64,000 nt of DNA from Gonapodya prolifera JEL478 (lineage: Eukaryota; Monoblepharomycota; Monoblepharidomycetes; Monoblepharidales; Gonapodyaceae). The stretch lies in NCBI GenBank assembly GCA_001574975.1, contig KQ965826.1:1-64000 (forward strand). The letters are read 5' to 3'. The notes beneath the pieces were generated by a model. That model was given only the letters and a program-made list of their open reading frames with translations. It did not search any database and was not told the origin of the DNA. The translations under genes and the position numbers were made by a program. Numbering within the stretch: position 1 is the stretch's first letter; each line of letters opens with the position of its first letter. Positions 1 to 64,000 of the stretch are shown here, piece by piece.

Positions 1-300
1 CTACTCCACGCCTGATGAGGTCATCAGCTTCAACGGGTGGGGGAGGTGTGGCGGAACTACTACAGTCCGCCAGGGAGTGGTCCGAAGGGATTGGCGTTGT
101 GGGCGCCGGTAGGCGTCGTGACCACAGTAGCCCTCGGAACCGGTCAATATATAGCACATGTACTAGACGAACAACAGAGCTATTCCATACTCAAAACTAA
201 TCTTACCCTAACGACTAACTCCCGTAGTAACCCTACTACAGTAGCACGTACTCACATTTGCATATGCCTTCATTGGCAGATGCATAGAGCTTACCATTAA
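1..300. other. Unassigned CpG-normal edge segment
   Basis: No gene is recognisable here. The two overlapping plus-strand open frames are short and match no family I know. CpG is at ordinary frequency up to about base 250, in contrast to the CpG-poor DNA that follows. The segment may be the end of a repeat or gene lying left of the window. Confidence 0.3.
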
Positions 301-2095
301 GCCACACCATAGGAGTAACAGATGCAAGGTTATAAGCTTGAACTGCAGGTGTTGGTGACTTGATAAAACAGAATTGATGAACGCCAAAAGTGTTGTGTTG
401 CCATCAAGGTATGTGTTGATGACCACACTCAAGAGGGTCAGGTGTAAGGGTAGAATAAAACAGTTCACACTAAAATCATGCACCAAGGGTTCATTGATTG
501 GTTTTCCCACTTAATGAATATCACAGTAGACCTGTGAGCAGCCATTTCAACTTGAGTGTGATTGATTGAGGAAGCCAGTCAGTGGAGATATCTGAGGCAG
601 TTTATCAGAAGAAAAGCATACCTTCATCAAATCAAACATAGGATGCAGCTGACAATGGTGCCAGAACCCTCACTGTTGTCCCTGCACATGCATATGGTGC
701 TGCCTGCAATGATCCTCCCAAGGCCCTTCTACCAGTGCCTGCAGATGGAACAGGATGTGCCAAGGAGGGCCAAGTTAATTATTTGATTCTAATTACACAT
801 GCTCCACACTTGCAGCTGCTTGATGGGTGCAATCTTCTGTGTTTGATTCTGTGAAATTTAGGGATCTCAACTCAGAAGGGCCAATCAAGTCTTCACCACA
901 CACCATTGGCCCAGCAAAATCCCATCTGTCTGTGAGCATTCTGCAAATTAGCATATGCACAAGACAAATTCCATTGCAGTGCTGTATTCCCAACAAGGAT
1001 CAATGCAGTGAATCCTTTAAACATCACAACCATTCAAAAACTCAAGAAATTCACATTCACCTCTTGGTGGAGTTGTCTGGACACTTCCAATAACACGTTC
1101 TGAAGCATTGAGAAGTGTCAGTGACTGTGCTATGTTGGGAACCAATTGCAGACCCACCCAGAGGATTTGGGCAACCAGGGGAGAGCATTGGTGCAAAATG
1201 AGGTGGAGCATATGTTTTTGTTGGCCTGGTAGAGTCTAGAAGTCTAAAAACGTTAAAGAGCTGTGATGGGCTGCCACTGTGGTTGCTTTCAAACTAACAT
1301 ACAAGCATGGGAGATGAGGAACAATCATATCACAAGCTTTGTTGGAGCACCATACCTGACCCAAGATGTCCCTTGTCTGATTGATCCCAACATCATCCTG
1401 TTGCACCATGTCCAGCATGCCAGGGTAAGAATTCCAATTTCCCACAGTGGGAGCAAACTGACTTGGCAAAGCACCCATAACAGGGACATGATGCATAAAT
1501 GTGGAAAGTAAAGAGCTAAGGCCCAGGCCCAGGAGATTGTTGACAGTCAAAAAAATTCCGCATTACCCTGTGCAGCTCCTAGTGTTGATGTCCCCAGAGG
1601 TGCAAAAGTAGCCAGATGTGGTTGAGGTGGAGGCAGAGTGACATTCACTGGCTTTCAGTTTTGCACCACAAGGTTAGAGCACAGTCCATGAGAAGTACTC
1701 TGCCACAACACTCACCACTGGAGGCATTGCTGGTGCAGGCACCAAATTGGTGGCTGAGATCAGATTTTGGACACCATTAATGGTGTTCACATTAGCACCA
1801 TTGCTCCCAGTTTCACTTCAGGACATATTTGCAACTCCAATCTGGGTTGTGGTGAAACTTCCAAGGCCAGGGAGGTCATGACAGTTTTGTGCGCTTGTGG
1901 GCAAAGTGGGCAGAGTGGGTGGAGCAGGGGGGACAGATGAATTTGATCTGTTCACTGGTTTGAAATCTTTTACTTTTCCCTTTTTACCCCTGAACATTTC
2001 CTTTTCCGTTTCTCCATCTTTAATTTCACCCCATTTATCCTGAAAATGCCTAAAGTAAATGTCTAAATCAAAATGTTGAGACATTAATAAACGCC
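300..2095. other. CpG-depleted relic of unknown mobile or viral origin
   Basis: This stretch has near-average GC but by eye only about seven CG dinucleotides in 1.8 kb, with many TG and CA instead. That is the mark of long-term methyl-cytosine deamination, seen elsewhere in this window only in virus-like DNA. All frames are short. The most protein-like piece is on the minus strand at 1818-2084, an 88-residue frame with a Lys/Glu-rich start and a Pro-rich middle, but I cannot assign it. The most likely reading is an old, silenced mobile or viral element, broken in several places. No terminal repeats or target-site duplications were recognised. Confidence 0.4.
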
Positions 2096-2193
2096 TGGCC
2101 GTTTTTCAAGCTGATAAAAAACTGCTTTTGAAACCTGTAAAAGCTGATCTTTGAAACTATATATTAAAAAAATTTGACTATTTCATTACATCA

Positions 2194-2262
2194 TCATCTC
2201 GTACGGCGGTGGTTAAGGTTCACTCCTTACGATCCAGCGAAGCACCTGTTCGAATCCCGCCG
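2194..2262 (+). pseudogene. Degenerate tRNA-like sequence
   Basis: The 3' part contains a B-box-like TTCGAAT followed by CCCGC and CGCCGAC, and the 5' part has GTACGGCG and a D-loop-like GGTTAAGG. The outer arms can nearly pair as an acceptor stem. The T stem does not pair (ACCTG against CCCGC) and no proper anticodon arm forms, so this is at best a tRNA pseudogene or tRNA-derived repeat head. Confidence 0.3.
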
Positions 2263-3556
2263 CCGACGTGCGTGCGCCATAAAGGCCGTGCTAGGACGCG
2301 GGGTCAATGATGATGAGGTCGAAATGACCTTTTCCTTTTGCGAAAATAATTTTCGATCACTTTTTTTTCGAGGTTGTCGGATGTGGTGAGGGGGAGGGGA
2401 GGGGGTGGTGGCCGTACGGAAACAGCGGAACGCGAATTTGACTTGGTTGATGTTCCCCGAGCCTGAAACTGGCAAAACTGGTCCACCCATCGAGCTTCGC
2501 TGTGCCAGGGCTTTTCCAAACTGGACAAACTCAAAAGATCGTCACACCCACAATTCACACTCTGCAAGCACCCATGTTTTGTTTTGGTGAGTTGGTTCGA
2601 GGTGGCATCTGTCATGTGAATATTTACAAAGAAGTTCACATTTGAAAAGCAAGTCCGATCAATCATCTTACTCCACTAGAAGCATATCAGCGAATTGGTC
2701 AAGCAAGTCTGTCTCCCATTGTCTGGCATTCTGGCCCCGTGCACTCTTTTTGGAACAACCACGAGAGCGCAAAATAGCATCGGTATCAGACGCCGAGACA
2801 CTGTCATTAGTGCGAGGAGTTCTTGCAGACAGGGTGCTTCTGTTGTCGGATTTGTCTGCACGGAGTCCGACCTCGGAAGAACACGTGTCCATGTCCACTG
2901 AGCCACCAGTCTTTTTTTTTTTTTTTTTTTTTTTTGCAAATTTGCGCAAAGGTGTAATTTAATGACGGTTGCATTCTTTGTGCGTATAATGTACAAGAAG
3001 TTCGAGAATATAAAGGACAGCATTTGAGTAATCATTGAGCCCTGCACCAAAGTATTGCAGCTGAGCTGTCAAGCAGTCAGGTGGTGGAACACGGCACGAT
3101 GCTGGAGAAGAATCTTACTGTGCCATCGTGCCTTCGTGCCGGGCTTGCTCGATTCCATGCAGAGCTGATTGCTGATATTTTACCTTGCACTTGCAAGAGC
3201 TGGTTCCCGAACTGAGCTCTTTGTCCCTCTGAGTCAAATGGAGGGTGACCGTTCATGTTTATGATTGACGCTTGTACTGCTTTTCTGAATGGAATGAAAT
3301 GGAACCAAGGTTCTGTGGGTTGCCCATCGGGGATGCTCATTCCACCCACATCTCAGAATCCCGCTTCATGTTGCTTTCTGCTCATCGACCCCGTTTGGTC
3401 TCCGCTTGACTGAAGCTTTCACTGGGTTAATTTAGCGTGTGAGTGAATCAGCTCAGAAATTCCCAAGGGTATTGGTGACGTTGCGACAGCCTCAACTGTC
3501 CAAGCAGTTCTCTTTTGTCACACGGCACGCATGAGAGTGAACTTTGGTATACAATC
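2263..3556. other. Intergenic region without a recognisable gene
   Basis: Only short frames are present on both strands and none resembles a known protein. The one notable feature is a homopolymer of about 25 T at 2911-2935, which read on the minus strand would be a poly(A) tail. No retroelement body was recognised next to it. Confidence 0.4.
2911..2935. repeat. Poly(T)/poly(A) homopolymer tract
   Basis: An uninterrupted run of about 25 T. It is either a simple repeat or the poly(A) end of a minus-strand retroposed sequence. No target-site duplication was found. Confidence 0.8.
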
Positions 3557-3713
3557 TCAGGATAGAACTAAGAGTACGCGGCATGCGCTGCACAATTGCG
3601 CTGCAGGTGGTTTTGTTTTGCAAACAAAAAACGGTCCGATCCAATTGGCCGACGAAACGCAAACGCGGTGTGAGGAAATGTGCGCATGCGCCCAATTGGC
3701 TTGATCCTTGTTT

Positions 3714-4184
3714 TTACAAATGCCGTTGCAGTTGTTCTCCAAGAAAGGGGGGCACTTCAAGGACAAGAGTGGCGAGACTGGAAAGCTCCCAGCGATCAGT
3801 CTTGTCTTGGAAGAGGAATGGATTACGGGGTTCAAACAAAGGAGACTGAGACTGCTGGTAAAACTCAAGAGGTGCGGTAAGGTCGCGTTGTTGTCCACTT
3901 TCGTCCGTTTGTTGATGAGAAAAAAGTGGTGTTTGGGTGAAAGATGTGGTTCCTGAAGAGCGAAGTGTGGATGCAGTTGCAAGGGCCCAAGAAGTTGTCG
4001 CCCTGCTACTGGTATGCCAGACGGAGTTCCAGGGAGCAGTCGAGAGAGAGTTTCTGGTGTTAATGAAAAGTGCTTTCTCCGTGAAAGAGTTGGAGGTACA
4101 AATCCTGGGCTTAAAGTTGTGTGTCTTGTCGGATTCAATAAATGCCGTCAACGAGAGAGCAGAGTTGGTGCCGCCCGCTTCCAT
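3714..4184 (-). CDS. Possible small hypothetical protein
   Basis: A 156-codon minus-strand frame without resemblance to any family I know. The C-terminal half has a mixed, plausible composition with charged and hydrophobic residues. The N-terminal half is Ser/Thr-rich. A second minus frame (3557-4138) and a plus frame (3937-4335) cover the same bases, so the coding strand is uncertain. It would be divergent from the ankyrin gene that starts at 4387. No splice sites could be tied to it. I list it only as a candidate. Confidence 0.25.
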   Translation of the reverse strand: MEAGGTNSALSLTAFIESDKTHNFKPRICTSNSFTEKALFINTRNSLSTAPWNSVWHTSSRATTSWALATASTLRSSGTTSFTQTPLFSHQQTDESGQQRDLTAPLEFYQQSQSPLFEPRNPFLFQDKTDRWELSSLATLVLEVPPFLGEQLQRHL

Positions 4185-4386
4185 TGGCGGCCACTCCTCC
4201 TTTCCAACTCTCTCTTTGATTTTTTCGTCCCCGGACTCTTGTTCGGTCGCGGTGGCCCAAGTGCCTCACCAAGCTGGCATCCGCATTCGCCCACCGGATG
4301 CGTTCACTAAAAAGCCAGGCATCGATTCTTCCTGAAATCTGGTCGAGCTAAGATGGAAAACCGACATCGTGAGGTTTGCTTGTGGA

Positions 4387-6186
4387 ATGGTCCCTCTTGT
4401 CTTTGGCTTCACCTCCGCTCGATCCCCGTTCCCAGCAGCTGCTACAGCTGCTACGCTCAACCTCCCACAAGATGTCATACGTCTGCTCGCTCGGCGATGG
4501 CTCGATTATCCGTACGGTCTGCCCGCAGGATGCATCACTCGTTACCTCCACGAAGTGGTTGCCGACCCATCCGAGGTTGCCAAGCGCGCCATCCGCAAGT
4601 TCGGCAGCGTGCAGCAAGCATTCATCGAAGAGGCTCGACGCGGGGATATGCAGACCGTGCCGAAACTCTTCAAGCGATGGCCCGAGTTCGAATCAGACCG
4701 CAAGACCGTTCTGGAGTCGGCGTTTGTCGCCAGCTGCGGCGGCGGGCACTTGCAATTGGCTAACTTCATATACACGCGACAACGTAGCCTATGTGCAACA
4801 GATCCGGATAGACCGATGAAAGAAGCCGTCATGTACGATCACGTCCACGTCATCGAATACCTGGACATCCTCCTCCCCGCCACCAACCCTCAGAAGTTCG
4901 TCGACACTGCCATAGAAAAAAATGCAATCAACGCCCTGCGCGGGCTCTTGGAACGTGGTGCGTCACCAAACCTCGCCTACCGAAGCGATCAAACCTCTCT
5001 CGCTCTTGCCGCGAGGCTTGGACGAATTGATGCCGCCATCCTCCTCCTCGACTTTGGTGCTGATGTCGACCATAGGTGCTACCGCCTAACTGCAATGCAC
5101 TTGGCCGCGCAGCATGGCCAGACCGCCTTCGTGGAGTTCCTGCTTGCTCGGGGCGCAAAGACCGACGGCGCGCCAACCAAGTTCAACATTCATACACCGC
5201 TGATTGAAGCCTGTGCTAAGGGACACACAGAAACAGCTCGCGCGCTCCTCCGCGCTGGTGCAAACTATAACGCATGCTACGACTACGCGCTCATTGTCGC
5301 AACTCGCAACGATTTCGCTCCAATTGCTTTGATGCTTGTTGACCACTGCTACGCATTGACGTACCCGCCCCGCGACGACGATTTGGATCATAAGAGGTTC
5401 GAAAGTTACAGGACCAGGGCGTTCAACCTCGCAACTGCCCACAACGCCCAGCAAACAGTCCACATGCTTCTGGCTCGCGTGGATGCAGGGGCATACTCCG
5501 TTGATCTGAACACTAAACATAAGGTGGACACTGCAAAGCGCGCTCGACTTGGTGAGATCCGTCTCGCGTATGCAGCCGCATGCGGACACCCCAAGATCGT
5601 GTCCGCGCTTCTGGAATGGGGCGTTCCTGTCGACGCGCGGGCCAAGAACGGTAATACTCCACTCATGGGCACAAAGACTGCTCAGGTGGCCGAATTACTG
5701 CTTCACCGCGGCGCAGACCCGAATGCAGTCGCTGGGCGGTCAGGGCGCACCCCGCTGGCCTGCATCGCGAAACTAGGCCACACGGAAGTTGTCAAAGTGC
5801 TTCTCGACCATGGTGCCAAAATTGATGCCGTGGACCACCGAGGGCGAACAGCGCTGATGAGGGCATGTGTGCTTGGCAAGTCCAATGCGATCACGGCGCT
5901 TGTATCGGCGGGATCTGCGTTGAACGTTGCGGACCGGATTGGGTGGACGGCGTTAATGCATGCGGCAGTGAATAACAGTTTAGCAGCAGCCACAGTGCTG
6001 GTTGATGCCGGTGCAGACGTTAATGTGAAGGACTTTATGGGGAGGACCACGGTGGAGTTGGCGCGTGGGGACTGGTACAAGAGGAAGTTTGCAGAATTGT
6101 TGGGCGTGGATGTACCGCTGAGGAAGAAGAGTAGGGCAAGGGCCGCGGCAAAGGCGGCCTCCCTAATCGGCGCTGTTGGGCTGTGA
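4387..6186 (+). CDS. Ankyrin-repeat protein with F-box-like head
   Basis: One uninterrupted frame of 599 codons from ATG 4387; the frame is open upstream but has no earlier ATG. The head (about residues 20-90) has LPQDVIRLL and LHEVVADP, which look like a divergent F-box-type helical domain. The rest is about ten ankyrin repeats, with clear units such as GRTALMRACVLGKSNAITAL and GWTALMHAAVNNS. The C-terminus is basic (RKKSRARAAAKAA). Ankyrin repeats bind protein partners, and an F-box-type head would link a target to an SCF ubiquitin ligase; that role is inference. The same head, with a conserved LHEVV-like segment before the repeats, recurs in the three decayed genes at 6798-9974, so this is the intact member of a local family. 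There is no intron, unlike most genes here. Confidence 0.85.
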   Translation: MVPLVFGFTSARSPFPAAATAATLNLPQDVIRLLARRWLDYPYGLPAGCITRYLHEVVADPSEVAKRAIRKFGSVQQAFIEEARRGDMQTVPKLFKRWPEFESDRKTVLESAFVASCGGGHLQLANFIYTRQRSLCATDPDRPMKEAVMYDHVHVIEYLDILLPATNPQKFVDTAIEKNAINALRGLLERGASPNLAYRSDQTSLALAARLGRIDAAILLLDFGADVDHRCYRLTAMHLAAQHGQTAFVEFLLARGAKTDGAPTKFNIHTPLIEACAKGHTETARALLRAGANYNACYDYALIVATRNDFAPIALMLVDHCYALTYPPRDDDLDHKRFESYRTRAFNLATAHNAQQTVHMLLARVDAGAYSVDLNTKHKVDTAKRARLGEIRLAYAAACGHPKIVSALLEWGVPVDARAKNGNTPLMGTKTAQVAELLLHRGADPNAVAGRSGRTPLACIAKLGHTEVVKVLLDHGAKIDAVDHRGRTALMRACVLGKSNAITALVSAGSALNVADRIGWTALMHAAVNNSLAAATVLVDAGADVNVKDFMGRTTVELARGDWYKRKFAELLGVDVPLRKKSRARAAAKAASLIGAVGL

Positions 6187-6797
6187 TGGACGGTGAGGAG
6201 GCAGTACAAGAGGATCGAGGTTTGGTCGCGGAGCATATTGCATCAGCAACGTCAGCTGTCGGTGTGGTTGTTGCGCCCGTCGTTGATGTTGTGGTGACAG
6301 AATCAATAGCTGCAACCCCCACGGAAGATCGAGGTCCGGAGGGACACGTACAGGTGGAAGCACTGGGAACATTGACAGCAGAGGAAAGCTCGCCGGTAAA
6401 TCAACAGATACCACCCGAGGACATGATATTGATACCCCAAGTGGCCGTGACCCAATATTTTGCGCCAGTCGTGTCTGTCGCGCTGGGATATGGTAGCACG
6501 GCGGCTCTCGTGGGAAATAATGAAGTGCATCGGCGGGGAAGATGACTTTGCGTGTAGTTTGTGAATATGTGGTGCTGTGAGATTGCCTGCCGATGCATGT
6601 GTCAACAAGTACAATAATGAGGCATAAACCCAACAGAAATTGCATTTCAACTGCACTTGTTGACTCAAAATGAGTCCGAAGCAGAACTGGTTCGCACACA
6701 TGGTCGTATCCACTGCTTCGCCCACTCTATCCCAAGATCAAAGATTTCACCAAAAACTGCCAGAGTGGGAATGTGTTGTTCAGCCGTCCACAATGTA
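6187..6797. other. Region downstream of ankyrin gene, no firm gene
   Basis: A plus frame of 119 codons starts at ATG 6186, overlapping the ankyrin stop as TGATG. It has a Val/Ala-rich composition and no recognisable domain. Minus frames of similar length overlap it. I see nothing that decides between them, and treat the stretch as intergenic between convergent genes. Confidence 0.3.
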
Positions 6798-7641
6798 CTA
6801 ATTGTACACATTCAGTATCTCCTCTCTCGCGAGCTCCACTATCGCCCGCACGTCGCCCCACCGCCGCTCGTCCAAGAGCGAACGCCAACTCATGTGGCCA
6901 TCAGTCACTTCATTCTGCGCATCCACCCGAAACACAGCACCAATCCGCTTTGTCCCAACCTCGTGCAAGAACCGCACCACGTCGTAATGCCCGCCTCTAA
7001 GTGCCGGCCGCAACACCAACAGCCGCCACGTGATCAAGCAGCTAAGCATCAACGCCATCGAGCTTCTCCACCAACACGAGCTTTAGCACCCGCAAGTGTC
7101 CTTTCTCGGCAGCCGCGAGAATATCATGGAACGCAGCGCGGACCCCAAACTCATCCACCTGCATCCGCACCGTCTCCAGTCGCCCACACCGCATCGCCTC
7201 GCCATTGCCGTCCTCCCGCGATACGACCGCGTCCCAACAGTGCCACCCTTCGCAAGCAACACCTTCACAACATCCACGTCCCCCACGGCACACTCCCCCA
7301 CCATCGCATCCTGTACTGTCCCGTACGCGATCTCCGCCCTGGGCGGCTTTCATCGCGGGGCTCGATACGGCGGCGTACAGGTGTTTGTTCAGAGCACGGG
7401 TAGGAAGGCCCAGGCGGGGGTAAATGAGCTTGCCATAACGATGGTTAGTAGCAGGAGGGAAATGCGGTACGATACGAGCGAGGATTTCAGAGGAGAGGTC
7501 AAGGAGGGGGAAGTGGGGCGTTCTGGGAGGCCGTCGAGGTGGATTGAGGATGGTGAGAATCTGGCGGGGTTGTAGAGATGGAATCGTCCCTGGTGTCGAA
7601 GAATGTGAATGCGGCGTTTCGTCGTCCTTGGTTGCGTCCAT
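6798..7641 (-). pseudogene. Decayed ankyrin/F-box-like paralog A
   Basis: The first of three tandem minus-strand relatives of the gene at 4387. A start equivalent to those of its sisters is the ATG at 7641 (MDATKDDET). The head has LDLSSEILARIVPHF and LNKHLYAAVSSPA, followed by ankyrin-like units (DVDVVKVLLAKGG, HYDVVRFLHEVG). The protein runs over two frames and changes frame about three times: just after the LYAAVSSPA segment, after RGRTAMA, and near 7050, so no single product is possible. Either the gene is dead or a GC-rich stretch was misassembled. I favour decay because all three copies are hit. Confidence 0.7.
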
Positions 7642-7826
7642 CGGGGTGTTTTTGAGACGAGGGTGGAAGTGCCCGCAGCTCTTCTCGTAACACGTTTGTA
7701 CCATTTTTCGGACGCATGCATCAAAAGCATAAGACTCGTCAAAGCTCAACAAAATTCCCCCGTCTCCACCCTCCGCGCACTAAACACCCCACGGGTTCAC
7801 TCGTCCGACCCACGTCACTGTCACCG

Positions 7827-8653
7827 TCATAATCTCTGCTCCACCTCATCACACCCCACCACGATCGCCTTCGAAAAGTTCTCGCAATGCTCATCAACAA
7901 TCTAGCTCGCGACTCGGCGTGCACGCAAGTATGTCCTGACCGCACGCACATCACACAAGTTGGACCCGAACCTCGCCGTCCCGACGCTATGCAAGAACCG
8001 CACCAAGCCATAATACTCTTCCCCCGCCATAAGCACGCGCCCAGTGCAGTCCATGATGGTCTGTTCGTCAATCTGCCGATCACCCCACCCGGTCGTCCTC
8101 TCCACCGCCAAGAACCGCCGCACGTCCGTTTCGAACCCCTCCACCAGCATCCGCACCAGATATCACATGTGCGCGCTTCATCGCCTCACCGATTGCAGTT
8201 CTCCCCCGGTAGGACGGAACGCCGACTTTGGCGCCTCGCGATAGCAAAAACTTGACGAGGTCAACGTCCCCGACCCAGCACTCGCTCACCATCGCGTCTT
8301 GTGAAGACCCGTACGCGATGACGGCTCTGGTAGCTTTCACAGAGGGACTGGATACCACCTCGTACAAGTGTTTGCCGAGCGCGCGGGTTGGGAGCCCCAG
8401 GCGACGGTAAAACAGCGGCCCGTCACGAAATTCGCGACAGGCGGGAAATGGGGCGTGATCCTGGCGAGGATTTCAGAAGGGAGCTCGAGGAGAGCGAATC
8501 GTGGCTGTGGTGCGGGTGGAGGTGGACGACGGCGAGAACGTGGTGGAGCGGGTGGGCGAGGTGGAGTCGGGGGACGCGGCGGCGTGGGGGGGAAGGCGTC
8601 ATCGAGTCAGAATACGTGAATGCGGCGTACTCGTCGTCGTAGGGCGTGTCCAT
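7827..8653 (-). pseudogene. Decayed ankyrin/F-box-like paralog B
   Basis: The middle copy of the tandem set, with an equivalent start at ATG 8653 (MDTPYDDEY). The head domain (LGKHLYEVVSSPS in a shifted frame) is followed by SQDAMVSECWVGDVDLVKFL and RGRTAIGEAMKRA, matching its neighbours. Later ankyrin-like pieces lie in two other frames (for example EEYYGLVRFLHSVG around 7990). At least three frame changes separate the parts. Same orientation and spacing of about 1.1 kb as copies A and C. Confidence 0.7.
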
Positions 8654-8898
8654 CGCGGGATCTTTTCCCATGGCCAAATCAGAAACGTCACCTGGTGAGG
8701 TGAGTGGCCTCACTAGAGCACTGGGCTTATCACCCTGCAACCCCTTTAGTTCAAATACGATGCAGTATTATCGTGCGATTTTAGGTTTTCTGACAGATAA
8801 TATTGCCCGTTTGATGCTAACAGTTCGAGCTCGTTATATGAGTTTCACTCTCTCGGTACCTTTGATCCCCACTCCTCGCCCAGCTACACATTGCCCCG

Positions 8899-9974
8899 CT
8901 ATTGCCCTGCTCTTACAGTTCGCTCGAGTTCCGCCTGGATCCACGCCACCTCCCCCGCCCACGACCCAAAAAACAGCATCTCGAACTCCTCCTTCACCAT
9001 TCCCAACGGAACACCACTCTCATATATCCTCTTACTGGTGGCGCCCACACGGAGCTGCGCCCTCATACTCCTCGCCGTCAGGGCCAATCCACGCACAAGT
9101 TTCTGCATCGTCACGTCAAGCAATCCGTCCCACGCGAGATCAACGATGACGGCCACACCTTGCCAGTGCGATATGACGCATGCGTTCCAACACACGTCCA
9201 CGGTCGGGAAGCGGTCCAGCGTGCCAGTCGCAGTGGCAGTCCCGAACCGCTCCATGGAGAGTTTGCACAGGAACCGCAAGATGGCCGTGTGGTCCGTTCC
9301 GAAGGCACGTCCCGCGGCTTCGCTGATGACTTTGCGGTCGACGTTGGACACGATCCCCTGCGTTTCGACAAGCACGACCAGCACCACGTCGATGTGGCCG
9401 TACTTGATCGCCACGTCCAGCCCCAGCCACCCGACTCGCACGCCACACTCCTCCACGAGCATCCGGACCAGCTCGGCGTGCCCGCGCCGCACGGAACGGT
9501 GAGTGCGGTTTGGCCTTTGCAAGATGCCGCGGAAACGTCGGCGCCGCGGGCGAGCAGGACCCGTACTACGGCCACGTCCCCCCACGGCACATTCGGCCAC
9601 CATGGCGTCCTGCACGCATCCGTAGACAGTCTCGGCTCTGGCGACTTTCACAGCGGGACTGGATACGGCAGCGTACAGGCGCTTGTTGAGCGCGGCGGTG
9701 GGAAGGCCAAGACGGTGGTACACGAGCAGACTGGTGAACTGGTTGACGACGGGAGGGAAATGCGGTGCGATGCGGGCGAGGATTTCGGTGGGGAGGTGGA
9801 GGAGGGGGAATCGCGACGTGGAGGAGTTCGCGAAGGAGCGATGGGGTTTAGGACGGCGCAGATCAGTGGGGAGCGAGAATGTCAGGAGGGAGGAAGTGGC
9901 GGTGTGGCAGCAAGGGAGTCATCTTCGGCGTCAAAGAATGTGAGTGTGACAGTTTCATCGTCAGATGTGTCCAT
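8899..9974 (-). pseudogene. Decayed ankyrin/F-box-like paralog C
   Basis: The upstream-most copy, start equivalent at ATG 9974 (MDTSDDETVTLTF). The head is LHLPTEILARIAPHF and LNKRLYAAVSSPAVK. The frame is lost soon after the start (a TGA follows PPLPPS while the head lies in another frame) and again in the first ankyrin unit (DVAVVRVLLARGADV lies in a different frame from RRGHAELVRMLVEE). The last 180 codons are open down to the stop at 8899, so this copy is the least eroded. Confidence 0.7.
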
Positions 9975-9989
9975 CGTCGGTGTTTCCGT

Positions 9990-11470
9990 TGAAAATGTGG
10001 AGTGGACAGTGGCCACAGTAGACAGCAGGAAAGGTATGTAACTTTATGCTTCCCTCTGAAAATGATCTCCCTTGTGGACTACTCGACGTGTCAAAGTATT
10101 TTTCCAAATGACACATGGGGTGTCGGAACTTTCTTGTCCAATAATCACGTCATCAGGACCATTCGTCAACCAAAGAAACTATTCGGATCAGCTGACGAAC
10201 GATTATTCTTGGTACTCTTTTGGAGAAGAGTGCGTGGAGATCTTGCTTAAACCTCCATTCTTCCTTTCCGTCAAGACCAACTTCCGTCAAGATCATATTT
10301 GCTCCACCCGTTACTCTCATCATTCTATTTATTGCGAAGCCCGTAGTGAGCGGTACCGAACGAGGGCGAGCTCAAACCTTGTGAACAGGAACTGTGGCCC
10401 GGTTCGAGGGACCTGTGACGAAAAAACTTCTTCAATTCACCATCGACCTCCAACTTTTTCACACCAATCGCACCAGTAGGATCATAGGAGGTGCCGCCCG
10501 AACATTTAGGGCTGTCCCCCCCTCGCTTGGGTTGGGAAAGTCGAGGCGAACTTTGGGGATTTGTCCACCACAAAGATCAATGAAAACCATTTCCGCTAGA
10601 GCTTTGCTGGGCATCGGCCACCGTACAGCAATGAGGTGAAACGACGCTATGGCACCCAGACTGAGATTCGCCCATTTGGTTCTGTGACCTGAGCGAAGCC
10701 TAGGAACCACCGGAAGTCCTGGGAACGCAGTCAAGAAGCACCGATTCACATCTTATTCGAGTCCTTATCACGATAAAAGCTGTCACTTCAGCAATCAATG
10801 GGAGAACTTCCCTCAATCGATGTTGGGGCAATTCTGTTGATGGTTGTCTCATCGAACCCGCTTTCAGTTGGCGCAAATGGAATGTCGGATTAGGTGAAAA
10901 ATGGCAGTGTTTCCAGTGTCATGCAAGAAATGGGGGACTTGAGCTTATCTGATGGTTGATGGAGCTTTTAATACATATTGAAACCGTCCTGTCCATTGCA
11001 GGAACACCAAACCTCAACTGTACCACGATGTTGTCACTTTGACGACGTGAGAGACATGAATTCGCTAGCTTGGCCTAGTGGTGCAGATGACGCAAACAGT
11101 TATGAGAACTAAAACTCTGTCCAAGTTACAAAGAACCAAACTATTCCAATGTCGCACAGAGACCAGAGAAGTACAATTGAAATCCTTGCAGCTGACAGTG
11201 ACGTATAGGAGCACGATTTCGCTCAGCATCCAAAAAGGGGAAAGCTTCTATCCCTTGGACGAAGTTCACCCTTTGCTTTCCAAATTCCTCACCTAATTCA
11301 CGTTCGAACGTGAATTACCATATCAGCTCGCTACGGGCGAGCTCAAGGGCACAGCGACACTATCTTAACATTCATTTATCATCTTGACATCACCCTTCTT
11401 CGCAGTGCTGTCACCCTGCCAAAATCTCCGAGTGCAGACCGCAGCACCCTCTTTCTCCCTCCCATCTCCC
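9990..11470. other. Intergenic region with one palindrome
   Basis: I see no gene on either strand over 1.5 kb; frames are short and of random composition. A perfect palindrome sits at 11294-11317, about 150 bases before the next start codon. Confidence 0.5.
11294..11317. promoter_or_regulatory. Perfect 24-bp palindrome
   Basis: TAATTCACGTTC is followed directly by its reverse complement GAACGTGAATTA. It lies about 150 bases upstream of the ATG of the five-exon gene at 11471 and could be a dimeric transcription-factor site. No second copy was noticed in the window. Confidence 0.4.
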
Positions 11471-13091
11471 ATGACAGCAGACGACGATTCCTTCTCGTCT
11501 CTCCCTCTCCCTCTGCTGCTGCTGTCTGAGGCGTCAACTGCACTCGCAACGGCATTCTGCGTGGCGCCCTTCGTCACAGTTATCGACAGGGCAATGTGAG
11601 TCAATCACTTACAGCAATCCTCGGGGGGTGCGATCGCTACTTTACTCACCTCTCTACTCTCCTACTATCGATCCCATCCCGGCTTACCCCGAACTACTCC
11701 CCCTGCGACCCCCACCAGCATCCAAAACGCTGCAGGCACCTCACAGCTCTGGCCAGCCATCAAGACCGGCGCGAGAGAGATTCTGTTAAGACCATGGAAT
11801 GGAATGATAAGGAATCCTGTCTTTTTGCTCATGTGGATGGTTTATGGTGGAACGTGAGTTTCGTTGGGGGTCGATATCGGGGGGATATTGTTGCCGGGCA
11901 GTCGACTGCAAGCCATAAAGGTGGTTGAGTCGGTGGGTAGGAGAGAGGGGCCGTGTTGGAATTAGGCTTATGGCTGGGGGCGACAGCGGAAGGGGTGGAA
12001 GTGACGTGAATGAATGGGGCGACCACAAAACCCAGCGTCTCACGTCGCTCCAAACACGTCTCGTACTCTCCCTCTCCCACGCCAGCTACGTCACCGCAAA
12101 CACCATCGAAGTCCTGTCCCGCCGCGCGAAGCGGGACTTTGTGTACCCCAAATTCATCGGCACCAGCGTCACGAACATTGTTTTGAGTACCGTCAAGGAT
12201 AGGGCGTACACACGGATATTGTGAGTGCTGGACTGGTGGGCGGGTGGGCGGGTGGTGTGGTAGCAGGGTGGCGGGATGTGATGTGGTGTGCTGACCATCT
12301 CGTGTCTGACTCTGACATTTCTAGTGGCAAAGTGGCGCCAAAAGCCCTTCCACTGTACACGTACGGGCTGTTCTGGACGAGGGATGCGATGACCATGGCT
12401 GCCGCGTGAGTACTTTCTATTCCTCAAGTTCGCGATTCTTCAAGGCGCGAGGGTGTGGGGGCGGGATTGAGTGGTCACTAAATTAGGAGCAAAGGAAGAA
12501 TTGCATCGTGGGATGTGATGGGGATATGGCGATTGAGGTGGAGGAAACGGAACTGGAGGAAGTGCAGCTGTGGATTGGTGCGATGACGGTTTGGAGGGAT
12601 GGTCGAGCGAGATAGAAGGACAGGAAGGCAACAAGAAATTTTTGTCTTTGGAATCGTCACACACCCACCGTCCCTCCTTCCCCCCACCCCCCCCGCAAAG
12701 CTTCACCCTCCCCTCCCCCCTCGCCCACCACCTAAACGCCCACCTCTCCATCCCACTCTCTTCCGCCCAAACCCTCTCCCAACTCCTCCTTCCCTGCTCC
12801 ATCCAGCTCCTATCCACGCCCATCCACCTTGCGGCTCTGGACACGTACAACCGGCCTGACGCAACGCTGGGGCAGAGGTGGGGGCAAGTGAGGAGGGAGT
12901 ATGCCAAGAGCGTGGCGGCGAGAATGGCGAGGATGTTGCCCGCGCTTGGGGTCGGGGGGGTGCTTAATGGGTGGTTGAGGGAGAGGACGAGGATGGGCGT
13001 GGAGAGGGGGTGGGAGGAGTGGAACAGGGGGTGGGGGTGGAAGAGGGCGGGTGCTGATGGGGTGGGAGCGGTTGTGAAGGCGGAGTTGTGA
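11471..13091 (+). CDS. Conserved fungal mitochondrial-type membrane protein
   Basis: Five exons: 11471-11595, 11719-11853, 12086-12220, 12325-12405, 12701-13091, giving 288 residues. All four introns are phase 2 and all junctions keep the frame. The sequence resembles a fungal family of about 300 residues, best remembered as mitochondrial membrane proteins without assigned function. Family-like blocks in order are TALATAFCVAPFVTVIDRA, AREILLRPW, a YPKFIGTSVTNIVL segment, FWTRDAMTMAA, STPIHLAALDTYNR and a C-terminal SVAARMARMLPALGVGGVLN. Several segments are hydrophobic enough to span a membrane. I cannot name a reaction. The start is the first ATG in frame; upstream frame codons lack ATG. Confidence 0.75.
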
Positions 13092-13493
13092 TGGGGGCCG
13101 GGTTCAGGTTCAGTGCAGCAGAGTCGAGGTGGTTGCTGGCGTCGGGGCTGGCCGGGCGCAAGGTCGGCGAGTGAGACGGGTTCACAGAGGCATTTTTCGT
13201 TTACTTTTTTATTTTGCATGGCATGCCACGAGTATTTATGTTTGGAAAAAGCTTAGACACGGTTTGTAGCGAATACATAGATTGAGAAGGAGTCAAGGTG
13301 CAGGTGTGGACGGGAACGTTGGCTCACTTCTGTCAAAAAACATTGGAACATATTACATGCAAATGTGAAATGACTGTACAATCTGCAATCTTGATTTCAA
13401 TTTGGTATCTGCCTGAGTTTGAATCATAAAGAATCCCGGCTTTCCACACTGGTCGTACTCCTCCCCCCCCGCCCCCCCCAACCCTTCACACCC
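13092..13493. other. Convergent intergenic region
   Basis: Lies between the stops of the five-exon gene and MED31. It holds AT-rich stretches near 13195-13260 and 13340-13430, suitable for 3' ends, but no gene. Confidence 0.5.
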
Positions 13494-14158
13494 TCACTTC
13501 TTGACCACACCGCCACTCGCACTCCCCATCCCCGCCGCCACAAGCGGTGCTCCATCCCTCTCGGCCAACCAATGCAACCTCCCCCGCTCGCCAAACCACT
13601 CCGACCAGTCGCCCTGCGCCGCGCTGTCTCTGAATGCGGGCTCTTGGAGGAAGTCGAGGGTGGGGAGGGCGTATGGGTATCTTTTGCGTGGAGAGGTGGA
13701 CGGTGTATGAGGGTGTATGAGGGGGAACACCGATGTGTAATGTGAGTGGTGGAGAGGTGGAGAGGTGGGAACTGGATGACGAGTGGAGGTGTGGAGGACT
13801 CACGTGATGTATTTTACGTACTCGGGCTGTGGGAGAAAAGGTATCACTCCTCAGCATACGACTTCTTTCTTCAATTGTCAGCGGCCAAGACTCACTCGTT
13901 TCCAGTAGAGCAGGTACTTGAGGTAATTCACGAACGCCTTTTCACGAAAGTATGGCTGCTGCGCGACGTCTTGCGTTCCCACCATCGTCAGAAATGTCCC
14001 TCACGACGAAGCGAGTAGCAAATCCACCCACGTCTGAGATACTTTGGATTGGCCAGCATCTGGACAAACTCAAGCTCGAGCGTGAACCGCACGCTGGCTG
14101 CCGCATCGGACTCGCGCGGTGGCGGTGGTGGCGTGGCTGCATCCGTGTACCTCTCCAT
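13494..14158 (-). CDS. MED31: Mediator complex subunit 31 (MED31/SOH1)
   Basis: Exons, in transcript order: 14158-14032, 13969-13896, 13826-13804, 13680-13494, giving 136 residues. The third exon is only 23 bases. Every phase closes. The product carries the MED31 core: FVQMLANPKYL, then YFREKAFVNYLKYLLYW, PEYVKYITYPYALPTLDFL and a final FGERGRLHWL. MED31 is part of the Mediator middle module, which connects transcription factors to RNA polymerase II. The usual length is 120-150 residues, so this looks complete, with a short Pro-rich N-terminus and a small Gly/Ala-rich tail. It is head-to-head with RPC7, with 97 bases between the start codons, so the two probably share a promoter. A weaker donor in intron 1 (GTGGGT) is the only irregular splice site. 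Confidence 0.92.
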
Positions 14159-14255
14159 CGTTTAGAGAAGTGGAGAACGCTCTCGTTCTCCGTCCGCAGC
14201 AACACCAACCAATTCTCTTTCTTCTCTTTCTCTTGCTCCCCCCGTCGCTTCACCA
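14159..14255. promoter_or_regulatory. Bidirectional promoter of MED31 and RPC7
   Basis: Only 97 bases separate the two divergent start codons. The stretch contains a TC-rich run (TTCTCTTTCTTCTCTTTCTC) just before the RPC7 ATG, as is common in fungal core promoters. Both products serve nuclear transcription, so shared control is plausible but inferred. Confidence 0.5.
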
Positions 14256-15278
14256 ATGTCACGCGGCGGCGGACGCGGCCGAGGCGGCGGATCGCGCGGG
14301 CTGTCGTCGCTCGCAAAGTTCCCCGGAATGGGCGGCGAGCAGGGCACCACAAATCTCATATTCACGGACCCGACGGAGGGGCAGCCGGTGCGTTCGACCT
14401 GTTGCCGTGCGGTGCGAGGAAGGAGCGGGGCGGAGCGAGAAGGAGAGACTGACACCGTGTTGTTTGGACAGCAAATCGACATCTCGAATCCGTTGGAAAT
14501 GACTCCCCACTTGGCAGAGTGTGTCAAGGTGGCCAGAAGGTTGAGACTCGCCATGCGCAAGTCGCCCTACTATATCGAGCCCGTGGAGCAGAAGAAGTCG
14601 AGTGCGTTGGCGGGTGGCGCAGTGCGGGGGTTTGTTGTTGATTGGGCTGATGCGAATCCCGAATGTGAAGGCTTGAAAGACGAAGCACCCAAACCTCCTC
14701 CACCCGCGAAACTATCCTCCATTCCAACGGGTACTTGCTCTCTCTCTTCTCCCTTCTTCTTCCTTCAGCTCCCTTCCAACCCACTCACCACACCCCCCTG
14801 CTCCCCCGCGCGCAGACCTCTCCTTATTCCCCGAAGAACTGCACCAAGTCCACGACCCATCCAAACGCGCAGAGGCCGTCCGGAAGGCAAAGATGGCAAA
14901 GATGACGCAGGAGGAGCTGGCGGCGTTTACGGCGCGGTTTGAGGGTGTGGAGGGGGATGATAAGGTGTGTTGGTGAGAGGGGGTGGGGAGGGGGCGTTTC
15001 GAGCAACGGAAGAGCGAGTAGTCCGGCCGGAGCGAGCAACGGAAGCGGAGGGAGGGTCCCGAGGCCTCCGCCGGAGGCGAGTGACCCGCGGAGCGGAATG
15101 TTCCTCGCGGCGGAGCGAACCCGAGGCCCTGCGCGAAGCGAAGCGCGAATGACACAGCGCGAAGTGCATTCTCCCTTCGGACCGAGGAGTCCGCTGGAGG
15201 CGAGTGATTTGTACGCGAAGCACGAATGACTCAGCTCACGGAGTGGAACTCATGGGACCCACGTCTCACATCCCCCCC
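14256..15278 (+). CDS. RNA polymerase III subunit RPC7 (Rpc31), 3' end in gap
   Basis: Exons 14256-14387, 14472-14601, 14671-14730 and 14816-14964 join in frame. The start is Gly/Arg-rich (MSRGGGRGRGGGSRG), as in the Rpc31/POLR3G family. Next come a P-x-x-Y-I-like core (KSPYYIEPVEQK) and the family's LSLFPEELHQVHDP block. RPC7 belongs to the Pol III-specific trimer with RPC3 and RPC6, needed for initiation at tRNA and 5S genes. The family normally ends in a long Asp/Glu tail. That tail is not visible: exon 4 ends at a GTGTGT donor at 14965, and the N run from 15279 follows after GC-rich repeats, so the last exon probably lies in the gap. The end coordinate given is only the gap border. Confidence 0.8.
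14995..15240. repeat. GC-rich short-repeat cluster
   Basis: Short GC-rich units recur: GAGCAACGGAAG at 15001-15012 and 15034-15045, GGAGGCGAGTGA twice, and several GCGAAGCGAAGCG-like strings. Many are near-palindromic. The cluster runs up to the N gap, so repeats of this type probably caused the gap. It looks like a family of short GC elements. Confidence 0.6.
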
Positions 15279-15710
15279 NNNNNNNNNNNNNNNNNNNNNN
15301 NNNNNNNNNNNNNNNNNNNNNNNNNNNNNNNNNNNNNNNNNNNNNNNNNNNNNNNNNNNNNNNNNNNNNNNNNNNNNNNNNNNNNNNNNNNNNNNNNNNN
15401 NNNNNNNNNNNNNNNNNNNNNNNNNNNNNNNNNNNNNNNNNNNNNNNNNNNNNNNNNNNNNNNNNNNNNNNNNNNNNNNNNNNNNNNNNNNNNNNNNNNN
15501 NNNNNNNNNNNNNNNNNNNNNNNNNNNNNNNNNNNNNNNNNNNNNNNNNNNNNNNNNNNNNNNNNNNNNNNNNNNNNNNNNNNNNNNNNNNNNNNNNNNN
15601 NNNNNNNNNNNNNNNNNNNNNNNNNNNNNNNNNNNNNNNNNNNNNNNNNNNNNNNNNNNNNNNNNNNNNNNNNNNNNNNNNNNNNNNNNNNNNNNNNNNN
15701 NNNNNNNNNN
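15279..15710. other. Assembly gap (N)
   Basis: A run of 432 N. Long apparent frames that cross it are artefacts. It probably hides the acidic C-terminus of RPC7. Confidence 0.99.
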
Positions 15711-16760
15711 GGGGAGTGTGCGGGGCGTGTGAGGAGGTGGGAGGACGGAGGACGTAACAAACAGCAACAAAAGGTCTCCTATCTGCTCCCGGACCCGAAC
15801 CCGGAGATATGTGTGGACTTGTGCAAGCCGCGGCAGGATGTGACGAGTGGTACTGAGTGGTTCTGACGGCTTGTTTCTCCCGCACACCCCTATCCCCACC
15901 CCCAACTGCGACGTGGTGTAGATATTGGCGGTGGTGAGCGAGATGAATAGATGGGGTCGGGAGGGTGGGTTATGGCGGGTATCTATGGGGTGAGTTGTGG
16001 GCGGGGGGTTGGTCGGTCGGGGCAGCGTGTGCGGTGCTGATGAGTGGTGATGTTGTTTGGGAACAGGGTGGGTTAGCTCAAGGGGTGGGACGGGGATGCA
16101 GAGTGGAACTGGCCGGCCCGTGGGAACTTGTATGTAGGACGAATGGTGTAGGACTTCGACGTAACGAAGAGGCGACATACTGGCGTACTGGGGTAGGCTG
16201 GTCTGAGCGCGAGTTCGATTTGAGTTGGGCGGTGCGGGACAGTGAGCGGTCATTGTGACGGCTTTTGTACATACATGAATAATACTAAATACCAGCACTG
16301 CACTAAGATTGGGTCGACTTCCTTGCCGCCGGGGACTCGTCAGGGTGGGTTTTGGTGTGGAACTAAGTGCAGGTCCTGCGGGAACGGAATGGGCTTTTCA
16401 CTTGCTCTAAGTTGCACGTTGCAAGTACCCAAAGATTTCGCTGGAGCAGAAAACGTTTGCCCGAACATGAAAAGAATAATAATAGGCGGACTATCAACTT
16501 CCATGCGTCCAGGCAGTGGGAGGCAAGTTTCGGTTCTCTCGGGTGACACTCTTCGAGAGGAATTATTCTCCATCTGACACACCCAGCATTGTTCTCCAGC
16601 CGACACCGTGTGCCGACGGTATTTAATTGAGTGCGATCCACCAAATGACCGCCGCAGCTCTGCACTCTACGTGGAAATGGTCTCGTCTGAGCGTGTGGAA
16701 CCCCGCGTTTGAATCAGTGAGTCCGCAATCCGTCCGAATTCGCGTGATGTGGCATCCACT
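15711..16760. other. Intergenic stretch without recognisable gene
   Basis: Only short frames of unbiased composition are present on both strands. A tRNA A-box-like TTAGCTCAAGG near 16073 has no B box after it. Confidence 0.4.
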
Positions 16761-16769
16761 TACACCTTA

Positions 16770-17491
16770 CCATCGTTAAAAGTCGGCGGTGGGATCACAG
16801 GAATCATCACCGCGCTATTCCTTCGGGAAAAGCTCGGGGTGATTAACATCATCGCGATCGAAAGGAATCCGGGTGCGTGGTCGATTGGTGTGGTTCATGT
16901 ACGCGTTGCGCTTATTTAAGTGCATCTGCCGATTTCCAGAGTTTGGGGGAACATGGTGTGAGTGTTGCGGACCGGCTGGACGGATGCAATGAGATCTAGA
17001 AGCGGAACAAACATCAGTCGAGAACTCGTACCCCGGACTCTCTTGTGACATTACTGGTAAGCTTACTTTGACGCAGCTGGCTGTGTTCACAATTTTAACG
17101 ACGAACCTCTCCTCTCGCCCCTCATCTTTGCTCACAGCTCTATTCTGTGAGGATTTGGAAGTTCAAGGCACAAAGAAGCATCCTCCGACCTCATAACTCT
17201 ACTTTTCTCATTCGTTCTTCGTCATTTCTCTTTCGCAATGAACCAAAACTGGAGTGTTCCTTATCCCAGTCGCGACGAGCTGCTCAAGTACATCCTGGAC
17301 GTGGTTGATCGTTTCGACATCGAAGGATGTACCGCCTCAACTGCGCTGCAACGCGCGGCGTGTGGGACGAAGAACGGGGCGTCTGGACCGTCTACTACAG
17401 GGATCTCTCGAAGATCAAGCCAGTTTCCGAGGAAGTAAAGAAAGCGAGCTTGCTTCAGTTTCCCGACTGGGTGCGCCATAGGAGGACATAG
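16770..17491 (+). pseudogene. Relic of a flavin (Baeyer-Villiger type) monooxygenase
   Basis: Two parts of the family are visible. Near 16777-16875 a frame reads GGGITGIITALFLREKLG and IAIERNPGAW, the FAD-binding Gly-rich loop and the acidic strand end typical of these enzymes. At about 17190-17491 the frame reads NQNWSVPYPSRDELLKYI and, after one frame change near 17350, VWDEERGVWTVYYRD, as in the 4-hydroxyacetophenone monooxygenase type. The NADP-binding half and the C-terminus are missing: the product stops at TAG about 17490, at roughly half the family length. Introns in the middle cannot be excluded, but the shortening and frame change mark a dead gene. Confidence 0.65.
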
Positions 17492-17567
17492 TACATAAGA
17501 TCGAGTATTTACTCGTGCACTGCTATCGCATTCTGATTTCGCCGCGTTCTTTAATGATAATGTGGTT

Positions 17568-17762
17568 GCCTCGGATGACGCTCTTCCTCCTCGTCCTCGT
17601 CCTCATCATCAACCATCTCCACGTCCTTTCTGGTACAAGCCCCAGCAAATAAGGCACGCCCTTTTCTGAAATCGTTGTTGACCTTTGCACCAGCATCCAG
17701 CAAGGCATGGATTGCATTTTGGTTCACCTTCCCTTGGTTGCTTCGGTCATTCTTTCATCCGT
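17568..17762 (-). pseudogene. Ankyrin gene fragment
   Basis: A minus-strand frame reads KVNQNAIHALLDAGAKVNND, the end of one ankyrin repeat and start of the next, then an acidic tail (DDEDEDEEE) and a stop. The frame is closed upstream by TGA near 17765 and no exon could be joined. It is a fragment of an ankyrin gene like the others in this window. Confidence 0.5.
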
Positions 17763-17954
17763 TGCCGCATGCGCAATGAAAAGAGACTAAATTCTCCAGG
17801 ATAATTGCACCGAGTATATCAGTAAGTACATACAACAATTAGAATTATGGAGACATGCAGACGTTCAGATAACGTTCCTGGTCGTCCCGGCCGACCACAT
17901 AATCCAGTCACTCGCATGGACTACGGCATTAAGCAGCTTCGATACTGACGACTT

Positions 17955-20900
17955 CTAGTTGGAGCTCAGTTGATACATTAGCTCTCGTAGTTTGTCGGCA
18001 GCTCCTGCGTGACCAAGCGATCCGGCGACTGAGGAAGAAAGCGCCTCTGTAAGAATCACAAACCAGTTACGAACAAAAACAAGCAATACAAACCTTTGTA
18101 TCCCTTCATTGCCTTCTGAAGGTCCTTCGCCACGCCATATCCCTTCTCATAACAGAACGCCAAATTGTATGCAGCCTTGTCGTGGCCAGACTCTCCAGCA
18201 GCTGCCCAATACCGTACAGCCTTCTCGTAGTTCCTGGGTGTGTATTCTCCGGTAAAGCAGAAAATACCCTAGTGAAGGCGCGTTTTGTGTGAGGTGACCA
18301 CGTTATTGGACTGAGGAACGTCACTTGTAACCCTCACCAGGTTGTACTGCGCATTGGCATTGCCTCCGTCAGCCGCCATTTTATAGGCCTCTATGGCCTT
18401 CTCCATGTTCTTTTCGGTGCCTTTTCCGTACTGGTAGCAATAGCCTAGGGTGAATGATTTGTGTTCGTGAAACCTTTTCGAGCTATTAGGCCGCACGGAA
18501 TAATGAGCGCCATACTCACCAACGTTGTTTTGTGCACCGGGGTGTCCTTGCATCGCTGCCTTGAGGTACCATTCGAAGGCCTTCGTGAACTCTCGTGTAC
18601 CTGCACGTTCGTTGCTACCGTAACCATAGCAAACACCGAGGTTGTAGCAAGCGTCAGCTGAAGTGCAGAAAACGTTCAGTATGTTTGTTTCGGACAATGA
18701 CGCTCTGCAAAGCCACGAATACTCACCATTGAGTTGATCGGCCGCTTTTGAGAACCTATTATCCAAGCAAAAGTTAGAGTTACAATTGCCTTCAAACGCT
18801 ATCACCTGATGGACGATGTGCACTCACCACACAACCGCCTTGTATGCATCCTTCTCCACGCCAATACCATGTTGGTAGCACACGCCAAGTGCATTCTGCG
18901 CCTGAGCATTCCCCTTCTCAGCTGCGAGCTTGTACCAACGGAAGGCACCCCTAGTATCCGCGTGTCCGTGGGCGACACCATATCCTCCTTCGAGCATTGC
19001 ACCGTACGAATACTGTGCACCAGTGTGTCCCTGGATCGCCGCCTTCTGGAACATTTCGAATGCCAGAGTGGAGTCGGGCTTGACGTATTGTTCGTACTGG
19101 TGAGGAACGTCCGTGTAAATTGTACCCAACTTGTACTGTGCGTCGGCACATCCCTGATCCGCAGCGAGGGCGAACCACTCAAGAGCTTTGCTGATGCTGG
19201 GACGTCCGCGGGGCAGGCCTTCACCACTCTCACAAAGCAGACCAGCGTTGTAAGCCGCCGAAGGGTCAACATCAGAGGTGTTCTCTGCGGCAAGTTCGAA
19301 GTATTGGTAAGCCCGGTGTTTGTCCCTGTCAAGGCCTGCATCCTCGAGGAACCAATAACCAAGACTGGATTGAGCAAAAGCATGTCCAAGATCAGATGCC
19401 CGCTCCCATGTTGCCTCCATCTTACGGAGGTCTTCTTCGTGACCCTCGCCGAGCTGTAAGCAGGCTCCAAGAGCGTACATTGCGTTTCTGTTACCCTTCT
19501 CGACGGCGTCCATGAACATGTAGCAGGCTTTCATCGGGTCCCGAGGCAAGCCAACGATTCCGTCAAAGTAAACCGATCCCAAGAGGTACAGCGCTTCGCT
19601 CTCTCCGACTTTCGCGAGCGCGGACATGTTCCACCACTCGAGGGCCTTTTCATAGCTCCTCGATACGCCATTTGCATTCCAGTAGCAGCTTCCGAGCGCG
19701 GTTTGAGCGAATGAATTTCCTGTTCTTGCCGCCGCGAAGTAGAGGTCGAATATTTTGGTAGGATCTATGGGCTCCGACGAGTCTGCTGCTCGAGTCAACT
19801 GCACGTATGCCGAGTAGAAGGCGGCCTCTGCGTTGAGTCTTTGGCCAGCAGCACCCCACCTGAAAATGATATCGTAATTTAGAGCAAGGAAAAGCGAAGT
19901 ACGGTCTCTCACACTCACCATTCCAAGACTTTGTCGAGAACGTTGGGTGAGCCCTTGTTGCTCAAGCCGTGACACACACCCAAGTTGAACATGGCGGTAG
20001 GACTTCCCTTCTTCGCTGCTACAACCCACATGTCGACCGCTTTCTGAACGTCCTTCTCGATGCCTGCGATACCTCTCGCGCTGAATAGAGCGAGGTTACA
20101 TTCGGCTTCCGCACTCCACATCTGTGATTGCCTCGCAATTGCTTTGTCGGATTGCTCCTCCACCGCAGCAGCGGCCATCTCCCAAAGGTCCCGCGCCGCC
20201 TTTTCAGATTTGTCCACCCCCGAACCAGAGAAATAGCAGCACCCAAGAGCGAACTGGGACAAGGAGTCCCCGTGCTCCGCCGCACGACGCCACCAGGTGG
20301 CAGCCTTTTCGGGGTCCTTTGCGAGCCCGATTCCAAAGTAGTGGCATCGAGCAATGTTGTGCTGAGCAATGGTAAGGCCATTCTCCGCAGCTCGTCGGTA
20401 CCACTCGGCGGCTTTGTTGGAGTCGCGGTTGACACCGAGCTCCAGCTCGTACATCGCCGCCAAGTCATTTTGAGCTTCCACGAGACCGTTGCCTTCGTCG
20501 GCAGCAAGAGTGAAGTACCGAACAGCCTCGTTGATGCTCTGAGGAATGCCGAGACCGCGCTCGTAGCAACGTGCCTGGTATAGCAATGGGGTTTGAGCTA
20601 ACAACATTCGAACACATCGGGTAGCAACACTCACCAAGGAGTACCATCCTTGTTTGACATTTTCCAAACTGGCCCTCCAGTACCAGTCTACGGCCCAGTT
20701 CACATCGCGCTCCACACCTTTACCGGACTCATAGCACCGGCCAATGTTCACGTACGCCATTCGGTTGCCTTTGAGTTGCCAAAAGTGAGAATGAAGTTCA
20801 AGTGAAGATGATTGTCGTGACACAAACCTCGGTGAACAGCATCGCGGTAGTATCGAAGCGCCAAGTCTTCATCCTCTTCGACCCCTAGACCGCTCTCGTA

Positions 20901-23900
20901 GATGACACCAAGGTTGTTCCAGGCCGAGGGGCATCCTACGAGTTTATCGTGTCAAATCTTCGGGACGTAGACATGGTTGTACCACAGGATGTCGCACTCA
21001 CCAAGCTCCGAAGCCCTTGTAATCAGTTCCAAAGCCTTCAGCTCGTTCTTCTCCAGTCCATAGAGGCCTTTGACATAGCAGCACCCCAAATAGTCGGTAG
21101 CTCGTGCATGACCCAACGAAACTGCAACTTGGAGGTACTCGACCGCCTTCGCGTGCGGGTCCTGGGCCTTGTCCGCTTTCGCCTTCTCCTGCGCGCGAGC
21201 AGCAGCGGTCGCCTTGGCGTCTGATTTCTGGGACCCCTTTTTCTTCCCGCGCTTGGAATTTCCGATCGGCATGTCTACCTCGAAGTTCACCGAAGGGACT
21301 TCCCGTACGGGGGGTGGGGCGATGATGAGTTGGCAGGCGGCACGGAAGTATTCCTCGGCGACTTTGAGCACGGCTTGGCGGATCTCCCGCTCTGTGGACC
21401 ACAATCGTCACAGTCATTATACAGTCAACCACTCACGAACCCAGTTTCGCTCACCTTTTTTGGAAGTGGATGGTTCCGCCCATGGATTCTCATCGAGTCC
21501 CTTCTCTTCAGTGGTGCCGTTAACCTTGGGCTCCTCCGCTTGACCCTCCTTCGGCGCCTCTTGCTCTCCCTTCTCTTCAACCGTCTCCTTGCTTTTACTG
21601 GCAGCGGAATCCTCCTTCGGTTTATCCTCGGCCTGCACAGTCTCCTCAGCCTTCTCTTCAGCCTCTTTCGTTTCCACTTTCTCCTCCGCCGCCTTGGGCT
21701 CAGCCACCTCTGCAGGCTTCTCCTCCACCTTCACATCGCCGTTCGTATCCTTCGCCGGGGCAGGAGCAGGAGAAGCCTCCTCCACCACCACCCCAGTCTC
21801 CGCAAACTTGACCAGCTCCGACAACTCAAACCCATCCGTCCTCGGAACAGAAGGCTCCTGGGGCTGCCCGGGCTTGCGCATGAACATGTCGAGTGTCGTG
21901 TCGAGCTGCGCGGGCAGGATCCCGGCAGACACGGGCCGGTTGGGGATCGTGGCGACTTGGTACGTGATGCGGTGCTGGTGGGTGATCCGACGGCGTGTTA
22001 GCACAGAAAAGAGGAGGGAATGAGGGGAAGATGGGAACGTACCTCGACTTCGCCGGATGGGTGGACAATGTATCGGTTGTCGTGGGAGTCTGGTGGCGGA
22101 AGGTGGCCGGAAGCGGAGGGCGGCGATTGAGCTCCCCTTATGGCAGCTTGGAGACTACAATCCACAGAAGCGAGAACTCACCGACGGACTTCATTTCCGG
22201 AATCGCAAACCGCCCTTTCTTCTTCGGCGGCGCTTCCTTTGGCGTGGTCTCGAGGGACTCGACGAAGGAAAACAAGAACGGTTGCGGGGGAGTTTGGCGG
22301 TAGATCTGGGTCAACGTTACGGTATCAAACCACTGCTCACGCATGCTCCACGTGCAACCCCAGAATCTTCAGCCGCCCCGGGGCGAAAACTCACCCGCGC
22401 AATCCTCTGCCCACCCCGCGCGACCATCTGCCGCCTCAACTCTTCCGCGACCGACCGCATGTACTTGACGTCGGCGAACTTGAGCTCCCACATTTCTTCC
22501 TCCTGCTCCTCCTCCTCCTCCTCCTCCTCCTCCTCTTCCTCCTGCTCTTCCTCCTCGTCCTCGTCCTCATCATCCTCGCCATCGTCGTCATCCTCATCCT
22601 TTTGTTTCTTCGCCTTTTTGGCCTTCTTCACCTTTTCCTTCTTGGCCTTCTCCTTTTTCACCTTCTTCCCCTTGCCCTCGACCTCACTCCCATCCCCATG
22701 CGCCATCGCCGGTCCCAGCGTCTTGGGCTGCCCCTCGTAATCCGTCTCAGCGGGGACTTCGATCCCGTTGCGCTGGATCCAGTCCACGGCAGAGTCCAGC
22801 AATGCGCCAGCGTTGCGAGCCCGCTGCATTACGGGGGATTGGAGGACCAGGGCGAAGTCGGCGATGCGCTGGGTCAGGGAGGTGAGTGAAGGGTGGAGGT
22901 GGGTGGGGTTGGGTTCCGCTGGGGTGGTTGGAGGCGGGGCGGGGAAGGGGCGGCGCTGGTTTTAAGAACAGGGTCGGGTAAGGGGGACACCGCAACACCG
23001 TGGCTCACTTGACACGCTGATGATCCCCCCGCGCCACTGGTACAGCGTGACGACAGACCCGTCCTCCAACGAGGCCTTATACTTGTCGCTGACGTCCTCG
23101 GACCCGTTGATGGCTTCGAGCTGGAACGCGAGGATCTCGAACAGGGCCCTGTAAACCAATGGCCGACGGTTAGTTATGGTGGTACTCGAACAAAAAGGAA
23201 GCAAAAAGGGGGAAACGCACCCAACGATCATGTCCAGGGGCTCTTTGAGAGCATTGCGGAGTTCCTGGGTGATTTCGGCCGCCTCGTCGAGGAAGGCGGT
23301 CAGGAGTTTCTGGACGGCAGTGGCGACGCGTTTGACGTCGGATTCGGTGGGAGAGTGGCGGTTTGCCGTGGCGAGGAGGATGCGGGAGCTGTCGGGGGGT
23401 TCAGTTGAGGAAGGGTTACGATGAGGCCGTTCAGAGTGCTGACCACTTACAGTCGTGTGGCCTTCTCCAAGTCAGGTAATGATATAATGACTTCTCGCTG
23501 CTCGTCAGTTTCGGCAACGAGGAGCTGTTTCTGTCTGTGGGACGTGACAACAATGTACTCGAGGTTGGTGGGGTTGTCCAGGTCGTCCAGGTCCAGGTCT
23601 CCCTCCTTGGAGTCTCCCGCATCGCTATTCAGGGCAGATCCACTCTTAATTTTACTCGGGGGGCCGTCTTGCGGAGTGAGGGGAAAGTCTGTGTCGAGAT
23701 CGTCGTCCATCATGCCCATCACGGAGCGCCCAAAACCGGCGTGTCCCTGTCCGGACCCGCCGGAGGGCTTGCTGTTGTTTCGCGCCCAAGGGTTGGCGTT
23801 CATGAGAGAGGGCGCGCCGGACGAGAAGGTGCCGTTGGTGGGTGATCCGTCCTCGGAACCGTCGGGGGAGTTGACGTCGAAGATGTCTGAAGAAGGCGTC

Positions 23901-23920
23901 ATATCTATCGTCGACATCAT
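17955..23920 (-). CDS. Giant Sel1-repeat protein, 17 exons
   Basis: Exons, in transcript order: 23920-23451, 23388-23221, 23148-23009, 22918-22395, 22305-22182, 22089-22043, 21974-21455, 21391-21002, 20935-20828, 20768-20635, 20574-19919, 19859-18828, 18755-18727, 18657-18520, 18444-18338, 18268-18094, 18046-17955. All phases close, giving about 1617 residues. Residues 1-330 are low-complexity then helical (ITQELRNALKEPLDMIVG). Next come a Lys tract and an acidic Glu tract, a possible small domain (HRITYQVATIPNRPVSAGIL), and a second Glu/Lys-rich linker. The C-terminal 880 residues hold about 20 Sel1 repeats with the A-x-x-x-LG-x-x-Y/C-x-x-G pattern, for example AQNALGVCYQHGIGVEKD. Sel1 arrays form solenoid scaffolds, in fungi known from chitin-synthase regulators and ER quality control; which applies here is unknown. 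No transmembrane segment was seen. Confidence 0.88.
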
Positions 23921-24777
23921 GACCTAGCGGCATTTCCATCGATAAAGGAGATAGAACGTTGGTGGCATTGAAAGAAACGGCCGTCGTCAGTGAGTTCCAC
24001 CGCACGTGTCCGACGTCGGTTCAGCCGAGGAGTTCCTCACCTTTGTTTTCGCGCTGACGGCCCGCAGCGGTGCCTTGAGAATCTTTGCTGAAGCCTTCTC
24101 GCGCGCGCTCATCATTTCAGCGTCTCGCGGGTGTGTGGCTTGGGTGAGAGTGCGGTGAGTTCCTCGAAAGGTCGAAAGGGTCTCTGAAGGTGAAGACGGC
24201 CAGGAGTTCGTCCGAGAGACACACGGCTGGAGTAAGACGGAGTCCTGTGTTCAGATCCTGGTCGGTTTCCAGGTGTGGGAGTTCGCTGGTGCGGATAGTC
24301 AAAAAAAGCAAGACTTGTTGGCGTTCGTTTGGGCCAGCCCTAATCATTTCAACACCTTGCCGCACGGAAGCCTCACCATAGTCGATCACGATCGAGGGCT
24401 GCATTTCAATCACTCGATAAATTTTGACAGGTTTACAATGAGAAGAATATGTTGTCTGTTGTCGGGACCGAAATCAAGACCGTAGTGGCGGCGCGACGAC
24501 GGAGACCGGATCACAAGCGCGGACAACCTATATCCGCAACATTCAAGTGCTTGTCTTTGGAACGACACTTCGGCATTCATCATGAATATAATTTTATGAT
24601 AACCGACATCGCCTCACTTCCACCTTCAACCCGCGCTCAGGTGTCCTCTGAGTCCTTTCTTACGAGAACTCCAGAGTTTTCCGCACAGTCTGGAGAGGGT
24701 GGCACACATGATTCGGTCATTGAAGCCCAAAGTCACCCAATCATCCCCCCCCAAAACACACGCCAATTACCCGATCG
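23921..24777. other. Intergenic region with one weak ORF
   Basis: Upstream flank of the Sel1 gene. A minus-strand frame at 24117-24404 (MQPSIVIDYGEASV at its start) could encode about 95 residues but matches nothing I know. It lies 5' of the Sel1 gene on the same strand. Confidence 0.3.
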
Positions 24778-26397
24778 CCCTGTTTCCACCCCTCCGCCCA
24801 CCGATGACCACCACCTCCGGCGCCCTGGTCCTCACATCGGGCGAAATGTTCCAACTACACATCCTGTCCCATCTCCACCCCACTGTCATTTGGCCACTGC
24901 GCGCCACCTCACGCCTATTCAAGTGCGCCGTCGAAGACACATGACTTCACTCCTTCCACACGGCGCTACGCACGCGGAAGCCCCGGTACCTGAGGGACAT
25001 GTTCTGTTCTACCATGTACAGGATGCACGGTTGGGACTTCGTCATGGGCGTGCTTCTGGAGGCCAAGGATGAACTGGATTTCATGAACTTTACGGATATT
25101 GTGGGCACGGCGCCGATGCTGACGGCATTTGAGACGGGGCATTGCTGGCGCGTGCGGGAGCGGCAGGGCTTAATTCTCGTGTTGCGCAGTTTTTTAGGAG
25201 AGTTGCGGGGAATACGTCTTTGAAGGAGTACGAGGAGGGGCTTGTGTCGTTCACGGAGGATGGCAGTGAGGTGAGTTGACAGACGGGCAGCCGGCAGTCG
25301 CGTGTTGCTCGTGCCTGATCAAGTGACGTCCATCTCACCAACCCAGTCCCTCCCACTTCTTGATCCCCGCCACCTCGCCCGCCCACTCGCGAACCCACCA
25401 CATCGTAGCCGAGGCACTCCTCCCCTTCACACCCTCCGTCTCCACCGACTCCATCGAACTTATCTCCGATCACCTCGCCTCACGATTCGACAGCTGTGCC
25501 GCCCTCGACATCGTACGGACCCTCCTCGGCCACACAAACCAGCCCAACGCAACGGCGCCCTTTCTCCCCGTGGCTAGTGCCTTCGTGGCGGTCCTCACGG
25601 CGCTGCGCACGACGGGAACACGGCCAATCCACACCATCCTCCCTGGCCTCGCGACCGCCATATACACGGCCGCGCTCCCCCTCCCCGTCCCCGCGCGAAC
25701 ACTGACGCGACCCGAGTTCGCAACGCTGCTCCAAACATACATCCTCACGCCGGGGTTCCTCACTGTTGCTGAAGCGTGCTGTCTCGTTCACTGGACATAC
25801 CGTGAGATGCGGTCCCACCCGGTCATCCTCCAGTCCCGGCCCGAATTCTCCCCTGCCCACGCACTTCATGTGGTGGCACGTGGGACCTATGCGACGACCA
25901 CGGGTGTATGACGGGCCAGTCCATGCTCACCGGCCTTATGTCACGGGCCGACTTCAGCGTGGAGCGTATTGGGGTGCTCGTGGTCCAATTCCTCAGTGAT
26001 GCACCGCTGTCGCTCGCCAAGGGCCGCGTGTGAAGTCGCAGCGGCTGCGGGGCGGTTCGCCGTGCAATGCCCCGCAAGGAAGTCTGTCAATGTAGGGGCA
26101 GTTGTGGCGAATGCCGTATTGGGGTACGCAAGGGGCAAGACGGGAGTGGATGCCGTTCTTGTGGCGACAACCGTTCTGGTGACGATCGTGCGCGAGTATC
26201 GGCTTGACGACGTACCATCTCAGGTGATGATTGACGTGCTGGTGCGGCAGATGTTGAGCTTGCCGCTGCGGTGGAGCGATGTCGGGTGGGTCGTGGCGAG
26301 ATTGGGCATGTTGAGCGAGCAGGAGAGGGAGAACTTGGCGAATAAAGCTGAGGTGGTGGCTGCGGGGATTGCGAGAGGCGTGCGAGACGGTTCTTGA
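24778..26397 (+). pseudogene. Decayed F-box-like helical protein gene
   Basis: The head (from about 24804) reads FQLHILSHLHPTVIWPLRA, an F-box-like motif, then helical sequence. The frame is broken by a TGA just after CAVEDT (24942) and changes near 25195. A donor-like GTGAGT at 25271 and an acceptor before 25350 suggest a former intron. A long second block follows (SIELISDHLASRFDSCAAL) to about 25912. After two more frame changes come MLTGLMSRADFSVERIGVL and a final 120-codon frame ending at 26397. The whole resembles a helical-repeat F-box protein of perhaps 500 residues. Four or more breaks make it a pseudogene unless the assembly is poor here. Confidence 0.6.
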
Positions 26398-28386
26398 ACA
26401 GGTGCGACGTCATAGGATCAGGCCGGCTTGTGTTACTCTGTCTTGGATCACAAATAAAACCAGCAAACAACATTATCCGGATTGCTAGGATAAACATGAT
26501 TCAACTACGTTTTTAGCATTGGCACTTCCATCACTTTCCAGAAAGTTTTCCGTGCTTTGAATCACGGGGCGGCTTCCTCAGCATCCGTCAAACCAGTTCC
26601 AACATCGGCAGGATCGTATCCAAAAATATCGCCGACATTATCCAACGCTATTATACATTCGGGTCTCCCAAAAGACCCCATTCTACCTGAGAGACGAATT
26701 TTTATACGGAAAGGTCACTTATCCGTGCCCCACTCATGGAATGTCGTTTTTCACATACAATCTTCAGCGGGGGTGCAATCGCTTGCGTCCCAGCAGAACT
26801 TGCCATGAGTGACTTGCGGCGGAGGGCCGAGGCGCGGTACCCGGTGGATGGTATATGGAGCGCCCTTCAAGCGTGGCCGCGACGACCACGGTAAACGGCA
26901 GAGGGATAATCCCCAAGAGCTTCCTTCGTCGTGCCCTCTCTGAAAATTTTCTCCTTCTCCCGTTCTACTAAGTGCTGTTCCCTCCCATCTCCTCTTTCAA
27001 ACGCAGAAAAGAAAACGTCATTATTGGCATTATTACAAAACGTCAACCTCCCGTTCACGAAGAAAACGCGCTGGCTCCTTGTCTCTATCGTTGCCGGTGA
27101 CCGAACTCTTCATGAACTCTTGTTCGTCCATGGAACGTATCCGCACAACCCAGGGCCTCAAAGATGGGGTCGAGTTCCTTGATGCGTGCGCCGCGCAGGT
27201 CTTTTCTATCTCGGTGAATGGTGTGCATACGCTTCCATACGGGGCACCTTTCCTCGTCATAGCTTTGGAGTAGGTCAGGGGCACTCGCGCGACCAACCGC
27301 CAGCGGGCTTTGCCATGTTCCCTCCACGGACATGTTGGAGTCGAGGCGGTTTGAGGGAGGGTGATGCCGTACAGTACCTATCACTGTCGCACAGAACCAG
27401 GTCCATTGCTTCTTCGTCGTTGACTACGGGTGGGGGGTTGGTTGTCGGTTGATGTCGTATCGACACACTGAGTATCCTCCGTCCGCTCCAATGACGTTCT
27501 TAAGAGCCACTGACGGAGGAAAATGTCAGACGGAAACGGTAAACTCTGAATGTTTGGACTGCTGAGTTTATTATAAAGATTGCACCTGTCAGTCGTCAGA
27601 CGACTTTCAAGTTCACTCGAGGACTATTTTTCCTTCGTCAGTAGGCCCGCCTGCGCTCCGTCTCTTGAAACATTTGCGTATGCCAGCGTAGATACACGAG
27701 AATATGTGGATTAGGAAATTAGCGAAAGTGTAAACAGGCTACAAAAGTCTCGACTGTCGCAAGTCCGTCACTTCGTCCTGGCTAGGAAAAGCCCCGGTCC
27801 CCGCGATGCCATTTCACCATCTGCAGCTTCCAGAAAAGTTGAATTCAGTCGGGAGGTGACGTACAAGAAAATGTGGCACGGGCTGTGCACCTACCTCTGG
27901 GTAGTACACGAAGCCCATTCAGGAAGGCTGACGAAGAGCGCACAGGGGCAGCGAGGTGAGCGACACGACGATGCGATGAGCGCGGTGACGGGGATGGGAT
28001 CCGGGGAAGAGGCAAAAGAGGTAAGGAGGACTGTGACCGGGTGGAGGGAGGAAGACGATAGCGGGGTTGGCCGGGGGCAGACGGGAACCGATGCAGGAGA
28101 GCGAGTGACAGAGAGCGCCTGGAGTCACCGAGACAGCGCTGCGTGTGTGTCTTTTGCTAACCCAGATTCGCATCGACGTGCATCGCAGCTGCACACACTC
28201 CACTCCGCACTTTGCTCTTCCTAGCACGGTAACACATCACATTCGGTTCCGATTGAGTGGCGCATCTGGTATGTACTCTCGTCTTTGCGACTACATAAAG
28301 AGAAAAATGCACCCACATCGCTCCACTCTCGTGGCAGCCACAACCCTGCTCAAACCCACCCTTCGCATCTCACCACTCCACTCACC
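26398..28386. other. Gene-poor stretch with a small TIR element
   Basis: No convincing gene over 2 kb. It contains the TIR candidate at 27509-27642, and the last 300 bases form the upstream region of the GATA protein gene. Confidence 0.45.
27509..27642. mobile_element. MITE-like element of 134 bp
   Basis: The ends are inverted repeats of 15 bases with one mismatch: ACTGACGGAGGAAAA at 27509-27523 and TTTTCCTTCGTCAGT at 27628-27642. The inside is non-coding and contains further GTCAG/CTGAC strings. No clear target-site duplication was seen, so a non-autonomous DNA transposon is the best but not certain reading. Confidence 0.4.
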
Positions 28387-31043
28387 ATGGCATCGCTCAA
28401 CTCCTTGCATGGCCACGCCTCTCTTACCTACTCCCAGCACTCGTTCCCCCGCCCGGCGGGTGCGCCGCAATCTCCCGCCACCCGTCCTCCAAACCCGCCC
28501 TCCTCCACTCCAGCCTCATCCCACTACCCAACCCCCGCAATCCCATCCCCGCACCCGCCACCGCCAATGTCAGACTCGGACCTCCTTGTCGCCCGATCCG
28601 TCATCAACGGGCTTCTCATCGACCAAGACTCTGGCCCCTTCCTATTCGGCTCCGACCCCCCCTTGCGTCGAAAGCGCGACAACGCCTCATCCTCCCGCGC
28701 ATCCTCCCAACGTGCCACCTTAACCGTCGGAACGGCCGGGCTCGACATGTGGACCCCCCCGACATCGCTCTCCCCCATCCAACAACGCCTTGCGTACTAC
28801 CCCTCCATCCCACATCTCGTGCGCGACCTGCGCCTCATGTTTCGGCACGTGCGGCGACGGCTCGACCCGGGGTACGACTCGGACGCCGTGCAACGCAAGG
28901 CGAGCAGACTGGAAAACCGTTTGACGGAACAACTGGCCAGTCCCTTGGTACCCCCCGAAGTCCGCGTGTGGCTCGCGAGAGAAGGACTCATGCGCGCGTG
29001 GACGGAGGATGACGGCGAGATGGGCCCCGCGAGGCTCGATGCGGTCCCGGCTGTCGGTGGCGCTTCCGGAGGCCGTACTCCACCTATTCCTGGTCCTGGC
29101 CCTCTTGCTGGTTCTGCCGTCAACGTACCTCCTCCTCTGGCGTCTGGCCCTGGCCCAGGCATCGCCAAGCGCATGTCCTCCTCCTCCTCTCTCGGCAGCC
29201 TCTCCAAAAGCGCTTCCAACTCCCCGCGCACCTTCGGCACACAGAATTCCGGCACACATATCGTGTACGCAGCCGCCGTTCCGCCATCGCCAAACCCGCC
29301 GCCGCTGCCGTTGCCACTTCCGTCGCCGTCCGCGTCTCCACCATCCAACACGGGAGGTGGTGAGGTCACAGTGGATCCTCCGGCGCCCTCGCCAGCAGTT
29401 CCTCCCGAGGCTGTACCGTCGTTGGCACTGCTTCTTCCGACGCCGCCAATCGTCCCTCCCGCCCGCCCACAGAACCCGTCAAGCCCTACCCTCCTACCAG
29501 CTTCCTCACCATCCTCCCCCGCCCCCGTCCCAACTCCTGCTCCTGGTGTCGTGCACACCCCATCCACGCACCTCCTCGGCCCCACCTCCGACGAAAATAC
29601 TGGATTCCCTCTCGTTGGCCTCCCCAACGCGACTCCGACAAGTCCCACCAAACAACCCCGTCCCCCGATGTCACGCAAACGGTCCGAATCCGTCCGCGAA
29701 GACGAGCCCGCTGGGCCCAGGGTGTGTACATACTGCGGGAGTGGGAGTACGCCGATGGTGCGTTTTTCGTTGTTTTTGCGCCATGGTGTCTCGCTCACAT
29801 TTCCCCCACGCTACACCCCACCCAACACCAACAGTGGCGCCACGGGCCCCCACCATACGCGATCCTGTGCAACTCATGCGGTGTCAAATGGCGCCGTGGA
29901 AAGATACTCCCCGACATGCCACACACAAAGTACCGCCCCGGGAGTGGCCATTGGGCCAGCGGCGGGCCGGGTGGAAAGCCCAGGAGAGGGTCCAGTGGCG
30001 TGTGGGTCGGTGAAGACGGAACCAAGGAGAAGAGCGTGTCACCGCCTATGCCGAGTCAAGTGCTGGATCTTCCGCTTCAAACCATGTCTCCAGCTCGTGG
30101 CATACCAGGCGCGCTGCAGCCGCATCCCCTGCCATCGCCGCCCGTGCGAACTGTGCTCTCACCAGAGCTACTTCACACACCCCTCTTGTCCCCCGTCGTT
30201 ACAGCGGGCGTCGAGAAGAGGGTTGCGGAGGATAAGAAGCGGAGAGGGGATGAGCGTTGGAAGAGGGCCAATGAGGCTCGGTTTGTGGGTGCGGTTCAGG
30301 GCGTGGAGGGTGATGTGGAGATGGAGATGGAACAGGACGGGGCCGCTGAATTTGCACCCACTGCAACGACGGATTCGCCCATGGACGAGCACCATCACCA
30401 CACCCAAAACAGCAGCCCCCGCGACGACCGGCCCCGGCCGATGGCGCAATCATCGGCCAAATCGTCACGCATCAGGTCCAGGTCTTCGACGCCCGTTGAC
30501 GCGGCGGGTCCTGCCGGGGCCGGGCGGAGCGGTGTCGGTGCTGTTGCTGAGATGGTGGTGGGAGGAGACGTGTTGAGAAGGTCGCCGTCGCCTGTTGCGG
30601 ACGAGGAGGATGTAAAGGGCAAGGCCACAATCAGAAACGGGTACGATGACCCGCCCCCGTTGCCGACAGTCGAGGACGAGGTCATGGGAGATGCGGCCCA
30701 GGCGAGCGACGTCCAACCCCCGTCAGCAGCAGGTACCAACGAGCCACCGCCTGCCGCATCAACGCCGACCCCGACGCCATCACCCTCCATCACTACCCAC
30801 ATCTCGCTCGAGCACCGCACGACGATCCTGGCGCGCCGGCTCTCTCAACTCCCGCTCTCGCTGCTCCCCTCGGTCGTCAGTGTGCTGCTCACCCACATGA
30901 CCCCCGCCGAACGCGCGCGGTTCGAGAAGGGCGGTGCGGTCGAGTTGGATGTGGCACGGATCGGCATGGGCGGGTGGGAGGAGGTCGAAAGGGCTGTGGG
31001 CGTGGGAGTGGATCATAGCGGGTGGAAATACGGGGAGGAGTGA
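28387..31043 (+). CDS. GATA-type zinc finger transcription factor
   Basis: Two exons, 28387-29757 and 29835-31043, giving 859 residues. The intron (GTGCGT..CAACAG, phase 0) splits the finger itself: exon 1 ends VCTYCGSGSTPM and exon 2 starts WRHGPPPYAILCNSCGVKW. That gives C-x2-C-x18-C-x2-C followed by the basic WRRGK tail, the fungal GATA form. The N-terminal 450 residues are Pro/Ser-rich with one folded-looking part (IPHLVRDLRLMFRHVRRRL). The C-terminus has a helical segment (LEHRTTILARRLSQLPLSLL). The protein should bind GATA sites in the nucleus. The product regulated is unknown. Reading through the intron gives a longer false frame. The ATG chosen is the first with downstream codon bias; upstream frame lacks a good start. 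Confidence 0.88.
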
Positions 31044-33300
31044 GGCGCCCATGTGACGGGTGGGAAGGTTGGCGATGGAACGGGGAATGAAGGGACAAGG
31101 GACGGAGGGAATTAGGAAAGTAAAGGAAGGCAGTGTGGATTTCTTGCATTTGTGAATCTGTTTTGTTGCGTGACGAGGCGAGGGTCGGATGAGGATTGGA
31201 TATTCCCGCGGTCGTGGCATGCGGCGTGCGCGTACGTGTCATGAATGTGCTCCGGTGGAATCGTCCCACACGATCGAGTCCGGCTTCCCGGAAGCCCAGA
31301 AGTGCCCCGGGTAATTTGGCGCCGCTGTTGTGGTGATCACCTGCAGAGACAAGGATTTGCTGAACATCGTAGTAATAGGACTTTGCGTAATGAGATCAAT
31401 ACAATGAGTTTCGTTTCTTTCACATTTATAGGTCAATGGCGATTTAGTGGGAGGATAAATCACTTCACGCAGTCGGCTTTCGCCTGTGGAAAGTTTGAAT
31501 TGGACCTGAAATGCCGGGGCTATTGCGTATCGAAATGATATAGAGATCCTTCAAGTCTCCAAGGCAGGCTGGAATTGTCACAGCAAAGTTTGCTGGTATC
31601 CCATTCCGTGGAGTTGCATGATTTGCCAGTTTTTTTTTCCCACCCATGGAAAAGTCGTGGATTTCCACGCCTTTTCCCCGCCTTTTCCCCGGGGTGGAAA
31701 TTTCTATTGCGATTTTGTCACCTAAAATTCTAGCTAGAATTTTCCAATGGAAAATTGGGGTGTCGGCTTCGTGGAAAGGCCAGTGGTTTGACGCCCATTC
31801 CATCCTCATTCCACCCCATTTTCTACGTCTCCCACCCATCCTTTCGATTTTGTCGATTTCCGAGGGGGTGAAAGGCGTGGGTGTTGTGTTCGCGGGGAAT
31901 CCTTCACGGCAACAAAATTAACAAAAAACAGGGCGGTTTCCGTGAATACATATAGAGACACAATTAGTAAAAATCTGACCCAGACTGAATTTAAAATTAC
32001 ATTTGCTCTACTTTCTAGTCTGGGCGCGCAGAATTCGATTTTGCGCTTTGGTGGACTAGCTGTGCCACAAAAAATCCACCACTGCAGCACCAATTGTTCG
32101 AAACAGGGGTGCACGGGCGTCAAAACGATTGGAGAATCATAGGCAAAATCAGATTAGAGTACAAATGAGCTTAAGTACACCTGAATAAGCAACAATTATC
32201 TCCAATTATTTTCGCCACCAGTTGGGTGTTCCATGAACGGTAGAACTCCAAATCGGCAGAACATTCAACCTCAATTGCAAGTTCATTCCCCGTCAATGTG
32301 CCGCAGGAAGCCCAACGATTCTCACCAACCGGAGACTCCCACACCAAAATCGGCAAAAGTCGCCGATTCCGTGATTTCACGACGCGCCAGCCCGAAACAA
32401 TCTCACCTGCTTCTCGGCTCTCGGAATTGCCTGCCTCTTCTCGTGCACTGACAATGGTGTGAAGCTGTGCGCATCAAGGCATCGCACGTCGACTGTGCCA
32501 TCAGAATCAATGCAAAATTGGGTGCGATTCGCCTGGCATCATGTTTGGCAAGAAAGGGCCGTTTGGAATCACGTTGTGGCGCAAATTGCCATTGTTTCAT
32601 CAGGAGCACCCTCTCCATTGTCGCAGCATCACAAGGGCCCGGTGCAAGAGTGCGACGTATCCCGATGCAGGAGGCAATGGTGGGAGAATGACAGTTGTGA
32701 TTCAAAGTAAGGCGATTGACCACTCTGGGAAAGTTTGAGGGGACTCACATTGTCAGAGAAATGCAACAATGTATCTTTTCTATGACTGAAATACGACATT
32801 AGTGATCTTTTATAGTCGAAGGGGGCGCCAGTCAAAGGACCGTGGTCATCCCCCCTCCAAACCACCCCCTGCCACCCATCCCTTTGCACCTGCCATCCCT
32901 GCCCACCCCCTATGCCGCCATGTCTGCGCCTCACCTGACCTTACTGCTTTGGTCGCGCCAGCACTCCTGCCAGGCAGAACACCACCACAAGGCACTGTAA
33001 TCAACGTGAGCAGTGAAACTGTGACCGCTTCTCAATTTCCAGGTGGGCTTGAGCCATCAAGGTCATGGGTGCTCAATTGTGCCCTCAATGTGTACGCAAG
33101 AAGGGAATCGTGCAGATTGGACCAACACACTCAAGGATCTTGTTGCAAGAACATGCACTTTGTGGCTTGCCTTGAACGCTGCACTGCCCAAGACTCTGCC
33201 ATCCCTGGGGGCCTTGCCCACGACATGCTGGACCAGTTAAAACTGGGTCACCTGCTGTGTTCCAACCCCTTCCCACCCAACTGACAAAGAAATAAACCCA
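31044..33300. other. Gene-poor stretch with palindromes
   Basis: No gene recognised. Between 31620 and 31830 there are many inverted and direct repeats (see separate entry). From about 32900 the DNA grades into the CpG-poor, virus-like region. A plus frame at 32802-33284 is open for 160 codons but has no family resemblance. Confidence 0.45.
31640..31765. repeat. Cluster of perfect palindromes and short repeats
   Basis: Contains a 20-bp perfect palindrome at 31724-31743 (AAAATTCTAG and its complement), directly followed by ATTTTCCA-A-TGGAAAAT, a 17-bp hairpin. A direct repeat CCTTTTCCCCG occurs twice near 31670-31692, and GTGGA-TT-TCCAC near 31655. It could be a decayed hairpin-rich element or an origin- or regulator-like site. 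Confidence 0.5.
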
Positions 33301-33410
33301 CCAAAAAACGCAGTGTAATTGTCACTTTACAGCCAACAGACTAAGACTAATAATGCAATGTGTTACTGGTTTGTGGTTACATCTTGCCTTTCAATTGTGA
33401 CATTCACCAT

Positions 33411-35565
33411 TCATGTCTCCCGCCTTGAAACTTTCAGCTTGTCTTTGGGTTGGTGATGTGTTCCAGTGTAACCAGTCCATTGAGTGAAATGAGTAAGTCG
33501 AGCATGAAGATTCTCAAGAACTGGCACCAACACCAATGGGTTGCAGCTCAAAAAACAATCTTTCCTGAGCATCTTTGCAGGCAACTTCATGACCTTGATC
33601 TCCCCAGAGAGCATGGACAAGATAAACTTTAGCAAGTGATTGCATGCTTTGGTGTCTGGCTGGATTTGTTGCAAGACCTTCAAAATTTGTTGCTTCTCAT
33701 TGTTGTTTTGAGCATGCGGCTCAAAGTTGTAGCCAGTGCTCATGGTTACGTAGTCTTCAGGTCTGGCAGCACAAAAATAGTCATTCTCACCAGCCACCCA
33801 AGCGTTCAGATTGAGGATGCCATTATTGAATCCAAGAAGGTTCCAATTTAAGTCTCAAAGTCAAATGAATTCAGCTTCACAACAACAAAAGTGGAGTGTT
33901 GTCCGCCCCAGCACAGATCTCTGCTTTGAAGCATCCCCAATATCCTTTCAAACTGCTTGAATTCTCTTTGCTTTGTGGAGTTGTTCTTCTCATTGTAATG
34001 CACATATGCACAGTTGAGATGCTTTCTAAAGTCACTTCCACCAAGCATTTGACTGGTGGCTTCTGCATGGGTCAATGATATCCATTGCCTGTTCTGAAAA
34101 AGCATCCAGCTCCCAGAAGAATCTGATCCTTTCAAGTAGACAATGTTGGAGCTTGTATACTATGCATGGACAAAGCCAGCTATATCCTTGCCACCTCTGT
34201 CCAGTGCTCACAGAAATGCTTTATCAAGCAGTTCATTGTCAAAAAACTGAACACCATCATTGAGGAACTCCAATGGCCCAAAATCATTGTTGTTCACATT
34301 ATTGTTGATGGTTATGTTTGTCACAGTCAATTGCTGAATCACAACAAAGAACTTATTGAGATTTGCAGAATTCTCCAGGCTCACTGGCATGGCACCCATA
34401 GGAGGGGATCGATAACTGCACAACAGATGGTTGCACTGAATAGCTAGGCCATCATTGTTTGTAATTGCTACCAGTCGACTGTGTCCACAAACAAAGCATG
34501 TTGCACTCCCATAGTACAAGTTGAGAGCACCTTCAAATGTGTGGCCATCAGGCTTGTGCACCAGGGTCATACTGTCATTCCCTGAATGAACATCATTCAC
34601 CAAGGTCACAGCCTCCTGGCACACTTCATCAATCACTTCAGGCGACACAACCTGCTTTGGAAACACCTCTTCTAAAGCCTTCAGCCTTCAGAAGTTCAGG
34701 AGGCACCTTTCACAAACCCCATTTTTGGTCTTTGCAGGCTATTCCTCCGTTGTGACAACGGCGGGATATGATTCCATCGGCTGTCACATAAAGATATTGA
34801 TTATCCGATTTGTGCAGAGCTCTTTTGAAAAGACATGTCAGTTCAGAAGTAGAAATTGCATAACCATCGCCAAACCACTTGGTGGTTCCAATGGATGCAG
34901 GGACAAAGGCAAAGTGTTCAGTGATAAACTCTTTGAGAGTCTGGAGTTTGGACAGTATAAGCTCCCTCAATGACCACGTCTGGCCCTCCCCTACTACTAC
35001 GATGAGGGGCAGCTCTGCTGTTGCGAAGTGCTTCAGCAAGCCACTCTGGCATCTCAGCAAGCTCGCATTCCCAGGGGGATTTCTCCTCCAGCCAACTATA
35101 CCTCCTTCGCTCCGTTTCACCAGGAACGAGAAAAGAGGTAGGAGGGGCAATAATCATCCCTCCAGTCGACCTAACGTCCGCACACCCACCCAAGAGTGCA
35201 CTGGTTGATTTGATGTCAGCCAACGACTCATACCAACGAAAGTATAAGTGAAGACCTCCTCGCTGTGAACGAGTAGTTACCGTCTCAGGTCCGTTTTCGT
35301 CCTTCCTGTTTTGGACAAGGAACTCCGCCCACTTTTCGATATTGTCGATGTCGAGCACGATGATTCCAGAGAGCTGGCCAGTCTGGATGGCAATCCCTCG
35401 CAGTGGGTGTAGAGCGAGATCCTTTGCGGTCTCCATCGTGAGCTTCTGCCAGTTTGGCGGTGGCAAAAGATCCTTTTTGTTCCGGTCAACGTTCCAGCTT
35501 ACAGAGATAGGGAAGGCGACCCATCCGAGTCCCCAGTATGCATTGAGTTGCGATTGGGTTGACAT
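33411..35565 (-). mobile_element. Fossil viral primase-helicase (AEP plus D5/SF3 type)
   Basis: Remains of a replication protein of large DNA viruses and their relatives. The right part (34918-35565) is an archaeo-eukaryotic primase (PrimPol) domain: IIVLDIDN holds the D-x-D metal site and GLHLYFR the conserved His, followed by GGMIIAPPTS. The left part (33411-34666) resembles the D5_N / superfamily-3 helicase region, with a TGYNFEP-like block before the helicase. The element is broken, with roughly four or more breaks. The left part is almost free of CG while the right part is not, so the left is old or long methylated. Family: nucleocytoplasmic large DNA virus or Polinton-like D5 type; I cannot decide which. 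Confidence 0.7.
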
Positions 35566-36081
35566 TCTGGGGTAGTGTGTGGGATTGGGCTTTATAAATC
35601 CAGTTGTGTTTGATAAGGAATCTGAGGATCGGCAGATCTGGATCGAAAAAACGCATCGGAACGAGTCGATCAGACCTCACGAAGATTTGAGTATTTGAGT
35701 ATCAGAATCTCCTCTGTGGCCAAGTTCCCCCGCCTGTTCGAACCTTAAACCGCCCACTCTTTTATTTTTTCTACACCTTGAAAAGATGGAAGTCCACTTA
35801 TGCTGAGGACTGGTGACTGATTGAGTGTCGGGAGTTGATTTCGGGATGGGATCATTGACCCAGCCGTTGTTACTTCTCTACTACTATTCAAAAATGGAGA
35901 CTCTCAGTGAGAGTTATTTAACATCTTGCGTCCTACAACTCAAAATTACGTCTCATATGTTTCACAATATTGCAATCTAGAAATCGCGGCAGCAAAATTT
36001 TTGTGAAATACACATTGACTAAACATTCATAACCAGCTTTCGTGTCAACTGGTCACTCGGTCTAACGGTTTGAAGGAACTG
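35566..36081. other. AT-rich spacer
   Basis: An AT-rich stretch without a gene between the start side of the fossil primase and the 3' end of the F-box gene. Confidence 0.5.
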
Positions 36082-37377
36082 CTACCGATTCATCACCTTG
36101 CAACCTCCGCCCAACGTGAATTCAAGTGTAGCGCGGGATTTCAAATATGTTTGCTCGACAGCTTTCAAGCGCCGCGTACAACTTCTGGGATCTGCCTCAA
36201 TATGAATGAGATTGAATATTTTGGCATGGATCCGCGTGTCGTCTGGCTCAACCTCCACTGTCGCGGAAATTTGTGGAAAGGTATCGAGGAGTCGCTTGAG
36301 TGCCAGAACGGAACTGACAGATTCGTCCATGTCAGCTTCATACATGTCCCAGTCTTCACGAAGGTCTGGTTCATAGCACAGTTCCAGCTCGTAAGAAAAT
36401 TCTAGAGTGTGCAAATGAGGAAAGGCTCCGTCACCAATTGCTCTTGCTAAGCCATCAATTGCCTTTGGTGTGATTCCTCCAAGGTTGCCGAAAATGAGCG
36501 TGCTCAAATGCTCGTGGCGCCTTCCATGCCCATCTGACGTGCAAAAGGTGGAGTCGTCCAAGTCAGCGACTTCATCTGTTCTATAGATTTGCGCATTTGG
36601 GAAGGAATAGAGGTGAGACATGGGCATGTCCATGAAGGTAATTTTGGGTGTACGGAGTGACTTGGTGGAGAGTGTCTTTACAGCACGTTGGAGGCAGCTG
36701 TGTGACTTTCTCCTGCGGGAGGAACAAAGGAAATGGAGGACTTACTGCACGTTGAAAGTACTTTTCTATAACATTTTTACCCAACCAATAGCCTTTAATG
36801 TCCAAATCAAAAACGTCCAGGCTGTTTGCCATTTCCACCATCCAGGAGATGGGGAACTTGTTAACTTCAAGGCAAAGCCTGTCAAACTTCACGCCACCGA
36901 AAGGAAGCACATGCTTCAAAGCCTTTTCGATGGTGTTTGCAATATCCTTAGGGGACACTGTTTCGAATCCTTTAGAGTTGAGAGATAGGTGTGGCAACAG
37001 CCTGTAGATTGGCCAAGAGCCTCCATCCCTGTCGGATTCTGGGAGAATTATCTTCTGTATGCCAGAGATTGTCGAGAGAGGTGGCTCCAAGTCCTGAACC
37101 CGTCCATCGCAGATTGAAACCAGGCTTTCCATCGAGAAGTCCGGTTCATTCCGATCAATTGATATCCCTATTTTTACAGTAGAAGCTTTCCGCACGTAAC
37201 GTTTAGACGAGCGCGCACAAGTACGGACAGGTTCATTCAACTTGTCTCACCTTTTCGGATCGCGCACTGTGTCTCGTGGAATCGGCGACACACCAGCGGG
37301 ACTTGTGTGAAAAAGCCCCGCCTATTCGTGAGGAGAACGAGGATGCGCAGAAGCACTTCGTCGGGGATCGTGTCCAT
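36082..37377 (-). CDS. F-box protein with LRR-like C-terminus
   Basis: Exons 37377-37251, 37185-36746 and 36675-36082 give 386 residues; phases close, with introns of 65 and 70 bases. The N-terminus MDTIPDEVLLRILVLL followed by VPLVCRRFHET is a classic F-box. The rest contains leucine-rich-like strands (FDRLCLEVNKFPISWMVEMA, HEHLSTLIFGNLGGITPKAI). F-box proteins bind Skp1 and present targets to the SCF ubiquitin ligase. The target cannot be told. The gene lies between virus-like remnants on both sides but has ordinary CpG content and host-like introns. The first intron is decided by the F-box: without it the second exon has no ATG. Confidence 0.8.
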
Positions 37378-37447
37378 TGGTTGGCGGTGTGGCTGGATGT
37401 GGGTCAGCAAGTGGCCATAGGCGTATCCTTTGGTCTATATTTTAATG

Positions 37448-38340
37448 TTAAAAATGTATCAGGTCTATTTTAGCATTTATTTCTAGACCAAAGATAAAAG
37501 TAATACACACGCGGACTTGGAGGCGCGCTCCCTCCGATTGATTTCCCTCCGCCATAACAGTCAATGTGCCTTTCCAGATCTCGGTATTTACCACTCCAGT
37601 TCCGCTTGATAGCCCCTTTTCTGGATGCATTGCAATAAGCACGTCTGTTATGGGTGATTCGTTTGACATGTCGATACCGTTTCTTGAACAAGCTACGCCA
37701 ACCAACATAATAGATGCTTATTCCACCGATTTTAGCGCTCTTGGCGGTAAAGACGGAGCATGTGCTCGTCAAGTGAATGCTATTCAAAAAGCAATGGGTC
37801 CCACATACAAACTTGGTGGTAAGGCCAATAAGCATTCAACTCAAAGGATTCGCTCTCGGTCGCGAACTCGAAGAGGTCCTCGAACTCGTTCTGGCAGTCG
37901 AAGTAATACTATGTTTGGAATACAATCAATAACGAATGTAATATTTTGAAAACACTGGACCTGTAAATAAATATGCACCTAATGGTTATTGACCTTTTGT
38001 TTTTTCAACTTGCTAACCGAAAAGTAACACGCCCAGCTTTGATGATCGTGATGCTCTCAAGAGATATAGTTTATTGCAATTGTTGGAAGATTTTATTCAT
38101 GGGTCTTCGCATATACTCCACAACGCCTTCCCATAGCTTATTCCGGATTTATCCAAAAGTTGGCTGAACGTGAAGGCTGGAATTACTATGGTCCCCTAAG
38201 AAATTTGAAATTTATCCTTCCGAGATATATAAAGGCTCAAGAAATCGACGTAAATAAGAGAAGGAAGTTGCTTGCGAGCTTGATTACGGAAGAATCAGAG
38301 ATATATCATGATAAAGGAAACGGTGATGTAATGTGACGCA
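37448..38340 (+). mobile_element. AT-rich coding remnants, probably virus-like
   Basis: Two stretches look like former coding DNA. At 37566-37949 a plus frame of 127 codons starts MPFQISVFTTPVPLDSPF and ends in an Arg/Ser-rich tail (RIRSRSRTRRGPRTRSGSR) like a nucleic-acid-binding core protein. At about 38030-38340 there are protein-like runs, for example EGWNYYGPLRNLKFILPRYI. Base composition is clearly AT-richer than the host genes and like that of the virus-like block at 45.5-50.5 kb. No family could be named. The remnants are broken, about two or more breaks. Confidence 0.4.
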
Positions 38341-38620
38341 TGCAATTGAATTCTGATTTCAAAGTTATGCCAACATACTAGGCCTGGACGCCGTTTGTGT
38401 TCATCCAGAATATTGCTGAGTGTAAAAGCATTCTATTCCCTGAAACGCTTCCGTACCTCAGCAAGGTCCTAAATACAGTACAAAAATCCTACAAATACCC
38501 ATTGCTGGGGGTGCAGTGAAGCGTAGCTAGAGTTCACGGAGAGGTTGTATGTACAACTAAATCCGTTGTCTTTTGCTGACGTTGTATGCATTATATTGCG
38601 TTTCAATTGTGCACTTTTTT

Positions 38621-38712
38621 GTACATGTATTATTCAACTTGGTCCATCTTTGCAACTCATTGGGTTTCAAATTGGAGCAAATTTTTGCACATGCACTATT
38701 CAACTTGGTCCA
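38621..38712. repeat. Two 26-bp direct repeats
   Basis: Copies at 38621-38646 and 38687-38712 share ATTCAACTTGGTCCA and differ at only three bases, all C/T. The distance between starts is 66 bases. They precede the serine protease remnant. Confidence 0.6.
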
Positions 38713-38749
38713 AATGCCCCCTACTTCCAAAAAATCATTTTAGATACAC

Positions 38750-39040
38750 CAAAACACTTTGAGGAATGTGTTTGGCACGGAGTTTCGCATGCCGGGAGGC
38801 GAGTGTTTTGAACTGAGGGCCATTTGTGCGAAGGAGCGCTGTCTTCCAGGAGAGTACACGGCAATTTGCAATGGGGATTCTGGGGGACTGCACGTGTTTG
38901 ACGGCAAAATTTGGGGTATCAGCAGCTTTACAACGTGTTTTATATGTAAAGCCTTTGGTCTCGCGCAGTTCGTTGTGAGAGTCAGCGGGATCAATGACTG
39001 GGTGGGCACTACCGTAGTTGAAATCAACAAAGCGTATTAA
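38750..39040 (+). pseudogene. C-terminal part of a trypsin-like (S1) serine protease
   Basis: A plus frame carries TAICNGDSGGLHVFDGKIWG, where GDSGG holds the catalytic Ser of the chymotrypsin family, then ISSFTTC and the closing VVRVSGINDWVGTTV, matching the usual V-x-x-RV-x-x-x-x-DWI end. The His and Asp parts of the triad are absent upstream, where the frame is closed after about 10 codons. So this is only the last 95 residues of a roughly 230-residue domain. It sits next to AT-rich, virus-like DNA. Whether the protease came with that element or from the host is open. Confidence 0.65.
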
Positions 39041-39201
39041 CTTAACTGGCAGTCCTTTTATTAGGCTGTTCTAAGAAATTATTTTGCGATGGTGCAATCC
39101 TTTCAGACTTTTCGCACCTCTTTGGTGTGCTAGTTGATAACACACAAAGTGTCTAAATGTTCTTTACAGTCATGTCCATTGGTACTCAAGAAGTGCCATC
39201 T

Positions 39202-40609
39202 CTACTTTTTGGCTTGGAGTTTTCGACCTAACACAACGGTGCAATTATGGCTAAAAATGCACAAGGAGCACAGTTCGCCAAAGCAGGTGCTTGCAACGTC
39301 CTCCGTACAAAACTGTAGGCATACTTTGCACGTTGCAGCACCACAACCATCGCATTGGAGCCTGCCCAATCCACACCCAGTACACCCCGACTTTCGACCG
39401 CATTCGGTGCAAAGCACCCCACAAGAACACTGCGGTTCGTGTGCTCTACAGAAAGAGGCCAAAGTACCGCCACAAACACTGCATAACCCTGACACCGGGC
39501 ATATTGGGCACCTTTCCAACCTGCAGTCTGGTACGGAGCAACGTGTCCACCCTGCAGATGTACGACAAGGCTCACACAATTGCGCTTGCCAGCGACACTG
39601 TAAATCACATCGGACGAAGAATGATTTGCCGTCAATCTCGGGTCCACCCTGGCACTGCACGCAAGCTCCCTGCAGACTGCATCAAACACAGTCCTTGGGC
39701 GCACCACGAGTAACAGGGCTCGCGACGGCATCGAGTGCAAACGGTGGGGTAGTACTCGATCACATGAAACAAAAACATGGTTTGGAAGAATGCGAGGTCC
39801 TCAGGAGAAGTCACTGTACCGTTGCCCCAAGCCAAATTAGGTGGGAGCCGATCGGATCTTCCACGTATCGGGCCAGCTGCTCTCTTTTTGACCAATGCTT
39901 CTCCATCCGAAAGGTCCAAGAGCGTCAAGTTCCCTCTTGCCATCCACCTGTCGACCGGGTTTGGCACCAGGGAACCCAACACCGTGCCCACGAACTCTCC
40001 CCCAGAGGAAAGGCACCCCACGAAGCGTGCTTCTCGAATCGCGGTAAATGACTCCATAATGAGGAAGATGAGCGCGGTGCTGATGGGAAAGTGCCCGTTC
40101 CTCGACAGGTCCAGTGTAATCGATGTGACAGTGCTGGCGAATGCGGTGGCATCACCGGCAAAAACCGTCCACGTGGGTAAGGCGATTGCACGGTTTACTG
40201 CAGCTTCATACTCGTGCGACGAATGGTAAGCAGATTCGATCCGGAAGTGGTGCTGCAACCACATTTTGAGGTCGCCGACGATACGGAGGCAGGTGTGGCA
40301 CGTGAGGCTGATGTTGACGAGTGAGTCGGTAGCAAGGAAGGAGAGAATGAGGTGTAGCACTTCGGCTGGAAGGTCGAGAAGATTGTTGTTGCTTTGAAAT
40401 GCCACCGGGAGTAGCACAACTTCAAACGAGTCCGATTCATGTTGAGTGGTGGCCGATTCCGCATCGTGGAGTGTTGAGGTGGGACAGGTGTCAGGCATGC
40501 TGCGTGATAACGGCAGCATTCTGGCCTCCCCAACACTGGAGAGTTGGAAGGTAGGCAGGCACCTTTGGTCACTCGGGCTCAGAATCCCGAGTATGGCGTT
40601 TGGCGACAT
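39202..40609 (-). CDS. F-box protein with Cys-rich zinc-binding tail
   Basis: Exons 40609-39743 and 39669-39202 give 444 residues. The intron of 73 bases uses a GTTTGC donor and CTGCAG acceptor and keeps phase 0. Without it the Cys-rich part is in another frame. The F-box is LLDLPAEVLHLILSFLATDS followed by ISLTCHTCLRIVGDLKMWLQ. The last 155 residues have over 30 cysteines in C-x2-C pairs (CEPCRTS, CPICPVSGLCSVC, CTECGRKSGCTGC), which suggests several zinc-binding knuckles. It is probably an SCF-type substrate adaptor. The start is the first ATG; upstream codons begin with GTG only. The unusual donor leaves some doubt about the splice. Confidence 0.72.
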
Positions 40610-40821
40610 TAAGATTCCTCTGGGAGTAACAGGAACAGCATCTCGCGACGTCACGAGGGATACTCTAGCGTCCGCGACTCAAACAGGAGGTAGGCAGCTT
40701 TTCACCTTCATCATTGGTGCCACTCCTCTGAATCGAGCCATTCCATCATCCAATCCTTCAAGATGTCTTCTCAGAGTCCCCCCTAGGCATTTTAACTCAC
40801 GTTCGCGGCAAAATAGGTCCG

Positions 40822-41345
40822 ATGGTCGTCGCTCTGTTTGAAAAAGCGGCTTTCGAAGCGGTCAAGCCATATCTCCTGGCCAAGTACACAACGGTTGGGC
40901 TCAGAGTAGACTTCTCCCATCTCGCAGGATACTTACTGCTGAAAACTTCCATCAGAAGTGGTAATTTCACCGTTAAATGGTTAGTTCCTCTCTCTCTCTC
41001 TTCAACGTCACAGCTACTGCTATGCTTTTCCGGTTCGACTAACTCACACACCACACACGGAGTTCTTGAATTTGAGGTTGAGGTGAGTTGACCGTGCTTT
41101 TCGCAGCCAGTTGTTCAAGACGTGGCCCCACGAATATAACACTGAACTTCATGGTCTTGACGCAGGCTCAAGACGCCTCAGAGCTTCTAGCACGTGTACG
41201 CCATCAGAGGGCAGACGTTGACAGGGCTTCTTTTGCACGTCAAATGGAGAAGAAGAGGGCAGCAATTGCTGGGGGTGTCGGGCAATCTTCACAAGGAACC
41301 CACACTGCAATCACGAAGGGAGGAACTTCTAGTCCTAAAATCTAA
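40822..41345 (+). CDS. Small spliced hypothetical protein
   Basis: The N-terminal exon starts at ATG 40822 (MVVALFEKAAFEAVKPYLLA) and continues in frame to about 40980 or further. The C-terminal exon from about 41166 reads AQDASELLARVRHQRADVDR and a basic helix (QMEKKRAAIA) to the stop at 41345. At least one intron is needed; GTGAGT at 41092 followed by TTTCGCAG is a good candidate, but the middle could not be resolved. No family recognised. It is divergent from the F-box/zinc gene, with 212 bases between the starts. Confidence 0.45.
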
Positions 41346-41641
41346 AATACAGATAATGTGTAGGATAACACTAAAATGTTGAACAAATAATGTTATTGCG
41401 AACAAGTGCTCAACGACGGAGACTGCTCCATGCTACAATTGTCCTTATCTATCAACCAGCGTTATGGATCTCTGCAGAGATCGCGCGATCAAAATATGCA
41501 ACATTTTCAAAACATTTACAAATGCTCAGTCCGCAGATAAGTGAAAAATCTCTCTCCGAGGGGAAGAGCACTAGTCAAACTTGCACGATGCAGACGGACC
41601 GATTCTAGATCTATCCTCCCCAAAATTACCCGGGCGACGGG

Positions 41642-43214
41642 TCACAGATTCTGCGGAGGAATGAACTCCAACGGCACTTTCCTCCGCGACTTCTGACTCG
41701 CAGTCCGTGTCAAGTCCACGGGGTCGCCGTCCCACGACAACATCCCGTGCTCGTCTGCCACAAACCTCGGTAATCCATCCGCCCTATCCCGGTCACCAAA
41801 CGACCCCAGGGCAGGCGCCGGCGCCAGAGCAGGCTCCGACCCCGGAACTGGCTGCTGTGAGTTTGGTCCGGGTAGTCCCCAAGGCGCAGGCGCACCAGGT
41901 GGGAAGGCGACCAGTGGCATGGCTTGCGAAGGCGACCACGACGCGGCGCTAGATGAGAGCGAGTTTGTTCGCTGCACCAGGTGCAAGTCAAGCAGGGCGA
42001 GCGGTGGTACTGGAGGGGATGGAGACGTCGATGCGAGCCCGTGGAGATGCACGTGCGCGTGAGGTGGTGGAGACCCAGCATGGGGCACGGGCGAGCCGGA
42101 GGAGAGGAGCGGGTTGCTGGACCCCCACGATTGAAGGGATGAGTCTGTTTCGGAGCGAGTAATTGCATGCGCGGAAAGGGATTTGACGGAGACGGCGCGG
42201 TATGGGAGAGGTGCGATGTCGTCGGGTGGGTGTGCTGGATTCCGTGCAGGACGTGAGACCACGTGACAATCACCCTTCGCAGCACATGAGCCACTCACAC
42301 GACTTGAGCGAATTACTCCGCGCGCTCAAACTATGGCTCGATCTCGAACCAGATCGCGCTGGGCGGCCGCGGTGTCCTCCTTTGCGACGTCGCCATAACA
42401 CGGCGGTCAGGATCAGAATCGCGAGAGATGCGAGGGCTACGATGATGCCTGCGATGGCGGGGGTGGGGATTGTCGATGGTGCGGGAGCCGGGGTGGAGGT
42501 GGAGTTTTGAGGTGAAGGTTGGGAGTGTGACAGGTGGGATTCGGAGGAGGCGGTGACAATAGCCGTTCCTGTGTCAGTTGGCAGTGGCTGGGTACCTATT
42601 GCACCATCCGAGGCTGATGGTGTCGACATGCTGTGAGCAGAGAGGGGATCATTCGCACCGTAGATGGTCGGTGACGCGGGATTTGAAGGATATGCTGTAT
42701 TGGCTGCAGGTTGTGCGTCAGGTGAAGACGGGGGATCAGGAGGCGGAGGGAAAGACACTCCATTTGGAGTTGAAGGTGGGGGAGGAGGTGGAGTTCCCGG
42801 TGGTGACCCTCCAACAGGCGGTGGAGGAGGTAAAATTGTGGGGGCCGGAGGCGGGTTAAACACAGGCGGCGGTGGTGGAGGCGCCCCCGTCGTCGCCGAC
42901 CCGCACGAGTTCCCCTGCGTGAGATAGTACCCATTGACACACCCATACTGCTCGCAAGTGTAGCAGTTGGATCCACACGTGAGCAGCCCTTGCGCGCAGT
43001 TGGCGGGGGGCGGTGGCGGTCTTGTGCATGATGGTATGCCGACGAGTTGCCCGTTTGTACAAGTGTATTGCGCGCAATCGTAGCAAGCGTTCTGTCCACA
43101 CAGGAGGAGTGCGCCGGGACAGATGGTTTGTGCCGACGTGGATGTGGCGCGCGCGATCGCTGCGAGGACAAACATCGGCGCCCTCATTGGGGTACGATGC
43201 CGATGCCTGGACAT
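41642..43214 (-). CDS. Secreted-type single-pass membrane protein, paralog 2
   Basis: Exons 43214-42299 and 42234-41642 give 502 residues. A signal peptide (MFVLAAIARATSTSAQ) leads into two Cys-rich repeats of the form C-x6-CG-x2-CY-x-C-x-QY-x-C-x-NG, then a long Pro-rich stalk and a transmembrane helix (IAGIIVALASLAILILTAVL). After it come WRRRKGG and a Ser-rich cytoplasmic tail ending SQKSRRKVPLEF. The layout fits a cell-surface sensor or adhesin. The ligand is unknown; the small Cys repeats could be carbohydrate-binding. It is a clear paralog of the next gene upstream, in tandem and same orientation. Confidence 0.8.
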
Positions 43215-43676
43215 GGCGACAGGATGAGGAAGGATTGATGGGCGGTGGACAGCAGAAACCGATGGGCGATTAAGTGGTGAAGGTTTGCTTGGACAAGTAT
43301 GTAATATAGTGCGCCACCTCAGAGGATTGGAAGGGCAAGAGAGATGGCCAAGACAGGCAGCAATCCCTCGACTGCTTGAACTCCTTTGACTTTATTACAG
43401 ATCATATTTGATCTCTCCGGCATTCAAGTACAAATGATTCGTTGATTATAACTGTGATTCATGCAATCACTGCGGAGGGATGATAAATTACATATTTGGA
43501 AATCGGCACGTGCATAATCGGATCAGTGCCCACGACGAGTTGCAACCAAAACGGACACCGTTTTACACAACGTTGCCCCCTCCGCAGGGGAAGGAATGGA
43601 ATGGTCCGAATGCAACAATCCTATGCACAGGCTTCCAAGACGAAGAGTCCCGCTCCCCGCCCGTCGCCCCGTCCCA
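43215..43676. promoter_or_regulatory. Upstream region of paralog 2
   Basis: About 460 bases between the two tandem paralogs; no gene. It serves as promoter of one and 3' region of the other. Confidence 0.4.
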
Positions 43677-45287
43677 CTACCGCGATACGCTGTTCCGCGG
43701 CGCCGCCGGGTCGGGAACCTTGCGTCGTTTCTGACTCGCGAACCGCATAAAATCCGGTGGCTCTCCACCCCCACCACCACCACGAGACAGCACGCCGTTC
43801 TCGCCTCCCGACAAGTCCGGCGACTGTAATCCTTCCCCCTTTTCCCCCTCACCCTCAACGCCAGCCGGGGAGGTCGAGGTCGAAGTCGACACCCACGGCG
43901 GGTAATTATGCTGCGACTGCGGCGGGGACCACGACCCCGAAACCATATCAAACCCGGAACTGGACAACCTGAACAGCGGCGAGATCCGCGGTGCCGTAGC
44001 CCTTAGGGCGGTGATGGTGGTGACCGTGAGTGTGGGAGCGGAGGTGGACGTCGGCAGGGTTGTCGTCATGCCAGCTGGGATGAGTTTCTCGCCCGAGTCG
44101 GCCGAGTTCAGGGAGTTCAACGAGCCCCTGGAGCTCGCCGGCCCGACCCCAGATGCAGGTGAAAGGGTGCGGCTGCCGTCGGAGGGAGTGGCCCATTGGG
44201 GTGAGAGTGAGGATGCGGCGGCAAGGGCTGGCGTATCGTGGTTCGTGGTTGTGTTGGAATGAAAGGTGGAAGATGAAAGGTGAATACGAAGTTTAGAATC
44301 GGCCACGCACGGATGGCGAGGACAGACGAGGAAGGTGTGATGAAACTCACATGAGGGGGGGCGGTTCCTTACGACTTGGATCATCCACGGCTTTTTCGGT
44401 GTCTCAACCGCACTCGCACTCCCCGTGCCTCCTCTGCGTCGTCTCCACACAACAACGCCCACCATCGCCGCCACAATCACAACACACGCCACTACGATCC
44501 CTACAATGGCGACCACGGGGACTGACCCCGCGGAGGAGGTAGTGGAGTCCTGCAGGAGCATCGAGGACGCGTCTGATGGCGTAGGACCCGAGCCAGAACC
44601 CGAACCGGTCGGGGAAGGTTGCCGGGTGGGCAGGGCGCCCGTTTGGTAGTGCACCAGACTGGCCGTTGATGTTGTCGCGAGTGTGGAAGGGGTGAGTGGT
44701 GTAGAGAGGGTGAGTGGTGTCTGCGTCGGGGTGGCGCCGGCGGGGGCGGAGGGTTGGGATGTTGGCCGGGTTAATGGGGAAGGGGTAGGGGAAGCCACAG
44801 TTGAGGCTGGGCTGTTCGACGATGATGCAGGTGGCGGAACGGCGACCATTTCGGGCGGAGGTGCGGAGGGGGTTGTCGAGGGTGACGACGATGGGACTGA
44901 CGGTGGCGACGGGGGAGGTGGTGGAGGAGAGGGTGGAACAGCAACAACTGCCGGTGGAGGTGGAGGAGGAGGGGATACTCCGCACGAGTTTCCAACCGTG
45001 AGAGCACCGTTCGCACACCCATATTGCGAACAGCTGTAACAATCGCCCCCGCACGCTAATAATGGCGCCGGGCAGCTTATCGGTGGCGGGGGAGCTCCCA
45101 CGCACGAGTTCCCTTGCGTGAGTGCACCGTTTGAGCATCCGTATTGGGTGCAGCTGTAGCAAGCGGCGCCGCAGGAGAGGAGGGGGGTGGGGCAGGAGGA
45201 GGATTGGGCGGATGAGGGCGTGGCGAGGAGGAGCAGGAGGAGAGGGAGGAAGAGGAGGAGCCATCGTGTCTGGAAACTGGGCAACAT
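43677..45287 (-). CDS. Secreted-type single-pass membrane protein, paralog 1
   Basis: Exons 45287-44351 and 44227-43677 give 495 residues. The signal peptide is a Leu run (LLLFLPLLLLLLATPSSAQ). Two Cys repeats follow: CPTPLLSCGAACYSCTQYGC and CPAPLLACGGDCYSCSQYGC. Then come a Pro/Ser/Thr stalk, a transmembrane helix (VAIVGIVVACVVIVAAMVGV) and WRRRRGG. The tail is rich in Ser and Gly and ends FASQKRRKVPDPAAPRN, matching its paralog. The intron of 123 bases is a multiple of three and open in frame, so an unspliced, longer form is possible. The intron is at the same place (shortly after the transmembrane helix) and in the same phase in both copies, showing recent duplication. Confidence 0.8.
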   Translation of the reverse strand: MLPSFQTRWLLLFLPLLLLLLATPSSAQSSSCPTPLLSCGAACYSCTQYGCSNGALTQGNSCVGAPPPPISCPAPLLACGGDCYSCSQYGCANGALTVGNSCGVSPPPPPPPAVVAVPPSPPPPPPSPPSVPSSSPSTTPSAPPPEMVAVPPPASSSNSPASTVASPTPSPLTRPTSQPSAPAGATPTQTPLTLSTPLTPSTLATTSTASLVHYQTGALPTRQPSPTGSGSGSGPTPSDASSMLLQDSTTSSAGSVPVVAIVGIVVACVVIVAAMVGVVVWRRRRGGTGSASAVETPKKPWMIQVVRNRPPSCEFHHTFLVCPRHPCVADSKLRIHLSSSTFHSNTTTNHDTPALAAASSLSPQWATPSDGSRTLSPASGVGPASSRGSLNSLNSADSGEKLIPAGMTTTLPTSTSAPTLTVTTITALRATAPRISPLFRLSSSGFDMVSGSWSPPQSQHNYPPWVSTSTSTSPAGVEGEGEKGEGLQSPDLSGGENGVLSRGGGGGGEPPDFMRFASQKRRKVPDPAAPRNSVSR

Positions 45288-45499
45288 CGCAAACTTGAGC
45301 GGGAGTAGACGATCGCTTGATTTCCTTGAGTTCCACGAAGCGGGTGGGTATTACAGTGTATGCGTTCCTTGGCTTCCGCCAGGAGGATTGTTTACATTTA
45401 GGCTTTCCAGCGTCCTGCGTGCGGCGTGTGGGGCTGAGCCGCATAAACACTGCCGGTTGAATAATGACGGTGACCACCATGAAATGATAATGAATAATT

Positions 45500-46850
45500 A
45501 TCGTGACGGGGCCGCAGTTGGTGGAGAGTGTTGATATCCCAAACAATCGCTTTCGGTTTGTGATCCCGTGGATTGCCGGCGGGAGCGCCACAAGCGCAGG
45601 CAGATTGGCTGTACAAATCGGAACACCATTCAAGTTCAAGCTCGATTTCGAAGGATCAAAGGGGATTGCAGATGTGCTTGGTTTCGCCAAGCAAAAAAGC
45701 TCTTCCGTGATTCCAAACCCCACCAACAATGGGAATCAACTGACCACACACGTTGAAGATATATCTTTGATTACCGTGAGCAGTAGAGGAACAACTCTTG
45801 CTATCACGACCGCGCTCCCCCACCGCGTGCGTGTGGGGCATCTTGTTTCGCTGAGCGGGATGGACACTTTGCCATCTCTCGAAACAAGCAACCCGTCTCG
45901 AGTATTCCGCGTTAATTTGTGCACTGATACTACTCTTACTGTTTCTTGCGTATGTAGTGGAGTGTCTTACAATCCGGAGGAACCAAAACTCCATACAGGA
46001 AGAGTGACAATGAGCTACCCATCGCACCCTTTCAACACTGCCACGAGTATTCAAGAAGTGCTTTCCGCAATCAGCAGCACGACGGCTCTACCGCATAATC
46101 TGCAAGCCGGGTCCACTGTACGCCTCTCAATGAGTAATAGTGTTCCAGCAGTTGATGGCATGTTTACAGTTTTGGCGGTTGGCTCAACAACCCAGTCTAC
46201 TATTGCCTTTCCAAGCGGCGTGACGGGAGTTACAAAAGATGGGTCCTTTGCCGCTATTGGTACCGGCAAAGTGTATCTATACAATGTAAAAGGTGCCTCT
46301 GCAAACGGGATACAAGTGTCCTCTCTTGTTGGCAGGAAGACACTTTACTTGAACGGAATCGACGATGCCGACACATTCGAGGTATATGCAGAAAACGCGC
46401 TTGCTCAGACTGCTGGCGAGACGGGCGGCAGCGTATTGTCCATATCAAGTGACTATGATGGGTTTCGGAAAGATCAGACAAACAAGAGGAGCGACTATCT
46501 GGGCATTGGATACGCGCCCATGCAACTAGCCGGTCTAACTCGATATTCATAACGATTGATGAGCTGGGAGAGGATGTTCAAACGAGCGCCGTCCCAAACG
46601 TGTTTAGCCGGATTGCATTGAATGGACTGGTTGGTACAGTTTTATACAATTGTTTTACTCCAAGCTCTTGCGTGTTTGCGGAAGCGCCTCTTTCCAAGAT
46701 GACTTCGTTGACTGTAAAGCTCGTGCGTCCAGACGGAATTCTGTCTGACAACTTGAATGTGGATTGGAGCTTTTTGATAGAGATAACTGAAGTGATTGAT
46801 TCAAATGAAGGATTTAGCATAAATAGCCAACGTATTAGGGGTTGAGGGAA
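45500..46850 (+). mobile_element. Fossil capsid-type structural protein gene of a large DNA virus
   Basis: The sequence is all-beta in character, with FKLDFEGSKGIADVLGF and YLGIGYAPMQLAGL, and a final domain with ITIDELGEDVQTS, a VFSRIALNG block, LVRPDGILS and WSFLIEITEV. This order (DELG, KI/RI-L-G, PL...L-VK...PDG, SF-LEI-EV) is what I know from minor-capsid or penton-like structural proteins of giant DNA viruses; the family name is my recollection, not a search result. It looks close to whole but broken, with about one or two breaks. It is the left gene of the compact block 45.5-50.46 kb. Confidence 0.6.
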
Positions 46851-46881
46851 GAATGATTTTTGTTGTTGGTTGTTGGTACCA

Positions 46882-46896
46882 GTATCGACCGAGAGG
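46882..46896 (+). promoter_or_regulatory. Shared 15-mer, copy 1
   Basis: GTATCGACCGAGAGG, 40 bases upstream of the ATG at 46936 and just after the structural gene. An identical copy is at 50223-50237, again upstream of a short gene. A promoter element of the virus-like block is the simplest reading. Confidence 0.5.
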
Positions 46897-46935
46897 TGTG
46901 TAAGCCCGACGTCTCACACAAAATTCATCCAATAC

Positions 46936-47423
46936 ATGGCTTCCTGCGCCCAAGCTTTCCTTTCCCATGTCGAGTCTTTCCGAAAATATATTCAGCTTTC
47001 AAGCGGGAGCTCCGCTGACGACGAACACAGCAACACTGGCCCCGAACAGCAGCGACAGAAGAATCATCCACACCGCCGCATGGCAAAGGGCAAAAGGAAG
47101 CAGATACCCTCAAAACACCAACATGGCGACAAACCTACAGTATCCATTAAAATAATCGCACCTGAAGAAGCCGCACAAATGTTCGAGGTGCCCGAGAAAC
47201 CACTCTACCGGTATGTCGCAAATTGCAAGGCGCCCCCCCACAACTTGCCAACACTCTTTGCAGAAGCCTACCTATCAAGGTTTTTCTGGACAATAATCTC
47301 GAGGATCGGTGCCTAACATTGTATCAATTTCAGATGCTTAATTTAGTAGGCACAAATAGCTCGTTATTCATGAGTCTCCAAACCACCAACTACAGCAGCA
47401 ACTACTTCGCTCGGTCCAAATGA
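46936..47423 (+). CDS. Small spliced protein of unknown function in the virus-like block
   Basis: Exons 46936-47210 and 47264-47423 give 144 residues; the intron is 53 bases (GTATGT..TTGCAG) and the phase closes. The N-terminal half is polar and basic (MAKGKRKQIPSKHQHGDKP). The C-terminal half looks folded (VSIKIIAPEEAAQMFEVPEK, then IKVFLDNNLEDRCLTLYQFQ across exon 2). No family is known to me. Its last 60 bases overlap the 3' end of the ankyrin-SH3 gene on the other strand. The 15-mer 40 bases upstream links it to the virus-like block, while the intron is host-like. Confidence 0.5.
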
Positions 47424-48798
47424 AGGCTCCAGCAGGCGTTCCGAGTGGTTCGATAATAGTCCAAGCAGAGACGGAGCAGCCGGCGCAGAGGTTTGCGGAG
47501 ATGCGGAGTCTGTGGTGCCATTTGAAGCCGAGGAGTATGGCGGAGGTTCTCGGCTATCCGATGTGACAGGTTGAGGAAGCGATTCTGTACGCGTTGGTAT
47601 TGGAACCACGGTGGTTTGTGTCGCAGCAAACGAGGCCATCGAGTCACTGCTGCGGAGATAGGACAGGGGGAAGCAGCCAACGGCTTGGGTGGTGGTGTGG
47701 AATCCCTCAAAATTTTAGAGCGGCAGTGGTGAGACGAGGAGGATGAGGACGGGGCCAAATTGAAGTGACGAATCCACTCACAGAACACCACCCATCCGTG
47801 TATGCCAAATTCACAAACACTCCATCTCCACGAGCGAACCCGATCTCGTCGTCTCGCTGCGGTACATAGTCTGCATTAGCAAACATCATCTGGTGTACGC
47901 TAGTTGGTGGAGCGGAAAGAGATGGGTTTTGTGGGGGACTGGGCAATTGCGAGCGAAGAGCTGCGTTCTCGGCGATAAGAGTCGCATTTTGGGATCGTAG
48001 AGCTGAGATTTCGTGCCGTAGGATCGTATTTTGGTTGAGAAGGGACGCATTTTCTTGGCGTAGGGTGACGACGAGGTTGTTTGTCGGTGGCGGAGAAGCA
48101 GATCGTGAAGGTGGTTCCGGAGTGTCATGTGGCCGAGGAATCGTGGTTTGCAGATGGGCCTTGAGAATGGACAGAAAGTCCGGGTCGGGGTTCTGTCTGG
48201 CAGCATCCAATTCCTCTTTCGTCACTGGTGCGCCAAACGCCAACAGAAGCCTCACAATGTCCACCCGAGGCTGCACTTTGAACCACACGCGGGCTTCCTC
48301 CCCTGTCGTTGGATGACTCAGTGTAACCATGCTGCCCTTTAAGTTGATGTCCAGCCGCCCATCGCTCGCGGGACATGTCTCCCCGCTACCATTCCACCAC
48401 TTCACCATCCCTCCCCTTCCAATGGCAAGACAAAGAATACTGGGGAACGTGTATGTCCTATGACACCGCTTCCGCTCCCACTCATCGCTCGTCCAAGTAC
48501 GGTCCCACCAGTTGCTGATTCTCCACTCCAGCGGTCCTCGCACACGGGTGCCCTTCTCGAGGAGTGTCTTCACCACGGATGATTGGGCGTGGAGCACGGC
48601 AAGGCACAGCGCAGTCTCCCCGTCGAACACGTCCCGTTTCCATTCGTTCGAGAACAGGCCATTAGTGACCCGGGCTTTGAGTGTGATCCGTTTCCGTGCA
48701 TCGGGACTAGCACCATTATCGATCAGCCGCTCCACGTCGAAATGGCGGCCTGCCTCTACCGCTTCAATCAGACTTGAGTCCAGGTTTGCCACAGTCAT
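47364..48798 (-). CDS. Ankyrin-coiled-coil-SH3 protein
   Basis: Exons 48798-47782 and 47705-47364 give 452 residues. The intron (76 bases) interrupts the SH3 domain: exon 1 ends in FANADYVPQRDDEIGFARGD and AYTDGW, exon 2 continues with VGCFPLSYL, restoring the ALYDY...ELxF..G D..W..G..G.FP..Y pattern. The N-terminus has ankyrin-like units (DNGASPDARKRI, GETALCLAVLHAQSSVVKTL, then VDIVRLLLAFGAPV). A short heptad region (LVVTLRQENASLLNQNTILR) forms a likely coiled coil. The role is that of a scaffold binding Pro-rich partners. The start codon is only 13 bases from the start of the divergent GH18 gene, a spacing more typical of a compact viral genome than of the host. Confidence 0.82.
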
Positions 48799-48811
48799 TA
48801 AAGAATCGACG

Positions 48812-50134
48812 ATGGATCAAGCTCACTCAGGGAGGCACCCTAAACGGCTGAGGCGGAAGTCATGGGTTTGTAAACATATGTGCTTTAAGAATCTGTTTTT
48901 TTGTGACACTTGTAAGATTGAAATGGATCCAACTCGACCCAAAAGCACTTGTTGTCAATGTGAAAACTGCACGTGCGAGTGTAGAGTGTTTCACTTAACA
49001 ACATCCAAACCCACAGACACACCGCCACCTGTAAAGAGTGATCAGATAGTCCCGGCTACTCCAGCTTATTGCGTTGGCTCGATTCTAAAGCCAGTAAACG
49101 ACAATGTAGATGGATGGGTCCGGTTTTCGCAATCTCTCTCTGTAGGTATGTACGATCTTGGCAATACGCGATTACGCACTCTGGCCGAGACCAAGGCATG
49201 GGTTGCGAAAACTTTTCAATCGCGAGCAGTCGCGTTTGTGCTGCAGCGCTCGGGAGGGGCCTTTTCGATTTACGCGAAATCTGCCGTCTCTCTTGTGGAC
49301 ACGGATCCAACGAACAAAAATATCCCCGGCGAGACCACGTACGTCAAAAAGTCGTTTATTGACACTCTACAGCCTCCGCAGCCAGTTCCCCAACCCAACA
49401 ATCCCCCGCCCACTCGATCCAAATGCCTCGTTGGCACATACTTGCCGAATTGGGTGAGTTACGGTCTTGAGACAATTACTGCAGATATAAGTATTGTGTT
49501 TCTTGCCTTTATTGACTGGTACGCGAATGGGTATGATGTCAACAATCTCCGAAATGACGTGAATGCGTTAAAGGCGCGCCTGCCAAACATCAAGGTCGTT
49601 GTCTCGGTAGGAGGCGGCGGCGCGGGCAACTGGAGCAACTCGTACTCTCTCGACGCTCTCAAGACCTTTGTTCAAAACTTGGATTGGGAGCCCGATGGTG
49701 CCTGGAGCTCAAATCCGGGAATCGCCGACACCTATGTGCGGATTGCACGCGACTTTTGCTCTATTCTACCATCTCCAAAACTCTTGACGACAGCTGTGTG
49801 GATGAATGGGACGGAAACAGGAAACGCGACAACGGCGCTCCAATCAGGAGTTTTTGATTATGTAAATATCATGTCATATGAGACCGACAAAACAGATGGG
49901 TGGGATGATTTCGCAAGATGTGTTCAGTCGTTTGCCCAATTCGTTGATGTGCGCAAACTTGCGATCTTATTGGAAAGCCCGCCAGAGGGGTATGGACGAC
50001 ATGTCACATCGATTGGTGAGGCTACTTTTGCTGGCGGAACGGCGAATCAACTGGGGATTGGAATGGTCTTTACATGGTACTTTATGAAATCTGATGGGTT
50101 TCCTACAGAAAAGCAGTACGCGACGGGCTGGTAA
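48812..50134 (+). CDS. GH18 chitinase-like protein in the virus-like block
   Basis: One open frame of 440 codons from ATG 48812. The N-terminus is Cys-rich (CKHMCFKNLFFCDTCKIEMD, then CCQCENCTCEC), followed by an unassigned domain of about 110 residues and a Pro-rich linker (PPQPVPQPNNPPPTR). From about residue 210 it resembles glycoside hydrolase family 18: the YLPNWVSYG opening strand, IVFLAFIDWY, VVVSVGGGG, LDWEP with the acid Glu, and a late YVNIMSYET strand. GH18 enzymes hydrolyse chitin. Large DNA viruses and insect viruses carry such genes, and the fungal host has a chitin wall, so a role in entry or release is conceivable but inferred. It is AT-richer than neighbouring host genes. It looks whole. 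Confidence 0.72.
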   Translation: MDQAHSGRHPKRLRRKSWVCKHMCFKNLFFCDTCKIEMDPTRPKSTCCQCENCTCECRVFHLTTSKPTDTPPPVKSDQIVPATPAYCVGSILKPVNDNVDGWVRFSQSLSVGMYDLGNTRLRTLAETKAWVAKTFQSRAVAFVLQRSGGAFSIYAKSAVSLVDTDPTNKNIPGETTYVKKSFIDTLQPPQPVPQPNNPPPTRSKCLVGTYLPNWVSYGLETITADISIVFLAFIDWYANGYDVNNLRNDVNALKARLPNIKVVVSVGGGGAGNWSNSYSLDALKTFVQNLDWEPDGAWSSNPGIADTYVRIARDFCSILPSPKLLTTAVWMNGTETGNATTALQSGVFDYVNIMSYETDKTDGWDDFARCVQSFAQFVDVRKLAILLESPPEGYGRHVTSIGEATFAGGTANQLGIGMVFTWYFMKSDGFPTEKQYATGW

Positions 50135-50222
50135 AGCTTTGATGTGATGTCAAATGAATGCGTTGTCGATAGGACTGGATGTGTGATGTTGATTCTGTGA
50201 TACTGAATGTATCGACATGGAG

Positions 50223-50237
50223 CGGTATCGACCGAGA
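50223..50237 (+). promoter_or_regulatory. Shared 15-mer, copy 2
   Basis: GTATCGACCGAGAGG, identical to 46882-46896; 68 bases upstream of the ATG at 50305. Confidence 0.5.
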
Positions 50238-50304
50238 GGGATTGGCAGGATGGACTTTTGGACCAATCCTTCCCATCCATCCCCTCATTCACATCTTGAA
50301 GTTA

Positions 50305-50462
50305 TGGATTATACCAAAGACCAGATTTCCTCTCTGGACGCCTCGCTTCAAAGCCGGGGATTCGACACCGACAGTCTACCAGCCGGCCTCCTCGACTCGT
50401 TGCGCAGGATTGCTTCACTCCGTCGCGCACAGCAAATGGCTCTTGGCGTTGCTCAAGAGGTT
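50305..50462 (+). other. Start of a small gene cut at the edge of the virus-like block
   Basis: The frame from ATG 50305 begins MDYTKDQISSLDASLQSRGF and is helical in character for about 52 codons. At about 50461 it runs into DNA that is the reverse complement of the GH28 coding region. This is the apparent right border of the virus-like block. The family is unknown. Confidence 0.45.
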
Positions 50463-51184
50463 TCCACTGCCAAGCAGTCGTCCTGGTTGTTGACGATGGA
50501 GTTCTGGATGATGATGTTGGTGGCAGAGACGTCTTCTTGCAAAGCAGCGATAAATTGAGTTCGGGCAAAAAAACAACAACCCCACTCCACACGTTAACTC
50601 ACCAAAAGCATCCGTGTTGTGGCCTTTGCTCGTCCCCGCCGAGTTATCCATGGTGAAATGGTCAAAAGTGGTGTCGGACCCTCCAATGCTGAAGACGTGA
50701 ACCGGTGCGTTGAGGATCTTGATCCCCTTCACAAGCGAATTCCCCGTAAGCGTCGACCTGAGCATCTTGGGCTTGGGGACCCCGCCGTTCCCGCCCATGC
50801 CGTCCCAGTACGACGCGCCGTTGCCGTCAAACGGGTGATACCAGAGCCGCCGATTGCGAACAGGGAGTTGGTCTTGTCGAGCGTGCTCGGAGCCCACGTG
50901 ATGGTACCTTTGACGGTGACTTTCGTGCCCGTATTGAGTTTGGACATGTCGATGACCTGGTTCTTGGGCACGGTGAAGGGTCCTTGGATGATGCTGCTGC
51001 TCGACGTAAGACAGTTCGAGACGGTGTCTAACGAGTTGATGACGCATTGCTGGAAAGAACAATCACCCAAACACATCTATGAAGGAGCCGTGGGTACGGT
51101 CGGGTTCCTAAAACTGTGAAAACTCACTGCGTAAGCTTGGGAGCTGGCCAACGCCGACGTCAACAACAGGAGGATGGCGCGCAT
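50463..51184 (-). pseudogene. GH28 polygalacturonase, truncated by the virus-like block
   Basis: Exons 51184-51128, 51049-50603 and 50535 to about 50463. A signal peptide (MRAILLLLTSALASSQAYA) is followed by CVINSLDTVSNC and VPKNQVIDMSKLNTGT. Then come GNGASYWDGMGGNGG, KGIKILNAPVHVFSI, DNSAGTSKGHNTDAF and NNQDDCLAV. NTD and DD are two of the four GH28 active-site motifs; G-H-G and R-I-K would follow but are absent. After DDCLAV the sequence switches to that of the block at 50135-50460. A frame change with loss of about ten codons also lies near 50840, between SGIT and the DGNG motif. The intact enzyme would be secreted and cut pectin. This copy is dead unless the assembly joined unrelated DNA. 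Confidence 0.8.
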
Positions 51185-51636
51185 GCTTGAGAATGTTTCC
51201 GATGAGGGAGGTGAGATGACAAACCCCTGTTTTATACCATTTCACCCTGCTGGATCAGTGGTCAAGCCCTCCACCTTGAACAACAAAAAAAACGTGCACT
51301 ACGTACACCGCATCACAAAGGTAAGGTCCTTATTTACCTGTAACAATCCTGCGGGGAACAGTTCATTCTGAGTTCGACGCTCAGAGTTGGGACGAATAAT
51401 TTGATGCGTCCGGTCGTCAACATTCCCCCTCCCCCCTTCTCACCCTTTCTTGTCTGTAACGCGAGGCTGAGTACCGATTACAGCAAGTGCAGATTTCGTT
51501 TGCAAACTCGCCGCTCATGGCAGGTACAAAAAAAAAATTTTTCGGTGACATGAGCATTTTCGCGCCCACCAACTTTCAGCTTCGCACCTCCGCTCACAAT
51601 CCCCTTCGCTACCGCTCACTACAGGCACGCAATAAA
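51185..51636. other. Intergenic region
   Basis: Upstream region of the GH28 gene and 3' region of the oxygenase; no gene. A GC-poor run of A and T lies near 51530. Confidence 0.5.
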
Positions 51637-53203
51637 TTACTTTTTCTGATCCACATCATACACCGCCTTCAACTTCCTATCCGTCCACTCCCCCGCCGTC
51701 ACGATCTCCTCCTCGGTCCGTTCAGGGAACCCTTTTTCCTCCAACCAGCGCTTCACGACGGGGCTTGGAAGCCCTACGAGCCGCGTGTCGTGCTCGGGCC
51801 GCATGAAGTAGGCCATGACGTAGCGGGTCTGAGCTTGGTGCGCAGGCGTGTCGGAGACTACCCGGTGAAGGGTTGAGGCGAAGTAGCCTTCCGTCCTGCG
51901 TGTGGGAGGGAAAGGGGGGCAGTGAGAAGGGGGAGGGCGTTTGGGGGTTGGGGGAGGTGCAAGCGACGTACCAGAACTGCAAACAGTCCGAGATATTAAT
52001 CAGCACCGCCGGTACGCCGTTCTCGTCCGGTCTGGGCTCGATGTCCACCCATTGCCCGCCCCAGTTGAGTTGCAATCCAGGTTCGCCGTGTTGGATCAGC
52101 ATCGTGAGTGAGCCAAAGTCACTGTAATTGGAGCAAGAGGGGGAGGACCTTGGGATTCTTGAAATAGATGGGTGTGTGAATANGCAACACGCACCTGTGC
52201 GCTGCGGTCCGTACGACGCCGTCGGGACCGCGCTTGACAGAGTCCGGAACGGGTGGGTATTTGATCCAGCGGAATGAGTCTCGGGACGGTACGTCACTGG
52301 ATTCAACAGGTTTGCGATANNNNNNNNNNNNNNNNNNNNNNNNNNNNNNNNNNNNNNNNNNNNCTTCGACACTCACTACCGGTGGCGCTCGACGAACCAT
52401 TCCTCGTCTTCGATTTGAAGGGCGAGAGCGAATGCGCGGAGTAGGTCGAGTCCCAGTTCGTACATTTTCTTTGTAAAGGCTTGAACTTGAGCCTGGCGCT
52501 CGACAATGTAGTCGGGCTGCAGTGACATGAGGTGAATCGAACGAAACGGTTAGTACATTAGATGTGCGCCAGGAGGCACGAATATAAACAATTGCAAACG
52601 GAAGTCTTCTACTCACCCAGACCCTCGTCTTATCAAACTCCCCCTTTCCCCACTTTCCCGGAACGTTCAAAAAGTCGTACCCGAAATGAGACCTCTCGCC
52701 GTTGAAGCTCGCTGGCAGCTTGTCGCCCCGTCGGGCCATGAACGCCGCTTCGACGCGAGGATCGGCGGGGCGAGTGTAGTCCTCGGGTTTCCCGTTCTCG
52801 ATGGAAGAAGAGGTGTCGCGGTATCCAGCACTTGCAAAGAAATGGATTGGTTGAGCACTCCAAGCTCGCAACAAAATTTGAATTGACGCTCACTAGTCAG
52901 ATCCGAATGCCCATCGCGGGTCACGGCGCACCTCGTCGGGCACGTCTGCGAAAAAGCCCTTGCCGATGCCAAACAGGTCGTCGATGTCCGCTTTGGGGAG
53001 TCCGTGGTTCACGAGGTACAGGAATCCTGTTCGACGGGAAGTTCGAATATTAAAATGACTCTAATACGGTGGTGAGGACGGAAACGAGTACGCACCATGA
53101 GTTGTGACGGCCTTGTGAATCGCGTCTACTACAAGAGCTCGCGATGCTGGAGTGGTGTCAGGACCTCGAAACCCGGATAAGTCGATGGTGGGGAGTTCAA
53201 GCT
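51637..53203 (-). CDS. 2-oxoglutarate/Fe(II) oxygenase, isopenicillin N synthase type
   Basis: A multi-exon gene. The last three exons are firm: ..-52195, 52121-51972 and 51895-51637. Family features in order: LELPTIDLSGFRGPD at the start, LYLVNHGLP, IGKGFFADVPDE, YRDTSSSIENGKPEDYTRP and RWIKYPPVP. Then AAHSDFGSLTMLIQ with the H-x-D iron ligands, a STLHRVV block with the second His, and QTRYVMAYF with the Arg that binds 2-oxoglutarate. Such enzymes hydroxylate or cyclise small molecules in the cytosol; the substrate is unknown. A 44-base N gap (52320-52363) hides part of one exon, and one N lies in the next intron. The 5' end is uncertain: no in-frame ATG precedes the first clear exon, which begins about 53203, so a further exon may exist. 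Confidence 0.75.
52320..52363. other. Assembly gap (N)
   Basis: 44 N inside the oxygenase gene; a single N is also present at 52183. Confidence 0.99.
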
Positions 53204-53309
53204 GCACGTCATTTTCAGAATTCACCGTCTCAGTTCACGCAACGCCAATCGTAGGACTCACACGTGTAGATGGCTCAGGTGGGGTTGATGTCTGGCTTTT
53301 TGAAATGGT

Positions 53310-54196
53310 TCCGACTATTGTTGTACCGTCGATATCAACAGCCACTTTTCCAGGATGAATCGAGCGTCAATTCCAGCAGAGTCACCCAATCATCAAGCGT
53401 ACCGTTGATTACCTGGAGGAGACATCGTGTGGAGTCAAATGAAGCCAAAGGTGAGTGAACCGCGGGCCGAAGTACCACCGATTGCGCAATAAAAGATAAT
53501 CAGATTCCGAAGCACGCATAACGCAATGGAAAGACTCATCAAATAATCCTCCTCCGCGGTGCATGCAGCGAAAGATCGCGACAGTTCCTCCGGAACAGCA
53601 GGCCAGGATTCCAGTCATGACAAAACTTCCGACTACATAACCATTACTTCCCAATCGTTGAACACCGTCCACGGTAGAAACTGTCGCTTCCGCAGTCCTT
53701 GAAGAGACGTCCCCATCAAGAGGTATTGTCTGAATCCAACTTCTCAAGCTTCATAAAAGGGGAGAATAATGGGAGAGCTATATATGTAATAAAAACACAA
53801 TAACAAAATTGTAAATCTGGTGGCGCATTAGTGAAGGGAGAAGTCCCTAGCAATCAATTCCGCGCTGGTTCGACTCCAATAGTACTTTTAGGGGGTGAAC
53901 TCTTTGCCTTCGTTTCCATCCTTTTCGAAAATTCGGTTGAGTTGGGTGTGCGGTTTTCGCAGGGTTGGCAGAGTCCACGATCAGTCTCTGAGCCATGTGG
54001 ACTCCCTTTTGAATGCATTTGTTCTTTCAACGCCCCACCTCAAATGCATAACTCCAACTGATTACGCGTCTTCACGAGCACACCTGAATGATCTCAATAC
54101 GGTGACTCAGAAATTTAGCCGCATTCTTGAAAACCGACTTACCTTCAATCACCGAAACATCTATTCAATTACTCTCTTGATTTCAATTCACTCTCG
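53310..54196. other. AT-rich region with unassigned coding-like pieces
   Basis: On the minus strand 53409-53747 is a 112-codon frame without ATG at its head (LDGDVSSRTAEATVSTVDGV, then CMHRGGGLFDESFHCVM), perhaps continued by TLDDWVTLLELTLDSS near 53360. On the plus strand 53831-54200 two overlapping frames are open. Composition is like that of the virus-like pieces further left. No family could be named and none of these frames has a clear start. Confidence 0.3.
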
Positions 54197-57169
54197 ATGA
54201 GACAGCTCACAATGGAGCTCCCGGGTCCGCACCCCGAGAGCGAGACGGCTATTCGGAGATCGTATCTGTCCCCCGCCCATCTCGTGACACGTCCGCCGAT
54301 TTTGGACGATCCCGTGCACGGAATCGATGCGCTTTTGCGGGAAGAAGGGGTGGCATCACCTCCGAGGAATACAGTGCACGAACTCATGGTACGAACAATC
54401 GGGCCGGTCTATTCGACATTATATGATCTCACGCGAAGCCACACCAGGTATACGCCGCATTCAAGCACAAAGGGTGCTCGGGAGTCGGCTACCGAGACGT
54501 TCTTGATGTTCGACACGAGATTACCGAAAATGGGAAGAAGTGGACGTCTTACGAGCTCTCCCCCTATCACTGGTTGACGACTGATGCGTTTGAGAAACTG
54601 GCTTGGCGTCTGGGAGAACGCCTTAACGTTGATGTGGGGTATGGCGACAGGCAATCGAGTATTGGATCTACGAGGAGGATCTTGCTGTTTGCGAATTCGA
54701 GTCATGAATGGACAATGGTCGCACATGCGTGCTTTTCTCAAAGCATCACTGTCGCTACCATCTTTACCGCTTTGGGTGTGGACGGGTGAGTCGCGTTATC
54801 TTCGTGTTGCCCTTATTTCACAAGATTACCTCTTGACACTACCTCCTCATCGACCGCTCAGGCTCTCAACCGCATGCCGCGAATGTGAACCGCTCGCAAT
54901 ATTCACGACCGCCGAACACCTCCCCATCGTCCTAGACGCCGCGACAGGAACCGGGTTGCCACGCTGTGTCCGGACAATCATTCTCGGAACTGGAGACTCT
55001 TCCGTTAGTGGAAACGAGAGCAACGAAGTCGCGGAGCACTACAAAAAGTTCGAAGACTTGGGCTGGCGCGTGCTTCAATTTGCAGACTTGGTCGGAGACT
55101 TTCATGACGTGGGACACCAAACGCTCCCGAATTTGAAGAATACCCCTTCAGAAGGCGACGAAGCAATCATCATGTACACGAGGTGCGAGCCCGCTGCCCT
55201 ATTCACCTTGCTGACCCCACCCTCTCACTCTCCTCACCACGTTCGCATCGTCCAGCGGCACAACAGGCGACCCAAAAGGCATTCTCCTCACCCACGGCGC
55301 AGTCGCCGCGACTGTCGCGGGCGCGGACGCAGTCATCGGACCCGACATCAAGCACAGACTCAGCGAAGTCTCGTCGCATTACATCGGGGGGTCACGGGCC
55401 TATAAGACTGACAGGGACGATGTGGATACGTACATTGCGTTTTTACCGACGGTGAGAGCAATGGGTTTGTTAAAAATGAGATGTGGAAATGTGCTTGAGC
55501 GCAATTCTAAACAGTCCCACAGCCTTGAATTCCTTATCGTGCACGTGCTCTTGTTTCTTGGAGTTCGGATTGGCACGGCGCGTATTCGCACGCTGTTGGG
55601 ATCGACGGTCAGGGGATGTAAACCGGATATTCAAGAATTGCGACCGACGGTGATGGCTGGGGTACCAGTGAGTCTGGTATGCTGTGTAAGAGCGGTATGG
55701 TTCAAATTCACAGCAATTTCCACACAATCCCATTTCCACAATTTCCTCATCAACTACAAGTCCATTTGGGAACGTATTCGCAAACAAGTCACCAGAAACC
55801 TGGAGTCACAATCGTTCCCCGTCCGCTTGGCATTCAACGCATTCCTGACCGCCAAACGGCTGATCACCGCCTACGACCCCTTCCCCAACTTCCTCCACCC
55901 CGCGTCACCCCTAAATCGCTTCACCCCAACCACTGTCCTCACCAGCACCATCGACGCAACCGTATTCTCCCAAATCCGGTCCGTCACTGGCGGCAGACTA
56001 CGCGGGTGTCTTTCGGGCGGTGCCCCCGTTGCGCCAGACACGAGACAGTGGATAGCGACGGTACTGTGTCCCATGCTGGTCGGGTATGGCCTCACGGAGA
56101 ACTGCGCGGTGGCGACTTTCGAGGATCTGCAGCACTCGTTTGTGGCCGACCCCAGCAGCGTGGGCGGGGTGTTGCCGCATTTGGAGGCGAAGTTGGTGGA
56201 TTTTGAAGAGGGGAGTTATTTCGCGCGGGATGGGAAGGGGGAAGTTTGGTTGCGAGGTGAGTGTTGTTTGGGCCTTTTTGAAACTTGATTGGCGTCAATT
56301 AATGGAAACCGTTGGAGCAGGGCCTTCATTGATGCGGGAGTACTTCAAACGACCAGACATTACAGCAGAGACAATTACACAGGACGGGTGGCTGAAAACT
56401 GGAGGTGAGTAACTTGGCTGTAACTTGTCTTATGTTTCGACGAACAACTAACCTCCTATGCGTCAGATATTGGGCAATGGCTGCCTGATGGTTCTTTGAT
56501 GATTGTTGACCGGAAGAAGAATCTTGTCAAAGTAAGTTCCGTTGGGAACTTTGAAGTTTGGGAAAGCTTTATCACGATTGATGTGATGGTGCATTTCCCC
56601 AGCTGTCTCATGGAGAATATATAGCGGTTGAAAGACTGGAATCTCTGGTGGGTCTACTGCAAGGTATTTCGACAATGGTCGAATGTCAATCACAAAATTC
56701 TGTTTTGTCACTTAGTACTCTCACAGCAGCATCGTACGGACCATGTGTATCTACGCTCACCCTTCAAAGGATTTCGCAATTGCAATCGTTGTTCCAGATG
56801 ATCATGTACGTCCTTACACCCAGTGCTCTTTGTCTTTTGCATCAGCCAGTTTATTGATTTGCGAAATAATCGGAACAGGAGCTACGCCGTCGATATTCGA
56901 ATTTACTGCCGCGAGAAGTGTCGTTGTCAGAACTTTGTGCTAGTCCCGAAGTTCGTAATCGCGTGTTATCACAGTTGGTTGAGGAAACCGCCAAAATTGC
57001 AAGACTCGCTCCCGCAGAGATTGTACGAGGCTGCATACTGGATGATGCGGAATGGACCGTCGATAATGGCATGATGACACCGAGCACTAAAGTCAAGCGG
57101 AGAGAGGTGGAGAAGAAGTTCGGCGCTCAGATACAGAAAGTTTATGAGCGCGCTTCTCGGCGATTATAG
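54197..57169 (+). CDS. Long-chain acyl-CoA synthetase (Faa/ACSL type)
   Basis: Eleven exons: 54197-54388, 54448-54785, 54862-55182, 55256-55451, 55515-55667, 55761-56256, 56321-56404, 56467-56531, 56603-56647, 56716-56805, 56879-57169. All phases close, giving 756 residues, near the usual 700. The AMP-binding P-loop YTSGTTGDPKGILLTHGAV spans the exon 3/4 junction. The A5 motif is YGLTE, and the fatty-acyl signature lies around DGWLKTGDIGQW and VDRKKNLVKLSHGEYIAVE. It makes acyl-CoA from long-chain fatty acids, ATP and CoA, feeding beta-oxidation and lipid synthesis, normally at the ER, lipid droplets or peroxisomes. The N-terminal part (SPYHWLTTDAFEKLAWRLGE) is also typical. The last residues (ERASRRL) are basic and hydrophobic but not a clear PTS1. 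Confidence 0.92.
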
Positions 57170-57549
57170 GATGGAAGGAGCAAACGCGCAGTTGTTGATA
57201 CCAACGTCGAATATGTATAATCATCATTGTTATCGTTATCTATTCTCGAGACAACTGTGGCCGTCAATCGAATACGACGCGTTTTTCGATTCCTCGCAAC
57301 ACGAGTTCCACCGATCAAGGACAGAGCGGCCTTTTGATCCGGTCACCGCTGCACTCTCGGAGCTCTCCGCCAGCGTCGCGTGTCTCACTGCTCGTCAACT
57401 TCGCCGGGCTTTGGGCAGGAACCTTAGGATCGCGATCGGTCGCGTTTGAGCGGGCAATCACGGTATCGACACGGTCTAGCGACTTCAAAAATACCCCCTG
57501 AGTGGGTGGCTGCCGCGATAGCGCTCCAAGGCGCTCAATTTTACCCCCG
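57170..57549. promoter_or_regulatory. Upstream region of the RasGEF gene
   Basis: 380 bases between two plus-strand genes with no gene of its own. The segment 57180-57240 is AT-rich and fits the 3' end of the synthetase gene. Confidence 0.4.
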
Positions 57550-60500
57550 ATGGCGAACATTGGGACTGGAGTAGTGCCCCAAAATCCCTTCCATAACGGG
57601 TCTACCTCTCAAGCTCAACACCAAACTCCTCCTCCTAACTCGGAAGGCCTCTGGCCCTTCACACTTCCAGGGAGCGGACGGGGTTCCTCGGAGGGAAGCC
57701 GAACACTCGGGAGCACCACTTCGTCCGCAACACCTTCGCAGCAAGCTTCGGGGGAGCCAAACAGGGCTCCGCAGTACCATTCGTTCACTGAGAACTTTGG
57801 AACTGGGACTGGTCTGGCAGGACCTGGAGGTGCCTTCCTGACAAACTTGAGTTCAATCGATGGAACATTTCAGTACCAGCCCGTTGGAGATATTCGCCAA
57901 TTTCCAAATGTGCCCAATCGAATAGCTCCGTCTCCAATCAATGGACAATTTTCAGTGCAGCCGCAGCCATGGACTGCCGCTCAGCTCCCTCAAGGCCGTA
58001 ACGGTCTTCCACAAACCTACCAGCAAGCGTACCTGCAGAGAACACCTCCAGTTGTGCCGCAGCAGAACGCTGGAGCCGTTCAAAATCAATATGCGCCGAC
58101 GCAAAATCCATTTCTGTCTCCTCAACCATCTGCTGTTCTGGCATTTCCATCTTCCAACTCCACGACTCAGGCAATAATCCCGCCCTTGCCCACACCTGCT
58201 TACGGAGCCGAATTTTCAGGATACTCACAAATGATGAACCCTGTCTCTCACATAGTCGGCCCATCACCGTTTACAATGATGCTAGGGGACCATCATCCTG
58301 CGCAACAGTTTCCGCCAAACCAGCACCCCATATTTTTCGTAAACGCACCAGGACCGGGGGGCGCAACGTCAGGCCCCACTGGACCAGACCTAGCTGGTGT
58401 GATACAGGCTGCCATCTCAGCCTCCGCCGCGTTTCAGGGCGTTCCGATGGACGCTGCAGGACAGCCATTCGCTCCGCAAGGAGGATTAAATGTCCTCCCA
58501 CCAGGAGCTGTGAATGTCATACCAGTGGGGAATGGCTTTCTTGTTGTCCCGGCCACTTCTACAGGATTCGGGGTCCCGTCGGCTGGAAGTGGCGTGCAGA
58601 GTGGTACCCCCAGTACAAATAATGGACCGGCGCGAAGTGTCTTTCCTCAACAAAGCTCTGAAACGACTACCGCAGCTCCTACTGTAAATGTGGGTTTTGG
58701 TTGAATTTTGATGATCGCGCGAAGGTGCTCAACCTCTGAAACACCTTACAGCACGCTCCAAGTTATCAAACAGTTGCTCAGCATCCCAATCCCCCAAATC
58801 AGCCACACCCTCTTCTATCGTACACATCTACTACGGAGCCATTTCCGTGTTTGGACCCCTGGTCCGTCCTTCAAAGCAATACGGAGCAGTCTACCGCGAC
58901 TCGAGAACGAACCGTCACAGCTCCTGCTCCGAGCGAAAGTGGTGCTCCTTCCCACAATAGGACTTCAAGCAGCCGCACCACTCGACCAGTGCGTGGTACC
59001 CAGCCGTCTCACAACCCCGAGGGCCAAACAACACGCAATAATGCCACTGCAGCCCCTGGGGTGTCAGCGACAAACCCTACCTTAAGTCCCCCACACGCAC
59101 GAATGCGGATGAAAGGCTCTCCATCGTGGCCTCGAACACCCACCGCTGAGAGAGGCAACGTTGCCTCGCCACCAGCCACCGCTTTCGAGGCCGCTCGCTC
59201 GATGGATGCGCAGTCGTCGGCAAATCCGCCTTCCACGGAAGCGCAACCAAAAATGGCCAAAGTGTCACCAGTTTTGACTAGTTCAGTAGTGCAACCTACC
59301 GCTGCCGTTGCGCCTGCGCCAGGATCAGGAGCAAAGTTACGGTCTCGGCCCATATCGCTTATTCCCCAACCGACGTCTCGGCAAAGGAGCAGGTCCGCTA
59401 ACTCGGCACAAGGTCCGTCACTCGTCACGGCGTCGGCTGGCCCAGGTCCCTCCCCAGTCTCCCCAGCGAACCCGTTCCTGACACCCAAGCATTCACCCTC
59501 GTCTATAAAAGCGCAGCCGATTTCTTCACCCGGTGCAGAATGTCCATCCGATTCCCTCCTTGGTCAAAGTGCGCTCTTGACACCGAATTCTGTCGCCAAT
59601 CGAGGTAGTGCACCTGAAACTCCGCGTCCGACTGACCAGCCAGGCGTTGGAGTGAACGCGGAAGGAACCTCGATTCCTCTATTGGCAGCACCCACTATTG
59701 GAACCCCGAACAGGCGGGACAGGCGATCAAATTCACTTCGTTCAGCACCACGACCAAACTTGCCAGTGCTCACAAATCCATTTTCAACGAGTACAGGTCC
59801 GGTGGGAGGACAGGTAGCCATTGGTGCCAGTTCAAGCACTTCGCCTCCGGAAAGTGCGCCTAAGAACGTCGTTGGTGATTCCATCGGCTCGCGAGACACT
59901 GAGGTTTGTTTACCCGTTTCTGAAGTATTTGCAGCAACGGTACTCGGCATAATTGCCTGAAACGTCGTACCGTTATAACAGAATTCCCTCGACACAAGAA
60001 ACCAAACTGGTCTACCATCACCTCCGGCGACTATATCATCTCCGGAAAGTACCAATTCGCGGGTATTGGCAGGGTCACCACAAACACCCGAGGGACAAGT
60101 CAGCTCGGCCGGTTACTTGCACTCGCCTTCATCTTCAAATGGCGGTACACCTCAGCAAACTCCGGCTCAATCCTTTCAGACTGGTCCATTTTCTGTGAGC
60201 GTCCTTGGATCGCCTTTGGGCACCGCTGGAAACAGCAATGCCGATTTGGGACCGTGTTCCGTCGACAAATCTCATCAGGTGCCCCAGGATAATCTCAGCT
60301 CCCACCTATCAGCAATCGACGGTGATGGAGTAACAGATGATAAATTGACGCACCAAAAGGAAAGTTCGGTCCCTTCCGGGTCGTCAGATGTTTTGAGCGA
60401 TCTTGGGGGACACCAATCTCGAATGAAGAGAATTGTCTTGGACGCCAGAGGAGTCCTCACAGCCAATGGCTTGGCATCCTCAAATAATCGAGTCATAGGT

Positions 60501-63500
60501 CATAGGAAGAGTCTCTCTTACGATTACGGCGGGAGCACTGGAGAACTTGACACTGTGGGTCAGAGGAACAAGGTTCGTTGTATTGTAGCCAGCGTCAAGG
60601 ATTATGATGACAACGACATTACTCGCAGCCACCAAGACTCACGCAGCTCGGAAACATAGCGGAAGCCTTTCCCGCTTCACCAACAGGAGGCTTCCACGGT
60701 CTTCAAACACCTGTATCTGCCCCTGCCGTCTCTCCGGGATCCAGAAATTTTATCGAACAACTCAGCGTTCACAATTCTGACCCAACATCGAATTCAAAGG
60801 ATCATCCAGTGGCGCAACTCCCTCCGATGGCACCGTCGCCGAATTCCACTACACTGCCGGAGGGACGAAGGCCGTCGGGAGATGAGGATGGAAGCAGTTC
60901 TTTAAGAGGAAGCACAACTAATCTTGGGAGCTCTAGTTCTATTTCTCGAGGATTTGGCCATCGGAAACTCAGAAGTGAAGGATCTATTCGTCTGCCTATA
61001 AGTAGCAGCACTCCATCAGCAAGCTTTGTTTTGCCTGACAAGGGCAAAGGCACTGTGTTTGGTGAGTTCCGTGTTGCGACTGTCTGTTGTTACCACCATT
61101 TACATCTCGTCGATTTCGGTCCCCTTTATAGGTCTAGGAAAGCCACTCGTGAACAATCACACCTTTGACCCAGCCCTGGCTGATTTTCTGGAGATTGACA
61201 CCAAAATTATCGCGGTAAGTGTTCCAAGTATCTTCACGAGAGTAATTTGAGGTTAAAGGTCACTTTTTGGAAACAGAAACAGCTTTGTCTGATTGACTGT
61301 GCCTTGTTTCAGAAAATCGAGAGAGCGGAGTTCGCATCGATGGCTTGGGACTCACCTGCCGAGCGCCGGCAAAAAGCTCCCAATATCGTAGCAATGACCG
61401 GACAATTCAACAAGGTACGGCAATGAGTTGTTCCAAAAGTTGAAAACTCCGAACGTTTTTTCGTCCCCAGTTGGCTCTCTGGGTTGCCGCAGAGATTCTC
61501 GAGTCGACCAATGTTAAACGCCGCATGGCGAGGATTTCTCACTTCATCGCAATAGCCAAGCAGTGCGTCGAGTTGAACGATTTCCACAGCGCCAAAGCGA
61601 TCGTAAGTGGGCTGCAAAGCACTCCTGTGTGGCGCTTGGATAAGACCTGGAGTGTGAGTAGCCATTGGTCAGGCGCAGAAACGGAAATAACTTTATTCAA
61701 TTGGTATCACCGGAAACTAGGGTATCGCCAGGAAGGATAAATCCACCTTCGACAAGATGTGTGAAATGCTCGCGCCGGATTCTAATTACGAGGCGTTGCG
61801 CAAAGAGCTTCGCAAAGCGGCAAAGCAAGCGCATATACCGTTTCTTGGTGTGTGGTTGCTCGACCTGATCTACTCGAACGAAGCGAGAAAGAAGGAGCGG
61901 GCCGAACGACCGGGGTCGGCGCACGAGAGTGAGCGGGATGCTCAGGTGAGTTACTATTACGGTCAGAATTTGCTAAAAATCACATAAACTCGGAAGTTTC
62001 GCAGATTGCTGCAACGATTGACGAAATCCTAAAATCGGCCGAGAACGCGAAATTCGACTACGACCCCATCCCCGCGCTACAGAATCTTCTGACGTCGGAC
62101 AAGTACATCGAAGAGCTTCGCGCGATGCACGAGGACACGTTCTACGCCATGTCGTACCAGTTGGAACCCAAGGAGACTCCGGGGTCGTCTCCAAATAGAG
62201 GCGCCACTGCGAATGAAAGTGGAGAGCAGCCGGAAGGAGGCGAGGAGAAAAAGAGGATTCGTGTGGGAAGGACGACCAGCCATCAAGCGATGACGCCGAG
62301 CTCGACGAATGTGTTTTCAAGTAGTGGGTCCGCTGGCGCGCAAGAGAAGCAGGTGCCCGTGGATCTCCTCACGCCGGATTCGGATCTGGTATCGCACAGT
62401 CCGCAGGGCAGTTCGAGTTCCTCTCCTGGTGGGGATAACACAAACAAGGCGGAAGATGTCGCTGCAACAGTTGGTCAAGGAGGAGCAGCGCCTATGAATG
62501 AACCCGCAGACAACGTATCGGTCCCCGCACCAATGCTTCCCGAACACAAATCCCGCACCGTCACCGGCTATCTATCCATGGTCGTCCGGTCCCCCAAGGG
62601 CGGCAACGTGGGCCGCGACGTTGTCCTGGACCAACGCAAGTGGAAGACCGTGTCGGCGGCTACCAACAAGAAGCAGAAGGGCGCAGGGTACGCCACTCTG
62701 GAGGACGAAGTCGCGGATGATATGAAGTTTCTCGATATGGTACTTGGAGGGGATGTGATTGTGCCTGAGGTCGGAGGTGGAACGTGGGAGGGTGGGGGTG
62801 GGATGCACAAGCAGGAGAGAAGTTCGAGTAGTAAGGGTAGCGCGCGAAAGATCGGAGGTGCGCGGAGCAGGAGGAGCACTGACGAGGCGAGTGCGAGTGG
62901 GGTGGATGTGCGTGAGGCAAGCGGTACTGGCGAACGGAGAGGTAGTGGAGGGGGCGCGCCTCCCTCTGCAGGGACAACCGAAAATGAAAACAGTCGAGGC
63001 GCAAACGCTTCGGCAAACGAAAATCAAGGCTCGAATAGAGTGGCCAATCCCTCACCAACTCCGCCACCTCCATCGGCAGGCACTGGAGCTGTTGCTCTCA
63101 CGATTTCAACATACGGGAATGAAATGGGGGTGCCTGATGGGCATTCCCGGGACTCTTCGACGCTTGCGACACCATCGACCGTTGCCACGACATCGTCTGA
63201 GCAGTCGGGCGGGTCAAGGAGTGTGGCGACGCCGGAGTCCAACGTGCGCATGGACTCGCCTGGGTCGGTCGAGGGTGAACCTGGAAGCGCGACGTCGAAT
63301 CCGCACACTCGAGTAGCGTCCAATGTGAGCACGTCGGTGCGGTCAGAGAAACCTACTCTTCAGGGGACTGTCACGAAGAAGGACGAGTTGGACGCGGAAG
63401 GCAGAAGGGCGGCGAACAGGAGTTGGACAAAGGTGGCATTGGTGCTGCGAGGGTCGTCTTTACTCATGTTTCATTATCGGAAGAAGCTGCATAAAGCTTC

Positions 63501-63949
63501 GGGGTCGGATGAAACGTCGTCGGCTGTTCTTGATCTGGTGAGTTTGAGATTTACGTACATCAGGTTGATGTCATGTTACTGTTCACGAACGGTTCGGTGA
63601 CCGGCGTGCATGAGATCTAACATTACTTTACTTCCTACAGAAACGGCCGATACATATCATCGACCTCTCGTCGACGTCCTCCGTTGAGATTCCTTCCGAC
63701 TATACGAAGCGAAAGAACGTGTTTCGCGTCAAACCGGCGGGGAAGGCGCAGGTGCTCTTTCAGGTTGAGGACTCCAAAGACTTGGATCGGTGGATGCAAG
63801 CTGTCAGGGAAAAAATCGAGACGGTGGGTGTCTTTGATGAAGCGCCGCCACGGTGAATAATTCGCTCAATCGATCCTTTGACAATATAATAGCTGAAGCC
63901 ACCGACCGAGCTGCCACCAGAGAACTTGATTCAGTTTCACGACCAGTAG
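57550..63949 (+). CDS. RasGEF-PH protein (RalGPS-like layout)
   Basis: Eleven exons: 57550-58689, 58752-59903, 59982-60572, 60647-61061, 61132-61214, 61313-61414, 61471-61653, 61721-61945, 62005-63537, 63641-63823, 63893-63949. All phases close, giving 1887 residues. Residues 1-1090 are Pro/Ser/Gln-rich and mostly disordered. The CDC25-type RasGEF domain follows (about 1105-1330), with KIERAEFASMAW, RMARISHFIAIAKQCVELND, FHSAKAIVSGLQSTPVWRL and HIPFLGVWLLDLIY. A second low-complexity stretch leads to a PH domain (about 1749-1870), from LQGTVTKKDELD to LDRWMQAVREKIE. It would load GTP on a Ras- or Ral-like GTPase at membranes. A catalytic RasGEF domain without an N-terminal REM domain but with a C-terminal PH domain is the RalGPS layout of animals. 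The chosen ATG is the first in frame. Stopping at 63856 would need the last intron to be retained. Confidence 0.9.
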
Positions 63950-64000
63950 ATTGTCTTGAGCGAGCAAGGACACGTAGCGCCACTCTCTTTCATCGGGATC

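Follow-up and report, generated by a model that had tools for sequence, protein, structure and literature searches.

Does a compact run of genes on a host contig of Gonapodya prolifera represent virus DNA settled among fungal genes, and how does an intron-bearing gene come to lie within it? A preliminary description of the window (the whole stretch of 64,000 nucleotides analysed here) had singled out the segment 45500..50462 as probably virus-derived, with five tightly packed genes or gene pieces, and the open frames and the Pfam domains Ank and GH18 agree with that gene content. We think it fairly probable that this block, in an early-diverging fungus, represents a short endogenous element of a giant virus (Nucleocytoviricota, chlorovirus-like side) which is now in decay and lies together with a host-family gene.

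Limits of the block and its host setting

The block could be delimited by comparison with C17, a paralogous host segment of the same genome which is collinear with the left flank at 77% and with the right flank at 88%. The interval between these flanks in C17 measures 4,229 bases, the 3′ part of a GH28 gene included, and gave no blastn match to the 4,963 bases of the block. The limits obtained in this way (Table 1) lie 2 bases off those first proposed. Host sequence is thus present on both sides and virus-related genes are present inside. The left flank, whose outer limit is the edge of the C17 piece compared, holds the beginning of a minus-strand carbohydrate-binding gene. On the right, only the 5′ part of a host GH28 gene, coding for a pectin-degrading enzyme, remains, cut exactly at the junction at 50465, and alignment to C17 reveals a 19-base deletion which shifts its frame. 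The genes at both ends of the block are also cut by the junctions, as had been described for the small gene on the right, and no terminal repeats were seen at the block ends.

Table 1. Features of the block and its flanks (window coordinates)
Feature	Position	Strand	Basis or remark
Left host flank	43900..45501	.	Collinear with C17, 77%
Inserted block	45502..50464	.	4,963 bases; C17 alignment stops at 45501, restarts at 50465
Capsid-type gene, 5′ piece	45502..46549	+	Open frame; start missing at left junction
Capsid-type gene, 3′ piece	46525..46845	+	Other frame (frameshift); PDB match P1v1
15-mer, copy 1	46882..46896	+	Exact copy
Small gene 1	46936..47316 unspliced; to 47423 if spliced	+	Open frame
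Ankyrin-SH3 gene, host type	47364..48798	minus	Pfam; genome matches; gene model
GH18 gene	48812..50134	+	440 codons open; Pfam; relative on C176
Shared module, ~85 residues	49109..49366	+	Common to window, C176 and C203
15-mer, copy 2	50225..50239	+	Exact copy
Small gene 2	50304..50464	+	Sequence; cut by right junction
Host GH28 remnant	50465..51184	minus	Pfam E=7.9e-15; C17 alignment

The same assembly contains a viral contig (C176, see below), and an assembly chimera of host and viral contigs might be suspected. However, the host DNA is collinear with C17 on both sides, the GH28 remnant and the capsid-type gene are decayed, no near DNA copy of the block was found elsewhere in the assembly, and its GH18 gene is just 43-47% like that of C176. 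We consider such an artefact hardly credible.

The capsid-type and GH18 genes

The capsid-type gene is both truncated by the left junction and frameshifted; its open frame starts at 45494, in host DNA, and runs to 46549, after which another frame carries on to 46842; the first ATG follows about 120 codons further in. The sole PDB match of the 3′ piece at E<=10 is the PBCV-1 penton variant P1v1 (8h2i), a marginal match (E=0.12-0.19; the best stretch on its own, E=0.73) located after the large insertion region of P1v1. According to a passage of PMC9617893, this insertion forms two extra beta domains. The 5′ piece contains two internal repeats (identical residues 20/72) in its insertion-like part. 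This one marginal match and the layout suggest that the gene is likely a penton gene, with a position of the match and a pair of repeated stretches reminiscent of P1v1 as described in that passage. Unlike P1v1, the window gene is broken, and the likeness comes from a non-significant sequence match and not from the fold. Nucleocytoviricota penton proteins of this type have a single jelly roll, in P1v1 with two inserted beta domains; AlphaFold models of the two pieces were too poor for use (mean pLDDT 31 and 38). The 5′ piece also matched a hydroxyacid oxidase in the PDB at E=0.11, which was taken as chance though this E-value equals that of the P1v1 match. No relative of either piece was found in Pfam (up to E=10), PHROGs or IMG/VR, nor of the 5′ piece among phages (tblastn) or, searched alone, in a collection of 5.8 billion proteins, and no second copy of the gene was found in the genome. 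A Pfam search of the block for hallmark genes (MCP, VLTF3, packaging ATPase, polymerase, primase) found none, leaving the penton-type gene as the only structural candidate.

The GH18 domain reaches 32.2 bits (Pfam E=1.2e-7), above the curated cut-off of 29.6. The nearest relative of the gene in the genome, 43-47% identical, resides on C176, a 34-kb giant-virus contig, about 4 kb from the major capsid gene. This MCP (Capsid_N E=7.9e-51) is nearest to PBCV-1 in the PDB and had no match in IMG/VR; the contig also carries DUF5767 and ResIII helicase genes. A module of about 85 residues within the window gene, placed before its GH18 domain, recurs in two copies before GH18 on C176 and in two copies before GH16 on another contig, C203. 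Since the GH18 gene is related to one on a contig with giant-virus hallmarks and the block is missing from the collinear C17 segment, the proposal of a virus-derived segment is supported. Outside the block, the genome carries further giant-virus genes, with MCP at two places and VLTF3 at six, and a primase lies within the window itself, at 33-36 kb. The genome holds several remnants of giant viruses, the block among them. The capsid genes found in our searches, made without a mirusvirus profile, are of the Nucleocytoviricota type, and no positive evidence for a mirusvirus origin was obtained.

The whole block could instead be host DNA, GH18 being a host chitinase later taken up by a virus and the capsid-type frame something else. 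Weaker GH18 relatives do occur on the large contigs C36 (35%) and C86 (32%), which are not known to be viral, the capsid-type frame is without a firm relative, and the GC content of the block falls inside the range of the window. But the nearest GH18 and the shared module are found on C176 amid giant-virus genes, the collinear C17 segment is devoid of the block, and both end genes are cut at the junctions, and we regard a purely host origin as highly unlikely. In the protein collection neither GH18 alone nor its alignment with the C176 relative yielded a match at E<=0.001, and the aligned pair had none in IMG/VR. GH18 alone matched only L004 there (E=1e-5, against candidate stretches only), which was discarded as a chance hit to a 3,154-residue protein without GH18-like look.

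A complete GH18 catalytic strand has the motif DxxDxDxE. The window gene has FVQ-NLDWE here; compared with C176 it lacks seven residues directly before LDWE, and it does not contain the complete motif. For these reasons the activity of this gene, which appears GH18-derived, is doubtful. Decay is consequently visible in the capsid-type gene as well as in GH18. Counting frame breaks gives one in the GH28 remnant versus none in GH18, too few events to judge selection on GH18. It seems unlikely that the ~85-residue module is a wall-targeting module of uncultured fungus-infecting giant viruses and, in addition, that the fungus has kept the window GH18 open for its own use beside the decayed capsid gene.

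The ankyrin-SH3 gene, small genes and composition

The gene preceding GH18 on the opposite strand contains Ank (E=4.7e-7) and SH3_9 (E=1.9e-4, under that family's cut-off) domains, and 125 matches listed in the genome make it a member of a large host family; among these 125, none is on C176 or C203. Its intron (47706-47781, 76 bases) lies between the SH3 exons. Splicing yields a complete SH3 end, and the paralogs match both sides of the intron, with a gap at this place in host paralogs too. The preliminary description had assigned introns to two genes. This holds for ankyrin-SH3, while the intron proposed for small gene 1 (47211-47263, 53 bases) is without such support. Likewise, the 60-base tail-to-tail overlap of these two genes (47364-47423) depends on splicing of small gene 1, whose unspliced reading stops at 47316, short of any overlap. 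No relative of either small gene was found in the genome. That two small genes are without known relatives is an observation which speaks against a giant-virus reading.

The block is AT-richer than its flanks (GC 0.508 versus 0.576 and 0.526), as claimed, but as a whole it is not unusual, since it comes 19th from the AT-rich side when 119 stretches are ordered by composition. By gene, GC amounts to 0.486 for the penton, 0.491 for GH18 and 0.555 for ankyrin-SH3. In 3-mer use, 29 of 285 window stretches lean to C176 as far as the penton gene or further, and 33/285 as far as GH18 or further; for ankyrin-SH3, which has no such lean, the figure is 239/285. For penton and GH18 this is no more than a place among the upper ~10-12% of the window stretches compared.

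The 15-mer said to be peculiar to the block indeed occurs in exactly two copies in the window and has no more in the genome at <=1 mismatch. It is weak evidence all the same, close to chance level, because an exact direct 15-mer repeat arose in 11/1000 Markov simulations of the block and is present in 4/24 real overlapping 5-kb window stretches (3 distinct repeats). A role as viral promoter is unsupported beyond chance, and a search for shorter parts of the 15-mer on C176, C203 and a 10-kb piece of C52 gave none. The repeat, the 60-base overlap and whole-block GC are evidence of little weight.

These data bear on whether all 4,963 bases could be one piece of a single virus which had already acquired a host ankyrin-SH3 gene, intron included, so that the host itself added nothing. 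The tight gene packing would fit, with 13 bases between the ankyrin-SH3 start codon (48796-48798, minus) and that of GH18 on the opposite strand (48812, plus), as originally described, and so would the 15-mer on both sides of ankyrin-SH3 and the junctions that cut both end genes. On the other hand, the composition of ankyrin-SH3 is that of the host, its intron sits where host paralogs also show a gap, C176 and C203 are absent among the 125 matches listed, and the 15-mer is near chance level. We find a single viral piece unlikely. Of the two options originally offered, intermixed host genes or a virus lineage tolerating introns, the former fits better because ankyrin-SH3 belongs to a large host family and has host composition. 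Judged by sequence relationships, the block is a mosaic of a virus-related GH18, a probable penton and a host-type ankyrin-SH3. The same order of ankyrin-SH3 and GH18 without viral genes was not seen within this genome.

Proposed capture of the block, and related systems

If the block is an endogenous giant-virus element, giant-virus DNA carrying a penton-type capsid gene, a GH18 wall-enzyme gene and perhaps more would have been joined into the host segment between the carbohydrate-binding gene and the GH28 gene, the 3′ part of the latter being lost there. Linear fragments may have been captured during double-strand-break repair and not by a dedicated integrase, a route that is likely given the truncated end genes and the lack of visible terminal repeats. 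Capture with loss of host sequence during break repair is the mechanism we infer, and it probably applies here. The intron-bearing ankyrin-SH3 gene of a host family may have been added together with the viral DNA or afterwards.

Insertions of giant-virus DNA into the genomes of early fungi have already been published, and the block probably adds another. A passage of PMC5294986 describes a giant-virus region with an MCP and two chitinase-type genes on G. prolifera contig KQ965906.1. Both cases concern giant-virus genes in a chytrid-type fungus, and C176 fits this description and may be the same contig. In contrast to that region as described, the block is a 5-kb remnant of its own, sits on a host contig and combines a penton-type gene and GH18 with a gene of host type. 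Chlorovirus chitinases, named in the same source, resemble it by description as GH18-type wall enzymes on giant viruses. In Rhizophagus irregularis, large DNA virus sequence has likewise been endogenised in a fungus, but there it is a continuous region of 1.5 Mb (PMC10640383), unlike our 5-kb remnant. The 2023 abstract of that study states that no double-stranded DNA virus infecting fungi is known, although in 2023 work on single virions described putative giant viruses of fungi, according to an excerpt of PMC9894930.

The junctions are defined at base level and C17 offers a paralogous host segment that lacks the block, so the mode of capture is testable. The locus also hints that wall-degrading enzymes sharing a module may be part of the virus's route through the fungal wall.

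The block and its counterpart on C17

The genome searched comprises 47.6 Mb in 207 contigs, and the window covers the initial 64 kb of contig C96 (184.7 kb). The block (45502-50464) was read on both strands, scanned for domains and searched piece by piece against this genome. Used as a DNA query, window 45300-50600 matched 10 places, and the two strongest matches after the window itself lie collinearly on C17, a contig with a paralogous host segment. The left flank aligns with C17 at 77% over 43900-45501, position 43900 being the edge of the 7-kb C17 piece compared, and the right flank at 88% over 50465-51244, with 99 bases more, to 51345, at 84%. The interval enclosed by the aligned flanks measures 4,229 bases on C17 against 4,963 in the window, and the two intervals gave no blastn match at E≤1e-3; the tblastx listing of this comparison covers 40 rows. 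On the left, the last matched bases are ...AATAATTAT, and on the right matching restarts at CACTGCC..., with no terminal repeat visible in the sequence inspected at both junctions and microhomology of one or two bases at most, if any.

Pieces on C17 match the GH28 profile between its positions 8 and 314. In the window GH28 ends at the block junction, and since its 3′ part is present on C17, this part was lost from the window where the block lies. The other part of the C17 interval, with an ankyrin-repeat frame in it, may represent either a loss in the window or a gain on C17. A stretch of 58 bases beyond GH28 in the window (51637-51694) is 84% like C17:431484-431427, which sits just beyond the C17 GH28 end, inside the interval, so that the block is not the sole difference between the two paralogous segments. 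GH28 gave 33 matches in the genome, which we grouped into 13 places; PMC4494064 gives a Gonapodya copy number of 14.

Features of the window and their C17 counterparts
Feature	Window position	Strand	Description
Left-side C17 match	45310-45501		C17:435153-434954, 85%, genome DNA search
Right-side C17 match	50465-50600		C17:430724-430588, 94%, genome DNA search
Capsid-type frame, 5′ piece	45494-46549		First eight bases host, foreign part from the junction on
Capsid-type gene, 3′ piece	to 46842		Second frame
GH18 gene	48812-50134		440-codon open frame; GH18 domain in domain scan
GH28 remnant	start 51184, match stops at 50465		19-base gap breaks the frame
Broken giant-virus-type primase	33411-35676	minus	Prim-Pol (E=1.8e-20) and D5_N (E=1.2e-4), each in its own frame

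Genes of the block

Judged from its sequence, the capsid-type gene, which has no ATG close to its start, is likely a penton gene. Against 177,635 PDB sequences at E≤10, the 3′ piece gave a single match, to the PBCV-1 penton variant P1v1 (E=0.19 and 0.12 in two runs). According to PMC9617893, P1v1 occupies the unique vertex; its single jelly roll carries an insertion, folded into two additional beta domains, and its C-terminus forms a bridging helix (491-524). The matched stretch (432-474) lies between insertion and helix. However, the 5′ piece alone matched a hydroxyacid oxidase at E=0.11, which shows that chance yields matches at this level and counts against the penton reading, and the structure models of both pieces were too poor for use. 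The 5′ piece contains two internal repeats (20/72 residues identical), and the genome search found no second copy of the gene.

The GH18 frame gave eight matches in the genome, itself included. The best of the others is on the giant-virus contig C176 (C176:17857-18918, 47%; 43% over 354 residues by tblastn), followed by C36 (35%) and C86 (32% and 30%). Seven residues of the C176 relative, directly before the LDWE motif, are missing from the window protein, which makes its catalytic activity doubtful even though the frame is open. The remaining matches concern only a module of ~85 residues, N-terminal to the GH18 domain, with two more copies each on C176 and C203, which share 38-46% identity with that of the window. 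Those on C203 (L044-L045) stand before a GH16 domain (E=4.3e-8) in a 462-codon frame, whose neighbours encode an EsV-1-7 cysteine-motif protein (E=9.4e-82) and a dual-specificity phosphatase.

The ankyrin-SH3 gene is of host type. Its family gave at least 125 matches in the genome and must be larger, since only 112 of 452 candidates were scored; it is clustered on C44, C32, C15, C17 and others. Among the matches listed, the best other copy (53% identical) is on C15 and none is on C176 or C203. The intron described earlier is supported: removal of 47706-47781 completes the SH3 end, and both sides are matched in several of 18 paralog-type loci (L052, L053, L055, L056, L057 and L067).

Neither small gene has another match in the genome. 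The unspliced frame of small gene 1 carries a sub-cut-off helix-turn-helix match (E=0.078) that spans the donor site of its putative intron.

C176 and other giant-virus remnants

C176 (L040-L043; 34,303 bases, 39-43% GC) is densely packed, with 25 open frames listed, and may be an integrated segment or a free virus genome. The Pfam scan took in 18 of these, one cut at a piece edge, and 11 had a match at E≤0.01. Eight were above the curated cut-off: MCP (Capsid_N E=7.9e-51, Capsid_NCLDV E=3.6e-46), DUF5767, ResIII helicase, OTU, Lipase_3, PRTase-CE, a ChaN-type domain and the GH18 relative. Below it were Prim-Pol, another GH18 accompanied by CBM_2, and one long frame whose matches are weak. The PDB entry nearest to the MCP is PBCV-1 MCPv1 (E=4.3e-89). 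C176 resembles the G. prolifera viral contig of PMC5294986 in having an MCP and two GH18-type genes; like the GH28 copy number, this points to G. prolifera as the probable host.

The other of the two MCP gene places is C52, and the best PDB match of the protein there is 8rbs (E=3.9e-52), with PBCV-1 MCPv1 next (E=5.6e-46). For VLTF3 there are seven matches, spread over six places (C41, C195, C117, C6, C15, C51). With these and an MCP on the host-sized C52, giant viruses seem to have inserted into this genome more than once. The window itself holds a second viral remnant, the broken primase some 10 kb left of the block. Its Prim-Pol piece shares 73% identity with a portion of a 993-codon C41 frame, ~9 kb from the VLTF3 match there, and only 21% with the Prim-Pol of C176, so it probably derives from another virus.

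Origin of the block

The compact block of the preliminary description is borne out by the C17 junctions, the reading of both strands and the domain scan, with some supporting details weakened. A viral derivation is supported by the GH18 gene, nearest to the MCP-bearing C176, and by the absence of the block from the collinear C17 segment. The composition check, run as a 3-mer comparison against 285 window stretches that include the viral remnant at 33-36 kb, agrees for two genes: only 29 stretches lean as far or further towards C176 than the penton gene and 33 than GH18. For ankyrin-SH3, 239 do, a host-like profile which, with the large host family, argues against an all-virus block. The block is thus best supported as a virus-derived segment with an ankyrin-SH3 gene of host type.

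Giant-virus genes are in print for G. prolifera, Allomyces and Rhizophagus (PMC5294986, PMC10640383). In the literature searched, with few queries aimed at the locus and subscription papers mostly outside reach, we found no published account of it. Giant-virus genes in fungi being already known, this block is one more case; its merit lies in being exactly bounded, with a paralogous segment lacking the block for comparison.
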